DNA of 37,073 nt. It comes from Gammaproteobacteria bacterium (GTDB taxonomy: Bacteria; Pseudomonadota; Gammaproteobacteria; GCA-002705445; GCA-002716945). A program made the translations under genes and the position numbers. The stretch lies in assembly GCA_030835925.1 (NCBI GenBank), contig JAURQW010000004.1, positions 1 to 37,073 of the forward strand. Reading direction: 5' to 3'. Under the pieces are notes generated by a model. It was not told the DNA's origin. It did no database searches and saw only the letters and a list, made by a program, of their open reading frames with translations. Positions 1-37,073 of the stretch are shown piece after piece (within the stretch, counting starts at the first letter, position 1; each line of letters opens with the position of its first letter).

Positions 1-40
1 AAATCTTAGATACTCTTGATATATTTAAACAAATTTATTT

Positions 41-112
41 TGGGGTGTCGCCAAGCGGTAAGGCAGCGGGTTTTGATCCCGTCATTCGGAGGTTCGAATC
101 CTTCCACCCCAG
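41..112 (+). tRNA. tRNA-Gln (anticodon TTG)
   Basis: A full cloverleaf can be drawn. The 7-bp acceptor stem pairs TGGGGTG with CACCCCA, the anticodon loop reads TTTTGAT with anticodon TTG, and the T arm contains GGTTCGAATCC. The discriminator base is G112. The 3' CCA is not encoded. The sequence closely resembles the E. coli glutamine tRNA, including the weak U1-A72 pair typical of glutamine tRNAs. It lies 18 bases before prs, the same place as in Pseudomonas-type genomes. Confidence 0.97.
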
Positions 113-130
113 TTTAATAAGGTGCACACT

Positions 131-1084
131 ATGAAAAATGACAAACCTTTAATGATTTTTTCAGGAAATTCTAATAAACAGCTAGCTATTGATGTGGCAT
201 CCCACTTAAAGTTATCGGTCGGCAAAGCAAGTGTTTCAACTTTTAGTGACGGTGAAATTTCAGTCGAGATACAAGAAAATGTCAGAGGACAAGATATTTT
301 TATAATACAACCAACTTGTCAGCCAACAAATAATCATCTAATGGAATTAATGATAATGACAGATGCACTGAGAAGATCATCTGTAGAGAGAATCACGGCA
401 GTCGTTCCATATTTTGGATATTCTAGACAAGACAGAAGGGTTAGATCGGCCAGAGTGCCAATTACAGCAAAAGTAGTTGCGAATATGATAGAAAGCGTTG
501 ATATCGATAGATTGTTAACAATTGATTTGCATGCGGATCAAATTCAAGGTTTCTTTGATATTCCTGTAGACAATATCTACGCTACACCATTATTGGTTGC
601 TGATATTTATAAGCAAAAACACCCTAATATGTTAGTAGTTTCTCCTGATATTGGTGGTGTAGTAAGGGCTAGAGCATTAGCAAAGCAGCTCAACTGTGAT
701 TTAGCCATAATTGATAAAAGAAGACCTGAAGCGAATGTGTCCGAAGTTATGCAGATAATCGGGGATGTGTCCGGTATGACGTGTATCATGGTTGATGATA
801 TTGTTGACACTGCTGGGACACTATGCGGCGCAGCCAAAGCTTTGAAGGATCAGGGTGCTGAAAAGGTACTAGCATATATAACTCATCCGGTATTCTCTGG
901 GAAAGCTTATGAAAATATTAAGAAATCAAAGCTTGATGAGATTATTGTAACTGATACAATCCCATTACATGAAAAAGCTAAGAATATTAAAAATATCAGG
1001 CAAATATCAGTATCTGAAATGCTTGCTGAGACAATCAGAAGGATTCATCAGAAAGAATCAGTTAGTACACTTTTCATGGATTAG
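131..1084 (+). CDS. prs: ribose-phosphate pyrophosphokinase
   Basis: This cytosolic enzyme makes PRPP from ribose 5-phosphate and ATP, feeding purine, pyrimidine, histidine and NAD synthesis. The protein has 317 residues, the usual class I length. The PRPP-binding loop [10 protein letters not shown] lies at about residues 220-229, and the flexible ATP-site loop region FGYSRQDRR lies near residue 95. I chose the ATG at 131 over a GTG at 122, because it gives the usual N-terminus ([10 protein letters not shown]) and has AAGGT about seven bases upstream. It is the first protein gene of a prs-rplY-pth-ychF run bounded by two tRNA genes. The purine genes purN and purM and the histidine gene hisI in this window use its product. 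Confidence 0.97.
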
Positions 1085-1115
1085 TGTATAATCCTATTTT
1101 TGGAAGACATAGATT

Positions 1116-1808
1116 ATGACATCACAATATATATTGAGCGGGACAAAAAGAGAAAATTTTGGCAAAAGAGCCTCAAAGCGTTATCGCAGAGAAAATCTTG
1201 TGCCTGCAGAGGTATATGGGGCCTCTAAGGATAATCAATCAATATTGGTTAATAGTTTCGAATTAACTAATCAAATCAAGGATCCACAGTTTTACAGCAA
1301 TGTAATAGATTTAAATGTTGGAAAAACAAAAATAGAAGTTATCCTAAAAGATATTCAGAGAGATCCGCAAAAATCTCATATTACTCATATAGATTTTCTT
1401 GAAGTTGATCAAAATGTTAAAATTACAGTTAATGTACCAATAAACTTTATAAATGAAGATACTTGCGTTGGTGTTAAAAAATCTGGTGGTGTGGTCTCAC
1501 ACATAATCACTGAAATAGAGATTAACTGTTTACCTAAAGACATACCTGAAAATATTGAGGTTGATGTACAGGAACTAGATATAAATCAGAGTATCCATTT
1601 AACAGAAATCAAATTACCGGATGGTGTTGAATTTCTATCAGGCACTGACAAAGATCATGATTCCGCAGTTGTGAAATGTTACCAGCCTGTTGAAGAAGTT
1701 ATAGATACTGCCGCACCAGAAGCTATTGCTGAACCTGAAGATGCTACCGCGTCGAAAGATGATGAGACAGCTACAAAAGGTGATGTTGATGATTCAAAAG
1801 AAAGCTAG
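1116..1808 (+). CDS. rplY: 50S ribosomal protein L25 (Ctc/TL5 form)
   Basis: This is the 5S rRNA-binding protein of the large subunit. The 230 residues contain the N-terminal L25 beta-barrel (about residues 5-95, with the basic stretch KRASKRYRRE). A TL5-type C-terminal domain follows (about 100-190), and then a low-complexity acidic tail rich in Ala, Glu and Asp that ends in DDSKES. The start at 1116 has GGAAG nine bases upstream. It lies 31 bases after prs and 25 before pth, the standard order. The acidic tail resembles, in composition only, the acidic tail of ribosomal protein S16 at the other end of the window. Confidence 0.95.
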   Translation: MTSQYILSGTKRENFGKRASKRYRRENLVPAEVYGASKDNQSILVNSFELTNQIKDPQFYSNVIDLNVGKTKIEVILKDIQRDPQKSHITHIDFLEVDQNVKITVNVPINFINEDTCVGVKKSGGVVSHIITEIEINCLPKDIPENIEVDVQELDINQSIHLTEIKLPDGVEFLSGTDKDHDSAVVKCYQPVEEVIDTAAPEAIAEPEDATASKDDETATKGDVDDSKES

Positions 1809-1833
1809 TTTTTAATTATATTTAGTTGCGCTT

Positions 1834-2421
1834 ATGAGTCAAATGTCTTTACAGCTAATAGTTGGTCTCGGTAATCCTGAACAAAAATACATGACAACCA
1901 GACATAATGTTGGTTTTTGGGTAGCAGATTCTCTTTCTGAAAAGTTAGCTAGAGATTTCACTTTCCATAAAAAATATGAATCTGATCTTTTTGAGTATGA
2001 GTTTGAGTCACGCTTATTTCATTTTATGAAACCCCTAAGTTATATAAACAACAGCGGTGTGCCAATTAAAAAATTTATTAAGAATAAAAATATTGAGGCA
2101 GAAAATATTTTGATAATTTATGATGATTTAGACTTAGCGGTTGGAAAGGTTAGATTGAAACAAGGTGGTGGTAGTGGAGGCCATAATGGTCTCAATAGTA
2201 TTATTGAACAGATTGGTTCAAAAAACTTTTGGAGACTAAGAATAGGTATTGGTAAACCTGATGATAAGAATAAAGTGATAGATTATGTCCTTGGAAGACC
2301 ATCATTGATTGATAAAAATCTGATTAATAAAAGTATTGATTTACTAATTGATGAAATAAATAATTTTTTCTCAGGTGAATCTACTAAACTAATGAATAAA
2401 TTAAATGGGGACAATAAGTAA
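1834..2421 (+). CDS. pth: peptidyl-tRNA hydrolase
   Basis: This enzyme frees tRNA from peptidyl-tRNA that has dropped off the ribosome. The protein has 195 residues with the family's signature: the N-terminal LIVGLGNP, the catalytic histidine in TTRHN (His24 from the chosen start), the YDDLD acid motif near residue 97 and the GGGSGGHNG loop. The substrate-binding asparagine lies in KPLSYINNSG. An ATG three codons later, at 1843, is an equally possible start, since neither has a clear ribosome binding site. The stop lies just before the ychF start, so the two are probably translated from one message. Confidence 0.95.
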   Translation: MSQMSLQLIVGLGNPEQKYMTTRHNVGFWVADSLSEKLARDFTFHKKYESDLFEYEFESRLFHFMKPLSYINNSGVPIKKFIKNKNIEAENILIIYDDLDLAVGKVRLKQGGGSGGHNGLNSIIEQIGSKNFWRLRIGIGKPDDKNKVIDYVLGRPSLIDKNLINKSIDLLIDEINNFFSGESTKLMNKLNGDNK

Positions 2422-2422
2422 G

Positions 2423-3499
2423 ATGGGGTTTAAGTGTGGCTTAGTTGGGATGCCTAATGTCGGAAAATCTTCGATTTTCAATCTGTTAACTAAACAAAAA
2501 ATTGCTGCTGATAATTACCCTTTCTGTACTATAGATCCAAACATCGCTTATGTTGAGGTACCAGACCAAAGGCTTGATTGCTTGGCGAATGTAAATAAAT
2601 CTGAAAAAGTCATTAAGGCATCTATTGAGTTTGTAGATATAGCAGGCTTAATTAAAGGAGCTTCCAAAGGAGAAGGATTAGGCAATGAATTTTTAAGTCA
2701 TATAAATAGCACAGATGTAATTGCTCATGTTGTTAGGTTTTTTAGGGATGATGATATTCTGCATGTCAAAGGTCAGCATAATCCTTTTGAGGACTTTCAA
2801 GATATAAATCTTGAATTAATTTTAGCTGACTTGAATACCTTATCTAAATATCTAGAAAGATTAAAAAAAAGTAAAATGAATCCAAAAGAAAAGGATATTT
2901 TGGTAACGGAATTAGAAAGCTTAATAGAACATCTTTCTAATGATAATTTTGCCTCTTCTTTTCATTTTAGCGATGATTTATTGGGTTTAAATGATCTTAA
3001 GTTATTAACAAAAAAACCAATGTTTATTATAGCAAATATTAATGACAAAACTGATGAAAATGAAGTTCTAGAATTCCAAAAAAAAATATCTGACAATATT
3101 CATCTTGTAACCATAGATGTCAAACTAGAGCAAGATATTTCAGATTTAGACCCCAACGATCAAGCTGATTTTATGGATGAAATGGGAATTAAGGAAAGTG
3201 CTCTTACAAGGATTATTAGAAAAGGGTATGAACTCTTGGGTCTTAAAACATTTTTTACTTCTGGGCCAAAGGAAACTAGAGCATGGGCGGCAAAAAAAGA
3301 TTTTAATGCAAGGGAATGTTCAGGTATTATACATACAGATATCCAGAAAGGGTTTATAAGAGCAGAAACAGTATCTTATACTGACTATATTGATAATGAT
3401 GGTGAGCAGGGTTCTAAAAATAGCGGTGTTTGGAGACAAGAAGGCAAAGATTATATGGTACAAGAAGGTGATGTTATTTACTTTCGTTTTAATATTTAA
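2423..3499 (+). CDS. ychF: redox-regulated ATPase YchF
   Basis: This is an Obg-family P-loop protein (OLA1 in eukaryotes) that prefers ATP and associates with ribosomes. The protein has 358 residues. Visible elements are the P-loop GMPNVGKSS at residues 9-17, the G3 motif DIAGLIKGAS, a G4 position reading NIND instead of the GTP-type NKxD, and a C-terminal TGS domain with the conserved EGDVIYFRFN ending. I chose the ATG at 2423 (MGFKCG) because it matches the family N-terminus. An in-frame ATG at 2405 would add six residues inside pth. The stop is one base before tRNA-Met. Confidence 0.96.
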   Translation: MGFKCGLVGMPNVGKSSIFNLLTKQKIAADNYPFCTIDPNIAYVEVPDQRLDCLANVNKSEKVIKASIEFVDIAGLIKGASKGEGLGNEFLSHINSTDVIAHVVRFFRDDDILHVKGQHNPFEDFQDINLELILADLNTLSKYLERLKKSKMNPKEKDILVTELESLIEHLSNDNFASSFHFSDDLLGLNDLKLLTKKPMFIIANINDKTDENEVLEFQKKISDNIHLVTIDVKLEQDISDLDPNDQADFMDEMGIKESALTRIIRKGYELLGLKTFFTSGPKETRAWAAKKDFNARECSGIIHTDIQKGFIRAETVSYTDYIDNDGEQGSKNSGVWRQEGKDYMVQEGDVIYFRFNI

Positions 3500-3500
3500 T

Positions 3501-3574
3501 GGTTATGTAGCTCAGTTGGTTAGAGCACAGCACTCATAACGCTGAGGTCGGTGGTTCAAATCCACCCATAACCA
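3501..3574 (+). tRNA. tRNA-Met, elongator type (anticodon CAT)
   Basis: A cloverleaf of 74 bases forms with acceptor stem GGTTATG/CATAACC, discriminator A3574 and the D arm of elongator methionine tRNA (GTAGCTCAGTTGGTTAGAGC). The anticodon loop is CTCATAA with anticodon CAT. The anticodon stem closes with an A-C mismatch at positions 31-39 (CAGCA against CGCTG). CCA is not encoded. The position directly after ychF matches gammaproteobacteria such as Pseudomonas. An Ile tRNA with a modified CAT anticodon is less likely given the D arm. Confidence 0.93.
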
Positions 3575-3629
3575 TTCTATTACTTTAAATGTAGTTTTTG
3601 TTATCTTGTTAGTAAGCTATTATTTGATT

Positions 3630-3755
3630 ATGATGAACTACTTTATATATATTTTTTCTTCCTATGCTATCGTGATAGGCTCAATGTTATTGAATGCAAT
3701 AATTCTCTATTTCACATTTAAAAAAATCAAAGGAAACATTAAAGATAAGAGATAA
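3630..3755 (+). CDS. ccmD: cytochrome c maturation protein CcmD (small membrane protein)
   Basis: This is a 41-residue reading frame too short for usual gene cut-offs. It starts with two ATG codons (3630 or 3633) and ends three bases before ccmE. The product has one hydrophobic segment (about residues 12-30) with a tyrosine near its start (SSYAIVIGS) and a strongly basic tail (FKKIKGNIKDKR). That is the layout of CcmD, which helps release haem-loaded CcmE from the CcmABC complex in the inner membrane. Position just before ccmE is the canonical place. No clear ribosome binding site is visible. The call rests on size, topology and context, since the family has little sequence signature. Confidence 0.75.
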   Translation: MMNYFIYIFSSYAIVIGSMLLNAIILYFTFKKIKGNIKDKR

Positions 3756-3758
3756 ATT

Positions 3759-4223
3759 ATGAAGAAGAGAACTCTAAGAATATATTATATCTCTTTCATC
3801 TTGGTATTATTATCTTTACTTTTTTTTATGTTTATAAAGACATTTAATGATAATCTATTATTTTATCGTAGCCCCTCTCAAATTACCAATTCAGAGTTCC
3901 CTGATAATTATGTTTTTCGAGTTGGCGGAGTTGTCCTTGATGGCTCATTAATTAAGAGTAAAGACACTATGAATGTAAAATTTGTTATTACTGATTATGA
4001 ACAGAATCTTGATATTACTTATACAGGTATTTTGCCGGATCTTTTCAGAGAAGGCCAAGGTGTTGTAATAAGAGGAAAGCTAGGTGATGATGGCGTGTTT
4101 TATGCAGAAGAGGTTTTGGCAAAACATGATGAAACATACATGCCTCCTGAAGTACTAGATAGCTTAAAAAATAATAAAGAAGCTCTCAACAAAACTACTG
4201 AGTCTATGAAAATATATAAATAA
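3759..4223 (+). CDS. ccmE: haem chaperone CcmE
   Basis: This is the periplasmic, membrane-anchored chaperone that binds haem covalently and hands it to the CcmFH ligase. The 154-residue protein has an N-terminal anchor (about residues 8-27), an OB-fold domain with the family pattern FRVGGVV and GILPDLFREGQGVV, and the haem-binding site LAKHDETYMPPEV. The linking histidine is His123, with Tyr127 nearby. The tail after residue 135 is charged and probably flexible. It lies three bases after ccmD and one base before ccmF. Confidence 0.95.
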   Translation: MKKRTLRIYYISFILVLLSLLFFMFIKTFNDNLLFYRSPSQITNSEFPDNYVFRVGGVVLDGSLIKSKDTMNVKFVITDYEQNLDITYTGILPDLFREGQGVVIRGKLGDDGVFYAEEVLAKHDETYMPPEVLDSLKNNKEALNKTTESMKIYK

Positions 4224-4224
4224 T

Positions 4225-6144
4225 ATGATTGCGTACATCGGATTTTTTTTAATATTACTCGCATTTTTAAATGCATTAATTTTAATATCTTCAAAACCAT
4301 TATTATCAAAAGTCATGCCAGATTATGGTTCGGTAATTTTATCTTCATCAAAGTTACTTTTTCCTCTAATATTGTTCTCATTCATAAGCTTGATAATATC
4401 TTTTTTAACAAATGATTTTTCATTGAAATATGTATCATCTAACTCTAATTCTTTACTACCTTATTATTACAAAATATCTGCAACCTGGGCTGGTCATGAG
4501 GGTTCAATGTTACTATGGTGTCTGGTATTAAGTTTTTGGACATTTATGGCAAGTGTATATAGCAAAGATCTAGATACCGATTTTAGATTAAAATTTTTAT
4601 CAATAATGGGATTATTAAATATAGGATTTTTGGCATTCCTTATATTTACGTCTAACCCTTTCGAAAAAAATTTATCTATCCCAATTGATGGAAGGGACTT
4701 AAATCCTTTATTGCAGGATTTTGGTCTGATTGTACACCCTCCAATGCTTTATATGGGGTATGTAGGATTATCTGTGGTTTTTAGCTTTGCTGTAACATGC
4801 CTGCTGAAAAATGACTTTAAGCCTGAATGGGCAAAGTGGATCAGACCTTGGGCTTTGATGTCATGGAGTTTTTTAACATTAGGTATAGCTCTGGGAAGTT
4901 GGTGGGCTTATTACGAACTAGGTTGGGGAGGTTGGTGGTTTTGGGATCCAGTTGAAAATGCATCTTTCATGCCATGGTTAATAACGACAGCTTTGATACA
5001 TTCGCTTATTACATGTGAACAGAAATCCATGTTTAAGAATTGGACAATCTTGCTATCTATCATCGCATTTTCATTAAGTTTACTTGGAACTTTTTTGGTT
5101 AGATCAGGAATTTTAACATCCGTACATTCTTTTGCTAATGATCCTGCAAGAGGCGCTTTTATTTTATTATTTTTAGCAATAATAACTGGATCAGCATTAA
5201 TATTATACTTAAAGAATTCCCCCAAAATGAATGATAAGACCTCTTTCAATTTTTTTTCCAAGGAAAGTTTCTTTTTAATAAATAACATTTTACTCGTTAC
5301 GGCAACATTCACTATATTGCTTGGCACCATGTATCCTCTAGTGCTTGATATCCTGGGTTTAGAAAAAATATCTGTTGGCGTTCCATATTATAATTCTGTG
5401 TTTCTTCCTTTGATGATACCGCTAGTTTTCTTAGCTGGATATATCCCGATCTTATTTTTATCAAAAAAAGTAAAATCGCATGGCCAGTCTAAATATTTTT
5501 TTATCAGTTTTATCATAATAGTCCTGATTTCATTGCTTGGTCATTCTTTGTTCGACGTATATAACCTAAGTATTTTCATTGGGTTTTTCTTGTTTGCGTG
5601 GATAACTCTCAATTTAATATATGACTTTATATCTAAATTAATATCTACAGGTAGCATTAGATTCTTTTTTAAAAACATTGGTATGTTCATGGCGCATCTA
5701 GGCTTAGCATTATTTGTTATTGGAGCTACCGTAGTAGAAAATAATAAAACTGAAAAAGAAGTAATTATGAATCTCAGTGAAAAATTAGACGTTGGAGGTT
5801 ATTCATTTGAATTTGTCGATATAAATGAAAATATGGGACCAAACTATTCATCAGTCATAGGACACTTTAGAGTTTACATTAATAATGAATTTATTACTGA
5901 TATGTATCCCGAAAAAAGATTATATAATTCAAGTGAAATGCCAATGACAGAAGCAGGGATTGATCCTGGATTTAAGAGAGATTTATACATAACGCTTGGA
6001 ACAATGATAGATCAAGATAAATGGTCAGTAAGAATATATCATAAACCGTTGATTAGATTTATTTGGATTGGCGCAATAATGATGGCGCTTGGAGCAATTC
6101 TTAGTGTTTTGATGAAAAGAAGAAATATAAAAGTGGTGAACTAA
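4225..6144 (+). CDS. ccmF: haem lyase subunit CcmF
   Basis: This is the large inner-membrane subunit of the holocytochrome c synthase (haem lyase). The 639-residue protein is polytopic. It carries the tryptophan-rich WWD motif (GWGGWWFWDPVENAS) at about residues 232-246, the histidine-bearing loops WAGHEGS near residue 90 and HPPMLYMGY near 171, and a long C-terminal periplasmic loop before the last helix. Length and helix pattern match the family. It sits in the ccmDEFGHI run. Confidence 0.97.
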   Translation: MIAYIGFFLILLAFLNALILISSKPLLSKVMPDYGSVILSSSKLLFPLILFSFISLIISFLTNDFSLKYVSSNSNSLLPYYYKISATWAGHEGSMLLWCLVLSFWTFMASVYSKDLDTDFRLKFLSIMGLLNIGFLAFLIFTSNPFEKNLSIPIDGRDLNPLLQDFGLIVHPPMLYMGYVGLSVVFSFAVTCLLKNDFKPEWAKWIRPWALMSWSFLTLGIALGSWWAYYELGWGGWWFWDPVENASFMPWLITTALIHSLITCEQKSMFKNWTILLSIIAFSLSLLGTFLVRSGILTSVHSFANDPARGAFILLFLAIITGSALILYLKNSPKMNDKTSFNFFSKESFFLINNILLVTATFTILLGTMYPLVLDILGLEKISVGVPYYNSVFLPLMIPLVFLAGYIPILFLSKKVKSHGQSKYFFISFIIIVLISLLGHSLFDVYNLSIFIGFFLFAWITLNLIYDFISKLISTGSIRFFFKNIGMFMAHLGLALFVIGATVVENNKTEKEVIMNLSEKLDVGGYSFEFVDINENMGPNYSSVIGHFRVYINNEFITDMYPEKRLYNSSEMPMTEAGIDPGFKRDLYITLGTMIDQDKWSVRIYHKPLIRFIWIGAIMMALGAILSVLMKRRNIKVVN

Positions 6145-6146
6145 TT

Positions 6147-6671
6147 TTGAACAATAAAATATCCATAACAATGTTCATTATTTTTGTTTTGTTGCTCTAT
6201 TTAGGTTTATCAAATAACTCAAGATTAGTTCATTCACCACTGATAGATAAAGCTATACCAGATTTCAACCTCCCTGTTCTTCAGTCAGAATCATATGCTA
6301 ATAGTTCTAATTTCCCTGATGATGTTTTTCTTCTAAATATATGGGCCAGTTGGTGTGTAGCATGCATCAAAGAGCATCAAGTACTTAATTTAATTAACAG
6401 CGAAAAGAAAGTAAGGTTAATCGGTATCAATTATAAAGATAATGAGGATGATGCTATTGGATGGCTAAAAATATATGGAAACCCTTATGAGTACAATATT
6501 GTTGATATGGATGGTCAGCTTGGAATTGATTTAGGGGTTTACGGCGTACCCGAGACTTTTCTAATAGATAAGAATAATATTATAAGAGCAAAGTATATTG
6601 GTGCCATAAGCGAAGATATCTATTACAATGAGATATTGCCAACTATAGAGATCATATCAGATGAGAAGTAA
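6147..6671 (+). CDS. ccmG: thiol:disulfide interchange protein CcmG (DsbE)
   Basis: This is a membrane-tethered thioredoxin-like protein that keeps apocytochrome c cysteines reduced. The 174-residue product has an N-terminal hydrophobic segment (about 6-20), then a thioredoxin fold with the active site WASWCVACIKE (Cys70 and Cys73) and the cis-proline segment GVYGVPETFLID. The reading frame begins with TTG at 6147, two bases after the ccmF stop. An internal ATG at 6171 would shorten the membrane segment and is less likely. The 3' end overlaps ccmH by 11 bases. Confidence 0.93.
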   Translation: MNNKISITMFIIFVLLLYLGLSNNSRLVHSPLIDKAIPDFNLPVLQSESYANSSNFPDDVFLLNIWASWCVACIKEHQVLNLINSEKKVRLIGINYKDNEDDAIGWLKIYGNPYEYNIVDMDGQLGIDLGVYGVPETFLIDKNNIIRAKYIGAISEDIYYNEILPTIEIISDEK

Positions 6672-7029
6672 AATATTTTTATTCAGTCTTTTAATACTTA
6701 TTTCGACTACAATTTCATATGGCGAAAATTCTAAAGACACAAAACTCTATAATAAAATTATAACTGAATTAAGATGCATGGTTTGTCAGAATCAAAATAT
6801 AGCAGAATCAGAAGCCCCGCTTGCAGTTGATCTAAGAAATAAAGTAAAAACTATGATTAATAGTGGCTATGACGAAAAATATATTAAAAAATATATGTCT
6901 GATAGATATAGTGATTTCATACTCTATGACCCACCATTTAGGGTACAAAATATATTATTATGGATTGGCCCATTTTTATTTTTGTTAATAATATATTTCA
7001 TTCTTTTTAGGAAAAATATAATTAAATGA
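6661..7029 (+). CDS. ccmH: cytochrome c maturation thioreductase CcmH
   Basis: This is a periplasmic membrane-bound thioredox protein of the haem ligation step. The 122-residue product has a signal or anchor at residues 3-20, the LRCMVCQNQN motif (the family's LRCxxCQ, Cys39 and Cys42), and a C-terminal membrane helix ending in positive residues. It is the short form, equal to the N-terminal half of E. coli CcmH. The other half is the separate ccmI that overlaps it by four bases (ATGA). Confidence 0.94.
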   Translation: MRSKIFLFSLLILISTTISYGENSKDTKLYNKIITELRCMVCQNQNIAESEAPLAVDLRNKVKTMINSGYDEKYIKKYMSDRYSDFILYDPPFRVQNILLWIGPFLFLLIIYFILFRKNIIK

Positions 7030-7985
7030 TATATATAATTATTTCTGTTTTCACATTATTTTATTTATTCTTTTTATTTAAAAATATTGGTGAAGGCACT
7101 AAAGTCTCATATAATAATAAGAAATTTATTAGTGTAATTGTAATTTTACTCATTCTGATGATAAGTATATTTGTCAAAGATTCTGGAATTACTAATCATG
7201 AGGAATATGAGTCTATTCTAGATAAACATTCCGAAATTCGTAAAAATATTTCTACCATTAAGAAAAACATACCCATACTACGCTCAAAACTAAATAAAGA
7301 AAAAGACTATTATCAGGGTTGGGTGATGTTAGCTAAATCTTATATAATTACTGATGATATTACGCAAGCAAGAGTTGCATATGAAAAAGCTTTATCACTT
7401 AATGCTGATGACCCAATTATAATCGAAGAATTTATTTCAGTATTAATAAAGCTTGATCCAAAATCTAATAAAAAAGAAATATTAAATTCATTTGATAAGC
7501 TATTGTTACTAGATAATCTGAATCTTAATATTTATAATATGAAGTTAAATTACTCAATAGATATAAATGATGCTGATCTGACAAAGCAAATCCTTAAAGA
7601 TATTATTTCTAATCAAAACATACAAAATAAAGATCAGTATGTTGCTGCATTAAATCAAATGGAGTCATCTGGGTCATTTAACTTAAAAATTATAATCTCA
7701 GAAACATCCTATAGTTCATTAATTAGATACAATTATATATTTTTCATTCTGAAAGAAGATGGCTCTAATATTCCTTTTGCTGTAATGAGGTTTAAAAATG
7801 ATGAACTGCCAATTACTTTTATAATTGGTTCAAAAAACAAAATGATAGTAGATGCGCCAATACCGAAAAATTTAAGATTATATATTAAAGGCAGTAATGA
7901 ACCTTCGGTAGATAAAAATATGGAAACTATGTATGAGTCAGATGTTATAGATATACTTGATCAGAGTGAATATAATATCAATTAA
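7026..7985 (+). CDS. ccmI: cytochrome c biogenesis protein CcmI (TPR)
   Basis: This is the apocytochrome-binding chaperone subunit of the CcmFHI complex. The 319-residue protein begins with two hydrophobic segments (about 2-18 and 36-50), then a helical TPR-like region (about 90-145, with GWVMLAKSYI and ARVAYEKALSLNADDPIIIEEF). A C-terminal periplasmic beta-type domain follows. It overlaps ccmH by four bases and its stop shares the palindrome TTAA with the stop of the convergent trhO gene. Confidence 0.85.
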   Translation: MIYIIISVFTLFYLFFLFKNIGEGTKVSYNNKKFISVIVILLILMISIFVKDSGITNHEEYESILDKHSEIRKNISTIKKNIPILRSKLNKEKDYYQGWVMLAKSYIITDDITQARVAYEKALSLNADDPIIIEEFISVLIKLDPKSNKKEILNSFDKLLLLDNLNLNIYNMKLNYSIDINDADLTKQILKDIISNQNIQNKDQYVAALNQMESSGSFNLKIIISETSYSSLIRYNYIFFILKEDGSNIPFAVMRFKNDELPITFIIGSKNKMIVDAPIPKNLRLYIKGSNEPSVDKNMETMYESDVIDILDQSEYNIN

Positions 7986-8680
7986 TATGTAATTCTATCG
8001 TCAAATACAAAACAATCTCCCTTCCATTTATTTTTATTATCTGGATTATTTAGATAGTTAATAATACCACCCTTTAGTTGGAAAATATTATTAAAACCAA
8101 TTTCTTTCAGGGCAACAGTTGCTTTTTCACATCTGATGCCTCCTGTACAAAAAATTGCCACATCCTTCTTAGTATCTATATCTTTATTATTTTTTAGGGA
8201 ATCTTTCAAGTCGCTAAAATTTAATAAGTCTAAACTCTTTGAATTTTCAAATGTACCTAATAGATATTCAAACCTATTTCTCATATCGATGACTAGTGGT
8301 TTGCGATCAAGTAATTTATCCCATTCTATAGGTTCTAAGGAATTATTTTGGGAGACTATTTCTTCTGATATAGTAAAGCCAGCTTTTATTATTTCATCCT
8401 TAATTTTTACCTTTAATTTTGTAAAGACCTTTTCAGATACAGTAGATTTATTATAATGTATAGAACCTAACGATAATAAATTAGATATATAGGATTTGCA
8501 GAGTTCTACGTCATCTTTTGATCCACAAAAATTAGCATTTATGCCTTCTGGTGCTAATATTATTGTCCCATGAATATTTAGTTCTTTCAGATATCTATGA
8601 ATTTTCAATTTTAGATTCTCTAAATCATCGACTTTTATGAATTTATAAAAGCTGATTGTGGTATCTATTTTTTTATGCAT
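7982..8680 (-). CDS. trhO: tRNA uridine(34) hydroxylase (TrhO/YceA), rhodanese-like
   Basis: TrhO enzymes hydroxylate U34 of certain tRNAs on the way to 5-carboxymethoxyuridine and similar modifications. The 232-residue product has the family's N-terminal ferredoxin-like domain (FYKFIKVDDLENLK, APEGINANFCG) and a rhodanese domain with IDMRNRFEY and the catalytic loop FCTGGIRCEK (Cys178 and Cys184). It is much shorter than the 350-residue E. coli enzyme, lacking most of the C-terminal cysteine-rich extension. Its start overlaps the upstream methyltransferase by 16 bases, so it is the last gene of a four-gene minus-strand run. Confidence 0.88.
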   Translation of the reverse strand: MHKKIDTTISFYKFIKVDDLENLKLKIHRYLKELNIHGTIILAPEGINANFCGSKDDVELCKSYISNLLSLGSIHYNKSTVSEKVFTKLKVKIKDEIIKAGFTISEEIVSQNNSLEPIEWDKLLDRKPLVIDMRNRFEYLLGTFENSKSLDLLNFSDLKDSLKNNKDIDTKKDVAIFCTGGIRCEKATVALKEIGFNNIFQLKGGIINYLNNPDNKNKWKGDCFVFDDRITY

Positions 8681-9333
8681 AAAGTCATTCCATCATATAA
8701 TGTTAAAAGACAGTGGGAAACACTCTTATCAGTTGCTATATAGTTATTCAATTCTCTTATTGATCTTGTGTTATTTGTTTTATCAGAACTGTCCATTACT
8801 TTACCCTTCCATAATGTATTATCAATCAATATTGCCCCGCCTTTCCTAATAAGCTGTAATGATCTTTTGTAATATTCTAAATAGTTTTTCTTATCAGCAT
8901 CAATAAATATAAAGTCAAATGTATCATGCATCTTTTTCATTAGAAAGTCATCTAAAGAATCAATTGCATTACCAATTATTAATTCAATTTTATGATTACA
9001 ATTACTTTTAACCCAATATTCTTTTGCGATGTCATTAAACTCAGTCGAGTTTTCTAGAGCATAAAGCTTTCCACTTTCAGGTAGACCTTTAGCTATACAT
9101 ATTGCGCTATATCCTGTGAATACACCGATTTCTATACATTTATTAAATTGTCCTAATTGACATAATATTTCGATGAGAGATCCTTGAGTCTGACCAATCT
9201 GCATGACAGCTACATCACCTAGTAACTCTGTTTTGCTTCTTAATTCAGATAATATAGTATCTTTTTCATATCCTACTTGTTCTATGTATCCTTTAAGCTT
9301 TATAGGGTCTAGCGATATATTTTTATTCTTCAT
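8665..9333 (-). CDS. class I O-methyltransferase (caffeoyl-CoA O-methyltransferase-like)
   Basis: The 222-residue protein has the order of motifs of the small metal-dependent O-methyltransferases. These are the SAM-binding CIEIGVFTGYSAI at about residues 66-78, the acidic ALEN strand end, the metal-site region FIFIDADKKNYLEYY near residue 140, and IDNTLWKG downstream. Bacterial relatives usually act on small catechol-like substrates, and the substrate here cannot be told from sequence. The start overlaps the yceI stop in TAATG and the end overlaps trhO by 16 bases. Because it runs from the same end as the CDP-alcohol phosphatidyltransferase, it may or may not belong with the 10-15 kb biosynthetic set. 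Confidence 0.88.
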   Translation of the reverse strand: MKNKNISLDPIKLKGYIEQVGYEKDTILSELRSKTELLGDVAVMQIGQTQGSLIEILCQLGQFNKCIEIGVFTGYSAICIAKGLPESGKLYALENSTEFNDIAKEYWVKSNCNHKIELIIGNAIDSLDDFLMKKMHDTFDFIFIDADKKNYLEYYKRSLQLIRKGGAILIDNTLWKGKVMDSSDKTNNTRSIRELNNYIATDKSVSHCLLTLYDGMTLCIKK

Positions 9334-9923
9334 TATTCTTGTCTAGCTTCAAATTCAATTATTAATTCAATTTCATCACCGACTAAATTCTTTTTTACCG
9401 CATAATTCATTCCAAAATCTGACCTTTTAAATATAGCCGAGCCAGACACACCCATAACCATTGGCTTAGAAAGTCCAATTCGGAATGGATATGTATCAAT
9501 TTTATTAATTTTCACATTCAGTAATAAAGGTCTCGTTTTACCAAGCAATGTCAGATTACCTTTAATTTTTCCGGGGTTTAATTTTAGGTCATTTCTATCA
9601 GCCTTGAAAATCATAGTTGGAAAATTATTCGTATCTAAAAAATCAGGACTTTTGAGATGTGCGTCTCTTTTGTCATGATTCGTAAAGACGCTATCAGTAT
9701 CAATTATTATTTCTACTTCTGATACTATATTTGTACCTGCATTATATTTGAAAGAGCCACCAGCCTTTGTGAACATCCCTAAGGTGCGGGCATAACCAGC
9801 ATGATCAACTAAGAACCCAATACTTAAATGTGTTTCATCTAGTATGTATTTCTCAGTATCTGATGTAGCTATATTCGAAATAGAACAACAGATGGCAATG
9901 AGTATATATTTAACCTTTTTCAT
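9333..9923 (-). CDS. YceI family periplasmic protein
   Basis: YceI proteins are periplasmic lipocalin-like barrels that bind isoprenoid or other lipid chains. The 196-residue product has a signal peptide (about residues 1-21, MKKVKYILIAICCSISNIAT), then the family pattern YILDETHLSIGFLVDHAGY, FDTNNFPTMIFKA-like strands, GNLTLLGKTRPL and FKRSDFGMNY. It overlaps the upstream phosphatidyltransferase by 14 bases and the downstream methyltransferase by one. A lipid-binding partner next to a phospholipid synthase-type enzyme fits, but the ligand is unknown. Confidence 0.92.
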   Translation of the reverse strand: MKKVKYILIAICCSISNIATSDTEKYILDETHLSIGFLVDHAGYARTLGMFTKAGGSFKYNAGTNIVSEVEIIIDTDSVFTNHDKRDAHLKSPDFLDTNNFPTMIFKADRNDLKLNPGKIKGNLTLLGKTRPLLLNVKINKIDTYPFRIGLSKPMVMGVSGSAIFKRSDFGMNYAVKKNLVGDEIELIIEFEARQE

Positions 9924-10632
9924 ATTTATTCCTATATAACCAAATTATATCCTTAGAAAAAGAAAATGTAATTATAAAGAGTGCTAAATTTATTATAAAG
10001 TTGAATATATACTCATTAAAATATACCTCATGAGAGATTATCATTAATAGTGTTGTCATGACACATGCAGATTTTCTTAATATGCTATCTGGTAAAGTTT
10101 TTTTTAACCATGAATATTTAGTCATCAAAGCAATAAATATATATCGATATGCTGGAATCAGAAAAATATATAAACCTATATCCTTATTTATGTAAAGTGA
10201 TATTGATAGTACAAACATTAAAAAATTATCAGACTCTTGATCAAAAAGTTCTCCAAATTTGGAAGTGTCATTATACCTCCTAGCAATAAATCCATCTAAT
10301 CCATCTAAAAGTAATGAAATAAGCGCAAGAATTATAAAAGCACTTTCGTTATAAAAAATCCTGGAGATAGCTGCATCTATACTAGAGGTAATAGAGGCTG
10401 TCAGAAGAAGTATTGATATTGTAAGTCTTATGTATGTAATTTTGGAGGCCAAACTAAATTTTAGTAATTCTGTGGTAGAAAAAAATTTGAATATTAGGTA
10501 TGAAATAAACAAAAAAAATAATGAATTTTGTAGTAATATAAATACTGTTAACTGTTCTTTAAAAGTTAATAAAAGCAGTGAAACTGAAAAAAAATATGTA
10601 AAGGAAATTGTTATTAAATTATATTTACTCAT
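9910..10632 (-). CDS. CDP-alcohol phosphatidyltransferase family protein
   Basis: This integral membrane enzyme moves a phosphatidyl-type group from a CDP-linked donor to an alcohol. The 240-residue protein is multi-spanning and contains the complete signature D-x2-D-G-x2-A-R-x8-G-x3-D-x3-D at residues 110-135 (DGLDGFIARR through FDQESD). All catalytic aspartates are present, so it should be active. I chose ATG at 10632 over TTG at 10638. It starts 17 bases from the divergent dehydrogenase gene, and with yceI, the methyltransferase and trhO forms an overlapping minus-strand run. It does not look like the usual pgsA or pssA product, and donor and acceptor are unknown. Confidence 0.88.
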   Translation of the reverse strand: MSKYNLITISFTYFFSVSLLLLTFKEQLTVFILLQNSLFFLFISYLIFKFFSTTELLKFSLASKITYIRLTISILLLTASITSSIDAAISRIFYNESAFIILALISLLLDGLDGFIARRYNDTSKFGELFDQESDNFLMFVLSISLYINKDIGLYIFLIPAYRYIFIALMTKYSWLKKTLPDSILRKSACVMTTLLMIISHEVYFNEYIFNFIINLALFIITFSFSKDIIWLYRNKYEKG

Positions 10633-10649
10633 ATACAATTAATTAAATT

Positions 10650-11648
10650 ATGAAAAAACTTGTAGCCGAATCATTTTGGATCAAAAAACAAAACACTAGT
10701 TTTATTAAGAAACACCCTCTAAGTATACCTCAAAAAAACCAAGCTTTGATAAAAACTATATATAGTGGCATTAGTTATGGTACAGAAAAGATAGTTTATA
10801 CTGGTAGTGTGCCAAAAAATCAACGTCCTCTAATGAAATGCCCCTTTCAAGAAGGTGAATTTGGGGCTAATGTAAAATATGGTTATATAAATGTTGGGGA
10901 GGTTATAGAAGGATCTAAGGCATTTAAGAATAAATATGTATACACATTATTTCCTCATCAAACTTTATATACGATGGATGAATCAGATCTAACTATTATT
11001 CCAGAGTCGGTCCCTTTAAAAAGATGCTTGTTAACAGCAAATATGGAAACTGCTATCAATGCTATGTGGGATACCCTCCCATCATGTGGTGATAAAATAT
11101 TGATTATAGGTGCTGGTATTGTTGGTCTATTAACGGCATATTTGTTGAAAAAAATTCCTGGGGTAGAGATATTATTGGTTGATCAAGATAACAAAAAATC
11201 AAAGACTGCAAAAACATTTGGTATAGAATTTTCTCAGAAAATACCAAATTCATATAAAGCAAATATAATATATGAATGTTCGGGTAATCCATCTGTTATT
11301 AACGAACTTTCTACAAAACTAATGGAAGAGACAATAATATGTATATTAAGTTGGTATGGAAATGCTTCATCTAATGTTAAGTTTGGTACTGAATTTTTGT
11401 CTAAAAGAGCTAAAATTATTTTCTCTCAAGTATCCAAAGTTTCACATAATAGGAGTAAATACTGGAATAATAATGATAGAAAAAAACTTGCTCTAAGTCT
11501 ATTGGATAATGATAAATTAGATTTGTTGATAGAGAAAAGAATGGTGAATTTCTACGATTTACCTATTTTCTTTTCTGAAATAAAAAATAATAAAAACTTT
11601 TATTGTAAAGTTGTTGACTATGGAGTAAAAAAAAATGTACGAAGTTAA
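10650..11648 (+). CDS. medium-chain dehydrogenase/reductase-like protein lacking the usual zinc ligands
   Basis: The 332-residue protein has the two-domain layout of zinc alcohol dehydrogenases. A GroES-like N-terminal domain (about 1-130) includes YSGISYGTEKIVYTG, and a Rossmann domain has LIIGAGIVGLLTAYLL (about residues 151-166) followed by LLVDQD. The usual catalytic cysteine position (GxCxxD) reads GISYGTE, and no four-cysteine structural zinc lobe is seen. It is closest in feel to the BchC and sorbitol-dehydrogenase-like branch. It opens the cluster and overlaps the next gene by 14 bases. Redox role and substrate are unknown. Confidence 0.8.
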   Translation: MKKLVAESFWIKKQNTSFIKKHPLSIPQKNQALIKTIYSGISYGTEKIVYTGSVPKNQRPLMKCPFQEGEFGANVKYGYINVGEVIEGSKAFKNKYVYTLFPHQTLYTMDESDLTIIPESVPLKRCLLTANMETAINAMWDTLPSCGDKILIIGAGIVGLLTAYLLKKIPGVEILLVDQDNKKSKTAKTFGIEFSQKIPNSYKANIIYECSGNPSVINELSTKLMEETIICILSWYGNASSNVKFGTEFLSKRAKIIFSQVSKVSHNRSKYWNNNDRKKLALSLLDNDKLDLLIEKRMVNFYDLPIFFSEIKNNKNFYCKVVDYGVKKNVRS

Positions 11649-12027
11649 AGTGAGGGATAATTTATTTATAGCACATAGCCTTAACAACGAATTCTTTGGT
11701 CCAGCTAAAAATTTACATGGAGCCACATATGTGATCGATCTTATAGTAAGCAGTAACAAGCTTTCTAGCATGAATGTTGTTATAGATATTGGACTCGCAT
11801 CTAAATTACTTAAAGAATGTATTAACAAATATAATTATAAGAATCTTGATGAGGTAGACTCTTTAAAAGAAGTTATTACAACTACAGAATTTTTAGCATA
11901 TCAACTAACAAATGATTTTATTGAAAAACTAACTAAAGAAGAAACTAATATATCTAAAATATATAGTATCAAAATGATACTCAATGAATCCCATGTAGCT
12001 TCTGCCTCTTATGAAAAAATAATATAA
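11635..12027 (+). CDS. 6-pyruvoyl-tetrahydropterin synthase/QueD homologue with altered active site
   Basis: The 130-residue product has the T-fold family pattern: FIAHSLN with His14, LHGATY with His28, VVIDIG, TTTEFLA and the late acidic motif LNESHVAS (Glu118, His120). Against the family, position 30 is alanine where the third zinc histidine of HGH should be. Position 24 is alanine where the catalytic cysteine sits four residues before the histidine. The normal QueD in this same window (31781-32149) keeps both. So this copy probably does not do standard 6-carboxytetrahydropterin synthesis. It lies between the dehydrogenase (14-base overlap) and the glycosyltransferase (4-base gap). Confidence 0.82.
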   Translation: MYEVKVRDNLFIAHSLNNEFFGPAKNLHGATYVIDLIVSSNKLSSMNVVIDIGLASKLLKECINKYNYKNLDEVDSLKEVITTTEFLAYQLTNDFIEKLTKEETNISKIYSIKMILNESHVASASYEKII

Positions 12028-12031
12028 ATGA

Positions 12032-13018
12032 ATGAAAAAACTATTTTTTATTTTTCCCGAATTTGAAGGTGCCATAACTGGTGGAACACTATATGACTAT
12101 GAAGTATGTAAATATTTAAAAAAGCTTCATGTGCCTGCGAAAAAAATAATTGTTTCAAGTTCAATTACTCAGATTAAACTATCAAGTTTGGTTAATAACT
12201 TGCCCAAGAAATCAATCATTCTTATTGATGGTTATTTAGCTAATAGAATATCTTTTATATTTAATAAAAATATACATATATTAGTTCATCATCCATGTTG
12301 TCTAGAAAAAAGGGAGGGTAAAATGTCAAACTTAAATTTATACTTTAATGAAAAAAGAGCTTTTAGTAACTCTAAATCAATAATAACTGTTAGTTTTTAT
12401 ATGAAAAAAGTAATAAACTCATTATTAGATAGAATTGTTAAAACAGAAGTTGCATATCCGGGTATTGATGATAAATATTATTCAAATAAAACGAACTTAA
12501 ATTCTAAAAATATACTAGTAGTAGGCAATGTAATAGAGCGAAAAGGTTATGACATTCTGATTGAATCTCTATCAAAAGTTAAACATACTTGGCATCTTAA
12601 TATTATTGGCAAGTATTCAAAAAATGATATTTATTATCTTAAACTCATTAACCAAATAGAAAAATATAAGCTATCAGAGAATATAACGTTTTTAGGGAAT
12701 ATTTCTGATGATGCCAAGATGAAGTATATGCTCAACTCAAAGATATTCGTATTACCTACCTCTTATGAGGGTTTTGGGATCTCCCTTGTTGAAGCTTGTG
12801 CGTTGGGTATGAATGTTATCACTAGTGATCTGCCAGTCTTAAAAGAAGCTTTACAAGGTGGAAAAGTTACTTTCTTCCCCAAGGATGATAGTAAAAAATT
12901 AGCAAAGGTAATTGAATATAGTTTATTATCAGAACCACATATTAGTGATAGTAAACTTAGATATTATAATTGGAATGCTACTGCTAAAATTTTTAGAAGG
13001 ACATTATATGCAAGCTAA
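12032..13018 (+). CDS. glycosyltransferase family 4-type (GT-B) protein
   Basis: The 328-residue product looks like a retaining GT-B glycosyltransferase with a shortened N-terminal half. The C-terminal Rossmann domain is clear: VAYPGIDDKYY hinge, ILVVGNVIERKGYDIL with the glycosyl-donor Arg-Lys pair, ITFLGNISDDAK, and the E-x7-E motif SYEGFGISLVE (Glu246 and Glu254). No signal peptide is present, so it acts in the cytoplasm or on the inner face of the membrane. Its 3' end overlaps the methyltransferase by 11 bases. Sugar and acceptor are unknown. Confidence 0.9.
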   Translation: MKKLFFIFPEFEGAITGGTLYDYEVCKYLKKLHVPAKKIIVSSSITQIKLSSLVNNLPKKSIILIDGYLANRISFIFNKNIHILVHHPCCLEKREGKMSNLNLYFNEKRAFSNSKSIITVSFYMKKVINSLLDRIVKTEVAYPGIDDKYYSNKTNLNSKNILVVGNVIERKGYDILIESLSKVKHTWHLNIIGKYSKNDIYYLKLINQIEKYKLSENITFLGNISDDAKMKYMLNSKIFVLPTSYEGFGISLVEACALGMNVITSDLPVLKEALQGGKVTFFPKDDSKKLAKVIEYSLLSEPHISDSKLRYYNWNATAKIFRRTLYAS

Positions 13019-13880
13019 TAAATTTACCACCACTTGGATTAATTTGAGAGAATCATATGATATGTTATCGAGAAGTAATTTGCTTCAAAATTTGTATAAA
13101 AATAATAAAATGAACTTAAAAAAAGTCATAGACCTTGGAGGTGGCAATGGTTCTTTTCTTAGATGGTGTCACTACAAAAATATTATATATGATGATTTCC
13201 TAATTGTTGATAATGATGAAGCATTGCTGAAAAGCTTTTATCCTAGAACAAAAAGCTATTTATCAACGATGTCTTTATCTCTTGTCAAAGATAATATGAT
13301 GTCATATAGAATTCAGAGTCTAAAAAAGAATAAAGATGGTTTTATCACATTAAAAAAGCAAGATCTTTATAAATCTATTGATATTATCAATGATTACAAT
13401 CTAGTCAGTTTTTCTGCTGTGTCAGATCTACTGTCTAAAAAATTTATTAAATGTTTATTTGATAAAATTGATAAAGGCACTAATCTATATTTTTCTATAT
13501 GTTTTGATGGGAGAGTTAAATGGAAGAATAAGAATAAACATGATAAGTATATAGTTTCAATGTTCAATCAACATCAGAAACAAGAAAAAACAACAGGGGT
13601 TGCTTTGGGTTTGAATAGCATAAACTTCATCAAGAGTCTCTCCAAAAAAAATGATTATAAAATTTATATAGCTGATTCATCATGGTCTGTTGACTCATAT
13701 GATAATGATTCAAGGATATTTCAAAAAGCATATCTTAGTACAATTTATAAACCTTTAAAAAAATTTGAATTGATTGATCAAGATATATTAGAAGATTGGT
13801 TAAGATCTAAACAAATTGATATAGAAAGTAAAAACAGTAATTTGGTGGTTGGCCATAAAGATATATTGATCGAGACATAA
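13008..13880 (+). CDS. class I SAM-dependent methyltransferase
   Basis: The 290-residue protein has the glycine-rich SAM site KVIDLGGGNGSFLRW at about residues 39-53 followed by an acidic end of strand two (FLIVDND). The rest is poorly conserved. I chose ATG 13008, which has AGAAGG seven bases upstream. An in-frame ATG at 12912 would lie deep inside the glycosyltransferase gene. The stop and the next start share TAATG. In this position it probably methylates an intermediate of the cluster. Confidence 0.85.
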   Translation: MQANKFTTTWINLRESYDMLSRSNLLQNLYKNNKMNLKKVIDLGGGNGSFLRWCHYKNIIYDDFLIVDNDEALLKSFYPRTKSYLSTMSLSLVKDNMMSYRIQSLKKNKDGFITLKKQDLYKSIDIINDYNLVSFSAVSDLLSKKFIKCLFDKIDKGTNLYFSICFDGRVKWKNKNKHDKYIVSMFNQHQKQEKTTGVALGLNSINFIKSLSKKNDYKIYIADSSWSVDSYDNDSRIFQKAYLSTIYKPLKKFELIDQDILEDWLRSKQIDIESKNSNLVVGHKDILIET

Positions 13881-14773
13881 TGAAAATAATAGATATATGT
13901 AGATATATAATTTCTTTAGGATTAATTTACATTCTTTTCATCAATTATGGTAAAGATATAATAAACACAATTAAACTAGTTAATATTGATTATATAATAT
14001 TAATTATTTTCATAAGTCTAATACAATATATATTATCTGCATATAGATGGAAGTATATTTCTAAATATACGGACCTTAATATTAGTTTCATTAACTCAAT
14101 AAAATTTTATTATATTTCAACATTCATGAATAATATTTTGCCAGGTGGTATAATGGGTGATATTTTTAGAATTTATCATCATGTTGACGATAAAAAGGAG
14201 ATCTTTAAAATAGGAAGGTCCTTTCAATCAGTTGTATATGAGAGATTATCCGGCCAGCTAATGCTCTTATCATTTTTTATCTTATCCTTGGGCTTATATT
14301 TTATTATTCATCAGAAATTTATTGCTTTTTCTTATTTATTTTTACCTTTGATTGCCGCTTTCTATTTCCTGAAATATGTCTTTAATAATAAATTAAGAAA
14401 ATATATAAGAAGTAAGCACTATGGAAATAACTTCCTAACTGTTTTTACAGGAGAGGTTTTCTGGAGACATACAGTATTGTCTTTTTTTGTAATGATGTCT
14501 TATATTTTTATTTATATAATATCTGCAGTTTCTCTTGGTGTGAACATAGATTATTTTTCATTTTTAGTTTTCACTCCAATAATACTATTCTCTATGACTT
14601 TGCCTGTTAGTATTGGTGGTTGGGGAGTTAGAGAGTTTGCAGCACTATTAATATCTTTTCTATTGGGTTTATCTGCATCAGTAAGTATAAGTGTTGCTAT
14701 AATGTATGGGATGTTAAATCTCATCTGTTCTTTGCCTGGCTTATACTTTTTATTAAAACTTAAATCAAGATAG
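13880..14773 (+). CDS. YbhN/UPF0104-type membrane protein (lysylphosphatidylglycerol synthase TM-domain family)
   Basis: The 297-residue protein has about seven to eight membrane helices. It carries the family's two landmark loops: NNILPGGIMGDIFRIYH at residues 84-100 and PVSIGGWGVREFAALL near residue 240. In MprF the same fold flips an aminoacylated lipid, and stand-alone members often sit in glycolipid or glycan clusters and are thought to move or present lipid-linked products. Its start overlaps the methyltransferase stop, and its stop region overlaps the convergent RibD-like gene by nine bases. Confidence 0.88.
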   Translation: MKIIDICRYIISLGLIYILFINYGKDIINTIKLVNIDYIILIIFISLIQYILSAYRWKYISKYTDLNISFINSIKFYYISTFMNNILPGGIMGDIFRIYHHVDDKKEIFKIGRSFQSVVYERLSGQLMLLSFFILSLGLYFIIHQKFIAFSYLFLPLIAAFYFLKYVFNNKLRKYIRSKHYGNNFLTVFTGEVFWRHTVLSFFVMMSYIFIYIISAVSLGVNIDYFSFLVFTPIILFSMTLPVSIGGWGVREFAALLISFLLGLSASVSISVAIMYGMLNLICSLPGLYFLLKLKSR

Positions 14774-15628
14774 TTTGATATCACAAAGTATATCTTGACC
14801 CATTTTGGAATATTTAGTTTTATGACATTTAGCTTCATCTAGCGATTGTTTTGTTTTTGTTATAAAGCTGGGTCTTCCTTTACCAAGAATACTTGGACTA
14901 ATGCACAAGTGAAGCCTATTTAAAATGTTACTGTTATAGAAATCAGAAACTGTTACTCCGCCACCCTCTATAAATATTATTTTTTTCCTTAACTTGTTTA
15001 GTAGCAAGATAATATCTTGCTCATTAAATCGACCTTTATCCAAAGGCAGCTGGAAAATATTATCTTTATTTGTTTTTATTTTATCACCTATGATCTTATA
15101 ACCATTAGAATCAGAATTTTTGAAAACGTTATACTTATTAGATAATCTATTATCTTTATCTATAATTATTCTCATCGGACTTGGTCCTTTGATTAATCTA
15201 GTGGTTAGTTTAGGATTATCTAGTGCTACAGTTTTATATCCTACGATTATAACATCAGAGATTGCCCTGATCATATGAATATGAGTGAGGTTTTCTCTGG
15301 AACTAATATATTTTGATTCACCAGAATCAGTTGCAATAAACCCGTCAAGTGTTTGTGCCAAATGAGCTATAAAAAATGGCTTATGGTGGTTGTTAAATAT
15401 AATAGGAAGAAATGTTGAAAATAGCATTTCATTATAATCATCTATTATAAAATTACACTTAGATATAGTCTCAGAATTTCTATCATATACTAGGATATAT
15501 TTTACCCCTCTAATAGTTTTTTCTATAGATATCAGGTAGGAGTGTTCCTGTTCATCATATACTGTTTCTTTTGCCGCTAAAACTAGTGACCATGAAGATT
15601 TCTTTGTTATACTAAGTTTATTAACCAT
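14765..15628 (-). CDS. RibD C-terminal/dihydrofolate-reductase-like protein
   Basis: The 287-residue product carries, from about residue 84, the fold of the RibD reductase domain, which reduces the ribosyl group of the pyrimidine intermediate of riboflavin synthesis. Motifs are HLAQTLDGFIAT, SDVIIVGYKTVALDNPKLTTR, IIFIEGGGVTVSDF and ILGKGRPSF. There is no deaminase domain, and the first 80 residues resemble nothing I recognise. A stand-alone reductase without ribA, ribB, ribE or ribH nearby, next to a pterin-synthase homologue, suggests a pyrimidine- or pteridine-type substrate outside normal riboflavin synthesis. It is convergent with the YbhN-type gene and 11 bases from the divergent 15640 gene. 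Confidence 0.85.
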   Translation of the reverse strand: MVNKLSITKKSSWSLVLAAKETVYDEQEHSYLISIEKTIRGVKYILVYDRNSETISKCNFIIDDYNEMLFSTFLPIIFNNHHKPFFIAHLAQTLDGFIATDSGESKYISSRENLTHIHMIRAISDVIIVGYKTVALDNPKLTTRLIKGPSPMRIIIDKDNRLSNKYNVFKNSDSNGYKIIGDKIKTNKDNIFQLPLDKGRFNEQDIILLLNKLRKKIIFIEGGGVTVSDFYNSNILNRLHLCISPSILGKGRPSFITKTKQSLDEAKCHKTKYSKMGQDILCDIKLS

Positions 15629-15639
15629 TTTTTAATTAT

Positions 15640-15882
15640 ATGTTATTTTTTAAAAACTTTATAAAAAGCACTATTATCGGATCATTAATCTTGGTACCTG
15701 TTCTAATATTTATCTATTTTACTCAAGGTTATGTGTCTAATTATAATTTTGTAATAGGCTCTGTAGGCTATTTTATTGACACTATGCAAAACATGGGTCC
15801 AGTGTATGTTTTGATTATTTGTTATCTAACAGGTGTTCTAGCACAGTTCTTTAGTCAAAACCTAAACCTAAATAATTTATAG
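15640..15882 (+). CDS. small two-helix membrane protein, unknown
   Basis: The 80-residue frame starts with ATG and encodes two hydrophobic segments (about 10-28 and 55-70) separated by a short loop with aromatic residues. The N-terminal part (KNFIKSTIIGSLILVPVLIF) recalls the start of DUF502 membrane proteins, which are about 200 residues long, so this could be a truncated or minimal relative. It overlaps the stop of the convergent hisI by six bases and has no clear ribosome binding site. I cannot assign a function. Confidence 0.55.
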   Translation: MLFFKNFIKSTIIGSLILVPVLIFIYFTQGYVSNYNFVIGSVGYFIDTMQNMGPVYVLIICYLTGVLAQFFSQNLNLNNL

Positions 15883-16332
15883 AATAGTAGGGTTTGGTGC
15901 ATCACCATACACATCATCAGGATCAAAGACCTTTTCTTTCTCTGTGAATCTTAATTTAACATTTTTGCCATCATATTTAATTTCTCTATAAAAACATGAG
16001 AAATAACCTACATGGCAACTCGCATTACCTGCAACTGTAACTTTTATCCAAACACAATCCTGGTCATCATCAATTAATATTTGATCAACTTTTTGGACAA
16101 AACCACTTGTAGCGCCTTTATGCCAGATACATTTTCTACTTCTACTATAATAATGCGCTTCTTTTGTTTCAATAGTCAATCTTAGAGCTTCTGCATTCAT
16201 AAACGCATGCATGAGAAGTACACCAGTTTTTGTATCTGTTGTAACAACAGGTATAAACCCTTGATCATTGAACTTGGGGCTTAAACTAAATCCCTCTTCA
16301 ACTTCTTCTACTGATTTCCTTTCTTTAAACAT
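15877..16332 (-). CDS. hisI: phosphoribosyl-AMP cyclohydrolase
   Basis: This enzyme opens the purine ring of phosphoribosyl-AMP, the third step of histidine synthesis, in the cytosol. The 151-residue product has the zinc-site pattern MHAFMNAEAL, AHYYSRSRKCIWHKGATSG and ASCHVGYFSCFY. It also carries the extra N-terminal stretch SVEEVEEGFSLSPKFND typical of the alphaproteobacterial-style stand-alone form, and no HisE domain. I chose ATG 16332, which overlaps the zinc-finger gene by eight bases. The earlier ATG at 16374 would overlap it by 50. No other his gene is in the window. Confidence 0.93.
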   Translation of the reverse strand: MFKERKSVEEVEEGFSLSPKFNDQGFIPVVTTDTKTGVLLMHAFMNAEALRLTIETKEAHYYSRSRKCIWHKGATSGFVQKVDQILIDDDQDCVWIKVTVAGNASCHVGYFSCFYREIKYDGKNVKLRFTEKEKVFDPDDVYGDAPNPTIL

Positions 16333-16507
16333 TATTTTTCTTAAATTTTGACTTATGTATAAATATCTTGCCACAATAATAACACTCTATAGAGCCTTCT
16401 TCATTAAGTTTTAAAAAAATTTGAGGATGTGAGCCACTATCTTTATCACCAGTACAGCTAACAGATTTGACACTATCCTCGATAATTTTAATATTCGATA
16501 TTCTCAT
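16325..16507 (-). CDS. CHCC zinc-finger protein (NDUFS6-like)
   Basis: The 60-residue protein contains Cys18, His27, Cys42 and Cys45 in the spacing of the CHCC zinc finger: VSCTGD, GSHPQIFLKL and CYYCGKIF. In mitochondria and alphaproteobacteria this domain occurs in an accessory subunit of respiratory complex I, and short bacterial stand-alone proteins are widespread. It probably binds one zinc ion. It lies three bases after the MOSC gene and overlaps hisI by eight bases. Its role here is not known. Confidence 0.88.
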   Translation of the reverse strand: MRISNIKIIEDSVKSVSCTGDKDSGSHPQIFLKLNEEGSIECYYCGKIFIHKSKFKKNNV

Positions 16508-16510
16508 ATT

Positions 16511-17170
16511 TTATAGGGAGTCAAAATCCCCAAGTTTCATTAAACGTTCTCTAAACCTTTCTTTTATTTCTTCAGTTAAATATTTCAGATCTAGTGCAGC
16601 CTTCATCTTTTCTATATTGTTTATGTCTTTAAATAAAATACTAGCTATATCAAATAATGATAGACTATCTTCCTCAGTCTTAATTAATTTTAATTCATCA
16701 CCACTTTGCATCGATCCATTTTGTATCACTCTTAAATATGAGCCCAGAAGTCCACTAGTTGAAAACTTTTTAGGAAATTCTCGGCTATTCATTTTTATTC
16801 CTATTTTGAAACATGGTATTCTTGGCTGAGATACTTGAAGTATGCAACTGCCAACTTCAAACTCATCACCTATTTTTACTGACTTTTCATCAAAATCATC
16901 TATAGTCAGATTTTCTCCAACTAGACCATACTCACTATATTCTTGACCCATTTCATCAGACCACTTTTTATAGTGTTTATAAGAATAGGCATACACAGCT
17001 TTGTCATAACCACCATGAACTTTCATATCAGCTTGCCTATCGCCTGATATTCCGATATCTGATACATCTACTGAACCATTGATGGGTTTTTTGTATATAC
17101 TTGTGATAAGCTCTTTACCATTAAAGACGATTTTTTTTGGCTCTGACACGTTTATAGATAATATTTTCAT
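16511..17170 (-). CDS. MOSC domain protein (YiiM-like)
   Basis: MOSC proteins are thought to carry a molybdenum cofactor; YiiM-type members reduce N-hydroxylated substrates such as hydroxylaminopurine. The 219-residue product has the family pattern GISGDRQAD, KVHGGYDKAVYAYSYKHY, YGLVGENLTI, GDEFEVGSCILQVSQPRIPCFKIG and a late SGLLGSYLRV. The cysteine in RIPCFK is the presumed Mo ligand. I chose ATG 17170, which gives the family N-terminus MKILSIN. An upstream in-frame ATG at 17260 would run into the divergent transporter gene. The molybdopterin genes from 18431 onward fit with a need for this cofactor. Confidence 0.9.
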   Translation of the reverse strand: MKILSINVSEPKKIVFNGKELITSIYKKPINGSVDVSDIGISGDRQADMKVHGGYDKAVYAYSYKHYKKWSDEMGQEYSEYGLVGENLTIDDFDEKSVKIGDEFEVGSCILQVSQPRIPCFKIGIKMNSREFPKKFSTSGLLGSYLRVIQNGSMQSGDELKLIKTEEDSLSLFDIASILFKDINNIEKMKAALDLKYLTEEIKERFRERLMKLGDFDSL

Positions 17171-17192
17171 TATTAAAAAAGGATAACTTAAG

Positions 17193-18083
17193 ATGAATGC
17201 ATATACAATAAATTGGATCTTATTATTATTATTGTCAGCCATCTGGGGAGGGGCATTCACACTTAATAAGTTCGCTCTAGAAGCATATACACCTGAAATT
17301 CTTGTAACAGGTAGGTTATTGGTCGCAGCTATTGTTCTGATTATTTTTATTCTGATAATTTTTAGAAAAGTGGATATTAAAATGTCTGAATGGAGATACT
17401 ACTTATTTATGAGTATTGTAGGTATAGTGGCACCCTTCTTATTGATATCTTATGGCCAAATGGATATTGATAGTTCATTAGCAGGAATATTAATGTCAAC
17501 TATGCCAATTTCAACATTAATTCTCTCCCATTTTTTTCTAGATGATGAACAGATGACTAAGAAAAAGTTAATTGGTTTTCTGATAGCGTTTATAGGCATA
17601 ATTATACTTATTTTGCCTGGAAAAGCAGACCTTAAAACCTCTTTACTAGACGGCTTATCATCTGAATTAATGGTTATATCAGGAGCTATATTTTATTCAT
17701 TTGCAGCTGTTTATGGAAAGAGGTTTAAGATAACAAACCCATTAAATGCCTCAACAGGAGTAACATTATACTCAGCTGCCATAATGTTGATATACCTGAG
17801 TTTCAATTCAAACATAATACCTAGTAACATTGGAAGCGTTGGACATGTTTCAGCAGTTTTTATTTTAGGTATATTCTGTACAGCAATTGCCACAATAATA
17901 TATTTTCAGATTCTTCAATCTTCGGGAGCAACTTTTATTTCTATGATGAATTATCTTATCCCTGTATGGGCGATATTATTTGGAGTAATATTTTTCAATG
18001 AAAGTGCTATGTGGAACTATTTAATTGGGTTAGTTGTAATTATATTTGGAATACAATTATCTCAAAAAAGCAAAATAATTTAA
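17193..18083 (+). CDS. EamA-type (DMT family) transporter
   Basis: The 296-residue protein has about ten membrane helices in two EamA repeats (about 5-140 and 150-292). Landmarks are SAIWGGAFTLNKFALE near the start and NYLIPVWAILFGVIFFNES near the end. Substrates in this family are usually metabolites such as amino acids and cannot be read from sequence. An AAGGAT lies about ten bases before ATG 17193. It is divergent from the MOSC gene with 22 bases between the starts. Confidence 0.92.
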   Translation: MNAYTINWILLLLLSAIWGGAFTLNKFALEAYTPEILVTGRLLVAAIVLIIFILIIFRKVDIKMSEWRYYLFMSIVGIVAPFLLISYGQMDIDSSLAGILMSTMPISTLILSHFFLDDEQMTKKKLIGFLIAFIGIIILILPGKADLKTSLLDGLSSELMVISGAIFYSFAAVYGKRFKITNPLNASTGVTLYSAAIMLIYLSFNSNIIPSNIGSVGHVSAVFILGIFCTAIATIIYFQILQSSGATFISMMNYLIPVWAILFGVIFFNESAMWNYLIGLVVIIFGIQLSQKSKII

Positions 18084-18121
18084 AAACCCAAAACAACAGA
18101 GTCATGGATAACTTGATTTTA

Positions 18122-18130
18122 TGGTATATT
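18122..18130 (+). promoter_or_regulatory. possible extended -10 promoter for the DUF1244 gene
   Basis: TGGTATATT fits an extended -10 element (TGn then TATATT). It lies 26 bases before ATG 18157, which would give a short leader. No good -35 is seen at the right distance, as expected for extended -10 promoters. Confidence 0.35.
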
Positions 18131-18156
18131 AATATCATAACTAATAGAGGTGATAT

Positions 18157-18453
18157 ATGTTGGATAATGAAAAAGTTAAAATCGAATCTGCTACCTTTAG
18201 GAGATTACTGGAACATTTAAGACAAAATCCAGATGTTCAAAATATTGATATGATGAATCTTGCAAACTTTTGTCGTAATTGTATCTCAAAATGGTATGTT
18301 GCTGAAGCCGAAAAAATAGGTGAAAAATTGACATATGAAGAAGCTAGAGTAATCATCTATGGGATGTCATATTCTGATTATAAAGCAAAATATCAAAAAG
18401 AAGCTACAAAAGAACAACTAGAAAAATTTAATGAAAGAAAAACTGAGAAATAA
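18157..18453 (+). CDS. DUF1244 family protein
   Basis: The 98-residue protein matches the highly conserved DUF1244 pattern: FRRLLEHLRQNPDVQNIDMM, NFCRNCISKWY, EARVIIYGM and a KAKYQKEA segment. The two cysteines in FCRNC may bind metal. The function is unknown. An excellent ribosome binding site (AGAGGTGAT) lies just before the ATG, one of the few strong ones in the window. The 3' end overlaps the moeB-like gene by 23 bases, so the two are likely cotranslated. Confidence 0.93.
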   Translation: MLDNEKVKIESATFRRLLEHLRQNPDVQNIDMMNLANFCRNCISKWYVAEAEKIGEKLTYEEARVIIYGMSYSDYKAKYQKEATKEQLEKFNERKTEK

Positions 18454-19198
18454 AATAAATCTATCAGACAAAGACTTACTGGCTTACAATAAGCATATTC
18501 TTTTGGAAGATATTCAGACCGAAGGAATAGAGATCCTTGCTACAAAGCACATAGTATTAATAGGACTTGGGGGGTTAGGTTGTCCTATTGCTCAATACTT
18601 AGCAACATCTGGTTTAGGTAAATTATCTATTATTGATAATGATATTATTGAGGATACAAATTTACAAAGGCAAATACTATATACATCCAGTGATATAGGA
18701 AAAAATAAAGTTGATACTGTTGAGAAAAAACTAAAAACTCTCAACTCTGACTTGGTTATTCAGAAACATAACATAAAATTTTCAATGCATTCTAGTAATT
18801 TACTAAAAGATGCAGACTTAGTTATAGATGCTACCGATAACTTTTCGACTAGATCTATTATTAACAAGGCTACTATTAAGTACAAAAAACCATTAATTAT
18901 GGGAGCAGCAGAAAAACTGGAAGGACAGGTTTCTGTGTTTAGGAATGATCTGATCAACAGACCCTGTTATAATTGCCTATATGCCGATGTAGATGATAAA
19001 GAAAATTCATGTATGGATCAGGGCGTTTTATCTATGTTAACTGGGATAATTGGCAACATACAGGCATTAGAGAGCATCAAACTATTATTAAATTTTGGAG
19101 ACACATTGGAAAGCAAGTTGTTACTAGTTGATGTAAAAAATATCAACTTTAGAACAATCAGGATTTCCAAAGATCCAAAGTGTACTATGTGTAATTAA
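18431..19198 (+). CDS. moeB: ThiF/MoeB family adenylyltransferase
   Basis: MoeB adenylates the C-terminal glycine of MoaD so that sulfur can be added for molybdopterin synthase. The 255-residue product has the nucleotide-binding loop GLGGLGCPIAQYL near residue 44, the DTNLQRQILY region with its conserved Arg-Gln, a DATDNFSTR motif near residue 128 and two zinc CxxC pairs (CYNC and the C-terminal CTMC). Presence of moaA, moaD and moaE directly downstream supports the Mo-cofactor role over thiamine or other sulfur-carrier systems, but ThiF activity cannot be excluded from sequence. Two bases separate it from moaA. Confidence 0.82.
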   Translation: MKEKLRNKINLSDKDLLAYNKHILLEDIQTEGIEILATKHIVLIGLGGLGCPIAQYLATSGLGKLSIIDNDIIEDTNLQRQILYTSSDIGKNKVDTVEKKLKTLNSDLVIQKHNIKFSMHSSNLLKDADLVIDATDNFSTRSIINKATIKYKKPLIMGAAEKLEGQVSVFRNDLINRPCYNCLYADVDDKENSCMDQGVLSMLTGIIGNIQALESIKLLLNFGDTLESKLLLVDVKNINFRTIRISKDPKCTMCN

Positions 19199-19199
19199 T

Positions 19200-20204
19200 A
19201 TGATTAATGACCAGCTATCAAGAAATTTTAAATACTTAAGAATTTCAATAACAGATAAATGCAACTATCGATGTTCTTATTGCATGCCTAAAGATATATT
19301 TGGTAAAGACCATCAGTTTTTACAAAAAAAAGAACTCCTTACTTATGAGGAAATTATTGAAGTGGTTAAAATATTGAAACGATATGGATTGGAAAAAGTT
19401 AGATTAACTGGTGGTGAACCTATGTTAAGGAAAAATATAGAATTACTTATAAAAGGTCTTAAAGATGAGGCTTTAGTTAATCAAGTTTCTATTACTACCA
19501 ATGGGTCATTATTGGATCATGATAAGATAAGACTATTGAAAACTAATGGATTAGATGCAATCACTATTAGTCTAGATTCCTTGTCTCAAGATACAACAGA
19601 TGAATTGAATCCAACAAATAATAATATCCCAAAAGTTTTGAGTTCTATAGATAGTGCATTAAAGATATTTGGCACTTTAAAAATAAATATGGTCGTTATT
19701 AAAAATAAAAATAGTCATGAAATTATCGATATGGTAAAAAAGTTCCTACATAAAAATATTGAATTAAGATTTATCGAGTATATGGATGTTGGCGAATCAA
19801 ATAATTGGGATTATGAAAATGTTTTTACCTCTAAGGAAAATATAGATCTAATTAAAGAGTATTATTCCATGAGTAAAATAGTTGTTACAAAAGATTCAAC
19901 ATCTGAAAAATGGCAGCTCGATAAATATCCTTTAAGCATAGGTTTTATATCATCTATATCAAAACCATTTTGTAGTAACTGTAATAGAGGAAGATTGTCA
20001 GCCGATGGTAAGTTTTATACTTGTTTATTTTCTGATGCTGGTTATGATTTTGCGGGTTATATTAGAAACAAGAATCTATCTTTAGGGGAATATTTTGAAA
20101 AAATATGGCTTGAGAGAAATGATCAATATTCGCAGCTAAGATTCACAAAAAAGATCATAAAAAATAAAAAAAATAAAGTTGAGATGTCATACATTGGGGG
20201 CTGA
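19200..20204 (+). CDS. moaA: GTP 3',8-cyclase
   Basis: This radical-SAM enzyme starts molybdopterin synthesis from GTP. The 334-residue product has the N-terminal cluster CNYRCSYC (Cys21, Cys25, Cys28), the SAM-binding LTGGEP, and the MoaA-specific C-terminal cluster CSNC-x13-C near residue 260-277. It ends with the Gly-Gly tail that MoaA needs. The partner moaC, for the second half of the reaction, is not in the window. Confidence 0.96.
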   Translation: MINDQLSRNFKYLRISITDKCNYRCSYCMPKDIFGKDHQFLQKKELLTYEEIIEVVKILKRYGLEKVRLTGGEPMLRKNIELLIKGLKDEALVNQVSITTNGSLLDHDKIRLLKTNGLDAITISLDSLSQDTTDELNPTNNNIPKVLSSIDSALKIFGTLKINMVVIKNKNSHEIIDMVKKFLHKNIELRFIEYMDVGESNNWDYENVFTSKENIDLIKEYYSMSKIVVTKDSTSEKWQLDKYPLSIGFISSISKPFCSNCNRGRLSADGKFYTCLFSDAGYDFAGYIRNKNLSLGEYFEKIWLERNDQYSQLRFTKKIIKNKKNKVEMSYIGG

Positions 20205-20259
20205 CAGGTTTTAGGTATATTAAGTTGTAAAGTCTAATGCAGGAAGATAAAATTTAATT

Positions 20260-20523
20260 ATGTATATTATTTTCAGTTATATTTCTTATTTCATAGCTAT
20301 AATAGCTGGTTATGTTGCTGCATATGATTTACTGATACAAATTTTCCCCGAGTTTGGATTATTTGAAGTATTGGTAGGTTTTATTGCAACTGCAATGTTT
20401 TTCCCCTTAGTTCCTATATATTCTGGTTTTACCAATGGTGAATGGATGTTAGCAATCATATGTTTTGGGTTCATATTCCTAGGTGTAATTCTTGGAAATC
20501 AAGCTAGGAGAAACAAGCATTAG
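20260..20523 (+). CDS. small membrane protein, unknown
   Basis: The 87-residue product has three hydrophobic segments (about 5-28, 34-55 and 63-80) and a basic tail (QARRNKH). I do not recognise the family. An AGGAAGA occurs about twelve bases before the ATG at 20260, rather far. It lies between moaA and moaD on the same strand. Location alone suggests no function. Confidence 0.6.
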   Translation: MYIIFSYISYFIAIIAGYVAAYDLLIQIFPEFGLFEVLVGFIATAMFFPLVPIYSGFTNGEWMLAIICFGFIFLGVILGNQARRNKH

Positions 20524-20542
20524 CTTCATTAGAAAGTAGATT

Positions 20543-20562
20543 TTTGACTTTTTGCGGTCAAA
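20543..20562. promoter_or_regulatory. short inverted repeat before moaD
   Basis: TTTGAC and GTCAAA form six-base arms with an eight-base loop (TTTTTGCG), upstream of the predicted moaD promoter. It could be an operator or a weak hairpin. No T-run follows directly, so it is not a good terminator. Confidence 0.3.
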
Positions 20563-20574
20563 TTGTTAATTTTG

Positions 20575-20603
20575 TTGATAATAATTGCTTTTATAACTAT
20601 TAT
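20575..20603 (+). promoter_or_regulatory. predicted sigma-70-type promoter for moaD-moaE
   Basis: TTGATA at 20575-20580 and TATTAT at 20598-20603 are 17 bases apart and match the -35 and -10 consensus well. Transcription would begin near 20610, so the message would start a few bases before ATG 20618, close to leaderless. Confidence 0.5.
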
Positions 20604-20617
20604 ACATGCACAAACTC

Positions 20618-20851
20618 ATGAAAATACATGTCAAATATTTTGCTAGTGTTAGAGATTTAATGGGAACAGAGTCTAAAGATCTAGATATTGATAAATCATT
20701 GTCTGTTTACGAGTTATGGAAAGATTTAACAGCAAAATTGAATGTCCCAAAAGATGTTCTAATAGCTGTTAATCATAAATATGTTGATAAAGACTTTAAA
20801 TTAAATGATGGAGATGAAGTTGCTTACTTCCCTCCAGTTACAGGTGGTTAA
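20618..20851 (+). CDS. moaD: molybdopterin synthase sulfur carrier subunit
   Basis: This is the ubiquitin-like protein that carries sulfur as a thiocarboxylate. The product of 77 residues begins MKIHVKYFASVRDLMG and ends FPPVTGG, the Gly-Gly tail that MoeB adenylates. I chose ATG 20618, because it matches the family start and lies after the predicted transcription start. An in-frame ATG at 20606 adds four residues. Two bases separate it from moaE, its partner subunit. Confidence 0.93.
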   Translation: MKIHVKYFASVRDLMGTESKDLDIDKSLSVYELWKDLTAKLNVPKDVLIAVNHKYVDKDFKLNDGDEVAYFPPVTGG

Positions 20852-20853
20852 TT

Positions 20854-21324
20854 ATGAAAATAGAAATAGTAGATGAAAGATTTGATCCATGGCAATCGCT
20901 AGTTGATTACAAAAAGAATGACTTACAGAACAATCCTAAAATTGGAGCATCATCAGTTTTTTTGGGTACTATGAGAGATTTTAATGAAGATTCTGATGTA
21001 ACGGGTATGGAGTTACAACATTATCCAGGTATGACGGAAAAATATTTAGAGGATATTGTTAACACTGCAATCAAAAAATATAAAATAATCGATGGACTAG
21101 TAATTCATAGGGTGGGTTTGTTGGAACCTACCGATCCAATAGTTATAGTTGCTAGTTGGTCTGAACATAGAGACAATGCATTTAATGCTACTCGTGATAT
21201 TATGGAATCGCTTAAGGCAGAAGCTCCTTTCTGGAAGAAAGAATCAACTGACAAGGGGTTTAGATGGGTCAAACCAACAGCCAGCAATACTGAGACCGAA
21301 GATACCCAAGATGAAGCCCAATAA
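20854..21324 (+). CDS. moaE: molybdopterin synthase catalytic subunit
   Basis: MoaE, with MoaD, inserts the dithiolene sulfurs into precursor Z. The 156-residue product has the family motifs [35 protein letters not shown] and the catalytic-lysine region [12 protein letters not shown] short acidic tail ([11 protein letters not shown]) follows. The end overlaps the argG start by 14 bases. Confidence 0.96.
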
Positions 21325-22507
21325 AGTAGTACTAGCATATTCTGGCGGGCTTGATACATCTGTAATTGCAAAATGGCTCATGGAAAAATATGAATGTGAA
21401 GTTATCACATTTACCGCTGATATTGGACAAGGTTCAGAAACAAAAGACGCAAGAGCAAAAGCGAAAAAATTAGGTATAAAAAAAATATATATTGAAGACT
21501 TAACTGAGGAGTTTGTTAAGAGTTATGTATATCCTATGTTTAGATCTAATGCAGTCTACGAAGGCGAATATTTTCTTGGAACATCCATAGCAAGACCATT
21601 AATAAGTAAAAGGCTCATAGAAATCGCTAAAAAAGAGGGCGCTGATGCAATTTGCCATGGAGCTACTGGAAAAGGTAATGATCAGGTCAGATTTGAATTA
21701 TCAGCATATGCATTGAACCCTAAAATAACAATAATTGCTCCATGGAGAGAGTGGGCATTTGTCTCGAGAAAAGATCTAGTAAGATATGCTAGATTAAATA
21801 AGATTGCGATCGATTTTGATTCTGGAAAGAAAAGTCCATATTCAATGGATGCAAATATTCTTCATACTTCATACGAAGGTGGTATCTTGGAGGACCCATG
21901 GAAAAGTCCTGAAGAAAATATGTGGCTAAGAACAAAATCAATTGAAAAAGCAGCAAACAAACCCGTTACTCTAGAGCTAGATTTTAAAGACGGAGATATT
22001 ATTAGGATTAATAAGAAGCCATTAACTCCAGCTAAAGTACTCAATAAACTAAATATTCTTGCAGGCAAACATGGTATTGGAAGAGTAGATATTGTTGAGA
22101 ACCGTTATGTAGGAATAAAATCTAGAGGTTGTTATGAAACTCCAGGTGGTACCATTTATCATAAAGCTCATAAAGCAATAGAATCAATTACAATGGATAG
22201 AGAGTTATTGCATTTAAAAGAAGACTTATCAAACAGATATACGAGGCTTGTTTATAATGGGTATTGGTTTAGTCCTGAGAGAGAAAGTTTACAAAAACTT
22301 ATTAATGATTCTCAAAAAAGAGTGACTGGCACAGTTAGAGTAAAATTGTTTAAGGGCAATATAATTATATTAGGCAGGAAATCACCTTATTCTATCTATA
22401 GCGAAGATCTATCAACTTTTGAGGCAGATTCAGGCGATTATGACCAAAAAGACGCCGAAGGTTTTATAAAAGTAAATTCACTTAGATTAAGAAATAAACA
22501 AAAATAA
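21311..22507 (+). CDS. argG: argininosuccinate synthase
   Basis: This enzyme joins citrulline and aspartate with ATP in arginine synthesis. The 398-residue product has the N-terminal P-loop [10 protein letters not shown], the [14 protein letters not shown] motif, and the family length. I chose ATG 21311 ([12 protein letters not shown]) as the family start. An upstream in-frame ATG at 21149 would lie inside moaE. It overlaps moaE by 14 bases and abuts the stop of the convergent DUF3108 gene with no spacer. Confidence 0.96.
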
Positions 22508-23227
22508 TTATTTATTAATTTTATCCAGATACACTGTGAATTTTAGAGATTTTTTTCTATATTGTTCAATCTTAACTGGAATAAAATCATGATCTACTGC
22601 ATACCACGTAAGACTACTTCTTTTATTATTCTCAATAACTCTCTTTATTACAATTGTATTAGTTTCACCAAAAACCGTATCAATCACATCATCTGAATGA
22701 ATTGTATAAATATACTTTCTTAACCTACCTTTATCTAAAACAGTATAAGTTGATTCGAAAGTACCATTCTTTAAATCTTTTTGATAAGCAATCTGAACTG
22801 ATAGTCTATCGAGCGTATCAGCAACCTTATGATGTTCTTTTTTAATACCATTATCTATGGTGTGTACACCACTATCACTATTGAATATTGTAACTATATA
22901 ATCCCTTTTATCTTTCCTTTCCCTTATATATTCATATTTTAATGGAGATATAGATCCTGAATTAATCATATAATTAGATAATTCTACACGCTTATCTTTC
23001 TTTAGTTTAAAAACTCCATCAGTTTTGCTTATAATTTCGAAAAAAAATGAATTATCTCTTTTATATAAGCTATAAGAACTTTTACCAAAAAGAATTTCAC
23101 CTTTATATAGCTTATAAAGATGTTGAGAAATAGCCACTTGCTCACTATAAGAATAGATAGGAATAATCATCCATAATATTATTATGATAAACTTAGTTAA
23201 TTTTTTAAAATATGCTCTATAGGACAT
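22508..23227 (-). CDS. DUF3108 periplasmic protein
   Basis: The 239-residue product has an N-terminal signal peptide (hydrophobic core about residues 12-25), then a beta-rich domain with the DUF3108 pattern YKGEILFGKSSYSL, DTLDRLSVQIAYQ and a late TWYAVDHDFIPVKIEQ. The function is unknown; it may be lipocalin-like. Position after purM-purN is typical for gammaproteobacteria. Its start overlaps the purN stop by 31 bases, which is unusually long, but no later in-frame start keeps the signal peptide. Confidence 0.88.
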   Translation of the reverse strand: MSYRAYFKKLTKFIIIILWMIIPIYSYSEQVAISQHLYKLYKGEILFGKSSYSLYKRDNSFFFEIISKTDGVFKLKKDKRVELSNYMINSGSISPLKYEYIRERKDKRDYIVTIFNSDSGVHTIDNGIKKEHHKVADTLDRLSVQIAYQKDLKNGTFESTYTVLDKGRLRKYIYTIHSDDVIDTVFGETNTIVIKRVIENNKRSSLTWYAVDHDFIPVKIEQYRKKSLKFTVYLDKINK

Positions 23228-23829
23228 TCTAATATCTCGCCATTAAATGAAAACTTATTACCTAGTTTTACTATATTATTTTCTACAAACCACTTGATTG
23301 CAATAGGAAGTATTTGATATTCAATCATATGAATATTCTTCTTTATAATTTCCTCATCATACTGATCAACTTTATATTTTCCTTGTATGATTATTGGCCC
23401 ACCATCAAGTTCAGAAGTAACATAATGAACAGATGCGCCATGAAACTTATCTTTTGCTTTGATTACTTTTTTATGCGTATCTAAACCTTTGTGTTTAGGA
23501 AGCAATGATGGGTGAATATTAATAATTTTTCCATCATATTTATCAGTGATAATTTTAGGGAGTATTTTCATAAACCCAGCTAGAATTAATAGATCAATAT
23601 TATTTTTATCTACTATATCAGACAGAACATAGTCAAAACTTTCATTTGTATCAATGATCATGCTAGCTATGTTATGATTTTCTGCAATATTCAAACCCTT
23701 AGCTTTTGAGTTATTGGAGATAACCATAAATATATCCATCTTGATAAATCCGGATTTAATGTTTTCTATGATATTTGAGAGATTGGTGCCATTTCCAGAA
23801 ATAAGAATAATTGCTTTAGTTTTTTTCAT
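23197..23829 (-). CDS. purN: phosphoribosylglycinamide formyltransferase
   Basis: This enzyme adds the first formyl group in purine synthesis using 10-formyl-tetrahydrofolate. The 210-residue product has LISGNGTNLSN at the N-terminus, the catalytic NIHPSLLPKHKG (Asn and His), and the aspartate in HYVTSELDGGPI. I chose ATG 23829 over an upstream TTG at 23835. It overlaps purM by 14 bases. Confidence 0.95.
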   Translation of the reverse strand: MKKTKAIILISGNGTNLSNIIENIKSGFIKMDIFMVISNNSKAKGLNIAENHNIASMIIDTNESFDYVLSDIVDKNNIDLLILAGFMKILPKIITDKYDGKIINIHPSLLPKHKGLDTHKKVIKAKDKFHGASVHYVTSELDGGPIIIQGKYKVDQYDEEIIKKNIHMIEYQILPIAIKWFVENNIVKLGNKFSFNGEILECPIEHILKN

Positions 23830-24859
23830 ATACAATTGCTTTGTTACTATTTTTCTTTATAATACAACCAATTATTTTTGGCTTGTACTTTAACTTCGTT
23901 GTAACTGAAATTAATTTTTTTAGATCTTTTTTATCTATAATTAACACCATGCCAATTCCACAATTAAAAGTTTTTAACATTTCATTATCTGTCAAAGCAG
24001 CTTTCTTTTGAATAAGCTTGAATATTTTTGGCAAGGACCAGCTAGATAAATTTATCTTAGCCATAAATTTATCTGTAAGAACTCTAGGAACATTATCCGT
24101 AATGCCTCCACCAGTGATATGAGCAGCTCCATGTATGGATATTTTCTTTTGCAAATTAAAGAAAAGATCTGAGTATAATTTTGTTGGCTTTATTAGGGCT
24201 TTGCGAAGGTCTATGCCATCATATTTCTTTTTTAATGAGAGATCATTGGTCTCAATCAATTTATTTATCAATGAATAACCATTTGAATGAAATCCACTAG
24301 AGGGTATACCAACTATGAGATCACCATTTTTTATTAGCTTCTTGTCGATCATCTTATGTTTGTCAACAATACCAACACAAAAACCCGCTAGATCATAATC
24401 TTTACTTTTATACATCCCAGGCATTTCTGCAGTTTCGCCACCTATCAAGGGTATTTTTACAGCATTACAAGCTTTTTTTATTCCTTTGAGAACCTTAGTG
24501 TGTAGTTGAACATCTATTTTACTTGTTGCAAGGTAATCTAAAAAGAATAACGGTTCAGCTCCTGAAGTTATCACATCATTCAAACACATAGCTAGCAAGT
24601 CCTGCCCAATATATCTATGTTCATTTAATAAAGCTGCTAATTTAAGTTTTGTCCCTACACCATCGGTACCAGCAACAATCAAAGGATTTTTATATTTTTT
24701 AATATCTAGCGCATATAGGCTCGAGAAGCCTCCTATGCCAGCAACGACATTGGAGTTTTTTGGATTGACTCCTTTTTTTAAGTTGCTTATGAGTTTATCG
24801 GCTTTTTTTATATTTACACCGGATTTTGCATAAGTTAGCTTGTTTAAATTTTTTTTCAT
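23816..24859 (-). CDS. purM: phosphoribosylformylglycinamidine cyclo-ligase
   Basis: This is the AIR synthetase of purine synthesis. The 347-residue product has the family motifs AGIGGFSSLYAL, AGTDGVGTKLKLA near residue 63, GGETAEMPGMY and SSGFHSNGYSL. It is the first gene of the purM-purN-DUF3108 run. Transcription diverges from hda with 54 bases between starts. Confidence 0.97.
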   Translation of the reverse strand: MKKNLNKLTYAKSGVNIKKADKLISNLKKGVNPKNSNVVAGIGGFSSLYALDIKKYKNPLIVAGTDGVGTKLKLAALLNEHRYIGQDLLAMCLNDVITSGAEPLFFLDYLATSKIDVQLHTKVLKGIKKACNAVKIPLIGGETAEMPGMYKSKDYDLAGFCVGIVDKHKMIDKKLIKNGDLIVGIPSSGFHSNGYSLINKLIETNDLSLKKKYDGIDLRKALIKPTKLYSDLFFNLQKKISIHGAAHITGGGITDNVPRVLTDKFMAKINLSSWSLPKIFKLIQKKAALTDNEMLKTFNCGIGMVLIIDKKDLKKLISVTTKLKYKPKIIGCIIKKNSNKAIVYEKN

Positions 24860-24913
24860 GTTTAAATGGTTAGGATTTAATTATATATTAATCTATTGAG
24901 TATATATACATTT

Positions 24914-25609
24914 ATGAGAGAAACAAAAGTTAAAAAAGATCAAATTCCTATTAATTTCAGCTTTATCTCGAATAAAAGCTTTGATAACTATATTGTTGGA
25001 AATGATAATCTTACAATAGATTTTTTGATGAAATTTCATGCTAATCCACTTAGCGCAATTATTTTTTTGATTGGCAAAAAATCAAGTGGTAAATCTCATT
25101 TATGTTCAGCTATAAAAGCTATAACAAGTAAGCCTACGGTTTTTTTAAACGAGGTGAATATTGACAAAGTACATTTTGATGAATTATCAAGGCATGAATT
25201 ATTGATTATCGATAATATTGATATAATAATTAAACAGCATGATAGAGAAGAACTATTGTTTGCAGCAATTAATGACTTTATTTTAAATAAAAAACATATA
25301 TTGGTAACATCTACCTTACCTCTTGATAAGATTAAATTTCGACTACCCGATCTATCATCTAGGTTGAAGTGGGATCAAGTTCTGACAATACCAGAACTCA
25401 CTGATGAAGGAAAAATTAAGGTTTTACAAAAAAATGCATATGAAAGGGGATGGGATATCCCAAATAATGTATGTGACTATATAATGAACCATTATAAAAG
25501 AGATTTATATTTTTTATGTAACTGTATCAAACACATTGATCAAGCGTCGTTATCTTTAAAGAAGAAAATAACCATTCCTTTTATAAAAAAAATAATTGAG
25601 TATAAATAG
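24914..25609 (+). CDS. hda: DnaA regulatory inactivator Hda-like ATPase
   Basis: Hda works with the sliding clamp to trigger ATP hydrolysis by DnaA and so limit re-initiation. The 231-residue product is a short AAA+ protein without a DNA-binding domain. It has Walker A GKKSSGKS at residues 54-61, Walker B ELLIIDNID and a C-terminal lid. The N-terminal part (QIPINF) may be the clamp-binding peptide. I chose ATG 24914, since the upstream in-frame start is TTG. It sits beside purM, as in many gammaproteobacteria, and is convergent with wrbA with a 3-base gap. Confidence 0.85.
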   Translation: MRETKVKKDQIPINFSFISNKSFDNYIVGNDNLTIDFLMKFHANPLSAIIFLIGKKSSGKSHLCSAIKAITSKPTVFLNEVNIDKVHFDELSRHELLIIDNIDIIIKQHDREELLFAAINDFILNKKHILVTSTLPLDKIKFRLPDLSSRLKWDQVLTIPELTDEGKIKVLQKNAYERGWDIPNNVCDYIMNHYKRDLYFLCNCIKHIDQASLSLKKKITIPFIKKIIEYK

Positions 25610-25612
25610 GGT

Positions 25613-26176
25613 TTAATTGTCTAACCTCTTTGCGAGCTTAGCCATTCTCTCACCAAAACTCATGCAAATTTCTTTTTCGTCTTCTGATATATCATTTTTA
25701 CCATTAAAAGAAACATGACTGGGTCCATATGGTGTGCCGCCTGTTTTTGTGGTATTCAATGTCTTATTACTATAAGGGACACCAGATAATATCATTCCAT
25801 GGTGTAGCAAAGGCAACATCATGCTGAGGAGAGTAGATTCTTGTCCTCCATGAAGACTAGAGGTTGATGTGAATACTCCAGCGGGTTTACCACACAGAAC
25901 CCCGTTGTACCATTCCGCTGTTGTTGTATCAATAAATGCCTTCATTGGTGCCGCCATGTTACCAAAATGAGTTGGGCTGCCGATTAATAAGGCAGAACAA
26001 TCTTTCAGATCCTCATTTATTACGACAGGGTCACTATCATCAGTGTTTTTTTGATTATTCGGCACTGTTCTGAGTATTGCGTTCGCACCATCAATATTTT
26101 CTATCCCTCGAGCTATCAAACGAGCCATTTTTTTCGTTGAGCCATTTGTAGAATAATATATAATAAGTACATTCAT
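25613..26176 (-). CDS. wrbA: NAD(P)H:quinone oxidoreductase WrbA
   Basis: This is a cytosolic flavodoxin-fold enzyme that reduces quinones by two electrons. The 187-residue product has the FMN loop YYSTNGSTKKMA near the N-terminus, GSPTHFGNMAAPMKAF, and TSSLHGGQESTLLSM, the flavin-contact region of the WrbA family. It ends near hda and starts 21 bases from the divergent gene at 26198. Confidence 0.93.
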   Translation of the reverse strand: MNVLIIYYSTNGSTKKMARLIARGIENIDGANAILRTVPNNQKNTDDSDPVVINEDLKDCSALLIGSPTHFGNMAAPMKAFIDTTTAEWYNGVLCGKPAGVFTSTSSLHGGQESTLLSMMLPLLHHGMILSGVPYSNKTLNTTKTGGTPYGPSHVSFNGKNDISEDEKEICMSFGERMAKLAKRLDN

Positions 26177-26197
26177 TATAGAACTAGGATATTCTAT

Positions 26198-26533
26198 ATG
26201 GGTAATAAAATAAACTTTTTACGTTATATTATGCATAAACTTTCAATACTCCTTGTAGCTTTATTTTTTTCTCAATTGCTTTTCGCTGCAGATGGAGATA
26301 AACAACTATCAAGTCAATCGATAAAAGATGCCAAGAGGTCATATAAACAGGTAGTAAAGCTGAATAATGCATGGAGAGATACTCAGAAAATTATTAAAAA
26401 GGCAGAAAAAGCTCATGCGAATAAGAAATATACTATTTCAATTAAATTAGCCAAAGAAGCTCTTAATCAATCTAAAATGGCAATTGAGCAACACAACTCA
26501 CAAAAAAATAATTATAGATTTCTAGATAATTAA
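26198..26533 (+). CDS. exported SoxXA-binding-like protein
   Basis: The 111-residue product has a signal peptide (hydrophobic core about 14-28, cleavage after FAA). A helical domain follows, with WRDTQKIIKKAEKAHANKKY and ALNQSKMAIEQ, the pattern I recognise from SoxK-type SoxXA-binding proteins. Those partner a thiosulfate-oxidising cytochrome, but no sox gene is visible here. I chose ATG 26198, which has AGGAT seven bases upstream. ATG 26231 also gives a workable signal peptide. It is convergent with proS, two bases apart. Confidence 0.7.
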   Translation: MGNKINFLRYIMHKLSILLVALFFSQLLFAADGDKQLSSQSIKDAKRSYKQVVKLNNAWRDTQKIIKKAEKAHANKKYTISIKLAKEALNQSKMAIEQHNSQKNNYRFLDN

Positions 26534-26535
26534 TA

Positions 26536-27792
26536 CTAGCTGATAATTTCATCTAACAGATTATTAATATCCATTTCAGATTTAGATTCCGAGGACCTTT
26601 TTTTAAATATTACGGTGTTATTGTTGGATTCATTCTTACCTATTATCACAATATTGGGTATACCGATTAATTCCCAGTCTTTAATCTTTTTACCTAAATT
26701 GGCATCTCGATCATCATAAATGGTCTCAATATCCTTTTCAATGAACGATTCATATACCGATTCACAGTATGCCCTAACATCTGAATTTTTGTGTCCATCA
26801 ATTTCAATAATTACAGTATTGAATGGAGTTATTGATGCAGGCCATTTTATACCTTTGTCATCATGCAATTGTTCTATTGCCGCCGCTACAATTCTCGTCA
26901 CACCTATCCCGTAGCAACCCATAAACATGTCTACAGTTTTAGAATCTTTAGTGGTTACTTTTGCTTTCATTGTCTCTGAATATTTTTGACCAAGCTTAAA
27001 AATATGCCCAACCTCTATTCCTTTTTTATGAGTTAAATTAGTTTTTTTGATTAATGCCTCTAAATCATCTTCACCATACTTAACTTTTGCTATTTCTATA
27101 TTCATGCCTTTTAGTTGATCATCTAATAATAAGTCATCTTCACCTGTATCCGCTATAACATGAAATTCATTAGATTCATTCCCCCCAATATTGCCACTAT
27201 CAGCATCGACAACAGTAAAGTCTAACATTAGATTTTTAAAAATATTATTATATGCAGTTTTATACACCTCATATGCTTCATCTAAAGATTGTTGATTTGC
27301 ATGAAAAGAGTAAGCATCTTTCATAATAAATTCTCTTGCCCTCATCACACCAAATCTTGGCCTGATTTCATCTCTAAATTTAGTTGAAATCTGAAATAAA
27401 TTTATTGGCAATTGTTTGTAGCTTGATACATCCTTTCTGATTAAATCAGTGATAACTTCTTCAAAAGTTGGACCCAAACAAAAATCTCTTTGATGCCTGT
27501 CAGTAAACCTGAGCAGCTCAGGCCCATATTGATCCCATCTACCTGATTCTTGCCATAGTTCAGAGGGTTGAACAGACGGCATTAATATTTCACTGCAACC
27601 AATCTTTTCTAGTTCTATTCTAATGATATCTTCAATTTTTTTTATAACTCTTAACCCAAGAGGCAGCCATGAATATTGTCCTGATGAGAGTTTTCTTATC
27701 ATTCCGGATCTTATCATCAGCTTATGACTAATGACTTCGGCATCAGCCGGAGTATCTTTTAAAGTGAATATTGGAAAATGTGAAACTCTCAT
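26536..27792 (-). CDS. proS: proline-tRNA ligase, short form without the INS editing domain
   Basis: This is a class II aminoacyl-tRNA synthetase. The 418-residue product has motif 2 (KFRDEIRPRFGVMRAREF), the motif 3 region (GCYGIGVTRIVAAAIEQ) and a C-terminal anticodon-binding domain. The usual bacterial enzyme has about 570 residues, with an INS editing domain of about 180 residues between motifs 2 and 3. Here only about 50 residues separate the GNESNEFHVIADTGEDD segment from the GIEVGHIFKLG segment. The short form is common in alphaproteobacteria. Such an organism may need a free-standing Ala-tRNA(Pro) deacylase. Confidence 0.95.
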   Translation of the reverse strand: MRVSHFPIFTLKDTPADAEVISHKLMIRSGMIRKLSSGQYSWLPLGLRVIKKIEDIIRIELEKIGCSEILMPSVQPSELWQESGRWDQYGPELLRFTDRHQRDFCLGPTFEEVITDLIRKDVSSYKQLPINLFQISTKFRDEIRPRFGVMRAREFIMKDAYSFHANQQSLDEAYEVYKTAYNNIFKNLMLDFTVVDADSGNIGGNESNEFHVIADTGEDDLLLDDQLKGMNIEIAKVKYGEDDLEALIKKTNLTHKKGIEVGHIFKLGQKYSETMKAKVTTKDSKTVDMFMGCYGIGVTRIVAAAIEQLHDDKGIKWPASITPFNTVIIEIDGHKNSDVRAYCESVYESFIEKDIETIYDDRDANLGKKIKDWELIGIPNIVIIGKNESNNNTVIFKKRSSESKSEMDINNLLDEIIS

Positions 27793-27841
27793 TAATTATT
27801 AATTATTTAATCCCTGATAAATCTTAATTTGATGTTTTAGT

Positions 27842-27870
27842 TTAACATGATTATAGGTATTATATATAAA
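27842..27870 (+). promoter_or_regulatory. predicted promoter for perM
   Basis: TTAACA at 27842-27847 and TATAAA at 27865-27870 are 17 bases apart. A start near 27877 leaves about 24 bases before ATG 27901. This lies in the 108-base gap between the divergent proS and perM genes. Confidence 0.45.
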
Positions 27871-27900
27871 GCAATTCAATGAGTTTTTTTGAAGTAATGT

Positions 27901-28962
27901 ATGTTTAAATTTTTTAAAGATTGGTATGAGAGCCATTTAACAGATCCGAATCAAGTAGCTTTAGCACTAATAATAGTTTCTATAACACTGATTACATATA
28001 TCTTGTTGTCTACAGTAGCGCCCATACTTATTGCAATTATTTTAGCCTATATGCTTGAGGGAGTGGTTGGACGACTTAATGAATTAACTAATATCCAAAG
28101 AAAATCAGCCGTATTGCTTGTGTATATTTCTTTTATTGCAATAGCAATCATAACTTTGTTTCTTTTAGTTCCAATTATGTTAGATCAATTAACTCTTTTA
28201 ATTAAGACATTGCCATCCATGCTTGAAAAAGGAAAAACTCTAATGCTTGATTTTACATCCAGTAATAATAATTTTATTCCAAAGGAACAGCTAACAAATG
28301 TCTTCTCTGCTATGAACACAGAAATTAGTATGGCAGGCAGATCAGTAATTTCTTATTCAATTGCATCGGCAGGAAGTATATTTCAAATAATAGTTTATAT
28401 GCTCATCGTACCTATACTTATTTTCTTCTTTTTATATGATAAGGGGCAAATTCACTCATGGTTTACAAAGTTTTTTCCCGAAAAACTAGACTTATCTAAA
28501 AAAGCATATGCTGAATTAGATCTTAAAATAGGTAATTACATTAGGTGTAAGTTGATAGAAATTATAATCGTATGGTTTGCATCTACATTATTTTTTACTT
28601 TATTTGGTCTTAATTACTCTTTATTATTGGGATTCTTGTGTGGATTATCAGTAATAATACCTTATGTAGGTGCCATCGCAGTCACCATACCTATATTTTT
28701 CATAGCTTATTTCCAGTGGGGAATAACTTCTTATTTTTGGTATATAGTTATTATTCATATACTTATCCAGATCTTGGATGGCAATGTTGTAGTTCCTATC
28801 CTGTTTTCTGACGCAGTTAACCTACACCCTCTTGCGATCCTGATTTCTATTTTATTTTTTGGTACAATATGGGGGATATGGGGAGTATTTTTTGCGATAC
28901 CACTGGCGGTTTTAATGAATACATTATTAAATATTTGGCCGCGAACAGCAAGTGAGGGTTAA
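27901..28962 (+). CDS. perM: AI-2E/PerM family membrane protein
   Basis: The 353-residue protein has about seven to eight helices with the family layout. There is an N-terminal helix pair (about 20-60), a cytoplasmic or periplasmic loop, and C-terminal helices containing SVIIPYVGAIAVTIP and the conserved DGNVVVPILFSDAVNLHPLAIL. Family members have been linked to export of autoinducer-2 or to sodium/proton exchange, and the role here is unknown. It is followed by dapA with a 14-base gap. Confidence 0.93.
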   Translation: MFKFFKDWYESHLTDPNQVALALIIVSITLITYILLSTVAPILIAIILAYMLEGVVGRLNELTNIQRKSAVLLVYISFIAIAIITLFLLVPIMLDQLTLLIKTLPSMLEKGKTLMLDFTSSNNNFIPKEQLTNVFSAMNTEISMAGRSVISYSIASAGSIFQIIVYMLIVPILIFFFLYDKGQIHSWFTKFFPEKLDLSKKAYAELDLKIGNYIRCKLIEIIIVWFASTLFFTLFGLNYSLLLGFLCGLSVIIPYVGAIAVTIPIFFIAYFQWGITSYFWYIVIIHILIQILDGNVVVPILFSDAVNLHPLAILISILFFGTIWGIWGVFFAIPLAVLMNTLLNIWPRTASEG

Positions 28963-28976
28963 TATGAGAGGAAAGC

Positions 28977-29858
28977 ATGTTTAAAGGGAGTATGGTTGCA
29001 CTAGTAACCCCAATGAATGAAGATGGTAGCCTAGATCACACATCTCTGGAAAACTTAATTGAATTTCATATTGAAAATAAAACTGATGTCATTATTTCAG
29101 TTGGAACTACTGGTGAATCTGCAACTCTTGATTTTGATGAGCACTCAGAAGTAATAAAATCTACTCTCGCTATTGTCAACAAAAGGATACCTGTGATTGC
29201 GGGTTCTGGAGCAAACTCTACGAGTGAAGCATTACAGTTAACTCAAAGATCAAAAGAACTTGGTGCAGATGCTTGTTTGTTAGTCACTCCATACTACAAT
29301 AAACCAACACAGAAAGGTTTGTATGCGCATTATAAGAAAATAGCAGATGAAGTAAGTATACCTCAAATATTATATAATGTGCCCGGTAGAACATCAGTGG
29401 ATATGCTACCTGATACTGTATATGATCTCTCTTCGCATCCGAATATTATTGGTATAAAAGAGGCTTCCGGAGATCTTGAGAGATCTAAGGAGATATTGGA
29501 AAAGTGTTCAGGCAACCTTTCTATATTTACCGGTGATGACAAAACATCGGCGAGAGACATTGGTTTAGGTTTTAGGGGCAATATATCTGTAACAGCAAAT
29601 ATAGTTCCTTTAGATATGCACAATATGTGTAAATTAGCATCAGAAGGAAACAGTGATGATGCACAAAAAATTAATACTAAAATAGAAACATTGCATGATA
29701 ATCTTTTTATTGAGTCTAACCCAATACCAGTTAAGTGGGCTTTGAATAAAATGGGATTAATTAAAAAGGGAATAAGGTTGCCTTTAGTATGGATGGATGA
29801 AAAATATGAATCTAAGCTAGAGAAGTCATTAATTGATGCTGGAGTTAATATTAAATAA
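28977..29858 (+). CDS. dapA: 4-hydroxy-tetrahydrodipicolinate synthase
   Basis: This is the first committed step of lysine and diaminopimelate synthesis, joining pyruvate with aspartate semialdehyde. The 293-residue product has the GTTGESATLD loop near residue 43, the catalytic tyrosine in ILYNVPGRTSVD and the Schiff-base lysine in IIGIKEASGD. GAGAGGAAA sits just before ATG 28977, a good ribosome binding site. It is paired with bamC two bases downstream, as in E. coli. Confidence 0.97.
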   Translation: MFKGSMVALVTPMNEDGSLDHTSLENLIEFHIENKTDVIISVGTTGESATLDFDEHSEVIKSTLAIVNKRIPVIAGSGANSTSEALQLTQRSKELGADACLLVTPYYNKPTQKGLYAHYKKIADEVSIPQILYNVPGRTSVDMLPDTVYDLSSHPNIIGIKEASGDLERSKEILEKCSGNLSIFTGDDKTSARDIGLGFRGNISVTANIVPLDMHNMCKLASEGNSDDAQKINTKIETLHDNLFIESNPIPVKWALNKMGLIKKGIRLPLVWMDEKYESKLEKSLIDAGVNIK

Positions 29859-29860
29859 AA

Positions 29861-30955
29861 ATGAAAATTAAATACTTAAATATTATTATTCTATCAACTA
29901 CATTCATATTAACTGGATGTTCAAGCTTTACTGATTATTTTAAAAACCTTACTTCTGAAGAAAGAAAAGATTTGGTTGTTTATAAAACAAATAAACAGTA
30001 TGAAGATACTCAATTCGATTTATTAGTCCCGCCAGATCTAATAACTCCAAACTCTGGGAATATTCTTGAGATACCTGATTATGACGATAAAGGAATTGGA
30101 GTTTTTACTGTAGATACTCCGCTAGATAATATCAAAATTATACGTTCAGGTAGAGATTCATTTCTTTCGGTAAAAAGCAAAGACAAAAAATATATATGGA
30201 GTAAGCTTTCTTCTTTTTGGCAATCTGAAGGTTTCATGCTTGTTCAACAAGATTATACGCTAGGCTCAATGCGCACTGGTTTTCTTGAAAACATAAGTGA
30301 GGCTCAACTTGGTACGGTACAAAAATATGTAGGCAGATATATACCATTGTTAGTCTCTCCAGAGACCAGGGATAGTTATAGCACTAGAGTAATAATAAAT
30401 GATGAGTCAACAGATATTTTGGTTACTCATTATGGTAAAGAGTTCATGTCTGATGGTGATACAGAATTTAGATGGCAAAATAGACCAAGGGATCCAGAAT
30501 TTGAGAATGAAATGATATCTAGGTTATTTATTTATCTGGGTGGCGAAGAAGCTCAAGCTAAAGGTTACTCTATTGTAAAATCAACAGGTATTCGTAATAA
30601 AGCTACTATGAATATAGATCAGAATGGTTTCCATACGTTATTTATTAAGGATATCTATGAGAGAGTATGGCCTGAAGTGATAAAGTCTCTAGATACTTAT
30701 GGTATTAAGACATTATCTGCAAATAAAGATGATGGGATTATAAATGTTTCTATTGATAATCAGGAGGCTACTGATCAGTCTTTTCTAAGTTCATTAGTTT
30801 TTTGGAAATCTAGCAAAGCTATCGATTCATTCAACATAGTTCTAATTTCTAGTCAAGAAGGAACCCTTATTGAAATTCAGAATAATGCTAATTTAAATTT
30901 TACTAGCACTGCAACTGAAGAAGTGATAAGAGCGCTGTACGCAGATCTGAGATAA
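29861..30955 (+). CDS. bamC: outer membrane assembly lipoprotein BamC
   Basis: BamC (NlpB) is an accessory lipoprotein of the outer-membrane beta-barrel assembly machine. The 364-residue product has a lipobox ILTGC with Cys20, then the N-terminal segment LLVPPDLITPNSGNILEIPDY, the BamD-binding region, and two helix-grip domains (about 90-210 and 250-364). It lies two bases after dapA, the gammaproteobacterial arrangement, and its stop is four bases from the stop of the convergent folE2 gene. Confidence 0.9.
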   Translation: MKIKYLNIIILSTTFILTGCSSFTDYFKNLTSEERKDLVVYKTNKQYEDTQFDLLVPPDLITPNSGNILEIPDYDDKGIGVFTVDTPLDNIKIIRSGRDSFLSVKSKDKKYIWSKLSSFWQSEGFMLVQQDYTLGSMRTGFLENISEAQLGTVQKYVGRYIPLLVSPETRDSYSTRVIINDESTDILVTHYGKEFMSDGDTEFRWQNRPRDPEFENEMISRLFIYLGGEEAQAKGYSIVKSTGIRNKATMNIDQNGFHTLFIKDIYERVWPEVIKSLDTYGIKTLSANKDDGIINVSIDNQEATDQSFLSSLVFWKSSKAIDSFNIVLISSQEGTLIEIQNNANLNFTSTATEEVIRALYADLR

Positions 30956-30959
30956 GTCC

Positions 30960-31778
30960 TTAATCTTTAACTTGATGGATTTGAGCATATGCAGAGTGAT
31001 TATGTATAGATTCAAAATTTTCCGATTCAACAACATATTCTAATACTCTTTTATCTTCAGCAAAATGTGTAGCTATATCTCTAACCATATCTTCAACAAA
31101 TTTTGGATTATCATATGCTAGTTCTGTTACATGTTTTTCATCAGGTCTCTTAAGAAGAGCATACAGTTCTGAAGATGCTTCTTTCTCAACAATATCAATT
31201 ATCTCTTCAATCCACATGAAATCATTAATTGTTGCTGTTACAGTCACATGTGATCTTTGATTATGTGCTCCATATGCAGATATTTTTTTTGAGCATGGAC
31301 ATAAACTTGTGACAGGAACTAAAACTTTAACTTTTAAGTTTGATATACCTTTGTTTGCCTCACCAATAAAAGTCACCGTGTAGTCTAGCAAGCTTTTTAC
31401 TTTTGATTCTGGAGCAGTTTTATTTATAAAATATGGAAAAGTCATTTCAACATGACCCGATTCCGCCTCTAATAAAGTCAACATTTCTTCGATCATTGAT
31501 TTAAAGGTGTCTACTGTTATTTGTTCCTCATGGTTATTTAGAATATGAACAAATCTAGACATATGCGTACCTTTGAGGTTGTGTGGTAAATTTACATACA
31601 TATTAAAACTAGCTACAGTTGTTTGATCTTGTCCTGATCTTTGTTTGATTACCATCGGATGCAGAATATCTTTAATTCCAACTTTGTTGATGGGCAAGTT
31701 CCTTGTATCTTCCAATCCCTGAGTGTCAGGTAGATTACTTTTATTTATTGATTTCATTTTTTTTTTATTAGTTGCCAT
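30960..31778 (-). CDS. folE2: GTP cyclohydrolase FolE2
   Basis: FolE2 makes 7,8-dihydroneopterin triphosphate from GTP and replaces the zinc-dependent FolE. The 272-residue product has the family's [20 protein letters not shown] with the conserved cysteine, the RSHVTVT segment and the C-terminal [13 protein letters not shown]. It feeds folate and also the queD pathway just upstream in the same operon (two-base gap). It is the last gene of the six-gene minus-strand operon. Confidence 0.97.
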
Positions 31779-31780
31779 TA

Positions 31781-32149
31781 TTACACCGTATATGTTACTG
31801 CTGATTTATCTGTTTCCCATAATTTAATCGATTTCACAATAATCTTATCATTATTTATTAACTTCGTAAGCTCTATATGAATATATTTTGCTATATTTTC
31901 CGCTGTTGGATTAATTTTTTTAAAAGCTGTCAGATCATTCAAAAACCTATGATCTAGTTTATCTACAACCTTATTAGTCATATTTCTTATTTTTTTAAAG
32001 TCGATTACCATTCCGATATTATCTAGTTTATTACCTGAAACTTCAACTTCAACTTTCCAATTGTGACCATGCATTCTTTTGCATGGACCCTCGTGCCCAT
32101 TTAAGATATGTGCTGATGAAAATTCAACAAATGTTGTGAGTGTATAAAT
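31781..32149 (-). CDS. queD: 6-carboxy-5,6,7,8-tetrahydropterin synthase, probable AUU start
   Basis: QueD turns dihydroneopterin triphosphate into carboxytetrahydropterin for 7-deazaguanine (queuosine) synthesis. The frame read from 32149 gives 122 residues with the complete active site: His14 in SSAHIL, Cys23 in GPCKRMHGH, His27 and His29, and the late WETDKSAV. An internal ATG (32074) would remove the cysteine and the first zinc histidine. No ATG, GTG or TTG exists in frame between that point and an upstream stop inside dxs. ATT at 32149 lies seven bases after AAGGGA and one base after the dxs stop, so it is the likely start. Confidence 0.88.
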
Positions 32150-32162
32150 TTTACTTTCCCTT
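32147..32162 (-). promoter_or_regulatory. ribosome binding site and ATT start codon of queD
   Basis: On the minus strand AAGGGA (32162-32157) is followed by seven bases and then ATT (32149-32147). The dxs stop TAA occupies 32153-32151, inside this spacer. The spacing is ideal for initiation and explains how the full active-site N-terminus is made without a normal start codon. Confidence 0.6.
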
Positions 32163-34052
32163 AACGTTTCTTCGATTATTATTTAGATCTTCCATTTTTT
32201 TAATGTGGTCATTAGTTTGGTTTTCTATACCATGTTCATCCAATCCTAGATCTGAAAAAATTTCATTTTGGCTTCCATGCGATACTATATTGTCGGGGAC
32301 TCCAAGATTAATTATATTTGCCTTAATATTATTCTTATGTACGACTTCGTTCACAGCTGAGCCAGCACCGCCAAGTATAACATTATCTTCGACAGTAAAT
32401 ATATACTCATGTGTTTGACATATACTAATAATTATAGTTTCATCTATCGGCTTAACAAAACGCATATCAATCACAGATGCGCCATTTTTCTTAGCGAGCC
32501 TATAGATTGTATTTAAAAGGGTACCAAAAACTAGATAAGCAATTTTTTTTCCTTTTACTATTGTTTTGCTCTTTCCAATCTCTAACTCTTCATCATTCAA
32601 ATTTAAATCCAAACCTTCACTGAATCCTCTTGGATATCTAACTGCACCAATTCCTTTAAAATTTAATCCAGTAGTGAGCATTTTCCACATTTCCTCTTCA
32701 TTTGATGGTGTCATGAGTACAATATTTGGAAGAATTCTTAGGAACGAAATATCATATATGCCTTGATGAGTTTCACCATCAGCACCCACTATACCTGCCC
32801 TGTCGATTGCTAGCAGTATATCAAGATCTTGTATGGCAATATCATGTATTAGTTGATCATATGCTCTCTGTAGAAATGTTGAATAAATTGCAACAATTGG
32901 TTTTAAATTCCCACATGATAAACCTGCAGCAAATGTCAGAGCATGTTGCTCAGCTATTCCAACATCAAAATATCTGTCAGGAAAGTTTTTCTCAAATTCC
33001 ACAAGACCAGAACCTTCTCTCATGGCTGGGGTTATGGCTACTATATCTTTATTTATCCTAGACATCTCATTAATCCATCGAGAAAATATTTGAGTATATG
33101 TTAATTTATTACTTACCTTATTAACCTTCGAGACGCCGGTTTTTATATCAAATGGGGTAACACCATGATATGAAATAGGATTTTGTTCTGCGAGTTTATA
33201 TCCTTTCCCTTTTTTTGTGATTATATGTAGTATTCTAGGCCCTTCTTTTTCCCTAAGATTTTGAAGCACGTCAACTAGTCCGTTTACATCATGACCATCA
33301 ACAGGGCCATAATAATTGAAGCCAAGTTCTTCAAACAATAACCCGGGTGTTATGAAGCCCTTTGCTTGATTTTCAACCTTCTTGGCTATCTCTTCAATTG
33401 CTTTTACTTTACTGAGTACTTTTTTACCACTTTCTTTTATAGAGTTAAATGTTTTACCTGTCAATATTCTAGTTAGATATTTGTGCATCGCACCAACATT
33501 TGGCGATATAGACATCTCATTGTCATTTAATACAACAAGTAAGTTCGACTTCATGCCTCCAGCATGACTGAGAGCTTCAAATGCCATACCAGCAGTTAAA
33601 CCCCCATCACCAATTACTGCAATTACTTTCTTATTCTCATTTTTTAGTTTAGCTGCTCTCTCATAGCCTACTGCAGCACTAATTGATGTGCTTGAATGTC
33701 CAGCTCCAAAAGCATCATACTTACTCTCATCTCTTTTTAAAAAACCGGAAATACCACCTTTTTTTCTTAATGTAGACATTTTATCTTTTCGGCCAGTTAA
33801 TATTTTATGTGGGTAACATTGATGACCTATATCCCATACAATAATATCGTTTGGGGTATCATAGACATAGTGAAGTGCAACTGTAATATCAACCGCACCA
33901 AGACCAGCAGCAAGATGACCACCTGTCTTAGATATTGAATCTAACAAGTATTCTCTGAGTTCATTAGATAGTTCGACTAAATCATGGCTAGACAGATCCT
34001 TCATGTCTGTTGGATCATTTATTTTATCTAAAATTTTATAATCTCTGTCCAT
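32151..34052 (-). CDS. dxs: 1-deoxy-D-xylulose-5-phosphate synthase
   Basis: This thiamine-diphosphate enzyme starts the non-mevalonate isoprenoid pathway and also supplies thiamine and pyridoxal precursors. The 633-residue product has WDIGHQCYPHKIL, the ThDP motif VIGDGGLTAGMAFEAL through LNDNEMSIS, the catalytic-glutamate region DVGIAEQHALTFAAGLS and the C-terminal transketolase domain. It lies between xseB (five-base gap) and queD (one-base gap). The usual ispA gene between xseB and dxs is absent. Confidence 0.97.
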   Translation of the reverse strand: MDRDYKILDKINDPTDMKDLSSHDLVELSNELREYLLDSISKTGGHLAAGLGAVDITVALHYVYDTPNDIIVWDIGHQCYPHKILTGRKDKMSTLRKKGGISGFLKRDESKYDAFGAGHSSTSISAAVGYERAAKLKNENKKVIAVIGDGGLTAGMAFEALSHAGGMKSNLLVVLNDNEMSISPNVGAMHKYLTRILTGKTFNSIKESGKKVLSKVKAIEEIAKKVENQAKGFITPGLLFEELGFNYYGPVDGHDVNGLVDVLQNLREKEGPRILHIITKKGKGYKLAEQNPISYHGVTPFDIKTGVSKVNKVSNKLTYTQIFSRWINEMSRINKDIVAITPAMREGSGLVEFEKNFPDRYFDVGIAEQHALTFAAGLSCGNLKPIVAIYSTFLQRAYDQLIHDIAIQDLDILLAIDRAGIVGADGETHQGIYDISFLRILPNIVLMTPSNEEEMWKMLTTGLNFKGIGAVRYPRGFSEGLDLNLNDEELEIGKSKTIVKGKKIAYLVFGTLLNTIYRLAKKNGASVIDMRFVKPIDETIIISICQTHEYIFTVEDNVILGGAGSAVNEVVHKNNIKANIINLGVPDNIVSHGSQNEIFSDLGLDEHGIENQTNDHIKKMEDLNNNRRNVKGK

Positions 34053-34057
34053 AAAAA

Positions 34058-34270
34058 TTATTTTTCACTGATGTCTGAAACTTCTTTGATTTTTTGTTCT
34101 GCTTCTTCGAGCGCCTTTTGACACTTTTTTGATAACTGTATTCCTTGTTTATACTTTTGTATTACCTCATCTAAGCTTAAATCTTTAGATTCAATATCAT
34201 CAAGCAGATCCTGCATTGCTTTCAAATCTTTCTCAAATGTCGATAAATTAGTTTTTGGTTTCTTTTCCAT
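34058..34270 (-). CDS. xseB: exodeoxyribonuclease VII small subunit
   Basis: The 70-residue product has the family pattern TFEKDLKAMQDLLDDIESKDLSLDE-like helices and the YKQGIQLSKKCQKALEEAE segment (two helices, about 12-30 and 40-62). It binds XseA in the single-strand exonuclease. The xseA gene is not in the window. It sits 12 bases after corB and five before dxs. Confidence 0.93.
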   Translation of the reverse strand: MEKKPKTNLSTFEKDLKAMQDLLDDIESKDLSLDEVIQKYKQGIQLSKKCQKALEEAEQKIKEVSDISEK

Positions 34271-34282
34271 ATTCTTATACTA

Positions 34283-35530
34283 CTATTTTTTTGTCACCTT
34301 TACATGTTTTACAAAATTATTGCTTACCTCAATTATTTCATATGAGTATCCATTTCTCTCAAAAATCACACCTTTGGGTGGTATATTCTCTAATGACTCT
34401 AATATATACCCATTAATGGTTTTTGCGAAGTTTTCAGGTATTTTCCAATTCAACTTTTTATTTATTTCTCTTATTTGAACTGTACCTTCTATTAAGTATA
34501 TTTTATCGTTTAATTTACTTATTCCATCATCTTTGTTTATATCTGTATAGTTTCCAACAATTTCTTCTAATATATCATCGAGAGTTACCACTCCTTTTAC
34601 ATCTCCATACTCATCAACCACAAATCCTATTCTTTTTCTTTCTTTTTTGAACTCTATTAATTGACTCGTAAGCGAGGTATCTTCGGGAATAAAATATGGA
34701 GGATTAATATTGTTTATTATCTTCTCTTTAGTGATTTTACCATCGACTAACATCTCAATTATTTTTCTTTTGTGAAGGAAGCCCAATAGCTTATTAAACT
34801 CTCTCTCATAAATCGGTATCCTTGTATGTCTGCAGTTTAATATAGATTTAGTAATATCTTCTATATCTAGTTCAATATCTACAGCTATTAGTTCACTTCT
34901 TGGAATCATAGCATCCTCGATTTTAACTTTTTCTAGATCGAGCATATTTACTATCATTTCTTCATGACTTTTAGGTATCCTTTCACTAGATTCTTTCACA
35001 ATTAACTTGATTTCATCTTTTGTCAGAAGTTCTTGATTTTCATAATCAGATCTTATACCAAAGATTCTTAATAATATTTTAGACATGAAGTTGATTACAA
35101 CTACCAGAGGATAAAAGACTCTCATCAATGGATAAAATATCCATGATATCGGATAAGCAATTTTATCAGGATATAGTGCTGCAAAGGTTTTAGGCGTCAC
35201 TTCTGCAAATATTAGAATCACAATTGTTAAAGCAAAAACAGATATAGCGACACCTGCCTGTCCATAGAGCTGAACTGCTATTAGTGTACTTATTGCTGAC
35301 GCAAGTATATTCACAAAATTATTTAGCAATAATATCAGCCCAAGTGTCTTGTCAGGATTTGAAACAAGAAAATTAACTTTTTCGGCTGACTTTTCACCTT
35401 GTTTGAATCTATGCTTAAGCTTATATCTATTTACACTCATTAAAGATGTTTCAGAACCAGATAAAAAAGCTGACAAGAGAAGCAAAATAAATAATATTAT
35501 AAATAAATTTTCAATACTAATTTCTGTCAT
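34283..35530 (-). CDS. CNNM/CorC (HlyC) family transport protein
   Basis: The 415-residue protein has an N-terminal DUF21 membrane domain with three to four helices (about 1-170, beginning FIILFILLLLSAFLSGSETS), a CBS-domain pair (about 200-330, with EDAMIPRSELIAVD and GFVVDEYGDVKGVVTLDD) and a C-terminal CorC_HlyC domain. The order is that of CorB/YfjD, implicated in magnesium or cobalt efflux. It follows ypjD by 17 bases and precedes xseB. Confidence 0.92.
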   Translation of the reverse strand: MTEISIENLFIILFILLLLSAFLSGSETSLMSVNRYKLKHRFKQGEKSAEKVNFLVSNPDKTLGLILLLNNFVNILASAISTLIAVQLYGQAGVAISVFALTIVILIFAEVTPKTFAALYPDKIAYPISWIFYPLMRVFYPLVVVINFMSKILLRIFGIRSDYENQELLTKDEIKLIVKESSERIPKSHEEMIVNMLDLEKVKIEDAMIPRSELIAVDIELDIEDITKSILNCRHTRIPIYEREFNKLLGFLHKRKIIEMLVDGKITKEKIINNINPPYFIPEDTSLTSQLIEFKKERKRIGFVVDEYGDVKGVVTLDDILEEIVGNYTDINKDDGISKLNDKIYLIEGTVQIREINKKLNWKIPENFAKTINGYILESLENIPPKGVIFERNGYSYEIIEVSNNFVKHVKVTKK

Positions 35531-35547
35531 ATAATCTCAAAGGTAAT

Positions 35548-36333
35548 TTAAAAAATTTCAAAAAAAAGTTTTGTTCCCAAATATGAAATAAATAAAAATC
35601 CCATACCACTTAAAGTTAAGCTTGTAGCTTTTCTTCCTCTAGAACCTCTTGAAAATCTACTATAAATCAAATATGAATATGTTATCCAGGCTATTATAGA
35701 AAATAATATCTTTTCGGTTAAGCCAGAGTATTCACCTCCGAATATGAATGGCGCTCCGCTGATTAGTGATAATGTTAATAATATAAAACCAAAAATAATT
35801 AGTTCAAACATAACCTTTTCCATTTTCTCTATAGAGGGCAGAATAGTTAAGAAAAGTGAATCTTGAATATGTTTTAGTTTATTTTCTTGATACCTTAATA
35901 AAATTGCTTGTATTGCTGCGAGTCCTAAAAAACCATATGACGTTACAGAAACAATAACATGGATCTTTAGGTCATTATTGATTTGCCCTAAATTGTCATC
36001 CCCACCATACATCATTGAAAAAGGAATAGTAATCAAAGTCAGCGGAAGCAATACCAGACCCAAATGCTTAATAGGCTTGGAAAACATAAAAGCAAAGAAT
36101 AAATAATTTACAATTAAGAAAGTTATTTCTAGAGATGTTGCAAAATTGAATTTCTGATAAAAACCACCAATCAATGAATATGTATAGGCTGAAAATAGCA
36201 CTAGACTTAAAAAGAAAATGATGTCGAAAGAGGTTTTTTTGTATGACGGGTAGTCTTCTTCAATAATTATATATTTAATGCTAAATATTGAAATAATATA
36301 TGCAAATATAGTCGATATACCTAGTAGTTCCAT
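35548..36333 (-). CDS. ypjD: CcsA-like cytochrome c assembly membrane protein YpjD
   Basis: The 261-residue protein has about eight helices and matches the CcsA/ResC-like group by layout, with the loop LKIHVIVSVTSYGFLGLAAIQ and a late TSLTLSGMGFLFISYLGTKLF. The WWD tryptophan motif is not intact, as usual for the YpjD branch. In gammaproteobacteria ypjD is paired with corB near ffh and rpsP. It is the first gene of the six-gene minus-strand operon and is divergent from rpsP. Here ffh is missing from the gap. Confidence 0.85.
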   Translation of the reverse strand: MELLGISTIFAYIISIFSIKYIIIEEDYPSYKKTSFDIIFFLSLVLFSAYTYSLIGGFYQKFNFATSLEITFLIVNYLFFAFMFSKPIKHLGLVLLPLTLITIPFSMMYGGDDNLGQINNDLKIHVIVSVTSYGFLGLAAIQAILLRYQENKLKHIQDSLFLTILPSIEKMEKVMFELIIFGFILLTLSLISGAPFIFGGEYSGLTEKILFSIIAWITYSYLIYSRFSRGSRGRKATSLTLSGMGFLFISYLGTKLFFEIF

Positions 36334-36521
36334 TTTTTTGTATAGTTATGTTTCTGAGTTATATTAACTAATCTGAGTAAAATAGCCATTTATTATATGA
36401 TAATACTATATAATTTTGATCTTTATATCAGTATAAACATAATTATTTGATAATTAGATAGGCTATGGCGTCAATTTATTCATATTTTTTAGCAAAATAA
36501 CTAACTAGAAATAATAACTAA

Positions 36522-36530
36522 TGATATAAT
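36522..36530 (+). promoter_or_regulatory. extended -10 promoter for rpsP
   Basis: TGATATAAT carries a perfect TATAAT with the TGn extension. Transcription would start near 36537, leaving about 30 bases before the ATG. No good -35 is seen. The 233-base gap between ypjD and rpsP is the longest gene-free stretch in the window and otherwise holds only AT-rich sequence. Confidence 0.6.
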
Positions 36531-36536
36531 TTGCAT

Positions 36537-36547
36537 GTCTCAAAGAC
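36537..36547 (+). other. small hairpin in rpsP leader
   Basis: GTCT-CAA-AGAC can form a four-base stem right after the predicted transcription start and directly before AGGAG. It may be a 5' end stabiliser or chance. Confidence 0.25.
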
Positions 36548-36566
36548 AGGAGAATAAAGAAAAATT

Positions 36567-37073
36567 ATGGTTAGAGTTAGATTATCAAGGGGCGGGGCGA
36601 AGAAAAGACCTTACTATCATATTGTGGTCATAGATCAAAAAGATAGAAGAGATGGGCGTTGCTTAGAGAGATTGGGTAGCTATGATCCAAATTTAGAGAC
36701 TTCTGATCGAATTAAACTTGATGTTGAGAGACTTGAGCACTGGGTTTCAAAAGGTGCGCAACTGAGTGATAGAGTTAAGCTGCTAAAAAAATACTCATTA
36801 GATCCAAATAACTTGGAAAAGAGACAGAAAGTAAAATCTTCTCAACTAGAAAAGCTATCTAAGAAAAAAGCTGCAAAAAAATTAGCTGAAGAAGCACCTG
36901 CTGAAGAAGTCAAAGCTGAAGAAGCGCCTGCTGAAGAAGTCAAAGCTGAAGAAGTCAAAGCTGAAGAAGCACCTGCTGAAGAAGTCAAAGCTGAAGAAGC
37001 ACCTGCTGAAGAAGTCAAAGCTGAAGAAGCACCTGCTGAAGAAGTCAAAGCTGAAGAAGCACCTGCTGAAGAA
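36567..37073 (+). CDS. rpsP: 30S ribosomal protein S16 with acidic repeat tail, cut by window end
   Basis: S16 is an early-assembling protein of the small ribosomal subunit. The frame has 169 codons to the window edge with no stop. Residues 1-80 are the S16 core (MVRVRLSRGGAKKRPYYHIV, DRRDGRCLERLGSYDP, VERLEHWVSKGAQLSD). A linker rich in Lys then leads to a tail of AEEAPAEEVK repeats. E. coli S16 has 82 residues, so this tail at least doubles the protein. It has AGGAG about 14 bases before ATG 36567, a rather long spacing. rimM, trmD and rplS would be expected next, outside the window. Confidence 0.95.
   Translation, partial: MVRVRLSRGGAKKRPYYHIVVIDQKDRRDGRCLERLGSYDPNLETSDRIKLDVERLEHWVSKGAQLSDRVKLLKKYSLDPNNLEKRQKVKSSQLEKLSKKKAAKKLAEEAPAEEVKAEEAPAEEVKAEEVKAEEAPAEEVKAEEAPAEEVKAEEAPAEEVKAEEAPAEE
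36885..37073 (+). repeat. in-frame 30-bp tandem repeat in rpsP tail
   Basis: A 30-base unit encoding AEEAPAEEVK is repeated: copies at 36885, 36915, 36960, 36990, 37020 and a partial one at 37050. A half unit (15 bases, AEEVK) lies at 36945-36959. Copies are nearly identical at DNA level (one A/G difference in the second), suggesting recent expansion by slippage. Unit number is open at the window end. Confidence 0.95.

Follow-up and report, generated by a model that had tools for sequence, protein, structure and literature searches.

A set of genes in the window (the whole stretch of DNA analysed, 37,073 nucleotides) almost certainly encodes one biosynthetic pathway. Its product, in a proposal that we hold with moderate confidence, would be a compound that bears a sugar and a methyl group and is built around a 2-amino-4-oxo-pyrimidine or pterin ring derived from GTP; here it may also be attached to a phospholipid and flipped to the other face of the inner membrane.

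The seven genes listed in the initial annotation were all recovered from the ORF coordinates and Pfam matches, overlapping or tightly packed, and a YceI gene is part of the set as well (Table 1). Start and stop codons were checked for overlaps of 14 bp between the dehydrogenase stop and the PTPS-like start, 11 bp between the glycosyltransferase and methyltransferase genes, 1 bp between the methyltransferase and YbhN genes, and 9 bp between the convergent YbhN and RibD-like genes. The CDP-alcohol transferase gene (alternative ATG start at 10632) and the dehydrogenase gene are divergent, with starts approximately 11-17 bp apart. The YceI gene overlaps the CDP-alcohol transferase gene, with which it is probably co-transcribed.

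Table 1. Genes of the locus and the QueD gene of the same window.
Feature	Position	Strand	Evidence or context
YceI-family periplasmic lipid-binding-type protein	9333..9923	-	PF04264 122.6 bits
CDP-alcohol phosphatidyltransferase family enzyme (CDP-OH_P_transf)	9910..10638	-	PF01066 60.3 bits
BchC-like MDR-type dehydrogenase (ADH)	10650..11648	+	TIGR01202 BchC 52.9 bits, below cut-off
PTPS-like T-fold protein, SCO6650-type subfamily	11635..12027	+	Pfam PTPS 63.7 bits
GT4 (GT-B) glycosyltransferase	12032..13018	+	PF00534 107.3 bits
Class I SAM-dependent methyltransferase (MT)	13008..13880	+	Homologues match Methyltransf_25; AlphaFold2 fold
YbhN/LPG_synthase_TM flippase-like membrane protein	13880..14773	+	PF03706 126.9 bits; TIGR00374 above cut-off
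RibD_C pyrimidine reductase without deaminase domain (RibDx)	14765..15628	-	PF01872 106.5 bits
Ordinary QueD	31787..32140		Adjoins FolE2, same window

An RNA and riboswitch search of the window returned two tRNAs only, while a promoter scan counted no more sites than in shuffled sequences and a terminator was not found. An anti-phage defence reading was rejected, as PADLOC models match none of the seven proteins. HisI was likewise discarded from the pathway: as the sole PRA-CH gene in the genomes searched it is assigned to histidine synthesis, and it is missing from distant loci.

Conservation of the gene set

The PTPS-like gene is present in all eleven genomes of the window's family that are at least 90% complete, and gene order is unchanged in every relative whose stretch was read (that of L039 starts inside the PTPS-like gene). 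An even sample of good Pseudomonadota genomes contains it in 18 of 242, about one in thirteen, where its neighbours include the dehydrogenase (18/18), the GT4 glycosyltransferase (18/18), the methyltransferase (16/18) and the RibD-like reductase (16/18). The core cluster also occurs, mostly in order, in Bacteroidota, Actinomycetota, Gemmatimonadota and others, as well as on plasmids of Streptomyces, Rhizobium and Thiodictyon and, in part, on a haloarchaeal (Haloarcula) plasmid. Relatives of the PTPS-like protein were not found in viral contigs. The conservation of gene order across the family and distant phyla is far beyond chance. The gene-neighbourhood search proposed in the initial annotation came out strongly in favour of a single gene set. 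Divergences correlate among the PTPS-like, dehydrogenase, glycosyltransferase, RibD-like and methyltransferase proteins (rho 0.60-0.82), and in several relatives the glycosyltransferase and methyltransferase are fused in one ORF.

In the plasmid records looked up, the PTPS-like gene is labelled 6-carboxytetrahydropterin synthase, which is the queuosine enzyme. Given it occurs in about one in thirteen of the sampled Pseudomonadota, always beside the dehydrogenase and the glycosyltransferase, a large number of genes probably carry a wrong annotation, and a common metabolite may have gone unnoticed. The product is presumably important, since no good assembly of a streamlined marine family with genomes of about 1 Mb lacks the PTPS-like gene. 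No paper on this gene cluster was found in the literature searched.

The altered PTPS-like protein and its partner enzymes

The initial annotation described the PTPS-like protein as degenerate, a description that needs amending. The catalytic Cys is replaced by Ala24, HGH by HGA (Ala30) and Asp-His by Asn67-Tyr68, whereas the window's own QueD, to which it is approximately 28% identical, keeps all three. In a 41-sequence alignment the Cys, the Asp-His pair and one of the three zinc ligands are lost and the triad is missing throughout the subfamily, yet mean column identity is 62%, and Glu85 and Glu118, the latter being the anchor Glu for the pterin ring, are invariant. Judging from this alignment, the protein belongs to a conserved altered subfamily rather than being a decaying copy. 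With the catalytic triad gone, a conventional pterin-synthase role is not supported for it. Its NCBIfam scores fall below the cut-offs for both QueD (35.7 bits against 89.25) and 6PTHBS (30.9 against 125.5), and the residues that define PTPS-I, PTPS-II and PTPS-III in COG0720, namely Cys (or Glu in PTPS-III), three zinc His and the Asp-His pair, are incomplete. With these enzymes it has in common the T-fold and the conserved Glu residues of the second half, but queuosine, biopterin and folate genes are not recurrent neighbours. A COG0720 review (PMC5041015) covers PTPS-I to III, with mention of a IV; searching it by term returned neither glycosyltransferase nor RibD.

Among solved structures, the closest relative is SCO6650 of Streptomyces coelicolor (PDB 3d7j), a member of the same subfamily, with a full-length profile match of 195 bits and a TM-score of 0.95 to the AlphaFold2 model of the PTPS-like protein (pLDDT 94). 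Alignment and PDB profile search place the protein in this subfamily by the full-length match and by LHG[AVT]TY, FGxA, NLD, TTTE and ESH motifs, which replace the catalytic residues of PTPS; with SCO6650 itself, AHS, FGPAQ, LHGAT, NYxNLD and LHESH are in common. The structure paper, by Spoonamore in 2008, reportedly found zinc and the triad to be lost and PTPS activity to be absent. The 3d7j record holds a structure only, named uncharacterised, without pathway, partners or product. In another Streptomyces the SCO6650 homologue is surrounded by the same gene set, minus the RibD-like gene. The cluster provides the 3d7j structure with a pathway context.

The dehydrogenase, at 52.9 bits against a TIGR01202 cut-off of 291.25, is by this score a relative of BchC and not a member. 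Its catalytic-Cys region is replaced by S-G-I-S-x-G-T-E, of which S42 and G44-T45-E46 are invariant among 25 homologues. The RibD-like protein carries the RibD_C domain with the motifs TLDGxIA, VGxxTxxxDxPxLTxR and EGGG. It was ruled out as the riboflavin enzyme, given a separate full RibD in the window genome. This genome has ordinary RibD and RibBA elsewhere, and their retention, along with that of ordinary QueD, indicates the cluster copies are not housekeeping enzymes. The methyltransferase has no Pfam match above cut-off; its AlphaFold2 model (pLDDT 93.5) leads Foldseek to small-molecule methyltransferases. Profile and fold searches point to no specific acceptor for the methyltransferase or the glycosyltransferase.

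Origin of the ring

The initial annotation's proposal of a GTP-derived ring gained independent support from other versions of the cluster, and we regard such a head group as likely. Among distant clusters with full flanks, GTP cyclohydrolase II is present in 25 of 65 loci and a creatininase in 18 of 65. In Saprospiraceae, Catalimonadaceae and Neomarinimicrobiota the genes for cyclohydrolase II, the RibD-like protein, the dehydrogenase and the PTPS-like protein, mostly followed by the glycosyltransferase, lie in this order on one strand. The clustered cyclohydrolases II retain their zinc cysteines and catalytic motifs. In the RAY motif, the Streptomyces cluster copy, which adjoins a creatininase, has Met in place of the Tyr of the other copies compared, a change said to be tied to FAPy formation in SCO6655-type GTP cyclohydrolase II (Spoonamore, 2006). 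The creatininase matches PF02633 at 202.9 bits, its nearest NCBIfam model being MftE, below cut-off.

Since both enzymes occur in distant clusters, entry from GTP via a riboflavin-type pyrimidine is suggested, and we consider it fairly probable that GTP cyclohydrolase II, and not FolE, provides this entry. The divergence of cyclohydrolase II correlates weakly with that of the core (rho 0.27-0.46), as if it had been recruited more than once. In the least biased sample (18 loci) this gene and the CDP-alcohol gene are each present in seven, hence both are accessory or located elsewhere. Neither a dedicated cyclohydrolase II nor a creatininase is present in the window's family, and the creatininase was therefore rejected as a universal member.

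The archaeal riboflavin route opens with a GTP cyclohydrolase, a creatininase-family amidohydrolase and a deaminase-free pyrimidine reductase (ArfA, ArfB, ArfC; RIB7). In comparison with this archaeal and fungal branch, the same kinds of enzyme stand here beside a PTPS-like protein, a dehydrogenase, a glycosyltransferase and a methyltransferase, and the cluster organisms have a separate riboflavin route (checked in the window genome).

If FolE instead supplied a dihydropterin, the PTPS-like protein would act on dihydroneopterin phosphates, the RibD-like protein would be a DHFR-type pterin reductase, and the product would be a tetrahydropterin glycoside of the ordinary kind made by cyanobacteria and Chlorobium. 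This is unlikely. Dihydroneopterin triphosphate is the substrate of PTPS relatives, a FolE2 (named from sequence) lies in the window, and FolE directly adjoins the CDP-alcohol gene in two loci (L087 and L113); however, FolE is beside the cluster in only 3 of 91 loci, against the 25 of 65 with cyclohydrolase II, and the PTPS triad is missing across the subfamily. RibD_C and DHFR have a common fold, and the RibD-like profile reaches RibD-like Rv2671 at 84.5 bits and DHFR-like proteins weakly, yet its scores for pyrimidine-phosphate reductases are much higher (164.6 and 150.8 bits, whereas the top-scoring dihydrofolate reductase chain reaches 34.9), the nearest solved structures, 2azn and 6p8c, being of the 2,5-diamino-6-ribosylamino-pyrimidinone 5'-phosphate reductase type. 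Nor is the GT4 enzyme specifically close to pteridine (tetrahydrobiopterin) glucosyltransferases, which at 54.7 bits rank below many other GT4 structures.

Less likely still is a product not derived from GTP, the locus being one for a glycolipid or polysaccharide in which PTPS and RibD folds were recruited to bind or reduce another heterocycle or a sugar nucleotide. Such recruitment of T-folds and DHFR folds to other substrates is generally known, and GT4, methyltransferase, FkbM, sulfatase-like and CDP-alcohol genes are also found in lipid and polysaccharide loci. Against this, cyclohydrolase II (rarely FolE) appears to have been recruited independently beside the same core, the anchor Glu and the RibD_C catalytic motifs are retained, and the neighbourhood survey shows FkbM and sulfatase-like genes to be accessory while the core is nearly invariant. 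The notion of unrelated adjoining genes with a decaying QueD copy, favoured only by short gene distances as expected in a compact genome, is refuted by the neighbourhood data, namely the same order across phyla, the fusions, and the co-variation of divergence and presence.

Possible lipid module and proposed pathway

The initial annotation's idea of lipid attachment or transport gains support from a second co-varying module of CDP-alcohol transferase, YbhN, YceI and sulfatase-like genes, but not as a general property, given the CDP-alcohol gene is missing nearby in about half of the wider clusters. YbhN always accompanies a CDP-alcohol gene (23/23; Fisher 1e-8, kinship among loci ignored), as does YceI in 17 of 18 distant full-flank loci, and the transferase is fused in single ORFs to YbhN (L084), to YceI (one MAG ORF) or to a sulfatase-like protein. 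No description of such fusions was found in the literature searched. The transferase carries the DxxDGxxARxxxxxxxxGxxxDxxxD signature, in common with PgsA and phosphatidylinositol-phosphate type transferases; D112, D115-G116, G129, D133 and D137 are invariant and A119-R120 nearly so in a 20-member alignment. Its top NCBIfam matches, PgsA (40.5 bits against 109.1) and archaetidylinositol-phosphate synthase, are both far under cut-off, and no equivalog was reached. Like MprF/YbhN-type flippases, YbhN is classed in the LPG synthase membrane domain family. For this lineage, we give lipid attachment an even chance.

The gene set, conservation, residue changes, co-variation and fusions above are computed, whereas the following reactions are all what we infer. 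GTP cyclohydrolase II, supplied here by the housekeeping RibBA and elsewhere by dedicated copies, would yield 2,5-diamino-6-ribosylamino-pyrimidinone phosphate, which the RibD-like reductase would convert to the ribitylamino compound, the 2-amino group being kept because the reductase has no deaminase. The BchC-like dehydrogenase would oxidise a side-chain hydroxyl, and the PTPS-like protein, holding the 2-amino-4-oxo ring by Glu118, would carry out the next step on the ring or the side chain, perhaps closing a second ring. This scheme of side-chain oxidation and ring closure is speculative and, as a whole, improbable. Glycosylation by GT4 and methylation by the methyltransferase would follow, before the CDP-alcohol transferase joined the molecule to lipid through a phosphate; YbhN would flip it, and YceI would bind or carry it. 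A point against the proposal is that FolE would give a dihydropterin in one step if ring closure were the sole goal.

Cyanobacterial and Chlorobium pterin glycosides likewise have a GTP-derived ring that is glycosylated and, in the case of cyanopterin, also methylated. Pterin glycosides such as cyanopterin and limipterin, and a pteridine glycosyltransferase, have been described (PMC13259868, PMC5683033). Unlike in the scheme proposed here, the rings of the cyanobacterial and Chlorobium glycosides come from FolE and a true PTPS. We know of no RibD-like, BchC-like or CDP-alcohol genes in those routes.

According to a 2026 review (PMC13259868), no efflux system for pterins has been identified and their route through the membrane is unknown; a GTP-derived head group that is lipid-linked and flipped, if real, would be one answer. 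A further doubtful possibility is that the product serves as a membrane-anchored cofactor for redox or signalling: a pteridine or pyrimidine, methylated and carrying a sugar, that the CDP-alcohol transferase attaches to a phospholipid and YbhN flips, with YceI or cytochrome b561 handling it afterwards and its ring closed independently of FolE by reductase, dehydrogenase and PTPS-like cyclase. Carriers of the cluster include cultured Marinobacter, Vreelandella, Variovorax, Streptomyces and Rhizobium, in which the product is directly findable.

Gene layout and conservation of the neighbourhood

The genes named in the initial annotation were all found at the places given there. The plus strand carries, in order, an MDR dehydrogenase (ADH), the PTPS-like gene, a GT4 glycosyltransferase (GT), a methyltransferase (MT) and a YbhN-type gene, tightly packed with three overlaps, and the convergent RibD_C gene overlaps the YbhN-type gene by 9 bp. 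The CDP-alcohol transferase gene is divergent from the dehydrogenase gene. The gap between the two starts is similarly short in some close relatives, and the promoters must therefore sit within the opposing genes. The coordinates are presented in the table below.

Features of the window and of homologous loci discussed in the text
Feature	Positions	Strand	Remark
YceI	window, 9333-9923	-	overlaps CDP-alcohol transferase by 14 bp
CDP-alcohol transferase	window, 9910-10638	-
Divergent starts	window, 10632-10650		11-17 bp between CDP-alcohol transferase and dehydrogenase
RibD-like (RibD_C)	window, 14765-15628	-
Prolyl-tRNA synthetase-like ORF	window, 26536-27792	-	418 aa
FolE2 and QueD	window, 30960-32140	-	side by side
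QueD	window, 31787-32140	-	Cys, HGHN and Asp-His present
YbhN (N-terminal) + CDP-alcohol transferase (C-terminal)	L084, 8418-10016	+	one ORF
CDP-alcohol transferase domain, signal-like stretch, YceI domain	L102, 4777-6198	+	one ORF
Creatininase, CDP-alcohol transferase, dehydrogenase, PTPS-like, GT4, methyltransferase	L163, 213-9335		Haloarcula plasmid

The window genome is 83% complete, with 918 kb in 27 contigs. Its family consists of ~1 Mb assemblies titled marine or uncultured Gammaproteobacteria. The PTPS-like gene is present in 11/11 family members at least 90% complete, and gene order is identical across the 17 family regions read, one of which (L039) starts within the PTPS-like gene.

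A scan with the family alignment yielded at least 582 relatives, and represented among the best 80 loci are Pseudomonadota, Bacteroidota, Actinomycetota, Gemmatimonadota, Acidobacteriota, Myxococcota and Neomarinimicrobiota. Pseudomonadota were also sampled evenly, so that loci were not picked by similarity, and the gene occurred in 18 of 242 good genomes. The initial annotation had proposed a single pathway whose genes should be neighbours elsewhere, and this is what the even sample shows: ADH and GT occur near the PTPS-like gene in 18/18, MT and RibD-like in 16/18. Less frequent neighbours are CDP-alcohol transferase, YbhN and GTP cyclohydrolase II (7/18 each), and rarer ones FkbM (4/18), YceI (3/18), creatininase and sulfatase-like genes (2/18 each). 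Pairwise divergences correlate among PTPS-like, ADH, GT and RibD-like (rho 0.71-0.82), somewhat less for MT, with host kinship contributing to these values. The cluster is almost certainly one pathway.

Plasmid records from Streptomyces, Rhizobium and Candidatus Thiodictyon carry the gene set; a Rhodobacteraceae plasmid has a smaller set with GT absent, and a Haloarcula plasmid a partial one. In Haloarcula the PTPS-like protein has diverged and retains an HxH-like motif (HSHH), which makes it an outlying relative. In three Bacteroidota loci (L072, L074, L107), oppositely oriented genes for an FkbM methyltransferase and a sulfotransferase separate the dehydrogenase gene from the PTPS-like gene.

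The PTPS-like protein and the case for a GTP-derived ring

The PTPS-like protein represents a subfamily that has been altered yet is under constraint. Invariant residues among 41 homologues from several phyla include His14, Ser15, Phe21-Gly22, Ala24, His28-Gly29, Thr31-Tyr32, Asp51, Asn70-Leu71-Asp72, Thr84-Glu85 and Glu118. Ala24 stands in place of the catalytic Cys of canonical PTPS and QueD, Ala30 (Thr or Val in some homologues) in place of the second His of HGH, and Asn67-Tyr68 in place of the Asp-His pair, while the PT-x-E Glu and the C-terminal W-E-T Glu positions are retained. The confident AlphaFold2 model (pLDDT 94) presents a TM-score of 0.95 against Streptomyces coelicolor SCO6650 (3d7j, named as uncharacterised in its record), whereas most ordinary PTPS/QueD chains reach about 0.7-0.8. 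SCO6650 reportedly lacks zinc, the triad and PTPS activity, and has a pocket suited to a pterin-like substrate; the residue changes agree with these findings.

The cluster PTPS-like and RibD-like genes are not the housekeeping copies. Given that the window also holds an ordinary QueD with full canonical motifs, adjoining FolE2, two PTPS-family paralogues of different function are present in it, and another contig of the genome (C23) encodes a full RibD and GTP cyclohydrolase II in a RibBA-length ORF.

Of the extra neighbours with clear metabolic meaning, GTP cyclohydrolase II (PF00925) and an amidohydrolase of the creatininase family (PF02633) are the commonest, present in 25/65 and 18/65 full-flank loci, respectively. 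In Saprospiraceae, one Catalimonadaceae and one Neomarinimicrobiota genome, cyclohydrolase II, RibD-like, dehydrogenase, PTPS-like and mostly then GT follow on one strand. The clustered cyclohydrolases retain their zinc cysteines. That of the Streptomyces cluster, which a creatininase gene adjoins, has Met for the usual Tyr of the RAY motif, a change that reportedly halts SCO6655 at a formylated intermediate. ArfB is an archaeal creatininase-type deformylase that completes such an intermediate, and by analogy the clustered creatininase could complete the reaction. The RibD-like family has no deaminase, and the enzymes nearest to it are archaeal-type diaminoribosylaminopyrimidinone phosphate reductases; the 2-amino group, which a PTPS-type Glu anchor would bind, should therefore remain. 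An origin of the substrate through FolE, which adjoins the cluster in three loci, is a live alternative to the cyclohydrolase II route. The cluster probably belongs with GTP-derived pyrimidine/pteridine conjugates.

Proposed chemistry

On the cyclohydrolase II route, GTP would be converted to a ribosylaminopyrimidine phosphate, which the RibD-like enzyme would reduce to a ribityl compound; the BchC-like dehydrogenase may then oxidise a side-chain hydroxyl, and the PTPS-like protein may perform a ring or side-chain step. Were the ribityl chain to carry a 2'-ketone, the compound would be identical to the open-chain intermediate of FolE before pterin ring closure, so that the PTPS-like protein could act as a cyclase, a role we consider unlikely. 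Glycosylation may precede methylation, an order suggested only by gene order and fusion. Phosphate-linked attachment to a lipid and flipping could follow. A lipid-anchored cofactor would be categorically new, and we regard this outcome as improbable. The enzyme kinds are all known already; no description of the gene combination was found in the open papers searched.

Gene fusions and the membrane module

Fusions were read as single stop-free (stop-to-stop) ORFs in assemblies that are partly MAGs. GT and MT are fused in Marinobacter, Vreelandella and several others, and CDP-alcohol transferase is fused to a sulfatase-like domain in three loci (L069, L071, L119). These fusions recur, whereas the lone cases in L084 and L102 could be errors.

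YbhN occurs in 23/65 full-flank loci, all 23 with CDP-alcohol transferase (Fisher 1e-8, uncorrected for shared ancestry), which also accompanies YceI in 17/18 and the sulfatase-like gene in 14/15. Co-occurrence and fusions together mark the four as a unit that acts on the CDP-alcohol product; the window cluster carries CDP-alcohol transferase, YbhN and YceI. The module is absent nearby in 29/65 loci, so the head group may serve unlinked in other lineages. Cytochrome b561 takes its place in some of these, hinting at a redox-active product. Cytochrome b561 lies near the cluster in L160, L162, L170, L173, L177, L178, L180, L181, L077 and L090, mostly without CDP-alcohol transferase.

Elsewhere in the window, the prolyl-tRNA synthetase-like ORF looks short for gammaproteobacterial ProS and, judged from its length, probably lacks the editing insertion.
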